63,035 bases of DNA from Moorena sp. SIO3I8 (GTDB lineage Bacteria; Cyanobacteriota; Cyanobacteriia; Cyanobacteriales; Coleofasciculaceae): positions 1 through 63,035 of the forward strand of contig NZ_JAAHHW010000012.1 of NCBI RefSeq assembly GCF_010692325.1, in the 5' to 3' direction. Below, one piece after another: positions 1 to 63,035 of this stretch; the first letter of the stretch is position 1; each line of letters begins with the position of its first letter. The notes beneath the pieces are model-generated. The model was not told the origin of the DNA. It searched no databases and saw nothing but the letters and a program-made list of their open reading frames with translations. Made by a program: the position numbers and the translations under genes.

Positions 1-80
1 TCCACGTGTGCGCAGGCCCCAGAGAAATAGGGAAGTGAAGAACGGGTAAATATGTGGGAACAGGTAGTATAGAGCTAAGA

Positions 81-311
81 GAAGGGTGAAGGGTGAAGGT
101 TGAAGGTTGAAGGGAACAGGGAGTAGGGAGTAGGGAGTAGGGAGTAGGGAATAGCGATGCAGCGCGGTCTTGGGGATTTCCCCCATGAGCGACTGCATCA
201 AGACGGGAGTAGGGCTAGTTTGAAGTAAGCTGCTGTGCCTTTAAATTGCCTATTTTCCAATTAGTAAACAATCTAAAAATCCTGCTCCCTGCTCCCTGCT
301 CCCTGTTCCCT
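81..311. repeat. Heptanucleotide STRR tracts upstream of the EEP gene
   Basis: Several tandem 7-nt repeats lie here: GAAGGGT/GAAGGTT (about 81-114), GGGAGTA (about 115-153) and the complementary-type CCTGCTC/CCCTGTT tract (281-311). Between them, 154-199, is a dispersed repeat beginning GCGATGCAGCGCGG and ending GACTGCATC that recurs inverted at 53343-53409. Short tandem heptanucleotide repeats (STRR) are known from filamentous cyanobacteria. No gene is visible in 1-361. Confidence 0.8.
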
Positions 312-361
312 ATAATCCACAACTTTCGTAACTCACCCTATTTAAAACTGCTATCTACTTT

Positions 362-1597
362 ATGACTAACTCGACTTCTAATCCATTAGTTAAGGTATTA
401 AACAACTGGATTTTATCGTTATTCATTATCTTAACTAGTCTTGTCACATTACTCTCCGTAACTAGCTATTTTTTTAGAGATAACATCTACTTAGAATTCA
501 CCACTAATTTTAAACATCAATATCTGGTATTAGGGGCATTACCATTAATTTATTTTGCTCTAAATCGCCGCAAACGTTGGTTGATAGTCACGTTATTTTG
601 CTTATTGATTAACTTGACAGAAATCATTCCTTGGTATATACCTAAACTAAGCTTTGGCGCTTCTGGTGAACCCATGCGTCTGTTTCTGTTCAATGTCTCG
701 TTTTCCAATACCCAGTATGCTGATGCTATTGCCTTGGTTAAAGAAGAAAAGCCGACCATTGCCGCTTTTTTAGAAGCAAAAGACCCTTGGCCTAAACAAT
801 TAGAAGCTTTAAGAGAGGTTTTACCCTATACTATCAGTATTCCAGAACTTCAGATGGAAGTATACAGTCGTTTACCATTACAAGAATCAGAAATTCTGGA
901 ATACGGAAAATATCGTGGTCTGGTCAAATTAGATTTAAAGATTGCTGGTGCAGACGCTTCAGTCATTGTTACTCACTCCTATCCACAATTTTATTTTGGG
1001 AAGCCAGGGGATTTTGGCGTTGCTGATTATGGGTATGATTTTGCCCCCCTAGCCCCCCAGCGAGCAATCCCTCGCTGGGGGGAACAAAACTATCAAAGTC
1101 CCCCAAAGTTGGGGGATTTAGGGGGCTTGACCAAAACCAAACAATCGCGCATTCATACTTCAATTCAGCAACGCCAGCAAGAGGATTTGGAAAAGCAACG
1201 TTGGCAGTGGCGCAATCAAGATTTAGAAAAAGAGATTGGGGATTATATCAGACAAATTCAAAAACCAGTGGTGCTAATTGGTGATTTAAACGTTACAATG
1301 TGGTCACCCTACTATAAAAGTCTAATCGAAAGTTCCGGATTGCATGACGCTCGTGCTGGCTTTGGCATTCTACCAACCCTATCACAATTTTCACCAGCCA
1401 ATCCTTGGTTAGCTATTCCTGTAGACCACTGTTTAGTTAGTCGAGATGTTAAGGTTATCAAGATGAGAACTGGTCCTGATCTTGGTTCGGATCATCTTCC
1501 GGTAATTACTGATATAGCGCTACGCGCAAGTCAGAAGTCAGAAGTCAGAAGTCAGAAGTCAGAAGTTAGAAGTCAGAAGTCAGAAGTTAGAAGTTAG
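362..1597 (+). CDS. Endonuclease/exonuclease/phosphatase family membrane protein with repeat-derived insert and tail
   Basis: 411 aa. Three hydrophobic N-terminal segments (about residues 14-36, 50-65, 70-87) precede an EEP-fold phosphohydrolase domain. Seen active-site elements are FNVSFSN, the Glu of AFLEAKDPW, GDLNVTMWS and the terminal GSDHLPV (Asp-His pair). Members of this family cleave phosphodiester or phosphoester bonds; the substrate here is not predictable. The domain probably faces the periplasm because it follows the membrane segments (inference). Two parts look foreign. Nucleotides 1043-1126, an 84-nt hairpin element, read through in frame as a Pro/Gly-rich segment (about residues 228-255). 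The last 20 or so residues (SQKSEVR repeats) come from an AGTCAGA heptamer tract that also supplies the stop. ATG 362 is the first start; no clear ribosome site precedes it. Confidence 0.8.
   Translation: MTNSTSNPLVKVLNNWILSLFIILTSLVTLLSVTSYFFRDNIYLEFTTNFKHQYLVLGALPLIYFALNRRKRWLIVTLFCLLINLTEIIPWYIPKLSFGASGEPMRLFLFNVSFSNTQYADAIALVKEEKPTIAAFLEAKDPWPKQLEALREVLPYTISIPELQMEVYSRLPLQESEILEYGKYRGLVKLDLKIAGADASVIVTHSYPQFYFGKPGDFGVADYGYDFAPLAPQRAIPRWGEQNYQSPPKLGDLGGLTKTKQSRIHTSIQQRQQEDLEKQRWQWRNQDLEKEIGDYIRQIQKPVVLIGDLNVTMWSPYYKSLIESSGLHDARAGFGILPTLSQFSPANPWLAIPVDHCLVSRDVKVIKMRTGPDLGSDHLPVITDIALRASQKSEVRSQKSEVRSQKSEVRS
1043..1126. repeat. 84-nt double-hairpin repeat element inserted in frame in the EEP gene
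   Basis: The segment is bounded by GCCCCCCTA and TTAGGGGGC and contains two nested hairpins (CCCCCCAGCGAG/CTCGCTGGGGGG and TCCCCCAA/TTGGGGGA). Its length is 28 codons and it has no stop in the host frame. It resembles the small dispersed palindromic elements common in filamentous cyanobacteria. The host domain continues on both sides. Confidence 0.7.
1529..1597. repeat. AGTCAGA heptamer tract forming the 3' end of the EEP gene
   Basis: About nine to ten copies of AGTCAGA/AGTTAGA follow the conserved domain end and encode a SQKSEVR-type tail until TAG at 1595-1597. A related tract of AGCTGACCGCTGAC units follows at about 1657-1688. The same heptamer recurs at 58576-58611. Confidence 0.75.
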
Positions 1598-1697
1598 ATT
1601 TTGAATCAAAAACGTAACCATTTGTTGAATCTGACCTCGAAGCCTGTTCCACAAAGCTGACAGCTGACCGCTGACAGCTGACCGCTGAATTTACTAA

Positions 1698-3062
1698 TTA
1701 GTGATTTGTATCAAGATTCTGAGTAGACCCCAATTCTAAGCGCCGTTCCCACTCCGTATCAATTTGGTCTTTCCTTTCTAGATCCTGATCCAATAAATCC
1801 TTCTCACTGCTATAAACCAAATTGTCTTCCCGAATCACATTTTGAGCGGCAAACTGTTCCGCATAGGCAATCTTGTTCTGTAAAGCCTGATCAGCCTGAT
1901 TAAGTGCGATCGCATTTTTCTGCCGTTCTCGATTCTGAGCTTCAATCTGTTTCTTTTTCCGCTGAACCCAGAAGTATCGAAGCAACGGTATAGCCAAGAA
2001 TCCTACGCCATAAGCCAATAACAGAGGGTAAATTAGCTGCACAAAGACTACAAACCCTCCTAGCTGTGCAGCAATCTCACCCCCCTGCAACAGGGAACCC
2101 AGGACTAAGGCTAAAACGAAGTTTACACTCCCTAACCCAATCGCCAGCATAATCTGGTTACTGCTTGCCAGAGAAAACTGCCACAACTTGGCACGAAGAT
2201 AAGCTGGCACAGATTGTTGATTCTGTTTGGCAGCAGTTGTCTGCAACTTAGGGAAGTGATAGACAATATCCCCTGAGGGGCTAACCTCTGGGCGTCCATC
2301 GAATCGGATTAGCACTGGTAACATATAGTCTTCTGACTCTCGCTGGTAGCTTTCTCCTAGCTCATCAAGATAGGGAGCAATCTGTTCCGCTGCCACAGCC
2401 CCCCCGGAATTGCGAATTACAGTACCAATGGTTTGCCAGCGACGTTCTTCTAAATTACTATTGGGATTGCCATCACCAAACAGAAAGGAGAAAACAGCCT
2501 CTAAAAAATTCATTTGCGTTTCTTCCTCCTTAGAACGGGAATTTCGCCGTCTCGAGCGAGCATTACTGTGGGAGTATGATGGGTTGAACCACCAAAACAG
2601 ATCCGGTCCAATCCATAAACGGGGCAAAAACAGGATTCCGCCGCCACCACCAGAACGACTTCCTCCTCCGCCTCCTCCGTCCGAATCATTGTCACTGCCA
2701 GCTTTGAGGCTCAGAACAATAAATGCGATCGCAACAATCATCAACACAATGGAAAGCAGAAGGAAAATCCCGAAGGAAATCCGAATCAGGTAGAATAAAA
2801 CAGCCCAAACCTTTTCCCACCATGCTTGCAACTGTAGCTTTAAGGACTTGTTGCGGAGAATAGCGCGAAAGTTTTTGGGAAACAGATAAGCAATATCCCC
2901 TGACTCGGCCACTTGTAAATGTCCACCTACTTCCGAGGCCAGGACAAGTAAACCTTGCTCGGCTTGATGGATGTTTAAACCCACTTGGGCAGCAACATCC
3001 CCAACAGTGACGCGGTAGTCTAGCTGCTCAACAGCTTTCATGATGGTGGGATTGGGAGCCAT
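1698..3062 (-). CDS. Cyanobacterial membrane protein with two winged-helix-like modules
   Basis: 454 aa. An N-terminal module (about residues 1-68) and a second one (about 205-275) share the same plan: a helical winged-helix-like region, then a GDI-x-Y-x-FP motif (GDIAYLFP; GDIVYHFP). The first is followed by a membrane segment (about 85-120) and a Gly/Ser-rich linker; the second by two or three membrane segments (about 300-365) and a charged C-terminal coiled tail. This internal duplication suggests a membrane-anchored sensor or DNA-/protein-binding factor, but I cannot assign a function. It is divergent from ndhN with about 370 nt between. The 3' end abuts a heptamer repeat tract. Confidence 0.7.
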   Translation of the reverse strand: MAPNPTIMKAVEQLDYRVTVGDVAAQVGLNIHQAEQGLLVLASEVGGHLQVAESGDIAYLFPKNFRAILRNKSLKLQLQAWWEKVWAVLFYLIRISFGIFLLLSIVLMIVAIAFIVLSLKAGSDNDSDGGGGGGSRSGGGGGILFLPRLWIGPDLFWWFNPSYSHSNARSRRRNSRSKEEETQMNFLEAVFSFLFGDGNPNSNLEERRWQTIGTVIRNSGGAVAAEQIAPYLDELGESYQRESEDYMLPVLIRFDGRPEVSPSGDIVYHFPKLQTTAAKQNQQSVPAYLRAKLWQFSLASSNQIMLAIGLGSVNFVLALVLGSLLQGGEIAAQLGGFVVFVQLIYPLLLAYGVGFLAIPLLRYFWVQRKKKQIEAQNRERQKNAIALNQADQALQNKIAYAEQFAAQNVIREDNLVYSSEKDLLDQDLERKDQIDTEWERRLELGSTQNLDTNH

Positions 3063-3435
3063 AATTATGTTTTATAATACTTAGTTGCGCTCAAAGATAA
3101 TAGCTTTATCAAACAGAAAGGTCGGATATGTCGGACATCACAGGACCGGAAAACATACTATGTATCCATGGGATACGATGAATGCCATGTGCTAGATCTA
3201 TGTAAATTTGCCTCCTATCTCAAGTATAATTTTTTTCAGTTTGGCCATTCTGATCAGGTTTTTTTATACTGAAATCCTTATTGATTGTTGATAACCGGTC
3301 ATATTTGTGCTGCTGTTGTGCCAAGCCGCGATATCGTGCTCTGTTTCCAGCACCTTCGAGGGAAGTTGCCAACAGTCCTTTATAATAGGAGGCTGACAGG
3401 AGTTCACAAAACTTAAACCAGAAGCAGAGGTAGCA

Positions 3436-3930
3436 ATGGCACTGATCACCACCGGCAAGTCATTCATCCGGGCACTAGAAAAGTCTGGTGCATTGGCAGT
3501 TTATGCACCATTAGAAGGTGGGTTTGAAGGTCGTTATCAGCGGCGTTTGCGAGCTGCTGGCTATACCACCGTTTCCATTACTGCCAAAGGACTAGGAGAT
3601 CCAGCCGCTTATCTAACTGGAATTCACGGTGTTCGCCCTCCTCATCTGGGCAAGAAAAATATGGGTAAATCATCTGCAGTCGGTGATGTTTACTACCTGC
3701 CACCCTTGGTCACCTACCAACTGTCAGCCCTATCTCCCAAATCTAAAGGGTTGGTGCTGTGGATTATTGAAGGAATTATTCTATCTAGTCAAGAAGTTGA
3801 CTATCTAACCACATTGCCCCAGCAAGAACCACGAGTAAAAGTAATCCTAGAGATGGGAGGAGATCGTGCTTTCCGTTGGCAACCCCTCAAAGAGACTTTG
3901 CCGGGACTCGTTTCTGTAGCCAATTTATAG
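3436..3930 (+). CDS. ndhN: NAD(P)H-quinone oxidoreductase subunit N
   Basis: 164 aa, close to the usual size of NdhN. The sequence starts MALITTGKSFIRALEKSGAL and contains GGFEGRYQRRLRAAGY, GVRPPHLGKKN and the conserved GDVYYLPP region. NdhN is an oxygenic-phototroph-specific subunit of the NDH-1 complex on the cytoplasmic side of the thylakoid membrane, needed for respiratory and cyclic electron flow and for CO2-uptake NDH-1 forms. It stands alone here, as is usual in cyanobacteria. ATG 3436 is preceded by AGAGG at suitable spacing. Confidence 0.95.
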   Translation: MALITTGKSFIRALEKSGALAVYAPLEGGFEGRYQRRLRAAGYTTVSITAKGLGDPAAYLTGIHGVRPPHLGKKNMGKSSAVGDVYYLPPLVTYQLSALSPKSKGLVLWIIEGIILSSQEVDYLTTLPQQEPRVKVILEMGGDRAFRWQPLKETLPGLVSVANL

Positions 3931-3957
3931 TCTCGGTATAGCTCTGTAAGCATTCAG

Positions 3958-4101
3958 CGGTCAGCGGTCAGCGGTCAGCTTATTTTATTCAAAAGCGTGG
4001 CACAGGCTTCTAGCCTGTGACCTAAGGCATAAGCTAAATACTGATAGCTGATAGCTGATAGCTGATAGCTGATAGCTGATAGCTGATAGCTGATAGCTGA
4101 T
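3958..4101. repeat. STRR tracts after ndhN
   Basis: Three copies of AGCGGTC (3958-3980) are followed by about nine copies of the heptamer GATAGCT (4041-4101). The second tract can fold on itself weakly because GATAGCTGATAGC is partly self-complementary. No gene lies between ndhN and the VWA gene. Confidence 0.8.
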
Positions 4102-4187
4102 ATTTATCGATACCCAACCCTGTTACTAGTCAAAAATGATAAGTTTGATACCCTAGAGGTGTAGGATGATAGTGGGTAAGACTAGCA

Positions 4188-4793
4188 ATGCTCGAACAAC
4201 GTGACTACACCTTAATCATCGATAAAAGTGGCAGCATGTCGATTAGGGATCAACTTGCTGGCAAAAGCCGTTGGCAAATCATGCAGGAGTCTACCCTTGC
4301 CTTAGCCAATAAATGTGAAGAATTGGATCCAGATGGCATCACGGTTTATGTATTTGCTGGTCGCTTTAAACGCTACGACAATGTAACCGCAGATAAAGTG
4401 CTACAGATATTCCAGGAAAATGAACCATCGGGACGCACGGATTTAGCTGGTGTTTTACTCGATGCCACCAACGACTATTTTAAACGTAAGGCTAGTGGCC
4501 AAACCAAAGAAAATGGAGAAACCATCTTAGTCGTCACTGATGGGGAGCCTGATGAACGCAAAGCTGTGATGAAGGTGATCATAGAAGCATCACGGCGTAT
4601 TGATGTCGATGAAGAACTAGGAATTTCCTTCATCCAAATCGGGAATGATCTCCAGGCAACTAAATTCTTAAAAATATTAGATGATGAGCTGCAAAATGCT
4701 GGGGCTAAGTTTGACATCGTAGATACGGTAACTATTGATCAGATGGAGGATATGACTCTCACTGAAGTTTTGATCAATGCTATTATTGACTAA
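4188..4793 (+). CDS. von Willebrand factor type A (VWA) domain protein, copy 1
   Basis: 201 aa consisting of a single VWA domain. The metal-ion-dependent adhesion site is complete: DKSGSM (residues 12-17), the Thr of GRTDLAG and the Asp of VTDGEPD. There is no signal peptide or membrane segment, so it should be cytoplasmic. Stand-alone bacterial VWA proteins usually act as scaffold partners of AAA or stress systems, but no such partner is adjacent. It is a close paralog of the VWA protein at 5699-6319 (about 70-75% identical by eye), and the 150-aa gene lies between them on the same strand. ATG 4188 has no strong Shine-Dalgarno. Confidence 0.85.
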   Translation: MLEQRDYTLIIDKSGSMSIRDQLAGKSRWQIMQESTLALANKCEELDPDGITVYVFAGRFKRYDNVTADKVLQIFQENEPSGRTDLAGVLLDATNDYFKRKASGQTKENGETILVVTDGEPDERKAVMKVIIEASRRIDVDEELGISFIQIGNDLQATKFLKILDDELQNAGAKFDIVDTVTIDQMEDMTLTEVLINAIID

Positions 4794-4912
4794 AGCATAG
4801 GAGAAGTTAGTGGGATTTATCCCGTCAGGGTTCGAGGCTTGTGACAGTGCTGTAAGTTAACTGTTTAAAAAACATCCCTCAACAGTTAACAATTTAAGAG
4901 GAGACCAAAGTC

Positions 4913-5365
4913 ATGGAATCAATGGATGACTTGTTAGCTCAACTCAAAGCTGAATATGAACAAAAAGATGCTGGTGTTCAACCGCAAGAAAAACCTCTGT
5001 TTCAGGAAAAACTAGTTGATTTGCCACTAACTGATCCAGCAACTAGTGCATCACCATCCAAAATACCTGATTGGGTATCTACTGCTCAGGATCGGGAGCT
5101 GGCTGAGATGAGAACAGAGTTTGATAAAAAAGACCAAGAAGAGGTTCTCAAACAACAGCAGGAACTCGAAGCTGAACAAAAACGAGTTCAGCAGCAAAAG
5201 CAAAGAGAACGAGAAGCCCTTAATCAGCAAGCCACTGAGTGGCTAAAAGGCTTAACTCCAAACTCAGCAGAAGGGTTGTGGTTTGAAGAATTTTCTGACT
5301 CCTATCCCTCCAAACTAGAGGCAGCAATTGATTATTTGCAAGCCTTGAAAGAAACTCGGTCTTGA
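4913..5365 (+). CDS. Slr1339-like salt-stress family protein (tentative)
   Basis: 150 aa, charged and largely helical. The N-terminal MDDLLAQLKAEYEQKD motif, a disordered Pro/Ser stretch (about residues 25-60), a long Gln/Glu-rich coiled coil (about 65-110) and a conserved C-terminal segment around WLKGLTP-GLWFEEFS are visible. The pattern fits the cyanobacterial Slr1339 family of proteins described as salt-stress related, recalled from memory. ATG 4913 is preceded by AGAGGAG. It sits between two VWA paralogs, so a shared complex is possible but unproven. Confidence 0.6.
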   Translation: MESMDDLLAQLKAEYEQKDAGVQPQEKPLFQEKLVDLPLTDPATSASPSKIPDWVSTAQDRELAEMRTEFDKKDQEEVLKQQQELEAEQKRVQQQKQREREALNQQATEWLKGLTPNSAEGLWFEEFSDSYPSKLEAAIDYLQALKETRS

Positions 5366-5495
5366 TTGCCAGACTCGTTAAGTATCATCTGATGGTGAGC
5401 AGGTAACACAGCTCCTAAGCAAACTGTCAATATTTTACGATTAATCTCTAAGATTATTATTTTAATTTATAATAGTAAATAGAGACAACAGTCAA

Positions 5496-5657
5496 TCAAA
5501 TAAATCCACCATTACCTACCCTGATAAGCAAGTCTAAGGTGCTGCCGTTGAAAGATGCTTTTAATAATGGTTTCATAATGTTGGCATAATCAACTTCTGC
5601 TAAGGGTCCTAAGGCTAAAACATCCAGATGAGCTGTGGGAGTATTAGCTAAGCTAGA
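5496..5657 (-). pseudogene. Possible gene remnant between the VWA genes
   Basis: Reading the minus strand gives about 53 sense codons ending at TGA 5496-5498 with protein-like composition (AHLDVLALGPLAEVDYAN, then MKPLLKASFNG). The frame is closed upstream by TAA at 5658-5660, and the only ATG is internal. It may be the 3' scrap of a lost gene. I cannot name the family. The rest of the 333-nt gap 5366-5698 shows only AT-rich sequence and the VWA2 ribosome site. Confidence 0.3.
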
Positions 5658-5681
5658 TTAAGAAATCGTGGCAGTAAAGGT

Positions 5682-5689
5682 AAGGAGGA
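5682..5689 (+). promoter_or_regulatory. Strong ribosome-binding site deciding the GTG start of VWA copy 2
   Basis: AAGGAGGA ends 9 nt before GTG 5699. A second in-frame GTG at 5714, preceded by GGGAGG at 5701-5706, would give an N-terminus aligned with the first VWA copy. Both starts are therefore plausible. Confidence 0.6.
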
Positions 5690-5698
5690 AATTTTTTC

Positions 5699-6319
5699 GT
5701 GGGAGGTTCACTCGTGGAAGACCGTGACTATACGTTAATCATCGACAAAAGCGGCAGTATGTCTAGCCCAGACTCCCAAGATAGGAGCAAAAGTCGATGG
5801 CAGATTGCCCAAGAGTCTACCTTAGCAGTGGCCAGAAAATGTGAACAGCTCGATCCAGATGGGATTACGGTTTACCTGTTTTCTAGTCGCTTTAGACGGT
5901 ACGATAACGTTACCTCAGATAAAGTAGAACAAATTTTCCAAGAAAATGATCCCATGGGTCGCACCGATCTCGCTGGTGTGCTAAAGGATGCCACCGATGA
6001 CTACTTTAAGCGCAAAGCGGCTGGGCAAACCAAACCCAATGGGGAAACATTCTTGGTGATAACCGATGGTGAGCCCGATGACCGCAAAGCCGTAATGCGA
6101 GTGATCATTGAAGCATCTCGGCACATAGACCGGGATGAAGAACTAGGCATTTCACTGATCCAAGTGGGTAATGATGCCATGGCAACTCGGTTTCTCAAAG
6201 CACTTGATGATGACCTTGAAGGAGCTGGGGCTCAATTTGACATCGTGGACACAGTCACTCTGGAAGACATGGAGAATATGACCTTAGCCGAGGTCCTGCT
6301 TAACGCGATTATTGATTAA
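5699..6319 (+). CDS. von Willebrand factor type A (VWA) domain protein, copy 2
   Basis: 206 aa, single VWA domain with intact metal site (DKSGSM, GRTDLAG, ITDGEPDD). It is a paralog of the protein at 4188-4793; the two differ by a short insert after DKSGSM (here SSPDSQDRSKS). It is probably cytoplasmic, since no signal or membrane segment is seen. The duplicated genes bracket the Slr1339-like gene. A clear hairpin terminator follows at 6354. Function is unknown beyond metal-dependent protein binding expected for the fold. Confidence 0.85.
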   Translation: MGGSLVEDRDYTLIIDKSGSMSSPDSQDRSKSRWQIAQESTLAVARKCEQLDPDGITVYLFSSRFRRYDNVTSDKVEQIFQENDPMGRTDLAGVLKDATDDYFKRKAAGQTKPNGETFLVITDGEPDDRKAVMRVIIEASRHIDRDEELGISLIQVGNDAMATRFLKALDDDLEGAGAQFDIVDTVTLEDMENMTLAEVLLNAIID

Positions 6320-6353
6320 CCGAATAAGCGCCAAGATTCCCAATGCTTAAACT

Positions 6354-6391
6354 CCATCCCACGACTAACTATCACGTGGGATGGGTTTTAA
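6354..6391 (+). terminator. Rho-independent terminator after VWA copy 2
   Basis: A 10-bp perfect stem, CCATCCCACG (6354-6363) with CGTGGGATGG (6375-6384), has an 11-nt loop and is followed by GTTTTAAT. The remaining sequence up to 6644 is AT-rich with no gene seen. Confidence 0.75.
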
Positions 6392-6644
6392 TAAAAAGAG
6401 TTTTGAATTAAAAAGAATTTTGAATTAATTGACACCATTATTTTAGTGAGATCAGCTGTAGAAATTCAACCGCTATATTTGGTGTAAGAATAAAACCAGC
6501 TACCCTAAATCTGCATTTTTGGAAAACAATTGAGGGATTTCCCCCCCCGGAAAGGATTGTAAGCGCCTCAAAAAATGCCTTTTTCATTACTCGAATTGTA
6601 AAATTAGTCTCCCCATTTTCGCGTTAAAGATTTAGCATATAGGA

Positions 6645-7850
6645 GTGAATGAACTTTACTATCCCTTACATTCCTTAAGGGAGGGTGATTGGTTCAAGCT
6701 CATTTGCGGAGCCAGTTTTCAACACCTCCCTGCTGTTAGAAGCCTAACCTTGGCTTACACCCTCGCCGGTGCCGATTGTATTGATGTGGCAGCTGACCCG
6801 GCGGTCATTTCGGCGGCGAAAGATGCCTTACAAGTCGCCAACACCATGGGAAATGAAGCCAAACAGCGAGGGTTTGGATTCTGTGGCAGACCATGGCTGA
6901 TGGTGAGCTTGAATGATGGGGAAGACCCCCATTTCCGAAAAGCCGAATTTGACTCAGATTTGTGTCCAGGGGACTGCCCCCGTCCCTGTGAAAAGATTTG
7001 CCCAGCACAAGCAATTACTTTCCAGAATGGCAGTGAAGCTTACTCTGGTGTGCTCGACCAACGCTGCTATGGCTGTGGTCGTTGTCTGCCAGTTTGCCCC
7101 CATCAGCTGATCACTACTCGCTCATACGTATCAGCTCCTTTTGCGATCGCACCCCTGATTCTAAGCAATGGCGTTGATGCTATAGAAATTCACACCAAAG
7201 TCGGGAATTTACCAGACTTTAAAAGACTATGGAATGCGATCGCACCCTGGTGCGCTCAACTCAAACTCCTAGCCATTAGCTGCCCAGATGGTAAAGATTT
7301 GATTGACTACCTAAAGGAAATCTACCAACTCATCCAGCCTTTACCCTGTCCTCTAATCTGGCAAACCGATGGACGTCCTATGAGTGGGGATATAGGCATG
7401 GGTACAACTCATGCTGCTGTCAAACTCGCTCAGAAAGTCATCGCTGCTGGCTTACCAGGATACGTACAGTTAGCTGGTGGTACCAATAACCACACCGTCA
7501 GCAAACTAAGAGCAGCTAGGCTTTTGAAGCTAGCCCAAGTTGATAGGTTGCCGGTTGAACGTTCTTACAACAACCTTGACCAAAAGGCCACCCTAGGCGA
7601 ACAACCAAATAACCTACCCTACGTTGCCGGTGTGGCTTACGGTAGCTACGCCCGAGTTCTACTCTCACCGATTCTAGAAAAGTTAGAACAAGACTATGAC
7701 CAAAACGTTGATCACCACCAGGGATTCGTTCCTAATCCCTCTTATAGAAACCTTGAAGATGTACCAGATCTGCTCTGGCAGGCTGTGGCAACTGCCCATG
7801 CCCTGGTGGCTCAACTCAAATCAGTCAAAAAAATTCCTCAGAGTATTTAA
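6645..7850 (+). CDS. ldpA: Iron-sulfur circadian input protein LdpA
   Basis: 401 aa. The start MNELYYPLHSLREGDWFKLI and the following GASFQHLPAVRSL region are characteristic of LdpA. Two cysteine clusters typical of 4Fe-4S sites are visible: CPGDCPRPCEKICP (about residues 107-120) and CYGCGRCLPVCP (about 141-152). LdpA is known in Synechococcus as a redox-sensing protein that links light/redox state to the circadian clock and co-purifies with clock proteins. The GTG at 6645 matches the conserved N-terminus although the AGGAG overlaps it, so initiation may be weak. Stand-alone gene upstream of the R3H ATPase. Confidence 0.9.
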   Translation: MNELYYPLHSLREGDWFKLICGASFQHLPAVRSLTLAYTLAGADCIDVAADPAVISAAKDALQVANTMGNEAKQRGFGFCGRPWLMVSLNDGEDPHFRKAEFDSDLCPGDCPRPCEKICPAQAITFQNGSEAYSGVLDQRCYGCGRCLPVCPHQLITTRSYVSAPFAIAPLILSNGVDAIEIHTKVGNLPDFKRLWNAIAPWCAQLKLLAISCPDGKDLIDYLKEIYQLIQPLPCPLIWQTDGRPMSGDIGMGTTHAAVKLAQKVIAAGLPGYVQLAGGTNNHTVSKLRAARLLKLAQVDRLPVERSYNNLDQKATLGEQPNNLPYVAGVAYGSYARVLLSPILEKLEQDYDQNVDHHQGFVPNPSYRNLEDVPDLLWQAVATAHALVAQLKSVKKIPQSI

Positions 7851-8016
7851 TGTTCTTGACTTTAATCGAGGAATACTGTTGGATTAAATTAGCATAAAAA
7901 CCTTCAATTATTAGGGAGTAAAATTAGACATGACCTAAATCCAAAACCTGACTAACAACCGAAAGTTAAACAGGGCAAAAGTTAACAGCAGAAATCGCTT
8001 TATTTGGTCAAAACAA

Positions 8017-9960
8017 ATGGTGAATTTTCCACTAAACAAGCTTTCAGAGCAACAACTGTCATTCAATCAAGAATCACCAGTGGTTTATGAAAATAACTTG
8101 GTTGAGGCGATGACCGTTAGTGGTCACTCCTCAGAGGTAAGTGACAATCTTCAACTAGATTTTGCCACTATACCTACCAAGGAACACCAAGAAACAGTGG
8201 ACAAAACTCAGGGGATTTCAAACTGTGAAAAAATTACAGATGACCTACCAAAATTACTAGACATATTGCCCGCCGAAATTCGGTCATCATTGGAGCAACA
8301 TCCTGAAAGGGACAGTTTGATCGAAGTGATTATGGATCTCGGTCGCTTCCCAGAAGTGCGCTTTCGTGATCGGGCAGAGTACCTTTCTGATACACCAGTT
8401 ACTATCGAACAAATCAATCACTGTGTTGAGCGAGTCGGATCCTTTAGCGGTGATAACCGAGCCGGAATTGAGGGTACCTTGCACCGCATTAGTGCGATTC
8501 GGAACCGTCCAGGGGAAATTATTGGCTTAACCTGTCGTGTGGGTCGAGCGGTCTTTGGTACCATCGGCATGATTCGTGACTTAGTCGAAACTGGTAAGTC
8601 AATTTTGATGCTTGGGCGTCCTGGTGTAGGCAAAACTACTGCTTTACGGGAAATTGCCCGAGTTCTGGCAGACGAATTAGACAAACGGGTCGTGATTATC
8701 GACACCTCTAACGAAATTGCTGGAGATGGCGATATTCCCCACCCAGCTATTGGTCGAGCCCGACGGATGCAGGTCGCTAGCCCAGAACATCAGCATCAGG
8801 TGATGATTGAGGCGGTGGAAAACCATATGCCAGAAGTGATCGTTATCGATGAAATTGGCACAGAACTGGAAGCTCAGGCCGCTCGTACCATTGCGGAACG
8901 GGGGGTGATGCTGGTGGGAACTGCTCACGGCAATCGGATTGAAAACTTGATTAAAAATCCCACTCTTTCGGATTTAGTAGGCGGTATCCAGGCTGTAACC
9001 CTAGGGGATGACGAAGCCAGACGGCGAGGCTCCCAGAAAACCGTTTTGGAGCGAAAAGCCCCCCCAACCTTTGAAATCGCTGTAGAAATGCTAGAGCGTA
9101 AGCGTTGGGTAGTACATGAAAGTGTTGCGGACACGGTTGATAATTTACTCAGGGGACGTCAACCAAATCCTCCAGTCAGGACAGAAGATGAAAATGGTAA
9201 GGTAACCATTACCCGAGAATTACCTAGCGCTCCAGTTACCACTCCCCTAAATGGTCGGAGCAAGGGTCACCTTACCCTAACGACTCCTAGCCAACCAAAA
9301 GGTTGGCGTTCATCTGGGCAGATGAATCCCCTATCCCTTCAAGAACCAAAGCCAGCTCGGGAAAATAGCACCTTTGAACAGCTGCTGGCTGAATCTTGGT
9401 CACAGCAAGAGCTCTTGGGTCAAGGGATGGAGATGTTAGGACCTAATGGTGAGGATTTGCCACTACAGGTGTATCCTTACGGCATTAGTCGTCATCAAAT
9501 CGAGCAAGTGATCCAAATCCTCAATTTGCCTGTGGTCTTGACAAAAAACATGGATACTGCTGATGTGGTTTTAGGATTGCGATCGCATGTCAAAAACCAC
9601 TCCAAGCTCAAGTCCATTGCTAAATCTCGTCAGATCCCGATTCACGCTATCAAAGCTAGCTCCATCCCCCAGATTACTCGGGCATTAAGGCGTCTGTTGC
9701 ACATGGATGACCCCACAATTCCCGATGCTGCTGATTTGGAGTTATTTGCCCAAAGCGTTAGCGAGGATGAAATCGAGGCTCTAGAAGAAGCCCGTTTAGC
9801 AGTTGAGCAAATTGTGATTCCCAAAGGCCAACCTGTAGAATTGTTGCCCAGATCGCCTAAAGTGCGGAAAATGCAACACGAGTTAGTTGAACACTATCGC
9901 CTCAAGTCTTCTAGCTTTGGCGATGAACCCAACCGACGTTTACGGATTTATCCGGCGTGA
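8017..9960 (+). CDS. R3H-domain AAA ATPase (Ycf45/SpoIIIAA-like)
   Basis: 647 aa. The central ATPase has a Walker A GRPGVGKTT (about residues 200-208) and a Walker B VIVIDEIG (about 274-281), followed by RTIAERGVMLVGTAHGN. This is the SpoIIIAA-like/Ycf45 type. The C-terminus carries an R3H-like single-stranded nucleic-acid binding segment (MQHELVEHYRLKSSSFGDEPNRR; about residues 615-640, written here in shortened form: MQHELVEHYRL then SFGDEPNRRL). The family is conserved in cyanobacteria and plastids; the role is unsettled, presumably nucleic-acid associated. ATG 8017 begins the ORF. A unique N-terminal extension of about 85 residues precedes the conserved part. Confidence 0.85.
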   Translation: MVNFPLNKLSEQQLSFNQESPVVYENNLVEAMTVSGHSSEVSDNLQLDFATIPTKEHQETVDKTQGISNCEKITDDLPKLLDILPAEIRSSLEQHPERDSLIEVIMDLGRFPEVRFRDRAEYLSDTPVTIEQINHCVERVGSFSGDNRAGIEGTLHRISAIRNRPGEIIGLTCRVGRAVFGTIGMIRDLVETGKSILMLGRPGVGKTTALREIARVLADELDKRVVIIDTSNEIAGDGDIPHPAIGRARRMQVASPEHQHQVMIEAVENHMPEVIVIDEIGTELEAQAARTIAERGVMLVGTAHGNRIENLIKNPTLSDLVGGIQAVTLGDDEARRRGSQKTVLERKAPPTFEIAVEMLERKRWVVHESVADTVDNLLRGRQPNPPVRTEDENGKVTITRELPSAPVTTPLNGRSKGHLTLTTPSQPKGWRSSGQMNPLSLQEPKPARENSTFEQLLAESWSQQELLGQGMEMLGPNGEDLPLQVYPYGISRHQIEQVIQILNLPVVLTKNMDTADVVLGLRSHVKNHSKLKSIAKSRQIPIHAIKASSIPQITRALRRLLHMDDPTIPDAADLELFAQSVSEDEIEALEEARLAVEQIVIPKGQPVELLPRSPKVRKMQHELVEHYRLKSSSFGDEPNRRLRIYPA

Positions 9961-10102
9961 ATATAGGTTGAAAAGGAAGAGGGGGGAAAAAACATGCGGA
10001 GGTCAGACAATCAATCTCTCTTTCTCTTCCTTCCGGTGACCATTCCTCCATTACTCCATTACCCTTTCGCCCAAACAAAGAAAAAATAATCAAAAAAAAT
10101 AC

Positions 10103-10133
10103 TTGACATATTCCCAGTCAAATCTGTTATCAT
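10103..10133 (+). promoter_or_regulatory. Candidate promoter of tRNA-Gln
   Basis: TTGACA (10103-10108) and TATCAT (10128-10133), separated by 19 nt, lie 17 nt before the tRNA. The -35 box is perfect and the -10 box has one mismatch. Confidence 0.6.
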
Positions 10134-10150
10134 CAAAGAAGTGGAATGAA

Positions 10151-10222
10151 TGGGGTGTAGCCAAGCGGTAAGGCAGCGGGTTTTGGTCCCGCCATTCCTA
10201 GGTTCGAATCCTAGCACCCCAG
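10151..10222 (+). tRNA. tRNA-Gln (anticodon TTG)
   Basis: A full cloverleaf can be drawn: acceptor TGGGGTG/CACCCCA, anticodon stem GCGGG/CCCGC enclosing loop TTTTGGT (anticodon TTG, Gln), T-arm with GGTTCGAATCC, and discriminator G at 10222. CCA is not encoded. Its own promoter lies upstream and a hairpin follows at 10280. Confidence 0.95.
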
Positions 10223-10279
10223 TTACAGTATTTAGGTTATGGTAGTAAATCAAAAACTAACCTGATAATGCAGCAAAAT

Positions 10280-10310
10280 AAGAAGCTTCTAAAGACTTTA
10301 GAAGCTTCTT
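10280..10310. terminator. Bidirectional terminator-like hairpin between tRNA-Gln and the lipoprotein gene
   Basis: A perfect 15-bp inverted repeat, AAGAAGCTTCTAAAG (10280-10294) with its complement at 10296-10310, has a 1-nt centre. On the minus strand it is followed by TATTTTG, so it can end the lipoprotein transcript; on the plus strand AATGTATTTT follows. Confidence 0.7.
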
Positions 10311-10345
10311 AATGTATTTTAAGGGTATTTTAAGGGGCCTTAAAA

Positions 10346-11230
10346 CTAGCGGCGGCGTCTGAAGGAACGACTACCACCACGACTACTACCAAAGCCAGAA
10401 GGCGATCGCTTCGTGCTGCCAAAACCACTGCTTCTTGGTTTGGCTTTCTTAGTACTAGATGGACTAGAGGTGCGTAACTGACTTGAGCCGAAACCACTTC
10501 CTGTGGAGCGATTAGCGTTGGGTGAGGCTTTACGAGTAGTGGCTTGATTAGCTGCAGGAGATTTTCTTAAGCTACCAGTCGTGCGGAAAGAGCGAGTATT
10601 TTTAACCACGGGTGGCGGTGCTTTGTACCGTGTTTCATATCGCTTCACTGCTTGACTATAGCTGTTACCATACCCACCATAACCATTCAGAACCCCTCCC
10701 GGTTGATAAACCGGTGGAACATAGTATTGAGGTCGAAATAGCATACTACCTATAGCTTGACCAGCCAAAGCACCAGCAAAAGGAGCCCAGAAACTGGATT
10801 GCTGACGCACGATTACTGTTTCTTGTTGACCAGTTTGAGGATTAGATCTAGTCTCAGTGACATTGTGGACATATTCAATCCGGAAGTCTTCAGTTAGGTA
10901 CATCACCGGCTGATTGTCATCAATACTCAGATACGTATTTTCCCCAGCAGCAACCTGCTCATCAGTCAGACGTGCCATCTGCAAATCCCTGCTCCGAAAA
11001 ACTGGCGGACTACCCGCAGGAGTATTGAGTACCATTAGGGTATATACCCCATTAACATCATCGTAGGTTGCCTGTTGTACGGGATATTTCCCATCACTCA
11101 ACCGAGTTGGAGTAAAGGATGTACTCCCACCCCGATTCAGCGACACTTGGCTTGAGTTAGGAGAACCACACCCTACTGTGGTCCAACATAAGGTTAGAGA
11201 TAGAACAAAAATCGCAACTGTACGTAACAT
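10346..11230 (-). CDS. Putative lipoprotein with Arg/Ser/Gly-rich C-terminus
   Basis: 294 aa. The N-terminus is a lipoprotein signal (MLRTVAIFVLSLTLCWTTVGC), with a lipobox-like TVGC giving Cys 21 as the lipidated residue. A middle region (about 40-135) is conserved-looking. A short hydrophobic Gly/Ala stretch (FAGALAGQAIGSM) leads into a Tyr/Pro/Gly region. The last 90 residues are Ser/Arg/Gly/Lys rich with repeated GFGSS/GFGST motifs and end in RRRR. It is probably membrane-anchored and faces the periplasm. Function is unknown. The hairpin at 10280 likely ends its transcript. Confidence 0.65.
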   Translation of the reverse strand: MLRTVAIFVLSLTLCWTTVGCGSPNSSQVSLNRGGSTSFTPTRLSDGKYPVQQATYDDVNGVYTLMVLNTPAGSPPVFRSRDLQMARLTDEQVAAGENTYLSIDDNQPVMYLTEDFRIEYVHNVTETRSNPQTGQQETVIVRQQSSFWAPFAGALAGQAIGSMLFRPQYYVPPVYQPGGVLNGYGGYGNSYSQAVKRYETRYKAPPPVVKNTRSFRTTGSLRKSPAANQATTRKASPNANRSTGSGFGSSQLRTSSPSSTKKAKPRSSGFGSTKRSPSGFGSSRGGSRSFRRRR

Positions 11231-11449
11231 ATAGTTAAAAAAGTTTTCTTAAATCACTATCGTTCTGTTAAATCACTATTGTCTAATCGCGCTTGTCTAA
11301 TCGCGCTTGGCTATGGGCTAGTTAATTTGTCAAACAAAAATTTGGGGAAGATTTTTCGTTCGTCTTGCCCATCACCCCATCACCCCATCACTGTTTCTAC
11401 TGATAGTGATAACTATAACACTATCTATATTTATTTAATTTACTTATGA

Positions 11450-12052
11450 TTAGAGGGGAACCAGTTCCGGGAAATTGAGTAAAATTTGCTCATCAGTCAG
11501 TTCGTCACCCAACTGTGCTGGAGAGAAGTGAACCTGGATAGCTTGCAAACTTTCCTGATAGTGGAGATTAATCAATGCCTTTAGACCTGCTTCGAGGTAC
11601 TCAACACTAGCTAGGTTAGTTTCTAGTTCAGGAACTTCCCCTTCGTAGGCTACTGTGATCATAACAATTACGTTTTGGGTCACAGGTATGGATAAAGGTT
11701 CATTGTCAGGTAAGGGTGTAGTGAAATCTGGTTCAGACAGGTAGCGCCCAGCTGAGTCAGTAAACAGTTCATTAACGTAGTCCCCAGCTTCTCCTTCCTT
11801 CCAAAAGACATCTCCTTCATTCGCTGCCGATTGCCAGTAGATCTGCAGCTGTAGCAGGTTTTGACAAATTGCTACCAGTTCTTCCCCTAACACCTTCAAA
11901 TCCCCGTCTGATTCAACGGCCTCCCGTGCCGCACGATTGAGTACCCCCAACAAGGGTGTTACTTCTGAACCAGCTAAGTGTACAAACAAACGAAAAACTA
12001 CAAATCTAGTTTTGCCACCAAATTTATTTAAGCGATCGCGCCAAGAACTCAT
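11450..12052 (-). CDS. DUF1517-type conserved protein
   Basis: 200 aa, soluble, acidic. The region from about residue 125 to the end (VIVMITVAYEGEVPELE, then LNFPELVPL) fits the DUF1517 family of cyanobacteria and plants, which typically ends with a hydrophobic-Pro segment. The N-terminal half is helical. Function of the family is not established. ATG at 12050-12052. The gap 11231-11449 contains a duplicated CTAATCGCGCTTG and a CATCACCC tandem repeat but no gene. Confidence 0.65.
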   Translation of the reverse strand: MSSWRDRLNKFGGKTRFVVFRLFVHLAGSEVTPLLGVLNRAAREAVESDGDLKVLGEELVAICQNLLQLQIYWQSAANEGDVFWKEGEAGDYVNELFTDSAGRYLSEPDFTTPLPDNEPLSIPVTQNVIVMITVAYEGEVPELETNLASVEYLEAGLKALINLHYQESLQAIQVHFSPAQLGDELTDEQILLNFPELVPL

Positions 12053-12212
12053 CCTTCTGTCGGCTAACTTACGCCGTTAATTAATCTCAATTATCCTATC
12101 TATCCTACTCTAGCGCATTGCTCACTACCCATACTGGATCACCGAACACCCGCATTGGTAAGGCAGAGCAAGGGGAGTTATATCAAGTCTGCTATTAAGG
12201 GGAGGGTGGGAG

Positions 12213-12266
12213 GTGTGGGGAGATGGGGAGATGGGGAGATGGGGAGAAACGGGAGAAACGGGAGAT
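12213..12266. repeat. GGGGAGAT / GAAACGGGA tandem repeats
   Basis: About four copies of an 8-nt unit GGGGAGAT are followed by two of GAAACGGGA. The surrounding gap 12053-12634 holds no convincing gene; it also contains TTAACCGTTAACCGTTAA (about 12547-12564) and the 34-bp palindrome at 12596. Confidence 0.7.
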
Positions 12267-12595
12267 TTTTATTAAGGGTAATTATCCTGACAAGATATTA
12301 GGTAGGGAAAACCAAGTCAACTGTGTCCGTTTGATCAGAAAAAAAAACAGGAGCAATCGCTTCTGCACCAGTCAACCGCAGCTGACTGAGCAATCACTCC
12401 TGAACACACCCCGTTTTTGGAATCTGTAGCGGTTTATACCAATTATCTAACAAAACGACAAGAGGTTTGAGCCATCTGTATCGAACTGGCTTGACTTGAA
12501 GGGGATCTCACCATCTTTGTGACGGTTGAGGGTTGACTGTCAACTGTTAACCGTTAACCGTTAAACGTCAGCAATCAACCAGTTGCTTAGTGCCT

Positions 12596-12629
12596 TGCCA
12601 GTTAACTAGGTTAACCTAGTTAACTGGCA
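12596..12629. repeat. Perfect 34-bp palindrome
   Basis: TGCCAGTTAACTAGGTT is followed immediately by its exact complement with no spacer. It lies 5 nt past the stop of the pseudogene at 12635-13402. No T-run follows on either strand, so it may be a terminator remnant or a protein-binding site. Confidence 0.7.
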
Positions 12630-12634
12630 TCAAC

Positions 12635-13402
12635 TCATCCTACTTTTCTTCTGAACTCAATTAAGTTTGACCTGTGTTTTGTTACTGACAGTGGTTTTGT
12701 TTCTGACAGTGCTGTAATATTAATATCGTGATCTTTGGTAAAATCTGGTTTACACAAAGTCATAATACGCTGTTGCCACCATTGCTTTTCTGTAATCTGT
12801 TGCTCAAAAAAGTCGGGCATAAACTCATAGGAACTAATCAGGCGACGACCGAGGTATAACACTAGTTGCTCTGCCTTATAATCTTCTGCGTGATAAGTTG
12901 ACCAATCGTCGATTAGGTTTAAATCCCATACCCCAATCCACTCTTGGTTTTTGAAGGGGTCAATTAGGCTAATACCGATACGATGAGAGACGTTACTAAT
13001 CGGTAAATTAACAATTTATCTTTTGGTGTTACCTGGTTTTCTTTGGCGATTGCTTCTCTGGAAATATCTATCTAAATCCGCTAGGTTATCTAGAGTAATT
13101 AGTAAGTATTGTCTTTGGAGCAGCTCACAGTTAAATCGCCATGTGCTGACAGCTCCCGGTGTGTTTCTTTCCAGAAGCAACAACTTACAGCCTTTTCCTG
13201 GCAGCTGTCGCATCACTAGAGGCGTATAGTACTGTTCTATTTTTCTTCCTATAATCCCTTGGATCCATTGTTTAGTGATGTGTAGCCATTGCTTTCTAGA
13301 GTCAAGTTTACTATAATAATCTAGGACAGTTATACAATTAATTTTAGAAGTAGTAGTAGATTTAACACCCTTTTTAAAGGTGTTGGCAACCCTGAATAAA
13401 TG
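12635..13402 (-). pseudogene. Unrecognised gene with an in-frame stop and no start
   Basis: One minus-strand frame is open from 13402 to the stop at 12635 except for a single TAA at 13016-13018. The two halves read as one protein of about 250 codons: upstream QWLHITKQWIQG, LPGKGCKLLLLERNTPG; downstream NVSHRIGISLIDPFKNQEW, EDYKAEQLVLYLGRR. No ATG, GTG or TTG lies before GTG 13216, although coding-like sequence extends some 50 codons farther. So the gene has lost its start and gained a nonsense codon. A hairpin (AACACC/GGTGTT, about 13362-13382) sits at the lost 5' end. I do not recognise the family. Confidence 0.6.
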
Positions 13403-13436
13403 CTATTGACTAATTGCAAACTAGTCAGCAGCGTCT

Positions 13437-13581
13437 TCTAGTTGAGATAGATAGTTGAGATAGATAGTTGAGATAGATAGCTGAGATAGATAGCTGAGAT
13501 AGATAATAGATAGCTGAGATAGATAGCTGAGATAGATAGCTGAGATATACAGCTGAGATAGATAATAGATAGCTGAGATAG
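13437..13581. repeat. 14-nt tandem repeat (GTTGAGATAGATA)
   Basis: About ten copies of a 14-nt unit, alternating GTTGAGATAGATA and GCTGAGATAGATA, with two ATAGATA interruptions. The unit is two heptamers, in line with the STRR pattern elsewhere. The Tyr/Leu/Ser-rich open frame across it is only a product of the repeat. Confidence 0.85.
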
Positions 13582-13684
13582 TCTTCCTTATGAAATTGGA
13601 ACTCAACCGGTGACTAACTAGACAACTAACTAAACCATAAGTCTTGACTAATCAGTACGTTAAGTGATGGTACTAGACATGATA

Positions 13685-14053
13685 TTACTCCTCTTCATCC
13701 ATAGAGGAATTTACTAGCAGTTGAATTATTCCTTTGCCTTTTGAGAAGATTGTAGATTTATTAATTTCAATACCTAGCCCCAAGCCAATCAAGGTTAACC
13801 CACTCACTAAGAGACTAGAAGGAGGCGACTTGGTCGCAAAAGAAATATTTTCCTCACCATTTACCCGTTCATAGGAGGCTTCCAGTGACTGGAATCCCAA
13901 AATCATCGCCACAATCAGAGCAAAAATATACCCTCCCCTTACTATCGCCTGTTTGTCATTATGATTTCGAGTTGGATAATTCACCAAACTACTCGTGCTT
14001 GCTTCACAGTTCTGATTGCCAGAAGGCACCGAATTAATTGATTGGTTGTGCAT
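13685..14053 (-). CDS. Small hypothetical two-TM protein
   Basis: 122 aa. The N-terminal 40 residues are polar; two hydrophobic segments follow (about residues 43-60 GYIFALIVAMILGFQSL; about 80-98 SSLLVSGLTLIGLGLGIEI), and the tail is acidic (MDEEE). I do not recognise it. The start ATG at 14051-14053 has no clear ribosome site. The downstream gap carries a GCGTAGCGTGGCC-type repeat at about 14210-14245 on its upstream side. Confidence 0.45.
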   Translation of the reverse strand: MHNQSINSVPSGNQNCEASTSSLVNYPTRNHNDKQAIVRGGYIFALIVAMILGFQSLEASYERVNGEENISFATKSPPSSLLVSGLTLIGLGLGIEINKSTIFSKGKGIIQLLVNSSMDEEE

Positions 14054-14327
14054 AGTTATTTGTTGGCAAACAGTTTTAGGGAAATAAATCGCTGTTGGCT
14101 ACCTAGCTCAAGTAGACCTAAAGATTCAGCGATGAGTTATTGAATGAGTGTACTTAATTGACCGGTCAAGTAAGTCAGGTAACACGTTATCGTTGGCGTA
14201 GGGTGACCATTCGCGTAGCGTGGCCATTAGGCCAAGGTCAATCCTTAAGCGGCAAGCCGCTTACCTAGGTAACAGGATCAAAGATTTTGAGTCTTGGTGG
14301 TGAGTGATGGCTGATGGAAAATGGAAA

Positions 14328-14759
14328 CTAACTTGCTAAGGGTTCTGATATTAGTTCCCAAGCATTGACATTGCTGACACCAATGCGCACTGGTACGTTC
14401 AGATAATCCTCTACCAGGTAATAATCTGTCTCATAGCGGCCTAATGTGCCATCGGGACGCCTGAGGGTGTACTGGAATTTGGGAATGTAACGCTCCCGAG
14501 TCAATCGATCAATTAGTTCGTTATAGTCATCCCGACTATCACGCCACAAGTAGCGATAATTAAAGCCAGTCCACTGATGGGGTTGGAGAATACCCCGCTC
14601 CGGTGCAAGTAGGTCATTGGTATGTAAGCAAACATCATTCCACATTGACGTAATTACTACAATTAGACCTTCTTCACGCTTTTCTTTGATAAAATCATTA
14701 ACACGAAGGTAGTTGGCTCCTAGCAAATAGGTTCCGCTTTGGGGTATTGGTCCGGTCAT
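14328..14759 (-). CDS. PAS-like hypothetical protein (start trimmed)
   Basis: The open frame runs from 15050, but ATG 14757-14759 is preceded by AGGAG at 10 nt and begins MTGPIPQSGTYLLGANYL, giving 143 aa. The C-terminal half (YTLRRPDGTLGRYETDYYLV, then VPVRIGVS) resembles a PAS-type domain, a common ligand or redox sensor fold; this is a resemblance by eye. The 97 codons upstream (14760-15050) are open and may be coding, but no ribosome site supports 15050 and a tandem repeat starts 7 nt before it. No output domain is seen. Confidence 0.5.
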   Translation of the reverse strand: MTGPIPQSGTYLLGANYLRVNDFIKEKREEGLIVVITSMWNDVCLHTNDLLAPERGILQPHQWTGFNYRYLWRDSRDDYNELIDRLTRERYIPKFQYTLRRPDGTLGRYETDYYLVEDYLNVPVRIGVSNVNAWELISEPLAS

Positions 14760-15056
14760 AGTTGTCTGGCTCCTGAGTATGGAGGTGGGAATTTGGTAAG
14801 GTCGCTCGCATCCGGGCCAAGATACAATAGCCCGTTGAAGCCTGAGTTTTTGAGCAGATACAGCCAGCTCACTAGCATGTCGCCTTAGAGCATAAGCCGC
14901 TAAGCGTGATGGAGCTTCAATATTGAAACTCTCGGTGGTAACTGATAGATGGCACCCTGAGAAAAAGAAATTGTCCATTGTTGAAGACTGAAACCTAAAA
15001 TGACACGCTGAGTAGTGAGTGTTGCTCTTAAGCAAGTTAAACCGGACCAACGGAGA

Positions 15057-15122
15057 CTATGGCTAACTACTATGGCTAACTACTATGGCTAACTACTATG
15101 GCTAACTACTATGGCTAACTAT
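15057..15122. repeat. 13-nt tandem repeat (CTATGGCTAACTA)
   Basis: Five copies of a 13-nt unit just upstream of the extended PAS-like frame. GTTGATTTATGGTTGTTGAT-like shorter repeats follow to about 15165. Confidence 0.8.
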
Positions 15123-15297
15123 GGTTGTTGATCTATCGTTGTTGATTTATGGTTGTTGATCTAAGTAACCGACGGCTTCCATAGTACAGTAACTGGCAGG
15201 ATTGATTTTAGCCAAAAATCGATTCAAAAACCGATAATTTCTCTAACAAATCCCCTCTGATAGCAATCACCATTGGCAGCTGTTAGTCCGATCACGG

Positions 15298-15741
15298 TTA
15301 TTGAATCCTTGGCGACTCGCTGTTGCTCGACAATTTTGGAACACCGTAAAAACAGCGATCGCGAATCTCGACTAACTCATCGGTTGTCCAAGGTTCACCA
15401 TTGTTCTTGCATAGCACTACACCCAAACCAATCAGATCATCATCTGTGGGTCGGTTTCCTTCCATGATGGCTTGCAGGTTTTCAACGCTAACTTCACTTA
15501 ATCGTGATAGTTCTTCCAAGTTCCAGCCATGAATCAGATCAGCAATGGTAGGAGTTTGTGCTGGAACTGCTGATAGTTGGCTGCTGTCTAGGTAGTTAAA
15601 AAATTTAGTCAGCGCATCTTCTAGTCCTTCACTGTAGTCAAGTTCGTGTTCGACACAGTAGTTGCGGAAGCGCTTTAGTAGATGTTTGGGAATATGTCCT
15701 CGCAGTAATGCATACCGGGGATCTGTCTTTTTGTGAACCAA
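15298..15741 (-). CDS. Putative ribbon-helix-helix / XRE-like DNA-binding regulator
   Basis: 147 aa. Residues about 8-50 (RYALLRGHIPKHLLKRFRNY) look like a ribbon-helix-helix strand-helix-helix. Residues about 65-105 (IADLIHGWNLEELSRLSEVS, then MEGNRPTDDDLIGLG) look like an XRE-type helix-turn-helix. Both are DNA-binding folds; the combination is reminiscent of plasmid-type copy or partition regulators, but this is inference. Start is TTG 15741, with GAGGAC about 10 nt upstream. The upstream region holds inverted and direct repeats containing CGATATA (15804-15990) that could be its operators. Confidence 0.55.
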   Translation of the reverse strand: MVHKKTDPRYALLRGHIPKHLLKRFRNYCVEHELDYSEGLEDALTKFFNYLDSSQLSAVPAQTPTIADLIHGWNLEELSRLSEVSVENLQAIMEGNRPTDDDLIGLGVVLCKNNGEPWTTDELVEIRDRCFYGVPKLSSNSESPRIQ

Positions 15742-15803
15742 TGTCCTTGTCCTCTAGCTCCAGAGAGAGCAACATCTGATTGTCCTCTTATAAGTTTGGC
15801 ACA

Positions 15804-15990
15804 TTTTGTCACGATATACTTCTATTGGTATATCGTGATATCATGACAAATGGCTAATACACAGGTTAATACACTTAGGTAGTTACTACACTTAGGGGGT
15901 TTATTTAAGTGTTTTACTATAGTGTTTTGTGTGTTCTTTCCTTTTGTCGCGATATATTTATATGATTACATCACTATGTCGCGACGTCAA
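15804..15990. promoter_or_regulatory. Repeated CGATATA palindromes, candidate operators
   Basis: TTTTGTCACGATATA (15804-15818) recurs with one change at 15942-15956 (TTTTGTCGCGATATA). The first is the left arm of a perfect 10-bp inverted repeat CACGATATAC/GTATATCGTG (15810-15819, 15828-15837), and an inverted copy TGATATCATGACAAA follows to 15852. GTCGCGAC (15978-15985) is a further palindrome. This lies between the RHH/XRE-like gene and the end of petP. No gene is seen in 15742-16061. Confidence 0.6.
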
Positions 15991-16061
15991 TACCCAAAAA
16001 AATATTTTTTTCCCCTTTACCTGTGGCCTAATGCCTGTGGTAATGCCTGTTGCCCTTAAGT

Positions 16062-17000
16062 CTATTGATGAAACGGTACAACCAATAGGGGTAACAATAC
16101 GTATAGCAACCAACTCCAATTCCAGGAGTAATTCCAGGAGTTAGTAGCAGTGGCAGACTCTGGCTCTGTCAAGAGTGCATCGATTCTCTCTTGGAAGCGA
16201 CTGGGAGGCACAGGTCTACTAAAGGGAGCACAGAAATTTTCCTTAGTGATCATCGGACTACTAACCATAGTCAACAGTGATTCTGCCAACAATAGGGCAT
16301 CGACCTGTTTAGCGGCCCAATGGTCAGCACGGATTTCTCGTAGACTCAATAGTTCTTGCCACAATGACTCTGTATTTGGTAACCAAGCGGTGATTCGATG
16401 AATCCAGCCTAGCCAGAAAAACCAGAAGGTATCTCGGTAATGGTGGTGAGCTTGCTCATGGGTAATAACAGCCTCTAGATGTTCGGATGAGAGAGTTTCT
16501 AAGAGTCCCTGACTGACCACAAGTTCCGGTTGCCAAAAGCCAATCTGAGCAATAAAGGGTATGGGAGTGTCTAAAAGACGAGCCAATTGACCCTGACTAG
16601 CTAGGGATTCAGGGGTTGGAGTTAAGCCAGGACAGTTTTCAACCCTTTCCCATTGCCCATTTTGCCATTTCCCATTTATTAAGCAAATTTGGGGTAAGGA
16701 ACGAAATTGTTGCAAAGACTGCCAACCAAGCCTTGCTAACTTTAGCCACAACACTACTGCCCAACCCAGAAATCCTAGCGCTAGACAGTAGCTGAGCCAG
16801 TCGGTACGTAACCCGATCATTTGTCCCTTTGGCCCCATGGATAGGACAGCTAAAGCAGTGGTTAGGAGGAGTAGGGGTGGAGCCAGAAATTGCACTAGTA
16901 CCTGTTGCCAGCGCCTGGGCCAACTCCCTGGGAGTTGGTAGCTTGTGTGCCTGTGCCAGCAAGCCAGCCCTAATGCTGCTATAATCATGACCACATGCAT
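16062..17000 (-). CDS. petP: BlaR1-type M56 membrane protease, PetP-like
   Basis: 312 aa. Membrane segments are seen at about residues 2-14, 35-55 and 67-87. The metalloprotease motif is HEQAH (H181-E-x-x-H185), followed by TFWFFWLGWIHRITAWLPN and REIRADHWAAK, as in M56/BlaR1 proteases. In Synechocystis the PetP protease controls the BlaI-type repressor PetR in copper-dependent switching between plastocyanin and cytochrome c6. Its position downstream of a BlaI-type gene and next to petJ strongly supports the same job here. The ATG (16998-17000) overlaps the upstream stop TAA by 1 nt, so the two genes are translationally coupled. The segment INGKWQNGQW is encoded by a short repeated CCCATT tract (about 16647-16680). 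Confidence 0.85.
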   Translation of the reverse strand: MHVVMIIAALGLACWHRHTSYQLPGSWPRRWQQVLVQFLAPPLLLLTTALAVLSMGPKGQMIGLRTDWLSYCLALGFLGWAVVLWLKLARLGWQSLQQFRSLPQICLINGKWQNGQWERVENCPGLTPTPESLASQGQLARLLDTPIPFIAQIGFWQPELVVSQGLLETLSSEHLEAVITHEQAHHHYRDTFWFFWLGWIHRITAWLPNTESLWQELLSLREIRADHWAAKQVDALLLAESLLTMVSSPMITKENFCAPFSRPVPPSRFQERIDALLTEPESATATNSWNYSWNWSWLLYVLLPLLVVPFHQ

Positions 17001-17422
17001 TATTTTTCCTCCTTCCGCCTTTGACGTGCTGCTTGCAGTCGTTGTGCGATCGCAGAAATTTGTTCCACACTCGCTGCATCTAAGCTATCGGCAAAGGCAG
17101 CAACTACATCTGGATTGCCTACAGCTAAAAAGCGATTGAGCTGGTCATGGGCTGCGAGTACCTGGGCTTCTTGGCGAGACACTAAGGGTCTCCATAAAAA
17201 GGTACGCTGTCGTTTATCACAACTCAGCCAACCTTTCTGGGTCAAGCGGCGTAGCACTGTGGTCACTGAAGCATACGCTAATTCCCGATCGGGGTCAGCC
17301 AAAATCTGTTCATGGACATCTTTAACAGTAGCGCAACCTAATACCCAGATGATCTCCAAGATTTCTCGTTCCAATGGACCTAGGGAGAGTTGTTTAGGGC
17401 GATGATGGGGCAGAGGACTCAT
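17000..17422 (-). CDS. petR: BlaI/CopY-type transcriptional regulator, PetR-like
   Basis: 140 aa. A BlaI-type winged helix is seen (LGPLEREILEIIWVLGCATV, then YASVTTVLRRLTQKGWL, residues about 13-65) with a helical dimerisation C-terminus ending QARRKEEK-like. BlaI-family proteins are dimeric repressors cleaved through their M56 partner. In Synechocystis PetR represses petJ and activates petE with copper. It is co-transcribed with the petP-like gene (1-nt overlap) and is divergent from petJ with about 235 nt between, so it probably controls petJ directly (inference from context and known family). Confidence 0.88.
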   Translation of the reverse strand: MSPLPHHRPKQLSLGPLEREILEIIWVLGCATVKDVHEQILADPDRELAYASVTTVLRRLTQKGWLSCDKRQRTFLWRPLVSRQEAQVLAAHDQLNRFLAVGNPDVVAAFADSLDAASVEQISAIAQRLQAARQRRKEEK

Positions 17423-17559
17423 AGATTAGTGGTTAATTTTAGGTTAATTTTCAGGTAATTTTGGTGCTAAAACTGATTAATAGTGTATGAAGTGAAGAGC
17501 CGCCAGGCTATCCCGATTCATATTTAGTCTGTCTGCTTCCTTTATTTATAGTCTTGCTT

Positions 17560-17599
17560 AGGTTTGACAGCAGTTCTTCTAAGGTTTACAGTCATTCTA
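17560..17599 (+). promoter_or_regulatory. Direct repeat in the petR-petJ intergenic region, candidate PetR site
   Basis: AGGTTTGACAGCAGTTCTTCTA (shown here as AGGTTTGACAG plus TTCTTCTA, 17560-17581) is followed directly by a related copy AGGTTTACAGTCATTCTA (17582-17599). The pair lies 60-100 nt before the petJ start. Its placement suits an operator, but no match to a published PetR motif can be claimed from memory. Confidence 0.4.
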
Positions 17600-17658
17600 G
17601 GGAATAATTATAGGCCACTCTGTAGCCTGCTGTTTGTTTGATCAGAAGGAGAATACCC

Positions 17659-18135
17659 TTGAAGAAGCTGCTATCAATCCTGTTGACTGCTACGGTATGG
17701 TTTACATTTGCTCTATTTCGTCCAGCCCTCGCTGGTGATGCCGTTCAGGGAGCTCAGGTTTTTAGTCAAAATTGTGCTGCTTGTCATATCGGTGGCAATA
17801 ACGTGATTATGGCCAATAAAACCTTGAAGAAACCTGTCCTAAAACGATATAAGATGTATGACCTGGAAAAAATTAAAACCCAGGTAACTAATGGCAAAAA
17901 CGCTATGCCCTCCTTCAATAAGAAGCTGACTGAGCAGGAGATTGAAAATGTGGCTATCTATGTTTTATCGCAGGCTGACAATGACTGGCAGTTGGGTAAA
18001 GACATTCCTATTCAAAAATCCCCGAAGTCCAAATCTCCAGAATTAGGTGTAGAGGCTTCTGAGAAGCCAGTTAATCAGGACAAGACCGATACCCTTAAAC
18101 CCAAAAAGCGCTCATTCTGGCGCTCATTCTTTTGA
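17659..18135 (+). CDS. petJ: Cytochrome c6 (c553) with a C-terminal extension
   Basis: The likely start is TTG 17659 (AGGAG 7 nt upstream), giving the usual MKKLLSILL signal peptide cleaved after ALA. The mature part begins GDAVQGAQVFSQNCAACH, with the CAACH haem site and MPSFNKKLTEQEIENVA carrying the axial Met. Cytochrome c6 carries electrons from cytochrome b6f to photosystem I or oxidase in the thylakoid lumen and replaces plastocyanin when copper is scarce. The normal end (YVLSQADNDW) is followed by about 45 extra residues rich in Lys, Ser and Pro, ending KKRSFWRSFF; cytochrome c6 usually stops near that Trp. The open frame also extends to TTG 17638, a weaker start. It is divergent from petR. 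Confidence 0.88.
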   Translation: MKKLLSILLTATVWFTFALFRPALAGDAVQGAQVFSQNCAACHIGGNNVIMANKTLKKPVLKRYKMYDLEKIKTQVTNGKNAMPSFNKKLTEQEIENVAIYVLSQADNDWQLGKDIPIQKSPKSKSPELGVEASEKPVNQDKTDTLKPKKRSFWRSFF

Positions 18136-18225
18136 TTCCCCTAATGTAATCTAAGTTACTATAGCAGTTCTCAATTGCGTCAGGGACTTTCGTCTTAGGT
18201 TAATGGGAGTAGGCAGTAGGGAGTA

Positions 18226-18276
18226 GCGATGCAACAAGGTAGCGCCTTGATGAGGGGGTTTACCCCATGATCGCAC
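18226..18276. repeat. Dispersed GCGATGCA repeat, degenerate copy
   Basis: A sequence of the GCGATGCA...CCCCATGATCGCA type follows a GGGAGTA heptamer tract (about 18205-18225), like the copies at 154-199 and 53343-53409 (inverted). Non-coding. Confidence 0.55.
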
Positions 18277-18317
18277 TGGCTCCCCTCATGAATGCCCTGC
18301 ATAGCTGAGTTATAGAT

Positions 18318-18600
18318 GTGAAGTACCCCAACCTGCTTGACCTTTGGTCACGCTACGCGAACGCTGAGGTTGGGGCTTCCAATTCTCAGGTCAACTCAGG
18401 GACGGTTTTATTCGTCTTTCGGGCTTCCCGCTTCATCCGCCGATGCCTCAAACAGCAAGCTGCAATACGGTCTTACTCAGCGTCCACAGGCAGATATCCG
18501 CCTTCCGCAGACATATAGTTTACTCGACAGACTCACCTTGGAATTACGACTCTGTGGTCAACCAGCCGGGGCAAGTCTCTTCCCTGAGCTCTGCTAGTAC
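18318..18600 (-). mobile_element. Probable right-end remnant of a TnpB-type transposon (omega-RNA-like region)
   Basis: On the minus strand this stretch reads GAAGCGGGAAGCCCG, then GAATTGGAAGCCCCAACC, a hairpin CCCCAACCT/AGGTTGGGG (18327-18335, 18368-18376) and ACTTCACA. This resembles the 3' region of IS200/IS605-type tnpB elements in cyanobacteria, where the guide RNA scaffold and terminal hairpin lie. The hairpin loop holds the dispersed GGTCACGCTACGCGAAC repeat. No tnpB body is left. Two plus-strand open frames here are not convincing genes. Confidence 0.4.
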
Positions 18601-18734
18601 TTTGTACACCTAATGGTCTAAAAACTGATAGGATTTTAAACCATTTGCAAGGTAGCCTTTTAGTCAGTCAGGCGGGTCAGCGACCATCTTTATTCTAACA
18701 TGAATCGTGATGATTTGTCATTACAAGTTGTCGT

Positions 18735-18790
18735 CTCGCTATCCATCCCCACCCTGGAAGAGGGTGGGGATGGATAGCGAGTTTTGTTAA
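18735..18790 (+). terminator. Long perfect hairpin with T-rich tail
   Basis: A 21-bp perfect stem runs from CTCGCTATCCATCCCCACC (starting 18735) to its complement ending 18781, with loop GGAAG and a GTTTTGTT tail. It may be an intrinsic terminator or a transposon end. No gene feeds into it on the plus strand now. Confidence 0.5.
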
Positions 18791-18898
18791 AACTTTGAGA
18801 TGCACCCAATCACCATTGGGTTTCTGGATCTATTTTAAAATGCTATTCTTTTCAAGAAATACTTCAAAAAACACTTCAAAATGGCTTGAAGAGATCAA

Positions 18899-18924
18899 AA
18901 CTTAGTATTCCTAGATACTAAGTT
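18899..18924. repeat. Inverted repeat AACTTAGTAT/ATACTAAGTT
   Basis: A perfect 10-bp inverted repeat with a 6-nt loop lies in the 1.3-kb gap before the 4Fe-4S protein gene. Apart from the mobile-element remnants and this hairpin, 18601-19440 shows no gene. Confidence 0.5.
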
Positions 18925-19512
18925 AGAAATAATTTGTATGAAAAGCTACAATCAATTGGGATAACTAACACTTTTCGTTAATTACTCGCGATTCGCATTT
19001 CCGGGGCTACTAAAACCGGGGATTGGCGATTTTTGCACTTCAGGAGTATGAAGATGCGATCGCTATCTTATCACCAAGCCAAAGCCTATTCACAACAGGT
19101 AAAACCCTAACTTCCGCAACCACATCAGGTAGAGCTAAGAGTAGGTTTTAACAATTCCAAGCAATTCTGCAATCCTATTGATGACAGCAAGTCGAGCTAT
19201 GTCTAGCTAAATGTTGTATTATAACCATCAGATTAGAACTATCTGGGTGGTTTTTGTAAAGTTATGTTAACAACTCGGAAACTGCGGCATAAAAGGTGTG
19301 GACTCAACCAGATAAGTAACTGGTGACTCAAAATCAATGGTGCTAGTTAGGTTACCAACAAACCCAAGCTCAAGAGGGTTTACCTAACTCTTGCTGGTGT
19401 TATAGAGCAGATTATGCCCAAAGACTAATGCTCATCCTCAGGATTGGTTTCAGTGCTAGCTGTTACGAAGTACCCAAACGGGTACTGCCAATGCCTGAAC
19501 TTGTTTCCCACA

Positions 19513-21297
19513 ATGGATCAAAAGGGGGTTAAAGCTATGCTGTCAAAGGTACCAGAACAAAGTTGGCACCGAGTGCGTTTGGTGCTAGTGATTAGTTGGC
19601 TAATATTAATTTTATCGTTGTTTTATGACCCGATTTCACATAATTTAACTGATCCTGATAATCTATTAAGCCTATTTCGGGATCCCACGCTCACTCAAGA
19701 CCCATGTGTTCAAGTCCAGGGAGTGTGCCTGGATGAAAAACCCTATGCCCTGGGAGCGCGATTGTTCTGGGGCATGATTGTGCCTAGCGCCATCATGATT
19801 GTTTTGGTGTTCGGTCATGAGACTTGGCGACGCATTTGCCCACTTTACTTTCTGTCCCAAATTCCCAGAGCTTTGGGGTTACAGCCACAGGGGGATATCA
19901 GCAAAAATCCGTGGCTGGTTCGTAACCATTTATATGTGCAGTTTGCCATTTTCTTTATCGGGTTGAACTGCCGGATTCTATTTGTTAACTCTGACCGCTT
20001 GGTTCTGGGTTTGTTTCTGAGCCTGACTATCTTATCCGCCATGATGATGGTATTCCTCTATGGTGGCAGAAGTTGGTGTCATTATGTCTGTCCATTTGGC
20101 ATGGTTCAGATGGTATTTACTGGACCACGGGGATTGCTTGGCACTGAAGCTCACAACGCACCGCCAAAAACCATTACCCAGTCCATGTGCCGCACCGTAG
20201 ACAAGACCACAGGTCAAGAAAAAAGTTCCTGTATCAGTTGTAAGTCCCCTTGTATGGATATCGATTCCGAAAAAGCCTACTGGCAACAACTGACTAAGCC
20301 TGGTCGGAAATTAGTCCAATACGGTTATTTAGGCCTGGTGATTGGTTATTTCCTCTACTACTGGTTGTATGCAGGAAACTTCGATTATTACCTGTCTGGG
20401 GCTTGGACCCATGAAGAGAATCAGTTAGGTGCGCTTTTCAAGCCAGGGTTTTACATCATGAATCACGCAATTGCGATTCCTAAACTGGTGGCAACTCCTC
20501 TTACCTTCGTTGTCTTCGTGGCGCTCAGTTGTATAATTTGTACCAAGCTAGAGAAACTATACAAAGCTGCTCTGTGGCGAAAAAACCAATCTATCACTCA
20601 GGAGCAAGTATTGCACCGAGTCTTTTCGATTTGTACCTTTATTGCCTTTAACTTCTTCTTCATCTACGGGGGTCGTCCCGAAATTAATCGGTTCCCTGTC
20701 CTAGTGCAATTCCTGTTTCAGAGTGTAGTAATTCTGGTGAGCAGCTTATGGCTTTATCAAACTTGGGGTCGTAGTTTTCACCAATATACCCAGGAGAGTT
20801 TGGCAGACAAGTTGCGCCGTCAACTGAAGAAGCTACCCCTGGACTTCTCGGAATTTCTCGAAGGTCGTTCCGTGGATGATCTCAAACCTGAGGAATTACA
20901 CATCCTGGCTAAAACCCTACCGGGTGCTAACCAACAATACCGTTTGGGGGTATACAAAGGGGTGCTAAGAGAAGCGATCCAAGCTGGACATGTGAATTCC
21001 TCTAGTAGTCTCGAGGTTCTCCAGCAGATCCGGGATGAACTGGGTATAAACGATCAGCAACATTATCAGGTTTTAGAAGAACTTGGTAAGGAGCAAGAAA
21101 ACTTACCAATCTTGTATCCCCACTATGGACCGGACCCTTATAAAGTACTGAGCACCATCAAAGAGCGCCAGAAGACTAGTACTTCTAACCAACGCACGAT
21201 ACTTAGGGAATCCCGCAAGCAGAATCGTTCTGATAAGCGCACCAAGCTGCTAAAAGACCGCAAAGATAACAACAATCAACTAGGTGATCAGGACTAG
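19513..21297 (+). CDS. Multi-pass membrane 4Fe-4S protein (NosR/NapH-like)
   Basis: About 594 aa from ATG 19513 (the frame is open from 19444; ATG 19537 with GGGGG 8 nt upstream is another choice). At least seven membrane segments are visible between residues about 20 and 430. Redox cysteine motifs include RRICPLYFLSQIP, SWCHYVCPFGM and SSCISCKSPCMDID, as in polyferredoxin-type membrane proteins. The C-terminal 170 residues are soluble and charged, ending in a Lys/Asn/Asp-rich tail. It likely passes electrons across or along the membrane. The next chromosomal gene is an FHA/flavin/2Fe-2S reductase, a natural electron donor; a decayed IS607-type element now separates them. Confidence 0.7.
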   Translation: MDQKGVKAMLSKVPEQSWHRVRLVLVISWLILILSLFYDPISHNLTDPDNLLSLFRDPTLTQDPCVQVQGVCLDEKPYALGARLFWGMIVPSAIMIVLVFGHETWRRICPLYFLSQIPRALGLQPQGDISKNPWLVRNHLYVQFAIFFIGLNCRILFVNSDRLVLGLFLSLTILSAMMMVFLYGGRSWCHYVCPFGMVQMVFTGPRGLLGTEAHNAPPKTITQSMCRTVDKTTGQEKSSCISCKSPCMDIDSEKAYWQQLTKPGRKLVQYGYLGLVIGYFLYYWLYAGNFDYYLSGAWTHEENQLGALFKPGFYIMNHAIAIPKLVATPLTFVVFVALSCIICTKLEKLYKAALWRKNQSITQEQVLHRVFSICTFIAFNFFFIYGGRPEINRFPVLVQFLFQSVVILVSSLWLYQTWGRSFHQYTQESLADKLRRQLKKLPLDFSEFLEGRSVDDLKPEELHILAKTLPGANQQYRLGVYKGVLREAIQAGHVNSSSSLEVLQQIRDELGINDQQHYQVLEELGKEQENLPILYPHYGPDPYKVLSTIKERQKTSTSNQRTILRESRKQNRSDKRTKLLKDRKDNNNQLGDQD

Positions 21298-21533
21298 TCC
21301 TTGGTTTTCCCAAATAGTACATTCAACAGGGTGAGACGAGGATGAAATACCGGAAAAAAGAGAGCATTTTTCATAAAAAGAAAAAAAAAGGCTGATAACT
21401 ATATGGCCACTGGTAAAACACTTATAAAACACTTACTTACTTGTGGCTCAGGCCGAGGGTAAGGGTTAGTAGCCAGTGAATAAAAGGGTCACATAGTCTA
21501 CCAAAATATCAAATTAATTGTTAGACTATATCT

Positions 21534-22121
21534 ATGACACTAATACCACTTCGTAAGGCGGTCGAACTTACGGGACTCTCTAGGAACACTCTTCGGAAGT
21601 ATGCAGACAATGGCACGATTAAATGCGAGCGAACCCCAAGTGGTTACCGGCTCTTTGATACAGAAAGCCTGCTCAGCCTCGGAAAAAGGGAATCAAGGCA
21701 GCCAGCAACTATCTGCTACTGTCGAGTCAGTAGCAGCAAGCAAAAAGACGACCTCGTCAGGCAAGTCGCCTATCTGCACTCCCTCTTTCCGGAAGCGGAA
21801 ATCATTAAAGACATCGGCTCAGGGCTCAACTACAAAAGGAAGGGGCTTCGAGCCATACTGGAACGAATCGTGCGAGGAGATCAGCTCACAATTGTTGTTG
21901 CCTGTCGAGACAGACTTACCCGGTTTGGGTTTGAAATCATTGAGTACTTGGTCGGTCTCAACGGTGGAAAAATCCTGGTTCTCGACAACCCTGAAAGCTG
22001 TCCAGAATCAGAACTTACCGCAGATCTTCTCTCCATCATTCACGTCTTCTCTTGCCGCGTCCACGGACTCCGAAAATACGGGAAGAAAATCCAAGAAGAT
22101 TCGAGTGTTCCTAAGCCCTGA
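21534..22121 (+). CDS. IS607-family serine recombinase TnpA
   Basis: 195 aa. An N-terminal MerR-like helix-turn-helix (LRKAVELTGLSRNTLRKYAD, then GYRLFD) precedes a resolvase domain with catalytic Ser in YCRVSSSKQKDDL and the conserved CRDRLTRFGFEII. IS607 TnpA is a serine recombinase that moves the element through a circular intermediate. The ORF looks complete, and its 3' end overlaps the start region of tnpB, as is usual for IS607 elements. Confidence 0.9.
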   Translation: MTLIPLRKAVELTGLSRNTLRKYADNGTIKCERTPSGYRLFDTESLLSLGKRESRQPATICYCRVSSSKQKDDLVRQVAYLHSLFPEAEIIKDIGSGLNYKRKGLRAILERIVRGDQLTIVVACRDRLTRFGFEIIEYLVGLNGGKILVLDNPESCPESELTADLLSIIHVFSCRVHGLRKYGKKIQEDSSVPKP

Positions 22122-22868
22122 ACAACGATTGGCCGTAGGCCACGCTACGCGAACAATGGTTCGTCAATGGTTTGGAGTGTCCCGTTATGTATTTAACAAG
22201 ACCGTCAAAATCCTTGAAGATGGAGAAACTAAAGCTAACTGGAAAGCTATTAAAACTGCGATATTAAATGACTTACCCGAGTGGTGCAAGACAGTGCCTG
22301 ATCAAATCAAATCTATAGCGATTAAGGATGCTTGCACCGCTGTCAGGGAAGCCAAAAAGAAATACAACTTGACTGGACAAATTAATCGGGTCAGGTTCAG
22401 ATATCGCCAGCATCCTGTTCAGTCTTGTTATATCCCAAAATCGGCTGTTTCAAACAAAGGAATCTATCACACCAAACTAGGGTAATTGACTTTTACTGAA
22501 GCTCTTCCCGACAAGATATGCGATTGTAGGTTGACTAGCACCAATGGGGATTACTATTTGGTAGTCCCCTATAAGACAACAAAAAACCAAACCGAAAACC
22601 AAGGTAGAGTAGTTGCCTTAGATCCTGGTGTTAGAACTTTCCTGACTTTTTTTAGTGAGAATTCTGTAGGCAAAATCGGAGAAGGTGAATTTTCTCGAAT
22701 TCAGCGGCTGTGTCAGCACCATTATAATCTGATATCTAATAATCAGTAAAGCTAAGGGAAGACAGAAACGCCCCATGATAAAAGCGGCTAGAAGAATGGT
22801 TATCAGAATTCAGAATCTGGTAAATGAACTACATCACAAAGCGGTACTACCGATGAAGACAAGTTGAG
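22060..22868 (+). pseudogene. IS607-associated TnpB, broken
   Basis: Readable TnpB sequence starts near 22080 (KIRVFLSPEQR) and continues through WFGVSRYVFNKT and VRFRYRQH to an in-frame TAG at 22483-22485. It resumes in the same frame with DKICDCRLTS and VVALDPGVRTFLTFF (first RuvC Asp). Near 22740-22750 the frame shifts, and the next part (KAARRMVIRIQNLVNELHHK) reads in the +1 frame to TGA 22866-22868. The distal RuvC residues and zinc ribbon are absent. LAVGHATRTM is encoded by an inserted GTAGGCCACGCTACGCGAAC repeat (about 22132-22158). Confidence 0.85.
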
Positions 22869-22962
22869 ATGAATTGTGAACTCAAAATAGAGAATCCCTT
22901 CATAAATTTCAGCAATTGAAGCAATTGACCCATTAGTTCGGTAATCTGGAGTGACACAAAAC

Positions 22963-24465
22963 ATGCTGACGACTACAATCATCAACTACCAAACCAACGA
23001 GTTACAGGAAAAAACCCTGAAACCGGAAACTGCAATTCAAGGTGAGTATCTGATTGGCCGCCATCCAAGTTGTGACCTAGTCTTGGATAGTCCTGTCGTA
23101 AGTCGTGTACACGGCAGAATCATATGCCTTGGGGGACAGTGTTTCTTTACTGACCTCGGTAGCACAGATGGCTCTCGGATCAATAATGAGGAGGTAGATG
23201 TTAACCAAAACTGGCTCCTGAAGGAAGATGACATCATCCGCATCGGTGAATTTGTTTTGTTGGTCAAAGACCTACAGCTCTATGGCTCTAACCAGGAACC
23301 AAACCTAGTTGTAGATGGTAATAGCACTGGCATAAAGCAGTGGACTAAGGGTGAGATTACTGTCCGCTGTGTACAGGTCATTGATGAGACCGATGATGTG
23401 AAAACATTCCGCTTCGTGGCCGAACCACCAATACTGTTCAGCTACAAGCCAGGTCAGTTTGTCACTCTGGATTTGGAGATTGATGGCAAAGCAGTAAAGC
23501 GTTCCTACTCCATCTCTTCGGCCCCCTCACGTCCTCATACCTTGGAAATTACTGTCAAGAGAGTTCCAGCACCACCAGACGCTCCTGATCGGCCAGCGGG
23601 TTTGGTGTCTAACTGGTTGCACGACAACATTAAAGTCGGATCCGAGGTGAGATTAAATGGTCCAATGGGGAAATTTACCTGTGCTGACCATAGGGCTGAT
23701 AAACTGCTGTTGATCTCAGCAGGTAGTGGCATTACCCCGATGATGTCCATGTCCAAATGGCTTTGTGATACCGGTGCTGATGTCGATGTTGTATTTGTCC
23801 ACAGTGCTCGTAGCCCACAAGACATCATCTTCCGTCAGAAATTAGAGTTGATGGCGGCTTGGCACCCTAATTTTAAGCTGGCGATTACCACGACTCGCCC
23901 AGAACTCGATCAAGGTTGGTCGGGTTATACCGGAAGACTCAATCAAGCCATGCTGCAACAGATGGCTCCAGATTTTCGCGATCGCATTGTTTATGTCTGT
24001 GGTCCGAATCCCTTTATGGCAGGGGTGAAAGGGATGCTAGCCGGTCTAGACTTCCCGATGGAAAACTACCATGAAGAGAGCTTTGGCGGCAAAAAGCCCT
24101 CAAAACAGAATAAACAGAAAGCAGCAGCAACAAATCCTGAACCAGTCAAAGGGGAAGATCGTCCTAGACTACACCTAGTAGAATCACCATCAACCTCTAA
24201 TGAACCCACTGTGGTTTTTGCTGAGTCTGGAAAAGAGGTTACCTGTGATGCGGAGGATGTCATCCTAGATGTGGCTGAACAAGAAGGGGTGCCATTACCA
24301 AGCGGTTGCCGCATGGGAGCCTGTGGTGCTTGTAAGCGAAAGCTTATAGAAGGGAAGGTAGAGTATGATGAACAGCCTGACGCTCTGGAAGACGAGGAAC
24401 GGCAGCAAGGGATGATTTTGACTTGTGTGGCTCGTCCTGTAGGACGAGTAGTGGTTAGCGCCTAA
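22963..24465 (+). CDS. FHA - flavin/NAD(P)H reductase - 2Fe-2S ferredoxin fusion
   Basis: About 500 aa from ATG 22963 (GGAG 11 nt upstream; a GTG at 22951 is possible). Order of domains: FHA phosphopeptide-binding domain (about residues 15-105; GRHPSCDLVL, SRVHGR, GSTDGSRIN), FAD-binding ferredoxin-reductase domain (RSYSISSAPSRP), NAD(P)H-binding part (LISAGSGITPMMSM, YVCGPNPFM), then a C-terminal 2Fe-2S domain (SGCRMGACGACK; last Cys in ILTCVARP). The enzyme should move electrons from NAD(P)H through flavin to its 2Fe-2S centre; the FHA domain suggests control by protein phosphorylation. The likely acceptor is the 4Fe-4S membrane protein at 19513-21297 (inference from proximity). Confidence 0.85.
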   Translation: MLTTTIINYQTNELQEKTLKPETAIQGEYLIGRHPSCDLVLDSPVVSRVHGRIICLGGQCFFTDLGSTDGSRINNEEVDVNQNWLLKEDDIIRIGEFVLLVKDLQLYGSNQEPNLVVDGNSTGIKQWTKGEITVRCVQVIDETDDVKTFRFVAEPPILFSYKPGQFVTLDLEIDGKAVKRSYSISSAPSRPHTLEITVKRVPAPPDAPDRPAGLVSNWLHDNIKVGSEVRLNGPMGKFTCADHRADKLLLISAGSGITPMMSMSKWLCDTGADVDVVFVHSARSPQDIIFRQKLELMAAWHPNFKLAITTTRPELDQGWSGYTGRLNQAMLQQMAPDFRDRIVYVCGPNPFMAGVKGMLAGLDFPMENYHEESFGGKKPSKQNKQKAAATNPEPVKGEDRPRLHLVESPSTSNEPTVVFAESGKEVTCDAEDVILDVAEQEGVPLPSGCRMGACGACKRKLIEGKVEYDEQPDALEDEERQQGMILTCVARPVGRVVVSA

Positions 24466-25611
24466 ACATGTCTTGTCAAGGGTTCAATGATCAATGTAGC
24501 TTGTTACTGATTAAGCTTAATAAAGCTAAAAGAGAAAAGGGAAAAGGTTTCATAACAGTTCAGATTTCGCCAAATACCTTTTCCCTAGCTGAAATTATCC
24601 CAAAATTGATCCTGTTGGCTAAATATAAGTTAACATCCAAAACACTGATTCTGCCGTTGATTACGTTACACAACTATAAAATAGTTTGCGACCATGATAC
24701 CGAATATCAAGGCTTTAATCCTGTTAAGAAATGCTTCGCCAGCCGGATCAAAATGGGGGAGTTATTAATATAGCTAATATATAAAGATTGTAAAAGTTCT
24801 GTAAATTAAACCTAAGAATTTGTGAAGACTACTGGGAGTCATCAGTAGCTCTGATTATGACCAGGTATTTTTCTTGTGAAAATACTAGACTAATTTGTGA
24901 AGATCATGACCATGAGGTTGCCCAAATCTAATCAATCAGAAAAACGTGATTAATAATTGCTACCAACTTAAGGCTGTAAACCTTATCTATCAATGGTTAT
25001 AGCATCTGGGTAATTGAGCTAATCATGGTCGGCATTCTGCCCCCGTTTACCATATTTTAGCTTTTTTTGATAATCATAATTATTTTAAGTTAACTAACTT
25101 GTGAAAATACGGATATCTTTTGTGAAACTTTTTTAAAGTTATCAATAATTTTACGGATGACGATTGACATTGTAAGTGAATAGACGGATGATAAATGAGG
25201 GATTTTACTCCAGGCACAGATTTTGACCTATGGATCAAGTACGGATAACTCCCAGAGACTCTAATTAATCAAACAGATCTAAGGAGTTTATGGCCAGAGT
25301 CCCTAGTCTGTTTTGGTACTTGATTCAACGGCAAGACGTCCGTGTTTTTACCTGTAGTGTTCTCGGGAGACTATTTATCCTAAATTTTCTCCTAAATTGG
25401 TGAGACGACCTGATATCATCATTGCTTTTTCCCAGGTAATCAATCCGATCGGAACGTTTTGCTACCTTCCAATTTACCGTCCAATCTAACGTCCAATCTT
25501 TAGAGCTCTTGCATAAAAAGCCAACAACAGGGTGATAACTACTGTAGTTGCCTTGTAGACATTGACTTTTGCAAAAGGTCTTTTGAAGAACAACCAGTCA
25601 CGGGTGTAAAT
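24466..25611. other. 1.1-kb AT-rich gap before the haloperoxidase gene
   Basis: No convincing gene. It contains the first copy of a 62-nt repeat (24534-24595), several TTTGTGAA/CTTGTGAAAATA direct motifs (about 24820, 24873, 24894, 25099, 25121) and a possible 37-codon ORF at 25290-25403 with an AAGGAG only 3 nt before its ATG. The long leader suggests regulation of the downstream secreted enzyme, but nothing specific can be claimed. Confidence 0.5.
24534..24595. repeat. 62-nt dispersed repeat, copy 1
   Basis: The segment from GAAAAGGGAAAAGG to AGCTGAAAT recurs at 27419-27480 with one mismatch. Both copies carry the hairpin arms GGGAAAAGGT and ACCTTTTCCC. Copy 1 follows the FHA-oxidoreductase gene by about 70 nt. 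A 101-codon open frame spanning it is probably chance. Confidence 0.8.
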
Positions 25612-27333
25612 ATGAAAAATTTATTTTCGGCTCACCATCAACAGCGGAAAAAACGACAGCATCTCTCGTCACTCCTAACCATTGGAGTAACAACCGCAGG
25701 TCTATCCCTGGGCTTACCAGCACAAGCCATAGACCTGACACTAGACAACAGCGCTAATCTGTGGGTGGATCAAGCCTTGAGGGCAGTAGAAAATAACCCG
25801 CAATTGGGTCCGACAGGAGCCTCCCGGGCTTATGGCATCTTGGGTACTGCCATGTACGATGCCTGGTCAGCTTATGAAGGAACGCCGATTAGCACCACTC
25901 TTGGGGATACTCTGCAACGTCCTGATATTGAGAACACCCTGGAAAATAAGTCCCTAGCCATTAGCTATGCGGCTCATAGCGTCCTCTCAGACCTTTTCCC
26001 TTCTGAAGTTGCTTCCTTTGATGCCCTTCTGACTGATCTGCGATCGCTTGCTAGCGACTCTGCTTCTATCTCTACTGCTACCAACGTTGGTAACACAGTA
26101 GCCAACAGTTTATTACAGTTCCGACGTCAGGATGGTTCTAACCAGTTAGGGGATGACCCGAGGGGTACACTTGGTGTTCCTTACTCCGACACCACTGGCT
26201 ATCAGCCCTTGAACAGTTCCGATAATGTCGTTGATATCACTCGCTGGACACCAGAGCGGGTACCAATTGACAGCCCGGATGCCAGACTGCAACGGTTTCT
26301 TACTCCCCAGTGGGGCAACGTTACTCCCTTTGCCTTGAGCTCTGGGTCTGAATTTAGACCACCAGCACCAGAACCTTTTCTGCTTGTAGAGGGTACTCTG
26401 AATCGGGAGGAACGTACTGTCACTCTTGAGGATGGCACAGAGGTTAGTCTGGTTAACGAAGACGGGGAGGTTAATACTGACGTTGTTAACCCTGGATTTA
26501 TCGAGCAAGCTGAACGGCTCATTGAGGTTAGCGCTAATCTCACCGATGAGCAAAAACTAGTAGCTGAGTTTTGGGAAGACCCCTCTGGCACTCCCTACCC
26601 TCCTGGAACTTGGATGGGTTTTGGTTCATTCATCTCGGAACGGGATGACCAAACCCTAGATGAAGATATCCAACTTTACTTTGGTCTGGGGAATGCGGTT
26701 TTGGATGCGGGTATTGCTACTTGGGAAGCAAAAGTTTTCTACGACTATACTCGTCCCGTCCGAGCCATTCGCGAACTCGGTGAGCTGGGCTTAATTGGTG
26801 AATTCGATGAGGATTTGGGAGGCTTTGCCATCGAATCCTATGGTGGACCAGGAGTAGGAACGATCAGGCTATTAGCCAGTGATTTCATTACCTACCAAAC
26901 TCCTGGTGCCGATCCATCCCCTCCCTTTGCGGAATTCACCTCAGGACATAGTGCTTTCAGTGCTTCTGCGGCTGAAATTTTCAAGCTATTTACCGGTAGT
27001 GATGAGTTCGGCAATTCAGTAACCTTTGCCCCTGGTGCCTCTCGTTTTGAACCTGGTTTGACTCCTACGGATGAAGTCACCCTATTTTGGGAGACATTTT
27101 CCGATGCTTCTGATGAAGCTGGTATTTCTCGCATCTACGGTGGCATTCACTTCGATGATGGAGATTTACTCGGCAGACAGTTAGGCCGAGACGTTGGTGG
27201 CAAGGTCTATGACCGGACCTTATTCTTCATCAATGGTGGTGTGAAAGTTCCCGAGCCTACTTCTGTATTGGGTATGTTAGTATTTGGTGCGTTTGGTGCT
27301 GCTTCCATGCTCAAAGGAAAACGGGGAAATTAA
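25612..27333 (+). CDS. Secreted vanadium-dependent haloperoxidase-like enzyme with PEP-CTERM
   Basis: 573 aa. A signal peptide (MKNLF...GLSLGLPAQA) is followed by a PAP2/vanadium-haloperoxidase domain. The metal-oxo binding motifs are present: K374 with YDYTRPV (K-x6-RP), SGHSAF (S444-G-H446) and SRIYGGIH (R507, H513). The C-terminus is a PEP-CTERM signal (VPEPTSVLGMLVFGA, then KGKRGN), so the protein should be sorted at the membrane by an exosortase. Family members oxidise halides with H2O2 or act as phosphatases; which applies is not visible. It stands alone with a long leader; 27369-27498 downstream contains the repeat copy and hairpins. Confidence 0.82.
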   Translation: MKNLFSAHHQQRKKRQHLSSLLTIGVTTAGLSLGLPAQAIDLTLDNSANLWVDQALRAVENNPQLGPTGASRAYGILGTAMYDAWSAYEGTPISTTLGDTLQRPDIENTLENKSLAISYAAHSVLSDLFPSEVASFDALLTDLRSLASDSASISTATNVGNTVANSLLQFRRQDGSNQLGDDPRGTLGVPYSDTTGYQPLNSSDNVVDITRWTPERVPIDSPDARLQRFLTPQWGNVTPFALSSGSEFRPPAPEPFLLVEGTLNREERTVTLEDGTEVSLVNEDGEVNTDVVNPGFIEQAERLIEVSANLTDEQKLVAEFWEDPSGTPYPPGTWMGFGSFISERDDQTLDEDIQLYFGLGNAVLDAGIATWEAKVFYDYTRPVRAIRELGELGLIGEFDEDLGGFAIESYGGPGVGTIRLLASDFITYQTPGADPSPPFAEFTSGHSAFSASAAEIFKLFTGSDEFGNSVTFAPGASRFEPGLTPTDEVTLFWETFSDASDEAGISRIYGGIHFDDGDLLGRQLGRDVGGKVYDRTLFFINGGVKVPEPTSVLGMLVFGAFGAASMLKGKRGN

Positions 27334-27418
27334 TCTCACCATCAATCTCACTAACATTATCTAAAAATCTTCCCAAGGGAAGTTTAGAAACCCTTGGTTT
27401 CCGATTAACCTAAAAAAA

Positions 27419-27480
27419 GAAAAGGGAAAAGGTTTCATAACAGTTCAGGTTTCGCCAAATACCTTTTCCCTAGCTGAAAT
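27419..27480. repeat. 62-nt dispersed repeat, copy 2
   Basis: Nearly identical to 24534-24595 (cagGttt versus cagAttt). It lies 85 nt after the haloperoxidase stop and directly before the hairpin at 27481. Confidence 0.8.
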
Positions 27481-27507
27481 CCCCCCAATTTTGGGGGGTA
27501 TTTAGTT
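27481..27507 (+). terminator. Terminator-like hairpin after the haloperoxidase gene
   Basis: CCCCCCAA / TTGGGGGG (27481-27498) forms a short GC-rich stem followed by TATTTAG. It is similar to the C-rich palindromic elements elsewhere, so it may be a repeat remnant rather than a true terminator. An additional hairpin CTTCCCAAGGGAAG starts at about 27369. Confidence 0.5.
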
Positions 27508-27741
27508 AGGATACAAAACAAATCTGGCTCTGGCAACTGAATTCTCTAATACAATCACCACGATACACAACGATGACATCAGTTGAGGATTCAACCGAGG
27601 ATTCCAGTATAACTCTCGACAACTTACCCGATGATTGCGGACTGCCCAAGGGTAAATTATCGTAATCCATCAGAATTCTTGCCTAGTAACCAATAATACT
27701 GAATGATGATAAATAGTGTCATGGCAAGATCACGTTCATAA

Positions 27742-28659
27742 ATGGGATTAGTCATTAGTACAGTCAATATGAAAGGTGGTGTGGGCAAGACCACCCTCAC
27801 CGTCAACTTGGCCACTTGCTTAGCCAAAAATCATAATAAGCGGGTTTTGGTGGTCGATTTAGATAGCCAAATTAGTGGAACCTTGAGCTTAATGCAGCCC
27901 CAAGCATTTGCTAAAGCTAGAAAAGGAAGGCGGACATTAAGTCGATTAATCGACAAAGTCACTAAACCTAGCTATCGCAGTCGCTTAACAATTGAGGATA
28001 TTATTCAAACTGATAATTGTGATATCAAAGGATTGGATTTATTGCCAGGAGATATTGAGCTTTATGATGAATATGTAGTTTCTGATCTACTCCATAAGCA
28101 ATCTGTTCAGGAAGGGGAGGTGGAATTTAGTAAGGTTTGGAGCCGCTTTGAAAGTCTATTAATCAAAGGGATATTAGAGCCGATTATCCCTAACTATGAC
28201 TTTATTATTTTAGATTGCGCTCCTGGCTACAATCTTTTGACTCGCAGTGGCATTGTGGCTAGTGATTTCTATCTGCTACCAGCTAGACCAGAACCTTTAT
28301 CTATTGTAGGGATTCAACTCCTAGAAAGACGGATTGCCAGGCTCAAAGAAAGTCATCAGCAGGATAGTCCTCTTAACTTGCAGCTGTTGGGGATTATCTT
28401 TATTTTGTCAGGCGGTGGACTAATGGGTAGGTACTATAAGCAAGTGATGAGGCGAGTTGATAACGATTTCGATAGCAACCAAATTTTTAAAATTCGCATT
28501 CCCATGGATGTTAATGTTGCTAAAGCCGTAGATAGTTTTAGTCCTGTCGTTATCGCTCATCCTAATTCTGCTGGCTCTAAAGCGTTCTTCAAGTTGACAG
28601 AAGAATTTTTACTTAAGCTTGAGGGGATTAAAACTACCGAAAAAATCAGGGATGTATAA
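27742..28659 (+). CDS. ParA/MinD-like ATPase (orphan)
   Basis: 305 aa. The N-terminus has the deviant Walker A KGGVGKTT (residues 12-19) and VVDLDSQ, and FIILDCAPG (about residue 155) is the Walker B-like motif. This is the ParA/Soj branch. No parB or parS-like gene is adjacent, so it is more likely a positioning or other non-partition ATPase. ATG 27742. A hairpin at 28660 separates it from the convergent ileS. Confidence 0.85.
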   Translation: MGLVISTVNMKGGVGKTTLTVNLATCLAKNHNKRVLVVDLDSQISGTLSLMQPQAFAKARKGRRTLSRLIDKVTKPSYRSRLTIEDIIQTDNCDIKGLDLLPGDIELYDEYVVSDLLHKQSVQEGEVEFSKVWSRFESLLIKGILEPIIPNYDFIILDCAPGYNLLTRSGIVASDFYLLPARPEPLSIVGIQLLERRIARLKESHQQDSPLNLQLLGIIFILSGGGLMGRYYKQVMRRVDNDFDSNQIFKIRIPMDVNVAKAVDSFSPVVIAHPNSAGSKAFFKLTEEFLLKLEGIKTTEKIRDV

Positions 28660-28693
28660 ATCAGGGATTAGTGTTGAATCTCCAATCCCTGAT
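28660..28693. terminator. Hairpin between convergent parA-like gene and ileS
   Basis: ATCAGGGATT (28660-28669) and AATCCCTGAT (28684-28693) form a 10-bp stem with a 14-nt loop. There is no T-run, so intrinsic termination is uncertain. Confidence 0.4.
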
Positions 28694-28766
28694 CTGGCTA
28701 ATAGTGCTAACCGTCCTTAGCAATCTTTAAATCACCAATAACTTACAAGTTAGTTCACAACCCACC

Positions 28767-31646
28767 TCAGAAGTTACCAGCTAAGGCAGCATTACACCGT
28801 TCGCAGATGGTAGGATGCTCAGCAATTGTACCAACTTTAGATCCGTAGTTCCAACAGCGATCGCATTTTAAGCCTTCTGCATTGACTACCCCTAGCGCTA
28901 TAGTTTCTGATTCAGCCCTATAGGCTGCTGTTTGTATAGCTTCTAGGGAATCTACTAATTCTACTTGAGAGGCTAAGAGCAGATAGCGCAATTCATCCAC
29001 TTGATTGCCACTCAGGCTATCGGAAGGATTCATGGCTTCCAGGCGCTGCTTTAATTGTTGATCTTTAACATAAAGCAAGACCTTAGCATCTAGAGATGAG
29101 CCAATCATCTTTTCCGCTCTGGCTTGTTCAAGTACTTTATTGACTTCTGTGCGGATGGTGCGCAAGGTTGACCAGGACGCTGCTAGTTCAGGGTTTTTCC
29201 ATTGTTCGTCTAATTTGACCCAACCTGACTCAAACACGGATTCATGGGATTTCTGGTAAGGCAGGTATTGCCAGATATCTTCTGCCATGTGACAGAGTAC
29301 AGGTGCGATCGCTTTAGCTAAATTTTCTAGTGCTATTTGTAGCACTGTCTGACAACTGCGCCGCCGTGGTGAGTTGCGAGCACTGATATAGAGTCGATCC
29401 TTAGCAATATCCAGATAAAAGTTAGACAGGTCTACTACACAGAAGTTCTGTACGCTCTGGAAGAAGCGGAAGAATTGATAACTCTCAAAGGCATCAGTTA
29501 CATCTTCAAATACCTCTGTGATCCGGTGTAGCATGTAGCGGTCTAATTCCGGTAATTCCTGAACAGGCACCCTATGCTTAGCTGGGTCAAAGTCATGAAG
29601 GTTGCCTAGTAGGAAACGGGCTGTATTGCGAATTTTGCGATAGACATCGGCTAGCTGCTTAAGAATACTCTGAGATATTGGAACATCTGAGGAATAGTCT
29701 ACAGAAGATACCCACAATCGCAGCACATCAGCGCCGTAGGGTGGTTCTTTTTTCTGGTTTTTTCCACCCTCGATGATTATAGCTGGTTCCAAGATATTCC
29801 CCAAAGACTTACTCATCTTGCGCCCTTGGTCATCTAGAACAAAGCCGTGGGTTAAAACAGTTTTGTAGGGGGCATAGCCATTGCTGGCTACACTGGTGAG
29901 TAAGCTGGACTGGAACCAACCCCGGTGTTGGTCTGAGCCTTCCAAGTAAATATCCACGGGATAGCGTAATTCTTCCCGTTGCTCGGCCACAGCTGCCCAA
30001 GAGGACCCGGAGTCAAACCAGACATCCATGGTATCGTTACCCTTGCGGTAGGTCTTACCATTACTACGATAGGATTCTGGTAACAATTCCTCTACGGATA
30101 GTTCCCACCAGGCATCGGAACCTTTCTCAGCAATAATGCCTTGGACATAAGCAATGGTTTCTTCATTGAGCAAGGGTTCGTTAGTTTCTTCGTCGTAGAA
30201 TACCGGAATTGGTACACCCCAGCTCCGTTGGCGGGAAATGCACCAATCGGAACGATCCGCCACCATCGGGGTAATCCGGTTTTGTCCTTGGGCAGGGATC
30301 CATTTTACGGATGCGATCGCATTTATTGCTTCATCCCGGAATCCCTCTACTGAAGCAAACCATTGTTCTGTGGCTCTAAAGATAGTTGGCTTTTTAGTGC
30401 GCCAATCGTAAGGATATTTATGAACATACGGTACCTCTTTCAGCAATGATCTAGCTGTGTTCAGTGCCTCAATGATGGCTGGATTGCCATCCTTGAGCAC
30501 ATTCAACCCAGCAAACTGTCCCGCTTCTGCCGTAAACTTCCCATCTGCATCTACTGGCGAAAGGATAGGTAAGCCATAACGCTGACCCACACCATAGTCT
30601 TCTTGACCATGACCAGGAGCCGTGTGGACTAAACCTGTACCCGATTCAGTGGTGATGTAATCCCCACCAATCACAATGTTGCTTTCCCGCTCAAATAGGG
30701 GATGCTGGTAAGTACAATTTTCCAACGCCTCACCCTTAACAGTCGTTTTGACCGTAAGTGGAGTTTCCAGAGTAGCTGATAGTTTTTCTACCAAATCCGC
30801 TGCTACTAATAAGAATTGGGATTGGTTAGTTTGGGAACCCCCTTCCACTACCGCATAGGTCAGTTCTGGATTAACGGCTACTGCCAAATTTCCAGGGATT
30901 GTCCACGGAGTCGTCGTCCAGATCGCCACACCTAGATTTGGCAAAAATGGGTCTAAGATCTCCTTTATCCCTGGCGCTGCCTTAGTCATTGGGAAAGCAG
31001 CATAGATACTTGGGGAGGTATGACCTTCCGGATATTCTAACTCCGCTTCCGCTAGGGCTGTTTTAGAACTGGGACTCCAGTGAACTGGCTTGAGACCTCT
31101 GTAGATGTAGCCCTTCAATACCATCTGACCAAATACCCCAATTTGAGCCGCTTCGTACTGTGGGTTTAAAGTCAGGTAAGGATTTTCCCAGTCTCCCCAT
31201 ACTCCATAGCGCTGGAAACCTTTGCTTTGCTGCTCTACTGTTTTCAGGGCAAATTTCTTGGCTTTCCGGCGCAGTTTTATCGGAGTCAGCTGTTGACGCT
31301 CCTCTAGCTTCATGGCTTGCAAGACTTTCAGCTCAATAGGCAAGCCATGACAGTCCCAACCAGGGACATAGCGAACTTTGCGACCTTGCAGCAGTTGGTA
31401 TTTATTAATGATGTCCTTGAGGACTTTATTCATGGCGTGACCCATGTGCAGAGAGCCGTTGGCGTAGGGGGGGCCATCATGCAACACGAAAATCTCGCCA
31501 GGATTAGTTTGTGACAGGCGCTCATAAATAGTTTGCTCTGCCCAAAACTGTTGGAGTTCTGGTTCTCGCTTGATAGCGTTTGCCCGCATATTAAACTCAG
31601 TTTTGGGCAGATTGACCGTATCTTTATAGCTTTTGGATGCTGTCAC
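28767..31646 (-). CDS. ileS: Isoleucyl-tRNA synthetase
   Basis: 959 aa, normal size. The class I signatures are seen: GSLHMGHAMNK (HIGH-type, about residue 60) and GRKMSKSLGN (KMSKS). The editing domain region (WTTTPWTIPGN) and a C-terminal zinc ribbon (CDRCWNYG, then CERCNAAL) are present, giving the bacterial type-I form. It charges tRNA-Ile and proofreads valine in the cytoplasm. ATG at 31644-31646 starts the frame. Confidence 0.97.
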   Translation of the reverse strand: MTASKSYKDTVNLPKTEFNMRANAIKREPELQQFWAEQTIYERLSQTNPGEIFVLHDGPPYANGSLHMGHAMNKVLKDIINKYQLLQGRKVRYVPGWDCHGLPIELKVLQAMKLEERQQLTPIKLRRKAKKFALKTVEQQSKGFQRYGVWGDWENPYLTLNPQYEAAQIGVFGQMVLKGYIYRGLKPVHWSPSSKTALAEAELEYPEGHTSPSIYAAFPMTKAAPGIKEILDPFLPNLGVAIWTTTPWTIPGNLAVAVNPELTYAVVEGGSQTNQSQFLLVAADLVEKLSATLETPLTVKTTVKGEALENCTYQHPLFERESNIVIGGDYITTESGTGLVHTAPGHGQEDYGVGQRYGLPILSPVDADGKFTAEAGQFAGLNVLKDGNPAIIEALNTARSLLKEVPYVHKYPYDWRTKKPTIFRATEQWFASVEGFRDEAINAIASVKWIPAQGQNRITPMVADRSDWCISRQRSWGVPIPVFYDEETNEPLLNEETIAYVQGIIAEKGSDAWWELSVEELLPESYRSNGKTYRKGNDTMDVWFDSGSSWAAVAEQREELRYPVDIYLEGSDQHRGWFQSSLLTSVASNGYAPYKTVLTHGFVLDDQGRKMSKSLGNILEPAIIIEGGKNQKKEPPYGADVLRLWVSSVDYSSDVPISQSILKQLADVYRKIRNTARFLLGNLHDFDPAKHRVPVQELPELDRYMLHRITEVFEDVTDAFESYQFFRFFQSVQNFCVVDLSNFYLDIAKDRLYISARNSPRRRSCQTVLQIALENLAKAIAPVLCHMAEDIWQYLPYQKSHESVFESGWVKLDEQWKNPELAASWSTLRTIRTEVNKVLEQARAEKMIGSSLDAKVLLYVKDQQLKQRLEAMNPSDSLSGNQVDELRYLLLASQVELVDSLEAIQTAAYRAESETIALGVVNAEGLKCDRCWNYGSKVGTIAEHPTICERCNAALAGNF

Positions 31647-31969
31647 AGTTTCAAGGCGAAATTATACTAGTAGAGCCGTTTATTAAGAGTTGATTAGAGC
31701 CATCTAACCCACTTTAACCTGCTGACCGCTGACTGTGTATTGCTGAGTAGTTAGATTCAACCTTACAGCAATATTAAACAATCAACGGTCAACAAAGGAT
31801 GTTAACAAAGGATGTCAACAAAGGATATATGTCTATATATATCTCTTATTATTATGAGCAACAATCTCCCCAACCTTCAACTTTCCTTGGAAGGATTGTT
31901 GGATTTTTTAGCAATCGGTTTTTTCGGAGTTGGGGCTGGTGACGGCTTTTGTGTTGCGCTCGACTTTTT

Positions 31970-32719
31970 TTATACCTTGGGATTAGGAGGTGGTGGTGCT
32001 TTTGCTTCTGGTGCGATCGCTTCTGGTGCTTTTGCTTCTGGTGCGATCGCTTCTGGTTTCTGGTCTGGCTCCTGACTTGACTCTGGCTGTGGGGGGGGTG
32101 AGTCTTCCTTAGCCACTGCTACTGGTTGGGGGGTTTCTGTCTTAGGGGGAGTCGTTTCAGCGGAATCTGAGGTTTTAGTGTCATCTGTTTCTAAAACCGC
32201 TTCTTGGGTAGTGGATGGTACCGTAGTTGCTTGATCCGCTGCAGGGCTTGGTTGGGCAGTTTTAGGATTAGTTTCCTGGGTGGGCGACGCCATGGTGGTA
32301 TCTGCCGGTACAGCAGGAGTTCGGCCTGAGTCTTGGCGTTTGCCCAAAAGATTGCCAAAAAAGCCAGTTACTTTAGCTAGTAGCCCTTTTAATGACTCAA
32401 GTGGCAGTATTTCTTGAATCTTGGTGATAAATTCAGCTTGACTTGGGATAGGGGTTTGTTGGTCGGTCGGTATCAAGGCTCGTCGCAAGGTCAAGGTTTG
32501 CCAACCCAACCAGCCTACCAACGATACACCCGCTATTTGACCGATTAAGACGCCGCCAGTAATGCGTCCAGCACAAATCCATAACACTAGAGCGTAGAAT
32601 AATCCCACTCCACTCCAGATAAAGTCATATTTACGATGCACCTCTGGTAAAAAGAAGGCAGCTAGGTAAAAGACTAAGCTACCAAGAGCAATAACCAACG
32701 CCAAGAGGTATGCCAGCAT
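31970..32719 (-). CDS. ycf66: Ycf66-like membrane protein
   Basis: 249 aa. The N-terminal 80 residues have three hydrophobic segments (LAYLLALVIALGSLVFYLAA; YDFIWSGVGLFYALVLWICA; VLIGQIAGVSLVGWLGW) in the Ycf66 pattern, a cyanobacterial and plastid family of unknown function. A short helical region follows, then a long disordered Thr/Pro/Glu-rich tail ending in repeated APEAK/APEAI units; the codons there include tandem GCGATCGC (HIP1) sites. ATG at 32717-32719. Downstream 31647-31969 contains no gene, only TGTCAACAAAGGAT repeats. Confidence 0.8.
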   Translation of the reverse strand: MLAYLLALVIALGSLVFYLAAFFLPEVHRKYDFIWSGVGLFYALVLWICAGRITGGVLIGQIAGVSLVGWLGWQTLTLRRALIPTDQQTPIPSQAEFITKIQEILPLESLKGLLAKVTGFFGNLLGKRQDSGRTPAVPADTTMASPTQETNPKTAQPSPAADQATTVPSTTQEAVLETDDTKTSDSAETTPPKTETPQPVAVAKEDSPPPQPESSQEPDQKPEAIAPEAKAPEAIAPEAKAPPPPNPKV

Positions 32720-32877
32720 TTTCGGAGTACTCCTTACGTGCTTCTTTACTCATCATGAAGCAAAATGTTGCCTCATATACAAATTATCTATCACTGAATC
32801 ACTCATGTAAGCTTCACCACACTCACTGTACCCAGTATAGTGTGGGATTTGAGTACTGCTAGGTTAAATAATTGCGA

Positions 32878-33903
32878 TTAGTACCGAATACGGGGGTCAA
32901 TCAAAGCATTAACAATATCAATGGCAATACTTGCGATTACCACAATAGTGGCGAAGAATACCATAATCCCTTGCACCGTGGGGTAATCCCGCCCAGAAAT
33001 TGCTTCATACAACCGATTCCCTAACCCTGGCCAAGAGAACGTCACCTCTGTCAACACTGCTCCACCTAACAAAGCAGCTAAGGTCAACCCTAGCACTGTA
33101 ATCACAGGAATCATGGCATTTTTCAGAGCATGGGCAAAAACAATGCGCCTTTCGTGAATACCTCTAGCTCTGGCCGCTTCTACATAATCAGCCTTGAGAG
33201 TTTGCTTCAAGTTTACCCGCACAATCCGTTCAAAGATGCCACTTAACAGCAGCCCTAAGGTAATACTGGGTAAGGCTAAATAATAGATAGCAGTGAAAAA
33301 CTGAACTAAATTACCACTGAGGAGACTATCTATTGTATATAGACCAGTAAATCCTTCTGGTGTTGCTAGGGTAATGGGATAGCGAGTACCGATGGGAAAC
33401 CAACCCAGCTGAACAGAGAAAATTAACTGCACCACCATCCCCATCCAAAACAGAGGGATGGAGTAAGTAATGATGCCAAATAATCTACCCCCTACATCCC
33501 AAACTGTTCCGCTGCGGGATGCCGCTAAAGTACCGACTCCTATACCAACTAAGAATGCTATGGCCATGCCGCATACTGATAGTTCAACAGTGGCGGGGAA
33601 ATGTTGTTGAATAATCTCCCAGACTTTTTGACCTTGGCTGGTGATTGAGGTACCTAGGTCTAAACGTAGCAAGGATCCTAGGTAGCGAATATACTGCAAC
33701 CACAACGGGTCAGCTAATCCTAATTGTTGTCGGTATTCTTCCTTAACGCTATCTGGAGCGCGATTCCCTAACACAGCATCCACGGGATCTCCTGGGGTAG
33801 CTCTGAGCAGAAGAAACACTAGGGTGGTAATGGTCCATAGCATCAGGGGCGCTAGGAGAAGACGGATTATTATGTAGTATTTTAGGGCTTTGGCACGGGA
33901 CAT
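32878..33903 (-). CDS. Dipeptide/oligopeptide-type ABC transporter permease
   Basis: 341 aa with about six membrane segments. The start (LLLRATPGDPVDAVLGNRAP), the ILLGLLLSGIFERIVRVNL-like region and the EAA loop (DYVEAARARGIHERRIVFAHALKNAMIPV) are typical of DppB/OppB permeases. It belongs to a peptide or nickel/glutathione-type importer; the partner permease, binding protein and ATPases are not in this window. ATG at 33901-33903 lies next to a CGGGAAT heptamer tract, so the promoter region may have been rebuilt by repeats. Confidence 0.9.
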   Translation of the reverse strand: MSRAKALKYYIIIRLLLAPLMLWTITTLVFLLLRATPGDPVDAVLGNRAPDSVKEEYRQQLGLADPLWLQYIRYLGSLLRLDLGTSITSQGQKVWEIIQQHFPATVELSVCGMAIAFLVGIGVGTLAASRSGTVWDVGGRLFGIITYSIPLFWMGMVVQLIFSVQLGWFPIGTRYPITLATPEGFTGLYTIDSLLSGNLVQFFTAIYYLALPSITLGLLLSGIFERIVRVNLKQTLKADYVEAARARGIHERRIVFAHALKNAMIPVITVLGLTLAALLGGAVLTEVTFSWPGLGNRLYEAISGRDYPTVQGIMVFFATIVVIASIAIDIVNALIDPRIRY

Positions 33904-33920
33904 AAGGAAACAGGAAACAG

Positions 33921-34207
33921 GGAATCGGGAATCGGGAATCGGGAATCGGGAATCGGGAATCGGGAATCGGGAACTTTGGATGAAGTAGTTTTCGATTAAG
34001 TTAGTCTATTTCAAGACATTTTTGATTAACAAAAAGCTGTTTTGATGAAAATTGCTTTTTTATTGATAATCCTTGTTTAACCAGGCTTGTATAGATGATT
34101 TGATTGTAATTTATCACAACTAATCTGGGATAGTCATAATTTTTTTATCAATTCTAAATTCTAAATTCTAAATTCTAAATTCTAAATTCTAAATTCTAAA
34201 TTCTAAA
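33921..34207. repeat. Two heptamer STRR tracts (CGGGAAT and AAATTCT)
   Basis: Seven to eight copies of CGGGAAT (33921-33973) and eight to nine of AAATTCT (34150-34207) occupy most of the 354-nt gap between the ABC permease and the nucleoside hydrolase. No gene seen in the gap. Confidence 0.85.
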
Positions 34208-34257
34208 TCCCTTTCTTTCGCAAAATTGATGACTCTTGCAATAGATATAATTAACAA

Positions 34258-35199
34258 TTATCCCAAGCAACGGTATAAATTTTCTTTCCATCGGGGTGCG
34301 TCTATGGACCAGATTACATTCATGTTTGGTGTTTGATTAAGTACTCCCAGCTCATCCACTACCGTTTGACCACGGGTGAGTTCGCTTGCTGTTTCTACCT
34401 CCACGTAGTATTTACCTTGCCTAGTTACGATGGTTGGGTCGAGAGCCACTGCCATTGCTACAGGATCAGCAAGGGTTAAGCCAGGAGAATTTTGAATCTT
34501 AACACTGGCTTCTAAAGCGCTAGTATTGCAGTCTACAGCAAAACGTGCTATGTCTGTGCCTAAGTTTTTAATTTGTGCGATCTCAGCGGGGAGCAATGCT
34601 GCTTGAGCACGGCTTAATTCCCAACCGACCATTTCCATGGGCATGCCACTGTGAAAGACAATTTTAGCGGCATCTGGATCTACCCAAATGTTATATTCCG
34701 CAGCTGGGGTGACGTTGCCCACCACATTAGCGGCTCCACCCATGATTACGCAACGCTTTACTAGGTAGGCTATTTCTGGGGCACGAAGTAATGCGATCGC
34801 AATATTAGTCAGTGGTCCTAAGGTAACTAAGGTGATTTCCTTGGGATTGCTCTTAATAGTATCGATGATGACATCCACACCATGATCTAGCTGGGGTTTA
34901 GCCTGGGGCTCAGGGTAGTGCATGTTACCCATACCGTCTTCACCATGGAACCCGTGAGCATATTGGCATGGGCGGAGCATCGGTTTAGGGCAGCCAAGGT
35001 ACACAGGGGTAGATGCGCCGCACATCTGGAGGGTATACAGGGCGTTTTTTGCTCCCTGTTCCACAGCTACATTTCCACTCACTATAGTGATAGCTTCAAC
35101 CTGGACATCTGGCCAACGATGTGCCATCAGGAGTGCAACCGCATCATCGGAAGCTGTATCTGTGTCAATCAGGAATTTCCGCATATCTGAATGTAGCAT
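34258..35199 (-). CDS. Nucleoside hydrolase (IUNH family)
   Basis: 313 aa. The ribose/calcium-site motif DTDTASDDAVAL (near the N-terminus) and the second conserved block (VTLGPLTNIA; GGAANVVGNVTPAAEYN; EYNIWVDPDAA) are those of inosine-uridine-preferring hydrolases, which cleave N-glycosidic bonds in purine or pyrimidine salvage. The ATG of MRKFLIDTD (35182-35184) is the likeliest start; ATG 35199 adds five residues. It is divergent from gnd. Cytoplasmic. Confidence 0.88.
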   Translation of the reverse strand: MLHSDMRKFLIDTDTASDDAVALLMAHRWPDVQVEAITIVSGNVAVEQGAKNALYTLQMCGASTPVYLGCPKPMLRPCQYAHGFHGEDGMGNMHYPEPQAKPQLDHGVDVIIDTIKSNPKEITLVTLGPLTNIAIALLRAPEIAYLVKRCVIMGGAANVVGNVTPAAEYNIWVDPDAAKIVFHSGMPMEMVGWELSRAQAALLPAEIAQIKNLGTDIARFAVDCNTSALEASVKIQNSPGLTLADPVAMAVALDPTIVTRQGKYYVEVETASELTRGQTVVDELGVLNQTPNMNVIWSIDAPRWKENLYRCLG

Positions 35200-35322
35200 T
35201 TGTTAATGGTATTACTACCACAACTCTTAATCTCTTCTTTAGGCAAGAACCCAAAATATCGGGCTAACCTGGGAGTGAATCCACCCTAGACAACTACTAC
35301 AGCAACACTGGCGGAGATTTTT

Positions 35323-36750
35323 ATGACACAACGGACCTTTGGGGTAATTGGTTTGGCTGTAATGGGGGAAAACCTCGCGCTTAATGTAGAAAGTCGTGGT
35401 TTCCCAATCGCAGTATACAATCGGACTGCTGCCAAAACCGAGAAATTTATGGCTGAGCGAGCTCAGGGCAAGGATGTGAAAGCTGCTTATTCCTTGGAAG
35501 AGTTTGTTCAAGCTCTAGAGCGACCCCGCAAAATCCTAGTGATGGTGAAAGCAGGGAAGCCAGTTGATGCAGTTATTGAGCAACTCAAACCTCTCCTAGA
35601 GCCAGGAGATATGATCATTGATGGTGGCAATTCTCTGTACCAAGATACCGAGCGGCGGACTAAGGATTTAGAAGCCACAGGATTGGGATTTGTTGGCATG
35701 GGCGTCAGTGGTGGTGAAGAAGGAGCGCTCAATGGTCCGAGTTTAATGCCTGGTGGTACTTCATCGGCATACAAGGATTTAGAACCAATTTTGGTCAAAA
35801 TTGCGGCTCAGGTTGATGATGGTCCCTGTGTGACCTACATTGGTCCCGGTGGTGCTGGTCACTACGTTAAGATGGCACACAATGGCATTGAGTATGGCGA
35901 CATGCAACTAATTGCTGAAGCCTACGATGTACTGAAAAATGCCTTGGGACTAGATCACAAGCAGCTACATGAAGTGTTTGCTGAATGGAACACTACTGAT
36001 GAGCTAAATTCCTTTTTGATTGAAATTACAGCGGATATCTTCAAATACATTGATCCAGAAACGAATCTGCCCTTAGTGGAGATGATTCTTGATGCTGCTG
36101 GACAAAAGGGCACTGGACGATGGACTGTAGTTAGTTCCCTAGAACTAGGGGTGTCAATTCCTACCATCTACGCTGCAGTCAATGCTCGTGTCATGTCCTC
36201 TTTCAAGGATCAGCGGGTAGCAGCAGCTAAGGAAATCACTGGTCCGGAGGGCAAGTATGATGGTGACACAAAAGCATTTATTAATAAAGTCCGGGATGCT
36301 CTCTATTGCTCTAAGATGTGTTCCTATGCTCAGGGGATGGCACTCTTGAGTCGGGCATCGGAAGAGTTTAACTATAATCTGAACTTGAGCGAAGTTGCCC
36401 GGATTTGGAAAGGAGGTTGTATCATTCGAGCTGGCTTCTTGGATAAGATTAAGAATGCCTTCAACGAAAATCCCCAACTCCCCAATCTCTTGTTAGCTCC
36501 TGAGTTTAAGCAAACAATTTTGGATCGTCAGGATGGTTGGCGAGAAGTGCTAGCGGTATCAAACAAATTAGGGATTCCAGTCCCTGCTTTTAGTGCATCC
36601 CTAGATTATTTCGACAGTTACCGACGCGATCGCTTACCCCAAAACCTGACCCAAGCACAGCGCGACTACTTTGGTGCTCATACCTACGAGCGCCTGGATA
36701 AACCCAGGGGTGAGTTCTTCCACACCGATTGGATGGGATTGAGTTCATAA
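35323..36750 (+). CDS. gnd: 6-Phosphogluconate dehydrogenase, decarboxylating
   Basis: 475 aa, full length. The NADP-binding start (GVIGLAVMGENLALNVESRG) is followed by NPGGAGHYVKMAHNGIEYGD-type catalytic region (GPGGAGHYVKMAHNGIEYGD, Lys-His-Asn) and the C-terminal YFGAHTYERLDKPRGEFFH. It performs the third step of the oxidative pentose-phosphate pathway, giving NADPH and ribulose-5-phosphate. GGAG about 8 nt before ATG 35323. Downstream to 37388 there is no gene except repeats. Confidence 0.97.
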   Translation: MTQRTFGVIGLAVMGENLALNVESRGFPIAVYNRTAAKTEKFMAERAQGKDVKAAYSLEEFVQALERPRKILVMVKAGKPVDAVIEQLKPLLEPGDMIIDGGNSLYQDTERRTKDLEATGLGFVGMGVSGGEEGALNGPSLMPGGTSSAYKDLEPILVKIAAQVDDGPCVTYIGPGGAGHYVKMAHNGIEYGDMQLIAEAYDVLKNALGLDHKQLHEVFAEWNTTDELNSFLIEITADIFKYIDPETNLPLVEMILDAAGQKGTGRWTVVSSLELGVSIPTIYAAVNARVMSSFKDQRVAAAKEITGPEGKYDGDTKAFINKVRDALYCSKMCSYAQGMALLSRASEEFNYNLNLSEVARIWKGGCIIRAGFLDKIKNAFNENPQLPNLLLAPEFKQTILDRQDGWREVLAVSNKLGIPVPAFSASLDYFDSYRRDRLPQNLTQAQRDYFGAHTYERLDKPRGEFFHTDWMGLSS

Positions 36751-36867
36751 GGGTAGTATAGCGTTTTTAAGTTTTGTGAGGTACAGATTTCCTGGTTTTA
36801 GGGAACAGGGAAAAAATTCTGTGTAGCTCATTAGGCTAAAAACCGCTAAAAAACCTTATTAATGATT

Positions 36868-36940
36868 GAGGGGCAAAGCATTTGGGCGACCATGATTTCT
36901 TTTGATTTTATTAGATCATAGACCCGATGCTTTGCCCTTG
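36868..36940. repeat. Palindromic element GGGCAAAGCA/TGCTTTGCCC
   Basis: Perfect 10-bp arms (36871-36880, 36928-36937) with further partial pairing inside make a 70-nt MITE-like hairpin. It lies after gnd and could fold in the transcript. Similar small palindromes are common in cyanobacterial genomes. Confidence 0.6.
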
Positions 36941-36954
36941 CAACTAGAGGAAAG

Positions 36955-37320
36955 ATAACAGGGAGCAGGGAACAGCGGATCATCGGAACAGGGAACAAAA
37001 ATTATCACAATTCCTACAGAAATTTCTCTAATCAAAAAATAGTTTATTAGAGCAGTATTGATAGGGCGACATCGCTTCATTACTTTACTTTAATTTAAAA
37101 ATACCATTACATCCATTCCAACAGAAAAAAAATATACAATTTTTCAATCTAATCTAATTTAGATCCGTTTACCCTGATTACCAATCATTAATCTATAGCA
37201 ATTATCATAGCTATGAGGTACAAAATTTCTGGATTTTAGGGAACAGGGAACAGGGAACAGGGAACAGGGAAGAGAGAATAGGGAATAGGGAATAGGGAAT
37301 AGCGATGCCCTGCATCAACA
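36955..37320. repeat. GGGAACA / GGGAATA heptamer tracts
   Basis: Scattered copies (36960-36995) and a tandem run of GGGAACA then GGGAATA (about 37230-37305) end in a GCGATGC remnant. The rest of the 638-nt gap 36751-37388 is AT-rich and holds no gene. Confidence 0.75.
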
Positions 37321-37388
37321 CAGGGAATCAACGTCAAAGAAGACTGTACCTCATAACTGCGAGAAACGCTATATATTATTAACTAGCT

Positions 37389-37547
37389 ATGTATCAACGT
37401 TTTCAAGGATATATAGAAAATATTTTTTTAGGGATTGTAGGTGGTCTTTTAACTACTGTTATTTTAGCTTTAGTAACTCACTATTTTGTGATCGATAAAA
37501 TAGCAGTTAAGCAATATAAGGCTATTATCGAATTGTTTCTTTATTAA
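37389..37547 (+). CDS. Small single-TM protein (52 aa)
   Basis: 52 aa with one membrane segment (about residues 13-32, FLGIVGGLLTTVILALVTHY) and a short charged tail. The sequence is AT-rich, unlike its neighbours, and the next gene starts 7 nt after its stop, so the two may be an operon. No family recognised; no strong ribosome site. The coding call rests on the clean frame, a plausible membrane segment and gene spacing. Confidence 0.5.
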   Translation: MYQRFQGYIENIFLGIVGGLLTTVILALVTHYFVIDKIAVKQYKAIIELFLY

Positions 37548-37554
37548 TTAATTA

Positions 37555-38193
37555 GTGATTTTGTATTTATTTAATAAATTAAATATAAATTTGAAAGCAA
37601 GATCATTAATTAGCTTTATAGTGATAGTTATGCTGCTAGAAGCAATTTTATTTTCTGTTATTCCAACCAAAGAAATAACGATAAATAGTTCTGGCATTAA
37701 TTATCTTAGCAAAGATTTTTTTAAAGGGGAAAAACTAAAAAATACTGATTACAATAAAGTTGGGATAGATGAATCAAAGGTTGGGTTTATAAAAAGCTCA
37801 GTGGATCTGAATGAATTACATATATTACTCAAAGACGTAAAATGGATAAAAAGGGAAAAAACAATAGGCTTGCAAAGAACTTATAGAGGTCGTATTTCTT
37901 ATCGTATTTATTATAAAATTAATTATATTAATAATCCTAATCAATCTTTAAAAAAGTTTCAAAATGAAATAACAATGAATTCTGAAATCATCAGTTACTC
38001 ATTTAAACCTGGACAGGGTATTCTATCTTTCATTATCGGATTTGTGGATACAGCCTATCTAATCAACGCAAAGGATGATTTTACCAGTGATATAGAAGAG
38101 ATTGTTAGGAAGAATAAAATTGTAGAGCACATAGAGCAATTTAAAACGAAAATTATTCTATATTTTGAGCAAGATTCGCAAGAATCAAGCTAA
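37555..38193 (+). CDS. Hypothetical AT-rich membrane-anchored protein
   Basis: 212 aa from GTG 37555 (TTG 37561 is possible). One hydrophobic segment near the start (about residues 18-37, LISFIVIVMLLEAILFSVIP) anchors a mainly polar domain with a second hydrophobic stretch near residues 160-172. It is markedly AT-rich and Lys/Ile/Asn-rich compared with neighbours, a possible sign of transfer. It overlaps the end of the convergent ABC-2 gene by 4 nt. Not recognised. Confidence 0.55.
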   Translation: MILYLFNKLNINLKARSLISFIVIVMLLEAILFSVIPTKEITINSSGINYLSKDFFKGEKLKNTDYNKVGIDESKVGFIKSSVDLNELHILLKDVKWIKREKTIGLQRTYRGRISYRIYYKINYINNPNQSLKKFQNEITMNSEIISYSFKPGQGILSFIIGFVDTAYLINAKDDFTSDIEEIVRKNKIVEHIEQFKTKIILYFEQDSQESS

Positions 38194-38972
38194 CTAGAAG
38201 CACTGGTATAAAAACGCAGGGCAAACTGCCAAAAGATCCCAGAAGCAAACAGCAATCCTAGGGCTAGAATACCGGAACCTACTACCCAAAAGGTATCACT
38301 GCGATTCAACATCACTTCTGCTGGGACTGTAGTCAGGAACGCCACTGGCACTACAAAGGTAAAGAAGAACCGATAGCTAGCCGGATAAGCTACAATGGGA
38401 TACCGACCAGCTTCTAGCATACTGCGCAGAACAGCGGTGACATTGTAGATTTTGACAAACCAAATGCTCGTTGCTCCTAGCATAAACCAGATGCTGTAGA
38501 GGCTAGTCAACCCAAAACACAATGGCACTACACTTAACAGATAGTTGCTGATATCTAAGTCTAGGCGTGTACCAGCGTAGGCTATTACTATAATTGAGAA
38601 GATTAAGTCTGGTAACCCCCAAGGGCTGACACTTCGCCAAGACAGCCAGAACTGAGAACTAATGGGCTTGAGTAGGATAAAATCGAGGGTTCCTTGCTCG
38701 ACGTGATCCACAATCCGGTTGAGATTGGGAATCAGGAATGTGCCAGAAAATCCCTGCAGTAATGTGAATATGCCTAGTATGACCAGCGCTTCTTCCCAAT
38801 TCCAGCCAGAAAAGGTGTAGCCAGTGCGGTAAAACAAGAATAGACCAAATAGGCTACCAGCCAGGTTTCCTAGGCTGCTCAAGGTAGCGATCGCAAAATT
38901 TAGCCGATATTCCAGTTCAGCAGTGAGGGCCGTACTCCAGAACAACTGGAGTACACTAACATATCGTTTCAT
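38190..38972 (-). CDS. ABC-2 family exporter permease
   Basis: 260 aa with about six membrane segments. The order (ELEYRLNFAIATLSSLGNL; a QGTLDFILLKPIS loop; FTFVVPVAFLTTVPAEVML near the end) fits the ABC-2 family of the DUF990-type permeases, which work as dimers or pairs with a separate ATPase. No ATPase gene is adjacent here. Substrate unknown. Confidence 0.8.
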   Translation of the reverse strand: MKRYVSVLQLFWSTALTAELEYRLNFAIATLSSLGNLAGSLFGLFLFYRTGYTFSGWNWEEALVILGIFTLLQGFSGTFLIPNLNRIVDHVEQGTLDFILLKPISSQFWLSWRSVSPWGLPDLIFSIIVIAYAGTRLDLDISNYLLSVVPLCFGLTSLYSIWFMLGATSIWFVKIYNVTAVLRSMLEAGRYPIVAYPASYRFFFTFVVPVAFLTTVPAEVMLNRSDTFWVVGSGILALGLLFASGIFWQFALRFYTSASS

Positions 38973-39127
38973 GTATATCTTTTCATTTGGTTGGGCTGTC
39001 GATCAAACTTGGGCTACACCCAATAGTATCCCATGGGGCTAATGTACCAACTATGCCGTATAATTGGATTTTATTATAAGGTTCTGATAAGATATAAGTT
39101 TTAACAGTTAGGTTCAACAGGATAATA

Positions 39128-39505
39128 ATGAATAAAATCTTGGTAATTGAGGACGAGATTTTTATTCGAGAAAATCTGATCGAACTCCTTGAAATTGAAG
39201 GGTTTGACGCTTTGGGTGCTGAAAATGGTGTTGAAGGTGTACAGTTGGTTCAAAAAGAACCGCCAGATTTGATTCTGTGTGATGTAATGATGCCTGAACT
39301 AGATGGATATGGGGTATTGGAGGCACTACGACAAGATCCAGCCACAGCCAAAATTCCTTTTATGTTTCTTACAGCTAGTGCAGATCGCAGCAATATTCAG
39401 AAGATCAGAGAACTAGGCATTCATGACTATATTCTGAAGCCATTTAATGTGGATAAATTCCTGGATGTGATCTCAAATCGGCTAGCGGAAAACAAGCAAA
39501 CCTAG
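39128..39505 (+). CDS. CheY-like response regulator, receiver domain only
   Basis: 125 aa, single receiver domain. The acidic pocket (VIEDE), phosphoacceptor Asp in LILCDVMMPELDGYG (about residue 55), Thr/Ser in FLTASAD and the conserved Lys in YILKPFN are all present. With no output domain it works by phosphorylation-dependent protein contact. No histidine kinase lies near. AGGATAATA precedes ATG 39128. Confidence 0.9.
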   Translation: MNKILVIEDEIFIRENLIELLEIEGFDALGAENGVEGVQLVQKEPPDLILCDVMMPELDGYGVLEALRQDPATAKIPFMFLTASADRSNIQKIRELGIHDYILKPFNVDKFLDVISNRLAENKQT

Positions 39506-39609
39506 TGGTAATCATGGCAAGTAACAACAAACAGTTGACCACAGACCATTGACTAGCACGTTCTAATCAATAATTCTGTATAAAGTTTCCGGAAAGTCTT
39601 GGAAGTATC

Positions 39610-39618
39610 TGGTATAAT
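39610..39618 (+). promoter_or_regulatory. Extended -10 promoter candidate for uvrC
   Basis: TGGTATAAT matches an extended -10 box about 240 nt before uvrC. No good -35 box is seen. The 360-nt gap 39506-39861 has no gene. Confidence 0.4.
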
Positions 39619-39861
39619 TGCCCTAACAGCCATTCAAGCTATTGATTGGGAGTCTGTGATCAAGACTCCAGAAACAAGAATTTAGCTTTGATGCATTGAA
39701 GTATCAAACAACGGTTAAGTTGTTCTGTAGTAAATGCCTTGGTTGTTAAGTAAAAGCGCTTTTAGGATTTTCCGTCAAAGCAAAGAGAGATACCTCCTCA
39801 TCAATTAACAATTGGCGTGCCATACACGGCTGACCGCTATGGGGCGGAAATACTGGGTTAA

Positions 39862-41805
39862 ATGTATCTGATGAGTTCTAAGCCATTAATCCAAGATTCA
39901 GAACCCTTGGAAAGTCGATTAAAAGAAATTCCCCTAGAACCAGGGATTTATTTAATGCGTGACCATAGCGCTAGTATTATTTACATCGGCAAATCCCGAA
40001 AATTGCGTACGCGAGTCCGTTCCTATTTCCGTGACTCCCAACCCTTGAGTCCTCGCATTGCAATGATGGTGGCACAGGTTACTGATATTGAATTCATCGT
40101 AACCGATACGGAAGCGGAAGCCCTAGCGCTGGAAGCGAATCTGATTAAGCAGCACCAACCTTACTACAACGTACTGCTCAAGGATGATAAGAAGTATCCC
40201 TATGTTGTCATTACTTGGTCAGAGGATTATCCCCGTATCTTCATTACCCGTAAGCGGCGCATGGGGAATAAACAGGATAAATACTATGGTCCCTACGTCG
40301 ATGTCAAGTTATTGCGCAATACTTTAGCTCTGGTCAAACAGCTTTTCCCCATCCGGCAACGCCCTAAACCTCTGTTTAAAGACCGTCCTTGCCTTAACTA
40401 TGATTTAGGTCGTTGTCCTGGTGTGTGTCAAAAACTAATCACACCGGAAGAGTACCGTCAAACCATCCAGAAAATCGCGATGGTTTTTCAAGGGCGTACT
40501 GGGGAACTAATTGAGATGCTGACGGCCAATATGGAACAAGCAGCAGAATCCCTTAACTTTGAGCTAGCAGCGCGGATTAGGGATCAGATTACTGGACTTA
40601 AGTCCCTGAGTACAGACCAAAAAGTAGCCTTACCTGACGATACTGTATCACGAGATGCGATCGCACTAGCGGCTGATCCCAAACATGCTTGCATCCAACT
40701 ATTTCAGATCCGTGCTGGTCACTTAGTCGGGCGCTTGGGATTTTTTGCCGATGTAGCCCCTCAAGGGAATGGGCCAATAGAACTCGGAGCCATTTTACAA
40801 CGGGTTTTAGAAGAGCATTACCAAACTGCTGATGCTGTAGAAATCCCTACAGAAATTTTGGTGCAACACCCGTTACCCGATGGGGAGATGTTGGCTGACT
40901 ATTTGAGCGTGCGCAAAGGTCGAAATGTGACTATACTCACCCCCCAACGGCAAACCAAAGCTGAACTGATTGAAATGGTCAAGCGCAATGCTAACTATGA
41001 ACTGGAACGCACCCAGCGATTGGTTGACCGCAACACCAAAGCCATGGAGGATTTAGCTAACATTCTTGACTTACCGGATTTACCACGGCGCATAGAAGGG
41101 TATGACATTTCCCACATCCAGGGCAGCAATGCAGTGGCTTCTCAGGTAGTATTTCTAGATGGCACACCAGCCAAGCAGCACTACCGTCACTACAAGATCA
41201 AAAATCCTAATATCACTGTCGGTCATTCCGATGATTTTGCTAGCCTTGCTGAGGTGATTCGCCGTCGCTTCAAAAAAAGTCAACTCGAACCAGAACTAGC
41301 AGATAGTATTAGCTCAACAATCAACAATCAACACTCAACAATTAACAATCAACAATCAACACTCAGAAAAGATTGGCCTGATTTGGTAATGATTGATGGC
41401 GGAAAAGGACAGCTGTCAGCAGTTGTAGCAGTATTGCAAGAGCTAAATTTACAAGAAGAAGTGCCTGTGGTAAGCTTAGCAAAACAGTACGAAGAACTAT
41501 TTTTACCAGGAGAGCCATTGCCCCTAGCCACTGATCCCGAGCAACCAGGGGTGCAACTTTTGCGCAGGGTTAGAGATGAGGCTCATCGCTTTGCGGTTAA
41601 TTTTCATCGGAAACAAAGAAGTAGTCAGTTACATCGTTCCCGTTTAGATGAGATTCCTGGATTAGGATTTCAGCGGCAAAAACAGCTATTGGCTCACTTT
41701 AACTCCATTGATTATATTCGCAACGCATCGGTTAAACAGCTTGCAGAAGTACCAGGCATTGGTTTGCGTTTATCTCAGGAAATTTATCACTACTTCCACC
41801 CATAA
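39862..41805 (+). CDS. uvrC: UvrABC system protein C
   Basis: 647 aa. The N-terminal GIY-YIG nuclease ([20 protein letters not shown]), a UVR motif region ([15 protein letters not shown]), the C-terminal RNase H-like part ([28 protein letters not shown]) and terminal HhH ([27 protein letters not shown]) are all seen. UvrC makes the dual incisions of nucleotide excision repair. A stretch of [17 protein letters not shown] (about residues 476-493) is encoded by a CAACAAT/CAACACT heptamer run, 41310-41370, inserted in frame. ATG 39871 is a second possible start. Confidence 0.96.
41310..41370. repeat. CAACAAT heptamer tract inside uvrC
   Basis: About eight 7-nt units of CAACAAT/CAACACT/TAACAAT encode a Ser/Thr/Asn/Gln-rich insert, in frame, in the UvrC RNase H-like part just before the VMIDGGKGQ block. 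Confidence 0.8.
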
Positions 41806-41989
41806 ATAGACCAGACCTCTTGAGAAAGTCTATTTTATCACCACTGCTAGACTTTGAGAGGTCAGCAAACAGAGGAAAATGTTAGACAAAAACTGAGGCA
41901 ACAACTCAAACAAAAACTGAAACAATCTAGTCTAATCTGTCAATTAGCCCGAAGATATAAACCTTGCGGTATCAATCTCTAAGTAGGTT

Positions 41990-42207
41990 GACTCTGTAAT
42001 TAGTTTGAATCAAGGGACTTGCAGATTTTGCGTTCCCGTAGCGGCTCCAAGGGAGCACCGTTTTCTGTGGACTTTCTTTATGTGGGGATACTCTTAAACC
42101 GTCATTAATCGGGATAAACCCGTACAAAACGGTCAAGGTGCATTTTATTGTGGTCTAAGTGAGGAATGGTCATACAGCAATTGGAGTTAAGCCTGCCATT
42201 CATCTAT
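41990..42207 (-). ncRNA. Candidate 3' guide-RNA (omega-RNA-like) region of the TnpB-like gene
   Basis: TnpB guides are normally transcribed from the 3' end of tnpB and the element's right end. The 220 nt after the TnpB-like stop have no gene, and include the dispersed GTAGCGGCTCCAAGGGAGCAC repeat (about 42036-42060; hairpin CTCC/GGAG) which could be structured. No boundary or scaffold can be fixed by eye. Confidence 0.25.
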
Positions 42208-43677
42208 TTAGACGTTCCTGGCATCCCGACCAGGAGTTGCTTGAAAGCCTGAGCAAAGCTCATGTTTGGAGTCAAGCCAACCAAGCTCAACTGCATCTAG
42301 CAGACTCAGCCCCATTCCTTCCAAGAAACGCGCGGTACGGCGCAACAATACTGCCTGCACCTCGGTCTTGTTCATGTACCGGGTTATTTCCTTATCCGTA
42401 CCTCTGTTAAGGATATTTTTGGCAGCATTGTGGTCAGACTGTAACACGACCCCATTAAACCTGGTGAAATTGTCCCCGTTTCTTTTGCCCAATAGGGTTC
42501 CAGTCACGGAGTCAACTTGCGACGTGTAACTAGGCTGAACTTCTGTTACAACCGACCCAGTCCAATTAGCCCATTTTTCTAAGGAGTCCCGCATTTGACC
42601 CTTCATCCAGCTATTAAGCTTGCGAGACATGGCTTTTGACTGGCGTTTATTTCGGATTGGTTGTGTTAAATCTTCTGCAAAGACTTTTAGTGCTTCTCCC
42701 TTGAAAAGAGACTTTGAAGCCGCTCCTATAATTGCCGTTAGTTCTGATTGATTTTTTCTGTAACGGCGATTTTCTGTTTTTCTGGTTAGGTTATTTTTGA
42801 ATATTCGAGCCGACTTAGCTGGGTCTAATTTTTCTAGTTTTCTATGGAGCGCCCAAAGCTTGCCCCTGTTCCGGTTCTTTGCACATATACGATCAGATTT
42901 TTTAGTGGTTACTTTTCCTAGTTCTTTTCCGTGAGCCTGACCGTCTGAGTCATAGAAAGCTTCAGTATATCCCTTGTCTACCCCAATGGCTCGGCGGTCG
43001 GGAGGAATCTCTACAGTCCCATAGTCTACTAGGAAATAAATCTCAATTTTTTTCAGAATTTGATTGTATATCAGTCTAATCTGGCCTTTTATTTTCCGAT
43101 TAGATCTAACAACTATTTTGTTCCTTTTTCCTCTTTTTAAACCAGCTAACTCCAATTGATAGGTATTGCGGGAGAGCCTTTTGCATTTATATCCTCCCTG
43201 TTGATAAATTATCTGATTTTTGACCCAAGAATGTCCCCGCTGAAACTCTTTTCTGATCAGTCGGTGAAGGAGTGGACTGTCCAGGAAGGCTAAGGTCTTA
43301 AGCTGTTTACAAAGTTCTTTTCTGGTCTTTTGGTTTTCTTTCCCGGGAAACCTTTTGTAAATCTTTTTGACTACCGCCTCAGTACAGGCCGCTTGGCTCG
43401 CTGTAATGGCCTTAGCTACATCGCTGACAGCCCATTCCATTAATTTAGAAGGTAGTCCTAAGGATTCAGGAGTCCTAAAACTCCTAACTTCTGGGTAAGC
43501 TTTTTTCCAATCAAGTCCCCAATGACTGATACTGCCTAGCTTATTGTAGGATTCAGACCTGACGATGCCCAATTTCTTCATCGTGGACAACAACTCAAGT
43601 TCAACCGACTCAGTCATCCCCACTACAGGAACAATCTGGGTTGATATTTTCTTGGTCACTCCTACTTTTTTGGGCAT
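42208..43677 (-). CDS. TnpB-like RuvC nuclease lacking zinc-ribbon cysteines
   Basis: 489 aa from ATG 43675-43677. RuvC residues are seen as IGVDKGYTEAF (D234), VFAEDLTQP (E335) and LQSDHNAAKNIL (D415), numbered from this ATG. So the nuclease triad is intact. The zinc ribbon that normally sits between the second and third motif (TSQ-C-x2-C-G) is replaced by TSQVDSVTGTLL, with no Cys pair. No tnpA or CRISPR array is adjacent. TnpB proteins are RNA-guided DNA nucleases; TnpB lineages without the zinc ribbon are ancestors or relatives of some type V effectors, so this one deserves classification. The gene lies between uvrC and the RND operon as a stand-alone. Confidence 0.8.
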   Translation of the reverse strand: MPKKVGVTKKISTQIVPVVGMTESVELELLSTMKKLGIVRSESYNKLGSISHWGLDWKKAYPEVRSFRTPESLGLPSKLMEWAVSDVAKAITASQAACTEAVVKKIYKRFPGKENQKTRKELCKQLKTLAFLDSPLLHRLIRKEFQRGHSWVKNQIIYQQGGYKCKRLSRNTYQLELAGLKRGKRNKIVVRSNRKIKGQIRLIYNQILKKIEIYFLVDYGTVEIPPDRRAIGVDKGYTEAFYDSDGQAHGKELGKVTTKKSDRICAKNRNRGKLWALHRKLEKLDPAKSARIFKNNLTRKTENRRYRKNQSELTAIIGAASKSLFKGEALKVFAEDLTQPIRNKRQSKAMSRKLNSWMKGQMRDSLEKWANWTGSVVTEVQPSYTSQVDSVTGTLLGKRNGDNFTRFNGVVLQSDHNAAKNILNRGTDKEITRYMNKTEVQAVLLRRTARFLEGMGLSLLDAVELGWLDSKHELCSGFQATPGRDARNV

Positions 43678-43987
43678 CGTCAAATCTGAGTCAATTACTT
43701 TAAGGATACTCTAGCGCTAGCAAAATGTCAATGTCCATTTTATGATATTAAATACCGATTTATACCTATTTTTAGGGGTTTAATTGCTGGGCTGAATCGG
43801 TGACTAAATTATCTGATTATCTATTATACATCTTATTTTATTAAAAATCAAACATGGATAGACAGTATCAGCTCAGGTCCTAATACTTTTTTAGTTAACA
43901 ATTTTTAAGTTATATTAAGAATGAAGCCACAAAAATTATCCTTCTGCAACAAAACTACCCAACACTACCAGTAACAGGGGAATAACC
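43678..43987. other. AT-rich intergenic region upstream of the TnpB-like gene and RND operon
   Basis: 310 nt of divergent promoter space. TATTTTTAGGGGTTTAATTG and other AT-rich stretches are seen but no gene or clear operator. It may contain the TnpB element's left end. Confidence 0.4.
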
Positions 43988-45676
43988 ATGACCCGAAACA
44001 CTTTAGATGAACACAGATCTCAGCGGAATGGCTCTGGCACTATCACTGAGCCTAATCACCAACAGAGATCTCAGCGGAATGGCTCTGGCACTATCAGTCA
44101 GCCAGATCAGCAACCTAATCACCAAGCTAATCACCAACAGGAGGATTCAGCCTCATCATTACCCAGATCCGGGACTAGTCAATCCCAAAACTCCTTGACA
44201 TTAGGAGCAGGTACTTTAGTGATGGCCATGGGTATAGGCATTATGCTGACCTTGCTAGGAATGCGATTGATCGGGACAGCTCCAAAGGTTCAAAAAACCG
44301 ATTCCCCTGCTGAAACTGTTCAAACCCCTGGGGCTGTCCCCTCTGCTGAAACCCCTGGGGCTGTCCCCTCTGCTGTACCTGCTCAAACTGTTACGGTGGC
44401 AGACGTAAAAACCACCACAGTTAACCGTACCCTAGAAGTTATTGGTAGTGTTGCTGCTTTTGAGGAGATTAGGGTCAAGTCCCAAGCAACGGGTTTACAG
44501 ATTAAACAGGTACTGGTTAGAGAAGGGGAATTTGTCAAGGCCGGACAAGTAATGGCACGCCTAGATAATGCTGTGCTTCAGGCACAGTTAGCTCAAGCTC
44601 AGGCAGCAGTTGCCCAAGCTGAAGCCCGTTTAGCAGAACTGAAGGCGGGGTCACGCTCAGAAGAAAAATCCCAAGCTAGAGCTCGTCTAGACCAAGCTAG
44701 AGCTCGTCTAAGGCAGGCCGAAGCTAGTATTCCTAGACAGATTGACCAAGCAAAAGCCCAAGTGGCATCTGCTGAAGCCCAGTTGAGTCTAGCTAAACGT
44801 CGCTTCGAGAGCCAGAAAAAATTGATTGCCGAGGGAGCCATCTCCCAAGACCGCTATAATGAGGTGGAAAGTCAATATTTCAGTGCTCAAGCGAATTTAT
44901 CTGAAGCGCAACAACGCCTTGAGCAAGCACGAAACACCAACAGCCCAGAAATTGCCCAGTTAGAAGCCGCTGTAGTAGAAGCTCAACAGCAGCTCCAGCA
45001 AAGATTGGCTGGTTCCCGTCCAGAAGTAATTGCTCAAGCTCAAGCTCAACTGGCTAGAGAGAAGGCACAAGTCCAGTTAGTGATGGCGCAACTAAAGGAT
45101 ACCCAAGTGGTGGCACCAGTCAGTGGCAAAGTAGCCACTAGAAATGCCCGTGTCGGTGATATTACCTCTTCGTCAGAAAAACTCTTTACCATTATCGAAA
45201 AGGGGCGTTTGGAATTGTTATTAAGGGTACCGGAAACCCAACTGTCCCAAATTCAGATTGGGCAACCAGTAGAAATATCCTCTAGAGGAGATAGCAGCCT
45301 GAAGCTTTCTGGAACAGTACGAGAAATTGACCCGATAGTTGATCAGCAGTCTCGTCAGGCTGTGGTCAAAGTAGATTTACCCAATTCCGGTAGCTTGCGA
45401 CCAGGAATGTTTTTACAAGGCTCTATCACCACCTCATCCACTACCGGTCTAACTATACCATCGAAAGCAGTCTTGCCCCAACCTGACACTAGTGCAATCG
45501 TTTACCGACTCGAAGCAGATAACACTGTTAAAGCAAAGCCAGTGGTAATGGGAGAACTCCTCCCTGATGGGCAAGTAGAAATCAAGAGTGGTTTAGCCCC
45601 AAGCGATCGCATTGTAGTCAAAGGTGCTGCTTTCCTCAAAGACGGCGATCGCGTCCAAGTCTTAGAAACTCAATAG
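43988..45676 (+). CDS. RND efflux membrane fusion protein (HlyD/AcrA family)
   Basis: 562 aa. The N-terminal 60 residues contain a duplicated QRNGSGTI segment with His/Gln-rich spacers (nucleotides about 44015-44145), before one membrane anchor (about residues 75-92). The periplasmic body has a split lipoyl/barrel-sandwich domain (VRVKSQATGLQIKQVLVREG; VAPVSGKVATRNARVGD) enclosing a long Ala/Gln/Glu coiled coil (about 195-380). It should link the inner-membrane pump encoded next (47 nt downstream) to an outer-membrane channel. No channel gene in the window. AGGGGAATAACC precedes ATG 43988. Confidence 0.9.
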   Translation: MTRNTLDEHRSQRNGSGTITEPNHQQRSQRNGSGTISQPDQQPNHQANHQQEDSASSLPRSGTSQSQNSLTLGAGTLVMAMGIGIMLTLLGMRLIGTAPKVQKTDSPAETVQTPGAVPSAETPGAVPSAVPAQTVTVADVKTTTVNRTLEVIGSVAAFEEIRVKSQATGLQIKQVLVREGEFVKAGQVMARLDNAVLQAQLAQAQAAVAQAEARLAELKAGSRSEEKSQARARLDQARARLRQAEASIPRQIDQAKAQVASAEAQLSLAKRRFESQKKLIAEGAISQDRYNEVESQYFSAQANLSEAQQRLEQARNTNSPEIAQLEAAVVEAQQQLQQRLAGSRPEVIAQAQAQLAREKAQVQLVMAQLKDTQVVAPVSGKVATRNARVGDITSSSEKLFTIIEKGRLELLLRVPETQLSQIQIGQPVEISSRGDSSLKLSGTVREIDPIVDQQSRQAVVKVDLPNSGSLRPGMFLQGSITTSSTTGLTIPSKAVLPQPDTSAIVYRLEADNTVKAKPVVMGELLPDGQVEIKSGLAPSDRIVVKGAAFLKDGDRVQVLETQ

Positions 45677-45723
45677 AAGCCCTCCCATCGCCTTCAAGCC
45701 AATAACCTTCAACTATTTATAAG

Positions 45724-48700
45724 ATGTCCTTCCACGTCTCCTCTTGGTCAATTAAAAATCCGGTTGCTACTCTGGTCATGTTCCTGGTTTTAGGAATAGT
45801 TGGTCTATTCTCCTTTAACCAGTTGGGAATTGATCAGCTTCCCAATATTGATCTTCCAGCGGTGATGGTTACTGTCACCCAGCCAGGGGCAGGACCGGCA
45901 GAACTGGAATTCCAGGTAACCAAAAAAATTGAAGATGCTGTTGCTAGCCTTGGAGATATTGACCAAATCTCCTCCACCGTTACTGATGGCAGCTCCAGCA
46001 CTATTATTAATTTTGTCCTGGGAACTGATAGCAATCAGGCCACTAATGATGTACGCAATGCGGTAGCTCAAATTCGCCAAAGTTTGCCCCTAGATATCAA
46101 CGAACCTATTGTCAGGCGGTTAGAATTTGCCGGGGGTTCAGTCATGACCTATGCGGTAGCTTCTGACAAACGCTCGCTGGAGGAGTTGAGTGACCTAGTT
46201 GACCGGAAAATTAGCCGTGATCTGGTGAATGTACCGGGAGTTGCCCAAATTGATCGACTCGGAGGAGTTGACCGGGAAATTCGAGTTGACCTTGACCCGG
46301 CTAGATTACAAGCCTTTGGTATCACTGCTACCCAAGTTAATGACCAAATTCGGACTTTTAATATTAACTTACCCGGTGGTCGCGGTAACATCGGCGGCGC
46401 TGAACAGAATGTCCGGACTCTCGGAAGTGCCAAGACCGTGGAAGAGTTGAAAAACTACCGTATTGTCCTCCCGGATGGCGCAAATGTTACCCTTTCCAGT
46501 TTGGGAAAGGTTACAGACGGCTTTGGTGATCTTAGGAAAGCTGCCTATCTCAATGGGGAGTCAGTGGTAGCCTTTTCTGTACTGCGGAGCAGTGGTAGCA
46601 GTTTAGTCTCGGTGGAAGAAGGGGTTAGCAAAGCTGTTGAACAACTAAAAACTACCCTCCCAGAGGATATCGAACTGCGCTTGATCTTCACCCGTGCTGA
46701 TTCAATCCGTGAGTCCTACCAAGCAACCATCGATTCCCTGGTTATCGGTTCACTACTTACCATACTCACCGTGGGGATATTTCTAAGAAATTGGCGGGTA
46801 ACTCTAATTACAGCAGTAGCTCTACCTTTATCAATTATTCCCACCTTTTTGGTGATGAAATCCCTAAACTATACCCTCAACGGTATGACCCTACTGGGTT
46901 TAGCCCTAGCAGTAGGGAACTTGGTCGATGATGCCATTTGCATGATTGAAAATATCGACCAGCACTTGGATATGGGTAAGAAACCCTTGAAAGCAGCTTG
47001 GGATGGGGCGCGGGAAATTGGTTTAGCTGTAGTAGCGACCACAGCAACTATTGTCGCGGTATTTATTCCTGTAGCCTTTATGGGGGGTATCCCTGGTCAA
47101 TTCTTCCAACCCTTTGGAGTAACCGTTGCTGTATCTACTATGTTTTCCACCCTAGTAGCTACAACAATGACACCGATGCTGAGCGCTTATTTGCTCAAGC
47201 CAAAATCAAAAGCATTGAAGGTTGACAAGTTGAAGGTTGAAAGTTGGCAAAATAACCATCAACCCAATAACCTTCAACCCAATAACCTTCAACCCAATAA
47301 CCTTCAACCCAATAACCTTCAACCCAATAACCTTCAACCCAATAACCTTCAACCCAATAACCTTCAACCCAATAACCTTCAACCCAATAACCTTCAACCT
47401 GCAACCGAACAACCTGCAACCGAACAACCTGCAACCGAACAACCTGCAACCGAACAACCTGCAACCGATAAGAGCCGGCGCATACAACCTTATCGAGGTC
47501 TATTAACCTGGGCGTTGAAGCACCGGATTACCACGATGTTGATAGCTGTAGCTTTTTTCATCGGTAGCTTGCAGCTTGTACAGTTTATTCCCAAGGGTTT
47601 GTTTAGTAATGGGGATACTGGAGTCAGTACGATATCCATTGAGCTGCCACCGGGGTCTGAGCTGAATGAAACCATAGAGGTCATTCAAGAAACAAATCGG
47701 TTGTTGCAGTCAAACCCAGCTGTGGAAAATGTTCTGGCCAGTGCTGGAGATGATGGTGTAAATTCTGCTATTGTATACGCCAAACTCTTACCCAAAGACC
47801 AACGGGAACTCTCTCAAAGAGAATTTGGCCAGGAGATGCGTGAGGATTTCCAGAAAATACCTGGCGCGAGGGTTAGATTCCGTAGTCAAGGGGCTCGAGG
47901 CTCTAACCAGGATTTATCAATTATCCTCAAGAGTGAAAATGGTGAACTGCTGTCCCAAACCGCCCAAGCTCTAGAAAAACAGATGCGTCAAATTCCTGGT
48001 TTAGTGGAAGTTACCTCTAGTGAAAGTCTAGTTAAACCAGAAATTGTGATTGTACCTAACCCTGCCCGTGCTGCAGATTTAGGAGTGTCTGTTCAAGCGA
48101 TCGCACGCACTGCCTCTTTAGCCCTAATTGGAGATCTTGAGTCAAATCTGGCTAAATTTGACTTACCTGACCGACAAATTCCGATTCGTGTTCAACTTGA
48201 CCCAGCATCCAGGGATGACATCGAAACCCTTAAAAATCTGCGGGTTCCCAGTCAAAATGGTACTTTAGTACCGATTGCTGCCGTAGCTGATATCCGTTTA
48301 GGGAGTGGACCTGCCCAGATTGACCGCTTTAATCGTTCTCGTCAGGTGTCTTTGGGAGGCAACTTGCAAGGGATTTCTCTAGGAGATGCGATGGACAAAG
48401 TCAAAGCCCTACCTGCCATGAATCCCCTACCTCCTGGAGTTTCCGAGGAACCAGCTGGGGATGCCGAGATTATGCGAGACATATTCAGTCGCTTTTTCAG
48501 CGCCTTAGGGCTAGCAGTGCTGTCCATTTATGCCATTCTGGTGCTGTTGTACAACAGTTTTCTTTATCCCTTTGGGATTTTGGTGGCTTTACCCCTATCC
48601 ATCGGTGGAGCCTTAATGGGACTGTTGATAGGCCAGAAGGAATTGGGACTGTTTGCCCTGATCGGAATAGTATTACTAATGGGATTGGTGACCAAAAATG

Positions 48701-49101
48701 CCATTCTTTTGGTAGACTTTGCCTTAGCCCATCAGCAAGAAGGGATGCCCCAGTTTAAAGCAGTGATTCAAGCTGGAGTCAGTCGCTTGCGACCGATTTT
48801 GATGACCTCCGTCTCCACCGTTGCTGGCATGATTCCCATTGCCTTGGAATGGGGAGCAGCCGGTGAAGTTCGTAGTCCGATGGCTATTGCCGTGATTGGA
48901 GGATTTACCACTTCTACTCTGCTAACCTTGGTGGTGGTGCCGGTATTATTTACCTATGTCGATAACTTAGTTCGTTGGACAAGAAAGACCCTATTTGGAA
49001 GTAACACTCAAGATTCCCAAGACCTAGTAGAGGTTGAGGTAGAGCCTGAGCAGTATTTGAGCAATGGTACTTCTGTTGCTGCTAGTAATGGTAAATTCTA
49101 G
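45724..49101 (+). CDS. RND efflux transporter (AcrB/HAE1 type) with a pentapeptide-repeat loop
   Basis: 1125 aa. The start (SFHVSSWSIKNPVATLVMF), GPAELEFQVTKKIEDA, GLALAVGNLVDDAICMIEN (TM4 proton relay Asp-Asp) and GLVTKNAILLVDFA are standard for resistance-nodulation-division pumps, proton-driven inner-membrane exporters. Residues about 509-582, in the cytoplasmic loop between the two repeated halves, are about 10 copies of QPNNL and five of QPATE from a 15-nt tandem repeat. Otherwise the length is near usual (1030-1070 aa) plus the insert. Cotranscribed with the fusion protein. A 19-bp hairpin follows at 49162. Confidence 0.93.
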   Translation: MSFHVSSWSIKNPVATLVMFLVLGIVGLFSFNQLGIDQLPNIDLPAVMVTVTQPGAGPAELEFQVTKKIEDAVASLGDIDQISSTVTDGSSSTIINFVLGTDSNQATNDVRNAVAQIRQSLPLDINEPIVRRLEFAGGSVMTYAVASDKRSLEELSDLVDRKISRDLVNVPGVAQIDRLGGVDREIRVDLDPARLQAFGITATQVNDQIRTFNINLPGGRGNIGGAEQNVRTLGSAKTVEELKNYRIVLPDGANVTLSSLGKVTDGFGDLRKAAYLNGESVVAFSVLRSSGSSLVSVEEGVSKAVEQLKTTLPEDIELRLIFTRADSIRESYQATIDSLVIGSLLTILTVGIFLRNWRVTLITAVALPLSIIPTFLVMKSLNYTLNGMTLLGLALAVGNLVDDAICMIENIDQHLDMGKKPLKAAWDGAREIGLAVVATTATIVAVFIPVAFMGGIPGQFFQPFGVTVAVSTMFSTLVATTMTPMLSAYLLKPKSKALKVDKLKVESWQNNHQPNNLQPNNLQPNNLQPNNLQPNNLQPNNLQPNNLQPNNLQPNNLQPATEQPATEQPATEQPATEQPATDKSRRIQPYRGLLTWALKHRITTMLIAVAFFIGSLQLVQFIPKGLFSNGDTGVSTISIELPPGSELNETIEVIQETNRLLQSNPAVENVLASAGDDGVNSAIVYAKLLPKDQRELSQREFGQEMREDFQKIPGARVRFRSQGARGSNQDLSIILKSENGELLSQTAQALEKQMRQIPGLVEVTSSESLVKPEIVIVPNPARAADLGVSVQAIARTASLALIGDLESNLAKFDLPDRQIPIRVQLDPASRDDIETLKNLRVPSQNGTLVPIAAVADIRLGSGPAQIDRFNRSRQVSLGGNLQGISLGDAMDKVKALPAMNPLPPGVSEEPAGDAEIMRDIFSRFFSALGLAVLSIYAILVLLYNSFLYPFGILVALPLSIGGALMGLLIGQKELGLFALIGIVLLMGLVTKNAILLVDFALAHQQEGMPQFKAVIQAGVSRLRPILMTSVSTVAGMIPIALEWGAAGEVRSPMAIAVIGGFTTSTLLTLVVVPVLFTYVDNLVRWTRKTLFGSNTQDSQDLVEVEVEPEQYLSNGTSVAASNGKF
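47253..47467. repeat. 15-nt tandem repeat within the RND pump gene
   Basis: About ten copies of AACCTTCAACCCAAT (encoding QPNNL) then five of CAACCTGCAACCGAA (QPATE). The unit is a multiple of three, so copy-number change keeps the frame. Confidence 0.9.
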
Positions 49102-49133
49102 TCTCTCGACAAATGTCTAGGTAAGCGAACAGC

Positions 49134-49202
49134 GATTAGCGCTACGCGCACGCTACGCGAACAGCCGTCAGCTATCAGCCCTTGGCTGATAGCTGACGGC
49201 TG
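49134..49202. repeat. GCTACGCGAAC repeat and 19-bp perfect hairpin after the RND gene
   Basis: Two partial copies of the dispersed GCACGCTACGCGAAC repeat (49134-49163) lead into CAGCCGTCAGCTATCAGCC (49162-49180) with its perfect complement at 49184-49202 and a 3-nt loop. It may end the RND transcript, but no T-run follows. Confidence 0.6.
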
Positions 49203-49286
49203 AATCCTTATGCCTAGGGTGAATAACAATTAACTATACAACCCACATTCCGCAGGTGTGATTCCAAAATCCGGTATTTTTAAAAG

Positions 49287-49412
49287 ATGAGTAAAATTGA
49301 AGCGTCTAATATCAGAGTACAGGATCTTGACCACTGTGGAATAGTGGCTGGAATTTGTGATGAAATCCAGAAAAATGCCGTGTGCGGCAAACCCCTGGTA
49401 TTTGGTGTTTAG
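49287..49412 (+). pseudogene. Fragment of an IS1634-type (DUF4277) transposase N-terminus
   Basis: A 41-codon frame starts MSKIEASNIRVQDLDHCGIV and AGICDEI, closely recalling the DUF4277 N-terminus of cyanobacterial IS1634-family transposases (normally followed by several hundred residues). After about 27 codons the resemblance ends (QKNAVCGK...) and TAG follows at 49410. It overlaps the 5' end of the NTPase-WD40 gene by 31 nt in another frame. Confidence 0.5.
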
Positions 49413-52400
49413 ACAAGCACGATAAAGGCGAGTATATCTTTCTGTCTCCAGGACATGAACTCAACTTACCCCCCGCACCACCATTAGATGAGTCCAAAAA
49501 TCCCTATCGGGGTTTAAACTCCTTTGAAGAGGAACACAGTCAACTATTTTTTGGTAGAACATTACTAGTAGAAAAGTTACAGGATTTTGTCAAAGCTAAT
49601 CCTTTAACAGTGGTGTTGGGTGCTTCCGGTTCGGGTAAATCTAGCTTGGTGAAGGCAGGATTAATTCCCAAACTACGGCAAGATAATACCGAGAAATGGT
49701 GTGTTTTGCCACCCATCCGTCCTGGTGAGACGCCCTTGGAACCATTAAATAATGTGCTGACTGATGCTAAGTTACCAAGGGTAGAGCCACAAAACCCCCA
49801 GCAGAACCTGGCAATGAGCATTGATGTTTGGGGGAAGAATAACCCCAACTCTAAGTTATTACTGTTTATTGACCAAAGCGAAGAAATTATTACACTCTGT
49901 CAAAACTTAGATCAGCGTAAGGCGTTTTTCCAACAGATACTCACAGCCATAAATGCCCATGGGGATAAATTACGGGTAGTAATATCCCTACGGTCTGACT
50001 TTGAACCCCAAGTCAGGGATGCTGGCTTAAGGTTTGTCCCCACAGACTATAACGTCGGAAACACTGTGCTTAAACAGGGTTGGCACAGCAGACGATTTAT
50101 TGTACCGGCGATGACGCGAGCTGAACTCAAGGAAGCAATCGAGAAACCCGCAGAAGCACGGGTAATGTATTTTCAGACCCACGAACTTGTAGAACAATTG
50201 ATTGATGAAGTGGCAGATATGCCCGGAGCATTGCCCCTGCTGTCTTTTGCCTTGAGCGAACTTTATCTCAAGTATTTAAGGCGACAACGGCAGGCACAAT
50301 ACAGGGGTATTACTATTGACCGGGCATTGACTCAAGCCGATTATAGTGAATTGGGGGGAGTAATGCGATCGCTAACTCAAAGGGCTGATGAGGAATATCA
50401 GGCGCTAGTTAATGAAAATCCAGCTTATGACCAAGTAATCCGTCATGTCATGCTGCGGATGGTGGCACTAGGTGGGGGTGAATTAGCCCGTAGGCGCGTA
50501 CCTTTATCAGAATTAGAATATCCGGGAGAGAAAAATGGTTTAGTCAAGGAAGTAATTGAGCGCTTTACCAATGCACGGTTATTGGTGAAAGGAGAAGATA
50601 CTGATGGTAATCTTTATGTAGAACCAGCCCATGATGCTTTAGTACGGGGATGGCAAAAGCTGCTGGAGTGGAAACTACATGATGAGGAAAATTTACTTCT
50701 ACAACGACGGTTAACTCCTGCGGCTGAAGAGTGGGAAAGCCAGCAAAAGGCAAAGTTTCTTTGGCATGCTAACCCTCGTCTTGATTTGTTGAAAAAGGTA
50801 CTAAATTCTGATGATAATTGGCTCAACCAAGTAGAAACTGAGTTTGTGCGGCGTAGCGTCAAGCTAAAAAGCTTTAATACTCGTCGGAATTGGGGTGTTG
50901 CGATCGCAGTTATGCTGGGATTGAGCGGGTTAACTATATTCGCTAGATATAATGCTAATATCGCTGATCAAAGAAGAATAAATGCCGATGTCAGAGCCTT
51001 TAGTCTATCTTCTAAAAATCTTATGGATTCTAATCAACCGTTAGAAGCAACTATAAACGCGATTAAGGCAGGGCGATTACTAGAGGATCAAGAGAAAGTT
51101 GCTATAGAGCCGGAAACTCAAATGCAGGCTATCACTGCCCTCCAGCGCGTAGTTTACACTCAGAGATTACCTATTAAAACAGAACTCCATAATTTTAGAG
51201 AAATCAATCGCTTAGAAGGCCATAATTCTGAAGTTAGAGGTATCAATTTTAGTAATAACGGTAATCTGATCGCTTCAGGCAGTAAAGATAATACTATTAA
51301 GATCTGGAAACGAGATGGCACTTTACTGAAAACTCTTCCAGGTCACACTAAGACCGTTAGAAGTATCAGTTTTAGTCCAGATGATCGGATTATAGTATCT
51401 GCCAGTGATGACAAAACTTTGAAATTATGGGATGTAGAAAATTACTCTCTTATCAGATCTTTCGAGGGACATACTGGTACGATTCCTACTGTCTCATTTA
51501 GCCCGAATGGTCAGCTAATTGCCTCAGCTAGTGGTGATGGAACTATCAAAATTTGGAATCCAGAAAGTGGTTTAATCAAAACGATCGAAAAAGCTCACCC
51601 CAATTTTGTGCAAGATGGTCCTTACGTACAAAGTGTCCAATTTAGTCCTGATGGTCAGTTATTAGCCTCTGTGGGTTATGATGGCTTGATTAAACTATGG
51701 ACAACAGATGGAAAATTGCTCGATTCCTTCGAGCATGGTTATATTATCTGGGATGTCAGCTTTAGTCCTGATGGACAAACTCTTGCCTCGGCGGGGGAAG
51801 ATGGCAAAATAAAACTCTGGAGCCTTGATGGCACCTTACTAAGAACTTTTCAAGGACATCTAAGTGGTGTCAGAAGGGTAGATTTTAGCTCTGATGGAGA
51901 GACTCTAGCATCAGCAGGTCAAGATAACACAGTGAAAATTTGGAGCAAGGATGGCACTTTACAATTTAAAAGTCTCAAAGGTCATAGCGATTGGGTTTGG
52001 GATGTAGCATTTAGTCCTGATAATTCTGAGGGACAGGTGTTAGCCTCAGCTAGTAGGGACGGCATTGTAAAGCTTTGGCGACAAGAGAAAACTGCACTGA
52101 AAAGATTAGATGTTGGCTTTGTTCCTGATTTCATCAGATTTAGCCCAGATGGAACAACTATTGCTACAGGTGCTTCGCAAAAAATGTTACTCTGGAATCT
52201 TGAAAGTGATCAAGTCATAAAATTTGATACAGGACCAACCTCAGATGCAAGTTTTAATTCCGATGGACTAACTATTGCTGTTGCAGCTAGCTATCAGAAT
52301 ACAGTACAGCTCTGGGATATAGTCAATAATGCTTATAAAGCACTTGAATTAAACGGCGATAGTGTAAAAACTAGTGTTGCAAGTGTTAGTTTCAAGCCTA

Positions 52401-53095
52401 ATAGTCAACTAGTAGCTTTTGGCAGGTGGGATAATACTGTTAACCTTTGGAATATAAATACTGATAAGGCTATAACTTGTGAAGAACAAACAAAACATCA
52501 AGATTCTGTCTCTACTGTGATTTTTAGCCCTAACGGACAACTACTTGCTTCTGGAAGCTGGGATAGTACTATTAAGCTTTGGGATGTCAATACCGATTGT
52601 AAAGACATCAAAACATTACTAGGTCATGGAGGTAGAGTTCAAGATGTCAGTTTTAGTCCAGATAGTAAAATGATTGCTTCAGCAAGTAGTGATAACACCA
52701 TCAAACTCTGGAATTTAGGTGAAACAAATCCTAGAACTTTGAGAGGACATAATGGTTGGGTTGTAAGTTTAAGTTTTCATCCTAATGGCAAAATAATTGC
52801 CACAGGTAGTACTGACCAAACAGTAAAATTATGGGGCATTGATAGTGGAAGTGAGATCGAAACCCTAAAAAGCCATACACATGTTGAGGGATTAGGGATG
52901 TGGCCAAAAGTCAGTTTTAATCCAGATGGTAAAATACTAGCCTCTATAAGCCCAGGTGATGAAACTATCGTGTTATGGAATTTCGATCTGAAAGATTTGT
53001 TAGCGCAAGCCTGTGGAGTAGCAGGAGATTATCTTGAGACAAATCCTAATGTCGAGGAAAGCGATCGCCATCTTTGCGACAATGTTAACAAGTAG
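49382..53095 (+). CDS. nSTAND1-type NTPase with 14 WD40 repeats, probably 5'-truncated
   Basis: 1237 aa from GTG 49382. Residues about 40-450 are a STAND-type P-loop NTPase: NPYRGLNSFEEEHSQLFFGR, Walker A GASGSGKSS (about 79-87), LLLFIDQSEEI. After a membrane-like or helical segment (about 500-520), 14 WD40 repeats run to the end (two seven-bladed propellers possible). The frame before GTG reads six sense codons after TGA 49361, and QTPGIWCLDKHDKGEYIFLS looks like an interior linker that in related proteins follows an N-terminal effector domain (caspase-like or similar). The transposase scrap upstream suggests that domain was deleted. Such proteins are signalling or conflict sensors. Confidence 0.8.
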   Translation: MRQTPGIWCLDKHDKGEYIFLSPGHELNLPPAPPLDESKNPYRGLNSFEEEHSQLFFGRTLLVEKLQDFVKANPLTVVLGASGSGKSSLVKAGLIPKLRQDNTEKWCVLPPIRPGETPLEPLNNVLTDAKLPRVEPQNPQQNLAMSIDVWGKNNPNSKLLLFIDQSEEIITLCQNLDQRKAFFQQILTAINAHGDKLRVVISLRSDFEPQVRDAGLRFVPTDYNVGNTVLKQGWHSRRFIVPAMTRAELKEAIEKPAEARVMYFQTHELVEQLIDEVADMPGALPLLSFALSELYLKYLRRQRQAQYRGITIDRALTQADYSELGGVMRSLTQRADEEYQALVNENPAYDQVIRHVMLRMVALGGGELARRRVPLSELEYPGEKNGLVKEVIERFTNARLLVKGEDTDGNLYVEPAHDALVRGWQKLLEWKLHDEENLLLQRRLTPAAEEWESQQKAKFLWHANPRLDLLKKVLNSDDNWLNQVETEFVRRSVKLKSFNTRRNWGVAIAVMLGLSGLTIFARYNANIADQRRINADVRAFSLSSKNLMDSNQPLEATINAIKAGRLLEDQEKVAIEPETQMQAITALQRVVYTQRLPIKTELHNFREINRLEGHNSEVRGINFSNNGNLIASGSKDNTIKIWKRDGTLLKTLPGHTKTVRSISFSPDDRIIVSASDDKTLKLWDVENYSLIRSFEGHTGTIPTVSFSPNGQLIASASGDGTIKIWNPESGLIKTIEKAHPNFVQDGPYVQSVQFSPDGQLLASVGYDGLIKLWTTDGKLLDSFEHGYIIWDVSFSPDGQTLASAGEDGKIKLWSLDGTLLRTFQGHLSGVRRVDFSSDGETLASAGQDNTVKIWSKDGTLQFKSLKGHSDWVWDVAFSPDNSEGQVLASASRDGIVKLWRQEKTALKRLDVGFVPDFIRFSPDGTTIATGASQKMLLWNLESDQVIKFDTGPTSDASFNSDGLTIAVAASYQNTVQLWDIVNNAYKALELNGDSVKTSVASVSFKPNSQLVAFGRWDNTVNLWNINTDKAITCEEQTKHQDSVSTVIFSPNGQLLASGSWDSTIKLWDVNTDCKDIKTLLGHGGRVQDVSFSPDSKMIASASSDNTIKLWNLGETNPRTLRGHNGWVVSLSFHPNGKIIATGSTDQTVKLWGIDSGSEIETLKSHTHVEGLGMWPKVSFNPDGKILASISPGDETIVLWNFDLKDLLAQACGVAGDYLETNPNVEESDRHLCDNVNK

Positions 53096-53173
53096 TTACC
53101 TTCATGTAAAAGTTTTGGTAGCCAAGATTGTGTTTTTTGCAATTGGCTCATCTTTCTAATTGTCTAAGAATTT

Positions 53174-53253
53174 GCGTTCGTGTAGCGTGACCAAAGGTCA
53201 ATCGCTTTTAGCGTGGCCTACGGCCAATCGGGCAGCGGCTCCAAAGAAGCATC
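53174..53253. repeat. Dispersed GTAGCGTGACC/AGCGTGGCCTACGGCC repeat
   Basis: Tandem versions of the repeat end in CAGCGGCTCCAAAGAAGCATC. The same arrangement is inserted in the RTX gene at 55606-55690. Partial copies are at 14210, 18347, 22132, 42036, 49134 and 61155. Confidence 0.8.
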
Positions 53254-53342
53254 ACTTCTTTCAACTTTGAAGCGAATCACTCGACATCGATGAAATGGGG
53301 ATCGAATGCTAAACTTAAGCTATTGATTACAATTCCCTTCTT

Positions 53343-53409
53343 GATGCAGTCGCTCATGGGGGAAACCCCCGCGTGAAGGCGCTGCCTTCCCAAGACCGCG
53401 CTGCATCGC
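53343..53409. repeat. Dispersed GATGCAGTCGCTCATGGGGG element
   Basis: Inverted relative to the copy at 154-199, with an inner hairpin GAAGGCGCTGCCTTC. It ends 30 nt before the PIN gene, so it may contribute to that promoter region. Confidence 0.65.
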
Positions 53410-53439
53410 TTCGAGGTATGATTAAACCAAGGGGTAGTA

Positions 53440-53925
53440 ATGGCTGAATCTTACTTAATTTATCTTGATGTTTGTTGCTTAAATCGTCCTTTTGATGATT
53501 GGCGACAAGATAGAATTCGATTAGAAGGACAAACAATCCTAGATATTTTTCAGCGGTTTTATTCAGAAGAATGGAAGCTGGTAAGTAGTGAAGCTATAGA
53601 AGCAGAATTAAACCGAATGGTTAATCTTGACAAACTAGACAGGATTAGAAAATTATTACGGGTTGCTGAAAATAAAATAATTTTAACCGATGAAATAGAT
53701 AAACGTTCTCAAGAAATAGAAAAGTTAGGATTTGGTTTGTATGATTCTTTTCATATTGCTTGCGCTGAAACGGCTAAGGTAGATGTATTATTGACAACGG
53801 ATGATAGATTGCTCAAGAAAGCAATTAAGTATAGCCATCTCTTAAAAGTAAAATTAGATAATCCTGTCACTTGGTTAATGAACACTTTTGTATTAAAAGG
53901 AAATAACAACAATGACACCAATTGA
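53440..53925 (+). CDS. PIN-domain toxin (VapC-like)
   Basis: 161 aa. PIN acidic residues are in YLDVCCLNRPFDD (Asp 9), EAIEAELNR (Glu), GLYDSFHIACAE (Asp) and LLTTDDRLLKKA (Asp). PIN proteins of type II toxin-antitoxin systems are RNases that block translation. The partner is the 69-aa gene overlapping its 3' end by 14 nt. AAGGGG 8-9 nt before ATG 53440. Cytoplasmic. Confidence 0.85.
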   Translation: MAESYLIYLDVCCLNRPFDDWRQDRIRLEGQTILDIFQRFYSEEWKLVSSEAIEAELNRMVNLDKLDRIRKLLRVAENKIILTDEIDKRSQEIEKLGFGLYDSFHIACAETAKVDVLLTTDDRLLKKAIKYSHLLKVKLDNPVTWLMNTFVLKGNNNNDTN

Positions 53926-54121
53926 ATTAAGACAAAAAGGGTATTATGCCTTAGTTAAGGAATTAGGGCAAGTTGATGCAATTCGTTTTTTACAAGATGT
54001 AGGATGGGGTTTTGGTGATTATACTCAAGAACGTCAACAGTCTCTAAAAAATGTGACAAGATCTGATTTTTGGCAAGACATTCAAGAAATTAGAGCCAAA
54101 AAAGACCTTGAAAATCAATGA
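53912..54121 (+). CDS. Probable antitoxin partner of the PIN protein
   Basis: 69 aa. It is small and helical (MTPIELRQKGYYALVKELG, then FLQDVGWGFGDYTQERQ). The frame overlaps the toxin gene by 14 nt with AAGGAAA before its ATG, showing translational coupling. The toxin-first order and absence of an obvious DNA-binding motif set it apart from usual VapB. Antitoxin role is inferred from size and position. Confidence 0.65.
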   Translation: MTPIELRQKGYYALVKELGQVDAIRFLQDVGWGFGDYTQERQQSLKNVTRSDFWQDIQEIRAKKDLENQ

Positions 54122-54237
54122 TTCTGTTGCAGCCAGCGAACGCGCCCCAAAAACTGTTGGTACGAAAGGGGAGCAGGTCAAAATTGTATAACAGATGAAC
54201 TATATACTATCACAGCAAGCTAAAACACATTACGGGG

Positions 54238-55113
54238 CTATAGCTTGAGTACAAATGTTCTGCATAAGTGACATGCTCCCTCGGGTTGAGACTCAAGAAG
54301 AGATGTTCCATCAAATTCACCGCCTTCAATATCCAAATGATCAAGAACAGTGGGTACAACATCAGTTGCAGGTGCAACGGAAGAATCATCTAGTTCTTTA
54401 TTAGATGCAATAAAAGTCCTTCTTTCCGAGTCAGTTTGTCCACCGTGATCAAAGCCTTCTGATGGTTCGCGACCATGATCTGTAGTCACAATAACTAACC
54501 AATCTTCATCGGGATATGCTGCTTCTCTTTCTTCTACCGCATCAAGAATTTTACCCACATGACCATCAGCCATAGTAATTGCTTCTAAATATTCGGTAGA
54601 AAAACCAAAATTGTGAGCCACAACATCAACGTTATCGAGATGAACGAAGGTATAATCTGGCCCTTGTTTTAAGATTAAATCGGCTACAGTTTGCGCAATA
54701 ATATTATCTTGAGCCAGTTGATCATCAGTGGGTTCTGGTGCGGTCAATTCAAAATCAACAATTGAATTAACATCTTCCTCAAAATAAGCATTGATTAGAC
54801 CCCAGTTAACCACAGAAGCAATATAGTTATCGGGATCGTCATTATGAACGTATTCAAAAATGCTAGGATAGTCTGGCTTAGCTCTTAATGTATCGTCATT
54901 GGAAACAATACCGTGCTTGTTTGCCCAAACACCTGTTAATAAACTGCCCCAACCTGGACCACTAAAGGTTTGTTGTTCTGTTTCTGTTCCTTGAATCCCT
55001 CCTGTGAAAGACTCTATAATATTTAAACTGTCAAGATATGGTGTAGGAGTTTCGTCTAGTTTTTATAACTGCGCTCCATCAATACCGATGACAATAGCTT
55101 TCTTCTCAGTCAT
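54238..55113 (-). pseudogene. Alkaline-phosphatase-fold phosphodiesterase, nonsense mutation
   Basis: From ATG 55111-55113 the frame reads MTEKKAIVIGIDGAQL, then TAA at 55063-55065, then KLDETPTPYLDSL and on without break to 54238. It is a 291-codon gene with a single stop at codon 17, consistent with a CAA to TAA change. The metal-site elements of the family are present: IDG Asp, nucleophile region QTFSGPGWGSLLTG, DNVDVVAHNFG, VTTDHG and DHGGQTD. Translation from GTG 54813 gives only a C-terminal part lacking the nucleophile. Members hydrolyse phosphodiesters or nucleotide pyrophosphates. Next to another decayed phosphate-ester hydrolase gene. Confidence 0.8.
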
Positions 55114-55241
55114 TGACTTTTCTAAAAAAAATAGTAAAAAAACATTTTGATTTGACTATAGTTGCCTGGTTTATTTAAGAAAGTATTATGAATTTTATAA
55201 AAAAAATTAAACTAATATTAATTTTAAATGAAATATAAAAA

Positions 55242-55265
55242 AAAGGTGGGGTTTGCCCCACCTTT
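55242..55265 (-). terminator. Rho-independent terminator of the RTX/GDPD gene
   Basis: AAAGGTGGGG (55242-55251) pairs with CCCCACCTTT (55256-55265) with a 4-nt loop. On the minus strand the stem is followed by TTTTTATATTT. It lies 30 nt after the stop of the gene at 55295. Confidence 0.85.
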
Positions 55266-55294
55266 GGCTTATCCAGATATGATAAATTTAGGAT

Positions 55295-58175
55295 TTAGAC
55301 AAAAACGAAATAATCTTGATTAGCAACAAGATCAGCCGAGAGATTAGTAACAATAGCTAAGTCACTGCCATTGGCAGAAATTACTGCTCCCAAATCCCCA
55401 TCGGTAATGGTGAGATCATCAAAACCAATACCCAAACCAGCAATACCAATCACATCTTCGCCACTGAAAAAGTCAGTAATGATGTTAGCGCTATCGGGAA
55501 TTTCAGCAGAAGCAATCCAGAATTGGTCTGCACCTGCGCCCCCAGTCATGATATTGTTACCACCAGAGGTCACAAAGAAACGATCTGCACCTTCTGCACC
55601 AAAAACGCGTTCGCTTTTAGCGTGACCTACGGTCAATCGCTTTTAGCGTGGCCTACGGCCAATCGCGCAGCGGCTCCAAAGGAGCATCGCTTGTTCCTAA
55701 AATAACAGTATCGTCACCGTTACCAGCATAGATACGATTATTTCCATCAGCCAAAGAGGCATCAATGATATCGTTACCTTCCCCAGCAAAAACTAAATTA
55801 TTGCTACCAGTTAGTTCTAGAGCATCTGCTTCTAACGTACCAAAAATTTGTTCTTTAGTCTCACTGGCAGGAGCAATATCTAAAGCAAAAGCAAAGAGCT
55901 GAGTAGCAGGAGTTGCCGGGTCAAAGTCGTTATCACTAACAACAATTAAGGATTGACGACCATCGGGTAAAACTGGACCTAAGGCTAAACCTTCAAAATC
56001 ATCGAGATTAGTCCCAAGATCATTAAAATCTACCAGCAGTTGTTTTTCGGCTACAACAATATCTCGACCTTTCAAGCTTGGCAAGTTACTGACATCGGTA
56101 GCATTTTGAGCCGATACTAAATAGAGCTTGTTTTGGTTTAAGCCAGTGTCGTCAAAATACCTTTCTAAGGCTAAGAAGGTTCCAGCATTATCGCTAATAA
56201 TTCGGCCAAACTGTTAGTACGATCTACCTCATCAGGGGTACCTTCAGGAGCATTAGCATTACAGCAACCGCTGTAAGTTGTTAGCATCACCTTCGGAGGA
56301 AATAAACAAAGTACCATCTTTCCTTAAGGCAATGCCTTCAGGATCAGTTGCACCACTATTAAAGGGACGACCTGCTACATTCAAAAGTGTGGTTACAGCT
56401 TCAAATGCGACATCCCCTTCGTCTAGAGATCCATCACTCAAATCAATCGCTTCTACATCAGGATTTTGGGGAGAGCGGACTTGATCAGCCACAATCCGAT
56501 CCCGCACTATATTGATAGTTTCAGGGAAGTCCCCAATTAAGCCATCTGCACCCAAACGGATTAAGTCTTCTGCTTCTTGTTGGGGAGTTTGTACTGAGCT
56601 ATCTGGGTTTAAGGTCAGGTAGCGTTCTTCATTCCGTAAAGTGTAGACATTAACCAGTAATCCTGCATCATGGGCGAACTTAATTAAAGGGAAAACTTCT
56701 CCTGTTAACTGAGTTCTGATTTCTGCGTTACCATCCCCGTCACCATCAAAAGGTTCATCTAAACCTTCCCGGAGTAAAATGCTATTGTTCCAGGGATTAA
56801 CCCCTTCGGCGTAGGTAATCATGAATTGATAAAATTCAGGAAGTGCCAACAAGTCCCCGTATCCAGTTTCAGCATTTAGATCGATAATATCTACTAAGTC
56901 GCCGTAAACTGCACGAGCGTCTTCTGCGGTAAAATGGGGGTTGCTGAAGTTAGCAACAACATCGTAGGGGAAAGAAAAACCAGGATTAAAGTTTTCTGTA
57001 GCTGCGCCAGTGAGTTGATGCAAAGGAACATCAATTCCCGCTTCGGGCATAATTTCCTTATCTAACCGAATTAAAGGCGCGATTTCAAAGGTTTGAATAA
57101 TGTTTTGTTCTGGATTAGTAAAGTCTTCTTCCAGCAAAACCCGCACCGTAGCTTCTTCTACATTTAAACCAATGCTATCGAAGTAGCTATTATGCTTAAG
57201 TTCGTGAACAATACCAACTTGTTTACCGGTTTCGGCTTGAAAATCCTTAACTAGCTGAATTACTTCAGCCATGGTAGGAATTTCAGACAAATCGTCAAAC
57301 TCATCACTGCGCTCAGGGCGAGGTTGCCTAGCACGTAGGGTTTTGATTTCCTCTAAGGTAAAGTCTTCAGCGAAGAAGCCAGTAATTTCAACTCCATCAA
57401 TAATTTTAGTGGTTTCCCGTCCACTAAATTCGGAGTGGTCAAGAATATTGGTGGTGTTATTTAGTAATGGCTCGTGACGAACTAAGGGTACTCCATCTTT
57501 GGTCATTACATAGTCGGTTTCAATGAAATCCGCACCCTGTTCGAGAGCCAAACGGAAACCTTCTAAGGTATGCTCCGGTAGAAGACCACTGGCACCACGA
57601 TGACCAATAATGATCGGGTCTTGTCCGTTAAGAGTATTAAGTTGAGGGATATTAGGGGTGGGCATGGGAGCTTCTAGTAAGACGCCATTGCTATCGAAGT
57701 GTAATAGATAGGGACCATACTCATCTCCTACCCACAAATCGCCATTTTTGTCAATGACTAAGGGTTCGGTATCAAAATCTGTACCAGTTAAAAGTCTTTG
57801 GATATCGTTTTGGTTACGAATCTCAAAGGGTATTAGCTTGTTAGGATCCCTAAGAATAATAAATTCTTCAACCTCAACACTGCCGTCACCCCCTTCCGTA
57901 CCAGCAAAATTGGGATCGACTTTGTAGATCCTGGCCAGAGTATCAGAATTGCTACCAAATAGGCTATCTACTATAAACCAATAACTATCATTATCGGCAA
58001 ACTGTACTCCACTCCATCCACCTACGGGTTGACCAGGGAATGGTCCAGTGCGAGTGCTATCTACATCTTTGCCTGATTCCGGTCCATCGGCAAAGGTATC
58101 AGCAGGTAACGAAGCAAATCCGATCAGAGTTACTTCATTTGAGGTATCAACTACCTCTGGATTGTTAGTTTCCAT
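55295..58175 (-). pseudogene. Esterase-like phytase with an inserted GDPD domain and RTX repeats, broken
   Basis: From ATG 58173-58175 a 638-codon part holds the first half of an esterase-like phytase (about residues 1-180), then a glycerophosphodiester phosphodiesterase (GHRGASGLLPEHTLEG, IETDYVMTKDGVPLV; about 190-560), then the return of the phytase fold to RLL at TAA 56259-56261. About 60 nt are in a shifted frame (NANAPEGTPDEVDR), after which the original frame resumes at ISDNAGTFLALERYF and reaches RTX calcium-binding repeats (AGEGNDIIDAS; AGNGDDTVI). A GTAGCGTGGCC-type repeat (55606-55690) then breaks the frame; the last 100 codons continue in another frame to 55295. The intact ancestor would be a secreted calcium-binding phosphate-ester hydrolase. 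Confidence 0.85.
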
Positions 58176-58506
58176 AACAGTAGATCGCAGTTATGTATCG
58201 ATGTTATAGCTATCAGCAAAAAGAGTAAAAACAGTGATAGTTGTAGAGTCATATGTCTTGGTTAATGTAAAACCAAAACTAGAGTTATCTACTTCTAATC
58301 TCTGAATTTAATCTCATCCAAAATACCTTAGCCATTAGATAATTATGGGTTTAGGTTAACTAATAATTAACTAAAAACTAATAAACAATTAAGTTTTAAC
58401 AAAGATTTAGCAAAGTAAATATTGATAATCAGTTATCAGTTGAAATTTGTTTATAGCACTATTTATTGATGTTTATTCGTCATCCTTGATTATAGTAATA
58501 AAAAAA

Positions 58507-58533
58507 TCTCTTCTTAGCTAGTTTAAGAAGAGA
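58507..58533 (-). terminator. Rho-independent terminator downstream of the SDR gene
   Basis: TCTCTTCTTA / TAAGAAGAGA stem (10 bp, 7-nt loop). On the minus strand it is followed by a run of seven T. It lies 250 nt past the SDR stop. Confidence 0.7.
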
Positions 58534-58575
58534 GAAATGACTAGGTATTTAAAGGATGGTATAGTGCTACGATCA

Positions 58576-58611
58576 AGTCAGAAGTCAGAAGTCAGAAGTC
58601 AGAAGTCAGAA
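58576..58611. repeat. AGTCAGA heptamer tract
   Basis: Five copies of the same unit that forms the tail of the EEP gene at 1529-1597. The gap 58176-58785 otherwise contains no gene; a 106-codon plus-strand frame through it overlaps the SDR gene and is not supported. Confidence 0.8.
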
Positions 58612-58785
58612 GGAGGTACACTATTAATAATAATCATCATTTTGATTCGGTTGGGGACAAATAAAATCAATGCATTCATAGCCCCTAAGAATCAAAAATT
58701 TTCCTCAACTCAAGACGATCGCGAATCCTCTTCAATCTGTATCAATCTTATGCTCAATAAGCCTGTCAATAAGCACTCAAGAGTG

Positions 58786-59613
58786 TTAATCCCAGCAACC
58801 TACTGGCTGCTGGTCCCAATCAATAATAGAACCTGTAATCGCTGCAGAATCATTTGAGAGCAAGAAGGTAGTCGCTTTAGCAATTTGGTGCGGCTGGAGT
58901 AAGCTTTTAGCTGGCAAGGATTGCTGTACCTGTTCAAGCCAATTTTCGGACTTTCCCATGGCTAGTTGCACTTTATGCTCATTAGGAGTTTCTGTCCATC
59001 CGATATTGAGAGCATTGCATCGAATTTGTCGCCAACGTTGACTATAAGCGACGTTGCGAGTTAATGCTATAAGTCCTGCTTTTGCTGCAACATAGGGAGC
59101 TAAATATGATTGTCCGCCATAACTAGAAATTGAAATGATATTAACAATACTCCCAGCTGAGTTTTGCTTTTGCATTGCAAGTACAGCAGCTTGAATTGTG
59201 AAGAATGGTGCGCGTAAATTAACTGAAATTAACTCATCAAATAGCTCAGGACTAGTGTTTTCAATAGAACCACGTGTACTCAGCCCCGCAGCATTGACTA
59301 AGGCATCAATGCGTCCAAAGGTTTTGCAGGAGGTAGCAACTAAGTTTTGACAGTCCTCAACTTGCCTTAAATCCGTTCGCTGGAAACAGGTTTTCACATT
59401 AAATTCGTTTTGAATATCATCAGCAACTGCTTTGCCGCAATCCTGTTGGCGGCCACAAATAACTACTCCTGCTGCACCCGAACAAGCCACTTGACGGGCG
59501 ATCGCAGCACCTAAACCCTGGGTTGACCCGGTAACGACTACGACTTTGTCTTTCAAACATCCAAAGGTTGGCTTAATTTGCTTTAGGTCTATGAGTTCTG
59601 GGCTGATGTGCAT
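58786..59613 (-). CDS. Short-chain dehydrogenase/reductase
   Basis: About 275 aa from ATG 59611-59613 (the frame is open from TTG 59631). Rossmann motif VVTGSTQGLGAAIARQ, NAAGLS, catalytic Ser in ISISSYGGQS and the YVAAKAG pair (Tyr-x3-Lys) are present, and the C-terminus ends IIDWDQQPVG as in classical SDRs. NAD(P)-dependent oxidation or reduction; substrate not visible. Downstream of an MFS transporter and inositol-phosphate synthase on the same strand, so an inositol-type substrate is possible. Confidence 0.88.
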   Translation of the reverse strand: MHISPELIDLKQIKPTFGCLKDKVVVVTGSTQGLGAAIARQVACSGAAGVVICGRQQDCGKAVADDIQNEFNVKTCFQRTDLRQVEDCQNLVATSCKTFGRIDALVNAAGLSTRGSIENTSPELFDELISVNLRAPFFTIQAAVLAMQKQNSAGSIVNIISISSYGGQSYLAPYVAAKAGLIALTRNVAYSQRWRQIRCNALNIGWTETPNEHKVQLAMGKSENWLEQVQQSLPAKSLLQPHQIAKATTFLLSNDSAAITGSIIDWDQQPVGCWD

Positions 59614-59701
59614 AGTGTTATCCCTAAACAACGGAGGTGATGGAATGGGGTTTTAGTCGTAATTAGTGCACTGATTAGTCTTTACTTCTGGTACTACAAC
59701 C

Positions 59702-61006
59702 TTAGCCATTAATCGAAATTTGTTCAGGCCGATAATACAGAAACTTCATCGCTGTCCAAAGTATAACCATAATCATTGCTAACAGCATGATGTAAGGGAA
59801 TAGCGACCATAGACTGAATTTTTGGGCAATCAGCCCCATTAGCCACGGCACAATTGAAGTTCCTAACTTACCAAGCCCACTTATGATTGCGATCGCACTT
59901 ATAACAAGCCTTGGTTGTATTTGTTTTGCTACAACAGCGAGTATTGTGGGATACAACGGTCCCAAGCTTAGACCAGCAATCCCTAGGCCGACTGTAGACA
60001 TGATGACCGATGGCCAAAACCAGATCAGCATCATATTAATCAAGATGCTGAACATGCAAAGATAGAGTAATTGATTAATCTCAAACCAGCGAAATAAAAT
60101 ACTAATGCCTAAACGGGCAAGAGTCATGCCTAACCAATAAGTACTGATGCTTAAGCTAGCCATGAAGTGAGATTCATGCTGAATACTACACAGAAAACTG
60201 TAAGCCCAATCCCCTAAGCTATGTTCTGTTCCAACACAGAAAATAACAAATCCACTGGTGAACCAGATAATAGGGGACGTTAGAGCAGCCTGCAAAACAC
60301 TGGGTTGTGACCCTTGCGAGTCATCATAGTTTAACGTTGTATCAGCTTGATCTGAAAATGCCAAATATAATGCGATCGCCAACAGAAACCCCAGTAATGC
60401 CCATAATCGATAAATATTATACCAACCCTGATTGCTGGCAATGATGCTAGCGGCAATTATTGGACCTAACAAGGCTCCAACTCCCCAGAGTGCATGTAAA
60501 TAATTAAGCCAAATCTTACTGTTTGGCTGCATGACCAGGTAAGCATTAAACCAAGTTTCTATAATTGCCAAACCAAAACCAATGAGGATAGGTAATAGAA
60601 TAAAAATTTTAAATGGTGGGCATAAGCTACAAGCTAATGTGGCAATAACAAATGAATTGATACCAATAAGTAAAAGTGATAAGCGTCCAAGCCAATTTTC
60701 AATGAAGCCAATAGTTAATGCCGCAATGAAATGACCGAGTGTTCCTCCTAGAAGGAGGAAGGCGACGGTTGCTTTGTCAACCTGATAATAAATTTGTAGA
60801 TTTAGAATTAAGACACTGATACTAGACTCATATAGACCAATCAGCAGAAATCCTAGAAGTAAAAGACTGATTTTGATGCGAGATTTCGGATCGTTATGTT
60901 CAAGTATACTCTGACTTGAAGTACCAGGGGATGAATCAATATTTAGAGTGTTACTTTGACTAATTTGATTATCTCCTGAAACTTGAGATGGTTCTTGAAC
61001 AGCCAT
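59702..61006 (-). CDS. MFS transporter
   Basis: 434 aa, 12 membrane segments after a polar N-terminus of about 50 residues. The pattern (FLLLGGTLGHFIAALTIGFI, then ENWLGRLSLLLIG; second half LSLGPLYPTILAVVAK) fits the major facilitator superfamily, FucP/sugar-type or exporter-like subgroup. Substrate unknown. AGGA 13 nt before ATG 61004-61006. It lies between the inositol-phosphate synthase and the SDR on the same strand, but with a 566-nt gap upstream. Confidence 0.88.
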   Translation of the reverse strand: MAVQEPSQVSGDNQISQSNTLNIDSSPGTSSQSILEHNDPKSRIKISLLLLGFLLIGLYESSISVLILNLQIYYQVDKATVAFLLLGGTLGHFIAALTIGFIENWLGRLSLLLIGINSFVIATLACSLCPPFKIFILLPILIGFGLAIIETWFNAYLVMQPNSKIWLNYLHALWGVGALLGPIIAASIIASNQGWYNIYRLWALLGFLLAIALYLAFSDQADTTLNYDDSQGSQPSVLQAALTSPIIWFTSGFVIFCVGTEHSLGDWAYSFLCSIQHESHFMASLSISTYWLGMTLARLGISILFRWFEINQLLYLCMFSILINMMLIWFWPSVIMSTVGLGIAGLSLGPLYPTILAVVAKQIQPRLVISAIAIISGLGKLGTSIVPWLMGLIAQKFSLWSLFPYIMLLAMIMVILWTAMKFLYYRPEQISING

Positions 61007-61572
61007 AATGGAAATTTGTTCCTTTAAAGATTATGGTTCTTCAGTACCTGCTATGCTAAATTTCCAGTTAACAAAACTCATAAAGCTTACTGTGTAAGGG
61101 TTATGAGGCTATTTAAATAATAAAGTTTTCTGAATACTGCCTCTTACCCCTGCTCCGTTCGCGTAGCGTGGCCCACGGCCTCAGCTCCCTTTGCCAAAGT
61201 GTTGATTTAGGATAACAAGTACGGAATATCCAAGATTATTAGACCTCTCTGATAGCGGTTTTCAAATGGGTAGCTCTAATCTGTTTCGCTTATACTCCTA
61301 TCAGACTGAATAATTGTGTCCATCCAAATGAAAAGCGCTATGAAAAAGAATCTTAAACCTTTATAGCAATTCTATTTAGATGGTGCAAGATGTGAGTTAC
61401 AATATATTTAGGATTGCTATATCATGTCTAGGTGAAAACTTATCCGTCTTCTGTAACTTTCCGAAATTCTGACGAAATTGCGTCATTACAGCCAACGACA
61501 CCTAACGAGAGAATTAGGGTTTGACCCCCATTTTTCGGAGTCTGACAGAAGAGGGATAATTTCCGGAGAGGT
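61007..61572. other. Gap between MFS and inositol-phosphate synthase genes
   Basis: A dispersed GTTCGCGTAGCGTGGCCCACGGCC copy (61158-61181 region) and AT-rich sequence are seen; no gene. The gap means the MIPS and MFS genes may not share one promoter. Confidence 0.5.
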
Positions 61573-62751
61573 TTATTGGTTTGCATCTTGACAGACCCAA
61601 GCTTCAAAATAAGCAGCTTGGTTGAAGAGATCATGATCAGGTTCACCATTGGGAACCTGCGGAGACTTAAAAAATAGTCCATACTGAGGCTGCAAGCCGC
61701 TTTCTTTACGGGCTAGAGAGACGGTCATAAAACGAGCCAAGTCAACAACAATACCACCGGCCAGAGAAGAATCCTGACAATCAAAGTGCAGCAGCAGAGA
61801 CATCGGAGTGTCTCCAAAACCTTTGAATCGAATATGATCAATAGCTTGCTTACGATCACCGAGTTCGCCATCTGGGTGAGGAACGTAGTCAATTGTGACT
61901 TTATGTCCAACATCCTCGTAACCCAAGATCTGAGTTAAGCAGTTTGCTTTACTGGTTATTTTTGTCTGATTGGCATTAGGTTCTGCAAGAGCAGCCCCAT
62001 CCCGATTACCCAGGTGATTATAACTAATCCATTGCCGAACCCTTAAATTGCGAATGTTGAACATGGGGGCAATACCAGTTTTCAAAAGTGTCTGTCCAGT
62101 TTTGCCATCATGACCTGCAAGCGGTGTATTGTGCTGCTGTGCTAACTTTACAATGGAAGGAACTTCTACCGGATTGGGCGTAAAGTTGGCGTAGGCAGAC
62201 CCGGTCAATGCTGCTGCGATCGCATACTGCATTGATGGTGTAATGCACGGATCATCTTGCTGGCAGGCAACTTGCAAACTACTGATTGATTCATAGGCTG
62301 GATTGGGTGTTGGCTTCGGCATTGTGCTAATGCAATTGACTAGCACAATCGAGTCAACCCCACGTTCCTTGCGAAACGTTTCGATATCATTACAAATTTG
62401 TGCAATACAGGAGCCCCATGGGCTCTTCTTTTCAAGATCTGGACAACGCACAGGCCAAGCACGAAGGAGCTTGAGATTGGGTGAGACCAGATTATATTGC
62501 CACTCTTCCAAGACACCATGTAATTTCATAGCATCACCGATCGTCGCATCAACAGCATCCCAGCCCCCAACTTCTAGCTCTTCAATCTCGGGTGCACCTG
62601 CAATTTGACCTAACGTGCGATCATCAATTTGCTTTTCGCTAATCATGCCATACTTTTTAACATGACCCTGTTTTATCAAATCAATAACACCTGAAACTGT
62701 TGTGGCAATTGCACCTCCAAATCCTGGCATTAATAATCCAGTTTTAGTCAT
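61573..62751 (-). CDS. myo-Inositol-1-phosphate synthase-like protein
   Basis: 392 aa. The N-terminal dinucleotide-binding motif MPGFGGAIATTVSG, the central GHDGKTGQTLLKTGIAPMF and the conserved NHLGNRDGAALAEPNANQ-KITSK block are those of inositol-3-phosphate synthase. This NAD-dependent isomerase converts glucose-6-phosphate to inositol-3-phosphate. The bacterial size and lack of a long N-terminal region fit prokaryotic members. Neighbours (MFS, SDR) suggest an inositol-derived metabolite, or osmolyte. ATG 62749-62751. Confidence 0.85.
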   Translation of the reverse strand: MTKTGLLMPGFGGAIATTVSGVIDLIKQGHVKKYGMISEKQIDDRTLGQIAGAPEIEELEVGGWDAVDATIGDAMKLHGVLEEWQYNLVSPNLKLLRAWPVRCPDLEKKSPWGSCIAQICNDIETFRKERGVDSIVLVNCISTMPKPTPNPAYESISSLQVACQQDDPCITPSMQYAIAAALTGSAYANFTPNPVEVPSIVKLAQQHNTPLAGHDGKTGQTLLKTGIAPMFNIRNLRVRQWISYNHLGNRDGAALAEPNANQTKITSKANCLTQILGYEDVGHKVTIDYVPHPDGELGDRKQAIDHIRFKGFGDTPMSLLLHFDCQDSSLAGGIVVDLARFMTVSLARKESGLQPQYGLFFKSPQVPNGEPDHDLFNQAAYFEAWVCQDANQ

Positions 62752-62940
62752 AAGAAAAGATTTGAGCTGATTTTAATTACTAAATTATCATACTCCTGAA
62801 CTGACTCAGGTATAGCAGTGGTAAATAGTGGAAATAGAATTAATAGCACGACGGTCACAACTAAACCCCTAATTCCAAGCAAAGCTGTTCCCAAACCCAC
62901 TCCTGTCCCTCAGTACAGGACAAAAGTTGCAAAAAGTGCC

Positions 62941-62985
62941 AGGGAGAGGGTTTGATGGAAATTACCACAAAGACCACAAACCCTC
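62941..62985. repeat. Inverted repeat AGGGTTTG/CAAACCCT before the partial ORF
   Basis: Eight-bp arms (62947-62954 and 62978-62985) flank 23 nt and end right at the ATG of the partial ORF. The upstream sequence (CCTGTCCCTCAGTACAGGAC) has short palindromic character. This is compatible with a transposon left end. Confidence 0.5.
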
Positions 62986-63035
62986 ATGGAACAGATTAAC
63001 CAACTTCGAGCCAAATTGCGACCCCACCTGGGCTG
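62986..63035 (+). CDS. Partial ORF, probable start of an IS4-type transposase
   Basis: Only 16 full codons (MEQINQLRAKLRPHLG) before the window ends. This opening matches, from memory, the N-terminus of cyanobacterial IS4-family transposases (MEQI-x-LR-x-LxPHLxW). Too short for a firm call. Confidence 0.4.
   Translation, partial: MEQINQLRAKLRPHLG

Follow-up and report, generated by a model that had tools for sequence, protein, structure and literature searches.

The window analysed here, the whole stretch of 63,035 nucleotides at positions 1 to 63,035 of contig NZ_JAAHHW010000012.1 of Moorena sp. SIO3I8, carries a tnpB-like gene on its minus strand, as cargo of a mobile element with sharp ends. 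The features of this locus, all on the minus strand, are the following.

42208..43677 (-): tnpB-like gene of 489 aa, ribbon-less, with RuvC residues D234/E335/D415 (open reading frame list, profile matches, family alignment)
42087..43789 (-): element body, running from the left tip (43789) up to 42087, the base next to the right crossover (copy alignments)
43790..43791 (-): left crossover dinucleotide CC, with the host G at 43792 (copy ends, empty sites)
42085..42086 (-): right crossover dinucleotide CC, with which the predicted guide-RNA scaffold ends (copy ends, empty sites, pseudoknot test)
43678..43789 (-): left end, containing short palindromes and lying upstream of tnpB (copy alignments)
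42085..42262 (-): right-end RNA region (reRNA/omegaRNA scaffold) aligned in A2 (covariation in 37 sequences)
42216..42235 (-): first helix of the right-end RNA, within the 3' end of the gene (covariation)
42223..42227 (-): pseudoknot loop GGGAT, partner of ATCCC at 42085-42089 (99.4% of cells paired)
42085..42089 (-): pseudoknot 3' strand ATCCC, ending at the guide start and including the crossover (pseudoknot test)
42065..42084 (-): predicted guide, the first 20 host bases past the right crossover, of assumed length (element end and the IS607 precedent in the accessible text of PMC10711439)

Results

The tnpB-like gene and its product

Read from a TTG start, the open reading frame spans 42208-43683 on the minus strand; the ATG at 43677 is the start used by the family and yields a protein of 489 aa. 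As a preliminary description of the locus had proposed, this protein is TnpB-like and its RuvC triad is complete in the alignment, with the residues lying in VDKG (D234), AEDL (E335) and SDHNAA (D415). Profile searches gave a divided answer as to its kind: the Pfam TNB model (PF07282) matches at 35.7 bits, above its cut-off of 26.3, whereas the NCBIfam guided_TnpB model scores 85.7 bits (E 3.7e-24), under its cut-off of 100 bits. The IS607_TnpB model is absent from the NCBIfam profile matches of the protein, and no close solved structure was found by sequence, the top profile match being the Cas12f 9nzq (E 1.1e-5).

The gene had also been described as stand-alone. This holds insofar as the open reading frame list contains no tnpA between the neighbouring genes (39862-41805 and 43988-45676), but the gene sits within a multi-copy element with defined ends. 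The statement that no array is adjacent agrees with our data, since no direct repeat of 20 bases or more occurs in 41800-44000 and the locus thus has no CRISPR array.

A mobile element with matching crossover dinucleotides

Including both crossovers, the tnpA-less element occupies 42085-43791. Its own genome harbours nine near-full-length copies, the one in the window included (82-100% protein identity), together with fragments. Alignment of the copies, which the preliminary description had suggested as a way to define the element ends, places sharp boundaries at 42085 and 43791, reading G-YC-NN-GCAAT on the left and GTATC-YC on the right. Identical YC dinucleotides are present at both ends in 31 of the 35 copies with left and right ends called (15 CC and 16 TC). 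The four non-matching pairs belong to L087, in which the third base differs (GTA vs TC), to L055 and L102, in which the left tip is unaligned, and to L169, where the contig ends. A further copy outside the 35, L108, has AC at both ends by eye. When the joined flanks of six copies were searched against four genomes of the genus, its own included, five of the six had, among the loci returned, a counterpart in another genome that matches across the junction and has one YC. Of these five empty sites, four are clean, and that of the window copy is weaker (80.6% identity with gaps).

Read from the copy ends and the empty sites, the exchange is a matching-dinucleotide crossover as described for IS607 (PMC10711439, accessible text). 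Moreover, a host-adapted gene, an option raised in the preliminary description, was rejected on account of the nine near-full-length copies and of the empty sites elsewhere in the genus. An A precedes the G in 65% of 31 sites, chosen to read G-N-C, so that AGYC may be guessed as the TAM.

Covariation and a pseudoknot in the right-end RNA

We found 51 right ends, from which 11 were removed (fragments, same-place duplicates and poorly aligned ends); 37 of the remaining 40 were aligned, L009, L055 and L092 being omitted. In these 37 sequences RNAalifold predicts 35 pairs, 15 of them changed on both sides. Paired cells amount to 99.1% over the 35 distinct rows, vs 91.6% in shuffles and less than 46% when slid. 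The loop of the first hairpin can pair with the five terminal bases of the right end in 99.4% of cells, again over 35 distinct rows, forming a predicted pseudoknot. The loop reads GGGAT or GAGAT, with GTGAT in L110 and GTGAC in L108, and the right-end variants that pair with it are ATCCC, ATCTC, ATCAC and GTCAC. The pair formed by the first crossover base is GC in 19 rows, AU in 13, UA in 2 and GU in 1, and is unbroken in 35/35 distinct rows. Sixteen pseudoknot cells changed on both sides, and 0/500 shuffles equal either that number or the covariation score; two lesser measures are weak, as 13/500 shuffles reach 2 double-change pairs and 59/500 the number of pair types.

On its own, the window sequence 42085-42240 folds with a z of -2.68. 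Known Rfam RNAs are limited to one tRNA at the gathering threshold in the window, with none at E up to 1 in 41950-43900. Altogether, the covariation and the pseudoknot are the strongest evidence in this study suggesting that the system works, or did until recently. In ISXfa1, a pseudoknot has been shown to be required (PMC10711439, accessible text).

Relatives with tnpA and signs of recent movement

No tnpA-bearing copy with these element ends was seen in the draft genome of the window. In Moorena bouillonii (L093/L184) and Symploca (L111/L187), an IS607 serine-recombinase tnpA lies directly upstream of a ribbon-less tnpB; the NF033518 model scores 179.4 bits on the former (L184) and 172.3 bits on the latter (L187), the cut-off being 110. 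In L093 this tnpA sits between the same kind of left end and tnpB. Of 105 loci scanned, 20 show a TnpA match of at least 100 aa in the 1.3 kb upstream; the 105 also count copies lacking tnpA, loci truncated on their upstream side and ribbon-bearing TnpBs. The arrangement with tnpA upstream of tnpB is also annotated in plasmid records of Thiodictyon, Vibrio and Acinetobacter.

Two genomes of the genus carry L004 and L103, 98.6% identical to each other, at different sites. Three sites of G086, a genome from another family of the same order, carry copies identical over 2199 bp, tnpA included. These are more distant from the window copy, with the upstream tnpA at a 31% match and ends that read GCC on the left and GTATC-CC on the right. 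Because of the upstream tnpA and the near-identical copies at different sites, we conclude that the window copy is a tnpA-less derivative of the IS607 type with relatives that moved recently.

Two further observations concern the genome of the window. Some 20 kb off in the window, at 21534-22121, lies another IS607 tnpA (NF033518, 170 bits), followed by a stretch resembling a broken tnpB; its product is less than 42% identical to the TnpAs found beside ribbon-less tnpB. In addition, L012 on contig C496 encodes a TnpB relative (46% identical), and the start of its frame resembles, by eye, the HTH start of an IS607 TnpA.

A conserved sequence in place of the zinc ribbon

The absence of the CxxC pairs, noted earlier from the letters alone, was borne out by the sequence alignment: no C4 zinc finger was found in the TNB domain of the window protein, and its four cysteine positions are taken by the non-cysteine residues D389, T392, R406 and N408/G409 (by eye against the C4-bearing L097). 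An alignment of 11 sequences, with identities to the window protein as low as 38%, shows no variation at many positions of the ribbon-less stretch, and the absence of the ribbon thus exceeds chance. A motif, TSQxDSxxGxLLGxRxGDxF....GxVLQxDxNAA, recurs with small variations in relatives from cyanobacteria, gammaproteobacteria, one alphaproteobacterial plasmid, a Helicobacter felis prophage and viral contigs. Judged from these alignments, the ribbon is replaced by conserved sequence rather than merely degraded. The protein hence departs from an ordinary TnpB with a degenerate ribbon, though the Pfam TNB model still matches.

In the accessible text of PMC3627910, the C4 zinc finger of TNB is part of a "strictly conserved" TnpB motif. 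In the ISDra2 structure the TNB domain is distant from the TAM-distal heteroduplex (PMC10097598, accessible text), which makes loss of the ribbon plausible, if not proven. No ribbon-less TnpB lineage is described among the literature titles and abstract starts searched; the main survey (Altae-Tran 2023) lies outside that coverage and may describe one, and the novelty of the lineage in print is uncertain.

Within the stretch, one arginine alternates between two positions. Among 96 non-redundant sequences, all fitting the motif expression (numbering of 406 and 408 from alignment A1), arginine stands at 391 in 56, always together with D408, and at 406 in 40; none of the 96 has both. The third cysteine position retains a cysteine (C406) in 26 of them. 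Outside this set, L279, L280, L248 and the G086 type have one arginine each by eye, and L275, a member of the clade, has neither and carries cysteines at 389 and 406. On a tree lacking the columns concerned (genus plus G004; 39 of 40 rows, with L087, which has no readable stretch, excluded), the arginine type switches 9 times, and the 6 supported independent pairs all go opposite ways (p 0.031). These repeated switches could also stem from gene conversion of a short block, a reading on which the low dS of the TNB codons (0.33) bears. The arginine at 391 or 406, on either former zinc knuckle, is a likely substitute for the metal.

Phylogeny and distribution of the ribbon-less clade

The protein tree comprised 69 rows, 3 of 72 having been removed beforehand, and excluded the TNB columns. 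It recovers a clade with 100/100 support and a long stem, in which 38 rows lack the ribbon and 2 have C4; the other 29 ribbon-bearing rows fall outside it. This accords with the suggestion, made in the preliminary description, of a lineage distinct from canonical TnpB. Two long-branch ribbon-bearing rows adjoin the clade, and their placement is unsure. The two C4 rows within it, L097 and L098, are near-identical TnpBs of one genome (G018) with the full C4. One loss, with the ribbon strictly absent ever after, does not quite fit, as this pair is nested in the clade and the ribbon label needs 2 changes on the 69-row tree. Their C4 may reflect a regain, retention or several losses.

Relatives were collected from several sources. 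A pattern scan of genome contigs gave 78 loci, among the best 80 of 90 kept, and leans to ribbon-less matches, as its single pattern lies within the ribbon-less stretch. Viral contigs contributed 36 loci, 12 of them with the ribbon-less motif, and the search for relatives also returned 29 plasmid records and 1 phage record. A whole-genome profile search, which used no DNA pattern and a profile built from ribbon-less rows, found the clade in at least 8 of 292 genomes of the phylum, its own included, at E 1e-40 or better; with up to 5 candidates scored per genome, such counts are lower bounds. In the 11 further loci from this search whose TNB stretch was read, all are ribbon-less.

Selection, loss of E335 and alternative readings

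From the start to RuvC-III, the median dN/dS is 0.073 (36 sequences; finite values for 525 of 630 pairs), a rough figure because dS is saturated (median 1.4); the TNB stretch, with low dS, gives 0.23. Of 42 copies retrieved from five genomes, four of the genus and one of a sister genus, 10 (L006, L081, L082, L085, L086, L089, L090, L092, L095 and L118) carry a 27-nt dispersed repeat (GTTCGCGWAGCGTGGCC...) that replaces the codon of the RuvC-II glutamate, E335. On the tree, the repeat at this codon occurs in frame in 8/40 rows and needs 7 changes, at least 5 of them forced by supported branches. As the repeat sits at the E335 codon, some copies of the family are probably nuclease-dead, and two copies that both carry it are still at a dN/dS of 0.18. 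These losses could mean that RNA and DNA are still bound but poorly cut, the lineage being an RNA-guided binder, such as a TldR-like repressor, or heading there. We consider this unlikely for the clade, in which D234, E335 and D415 are invariant in alignments of 37 and 30 rows, and E335 is kept by the window copy and 32/40 tree rows. Moreover, a second repeat site, seen in five of the loci scanned (L008, L086, L087, L092 and L099), lies away from the active-site codon, and the repeat is thus not aimed at catalysis alone.

The low guided_TnpB score and the other copies broken by introns, stops or repeats would also fit a decaying TnpB relic with an eroded ribbon and a gene no longer functional. 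Such decay is quite improbable in view of the conservation of the replacement motif across phyla, the constrained coding change, the covarying right-end RNA and the three identical copies of a relative in G086. Finally, the subterminal palindromes at both element ends could suggest an IS200/IS605-type element (Y1 transposase), with G-YC as left target motif and ATCYC as right cleavage site, but this origin was rejected as extremely improbable, given that left and right bases match copy by copy, the empty site has a single YC and a serine recombinase lies upstream in relatives.

Insertions and repeats were also noted in their own right. Group II intron matches (RF00029), antisense to tnpB, were found in L083 (2943-3019), L085 (1468-1544) and L117 (2991-3067), sharing one place near the tnpB C-terminus in copies of two genomes; the sequence of L082 has the same C-terminal change as these copies, the intron scan having covered other copies. 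In the window, at about 47200-47500, in-frame repeats (QPNNL and EQPAT in translation) lie inside a transporter-like gene (45724-49101).

Discussion

Our analysis, based on sequence comparison, points with good probability to an RNA-guided nuclease that belongs to an IS607-type element and has a TNB domain functioning without zinc. The gene in the window would encode a TnpB-type DNA nuclease as cargo of a tnpA-less derivative, which a serine recombinase acting in trans may move by exchanging the YC dinucleotide at a G-YC target. The 3' end of the tnpB transcript would fold into a structured RNA, in which the first hairpin loop pairs with the last five right-end bases, crossover included, and the host bases past the right end would serve as guide. 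After excision, the re-closed site, with a TAM of the AGYC kind and a match to the guide, would be cut, and repair from the sister copy would restore the element. The idea behind this is that cleavage retains the element through repair from a sister copy. The TNB domain is presumed to fold zinc-free, with the arginine at 391 or 406 as likely metal substitute.

In its widest form, the proposal is that a widespread, active branch of IS607 nucleases has turned its zinc site into an arginine staple that swaps knuckles, and has locked a crossover base into the pseudoknot of the guide RNA, a new dinucleotide then needing a matching loop change; we see this broader version as evenly poised. A zinc-free lineage, if true, would reveal what the TNB domain really needs. 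Likewise, from natural compensation between crossover base and pseudoknot loop one would learn how site choice by the transposase and guide-RNA function stay compatible.

Among known systems, Cas12 nucleases (type V CRISPR) would be expected with an array, and the window locus is without one. TldRs have a degenerate RuvC triad. All three RuvC residues are kept in the window copy, whereas, as in TldR, copies that have lost a RuvC residue occur in its family. Like ISDra2 TnpB, the window protein has a RuvC D-E-D, a TNB domain between the last RuvC parts and a C-terminal extension, but ISDra2 TnpB holds zinc via C331, C334, C351 and C354, and the window protein has no cysteine there (PMC10097598, accessible text). 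It shares the IS607 association and cyanobacterial hosts with Pro-Fanzor and Fanzor, which in the accessible text of PMC10711439 have DPG and a shifted glutamate; the window protein has DKG, and its E335 lies 54 residues before D389. The expressions used in that study to find Fanzor-like TnpBs required CxxC twice, so the ribbon-less clade could not surface in that search. With the zinc finger treated as part of the TnpB definition, a search expression that demands CxxC misses the clade.

Among the closest parallels is the IS607-family TnpB, for example that of ISXfa1 (PMC10711439, accessible text), with which the system shares a serine-recombinase tnpA upstream in relatives, a matching-dinucleotide crossover and a pseudoknotted right-end RNA whose scaffold takes in a right-flanking base. 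Relative to ISXfa1, the crossover base and the loop covary here in nature. The window copy departs from IS607 elements in having no serine recombinase tnpA in the element, a gene present in its relatives. Unlike IS607-family TnpBs, with which it was compared as a family rather than with the TnpB of ISXfa1 itself, the window protein is without the C4 zinc finger. It is thus best viewed as a ribbon-less TnpB variant rather than an ordinary member, apparently IS607 TnpB-like and without one feature that defines TnpB in print.
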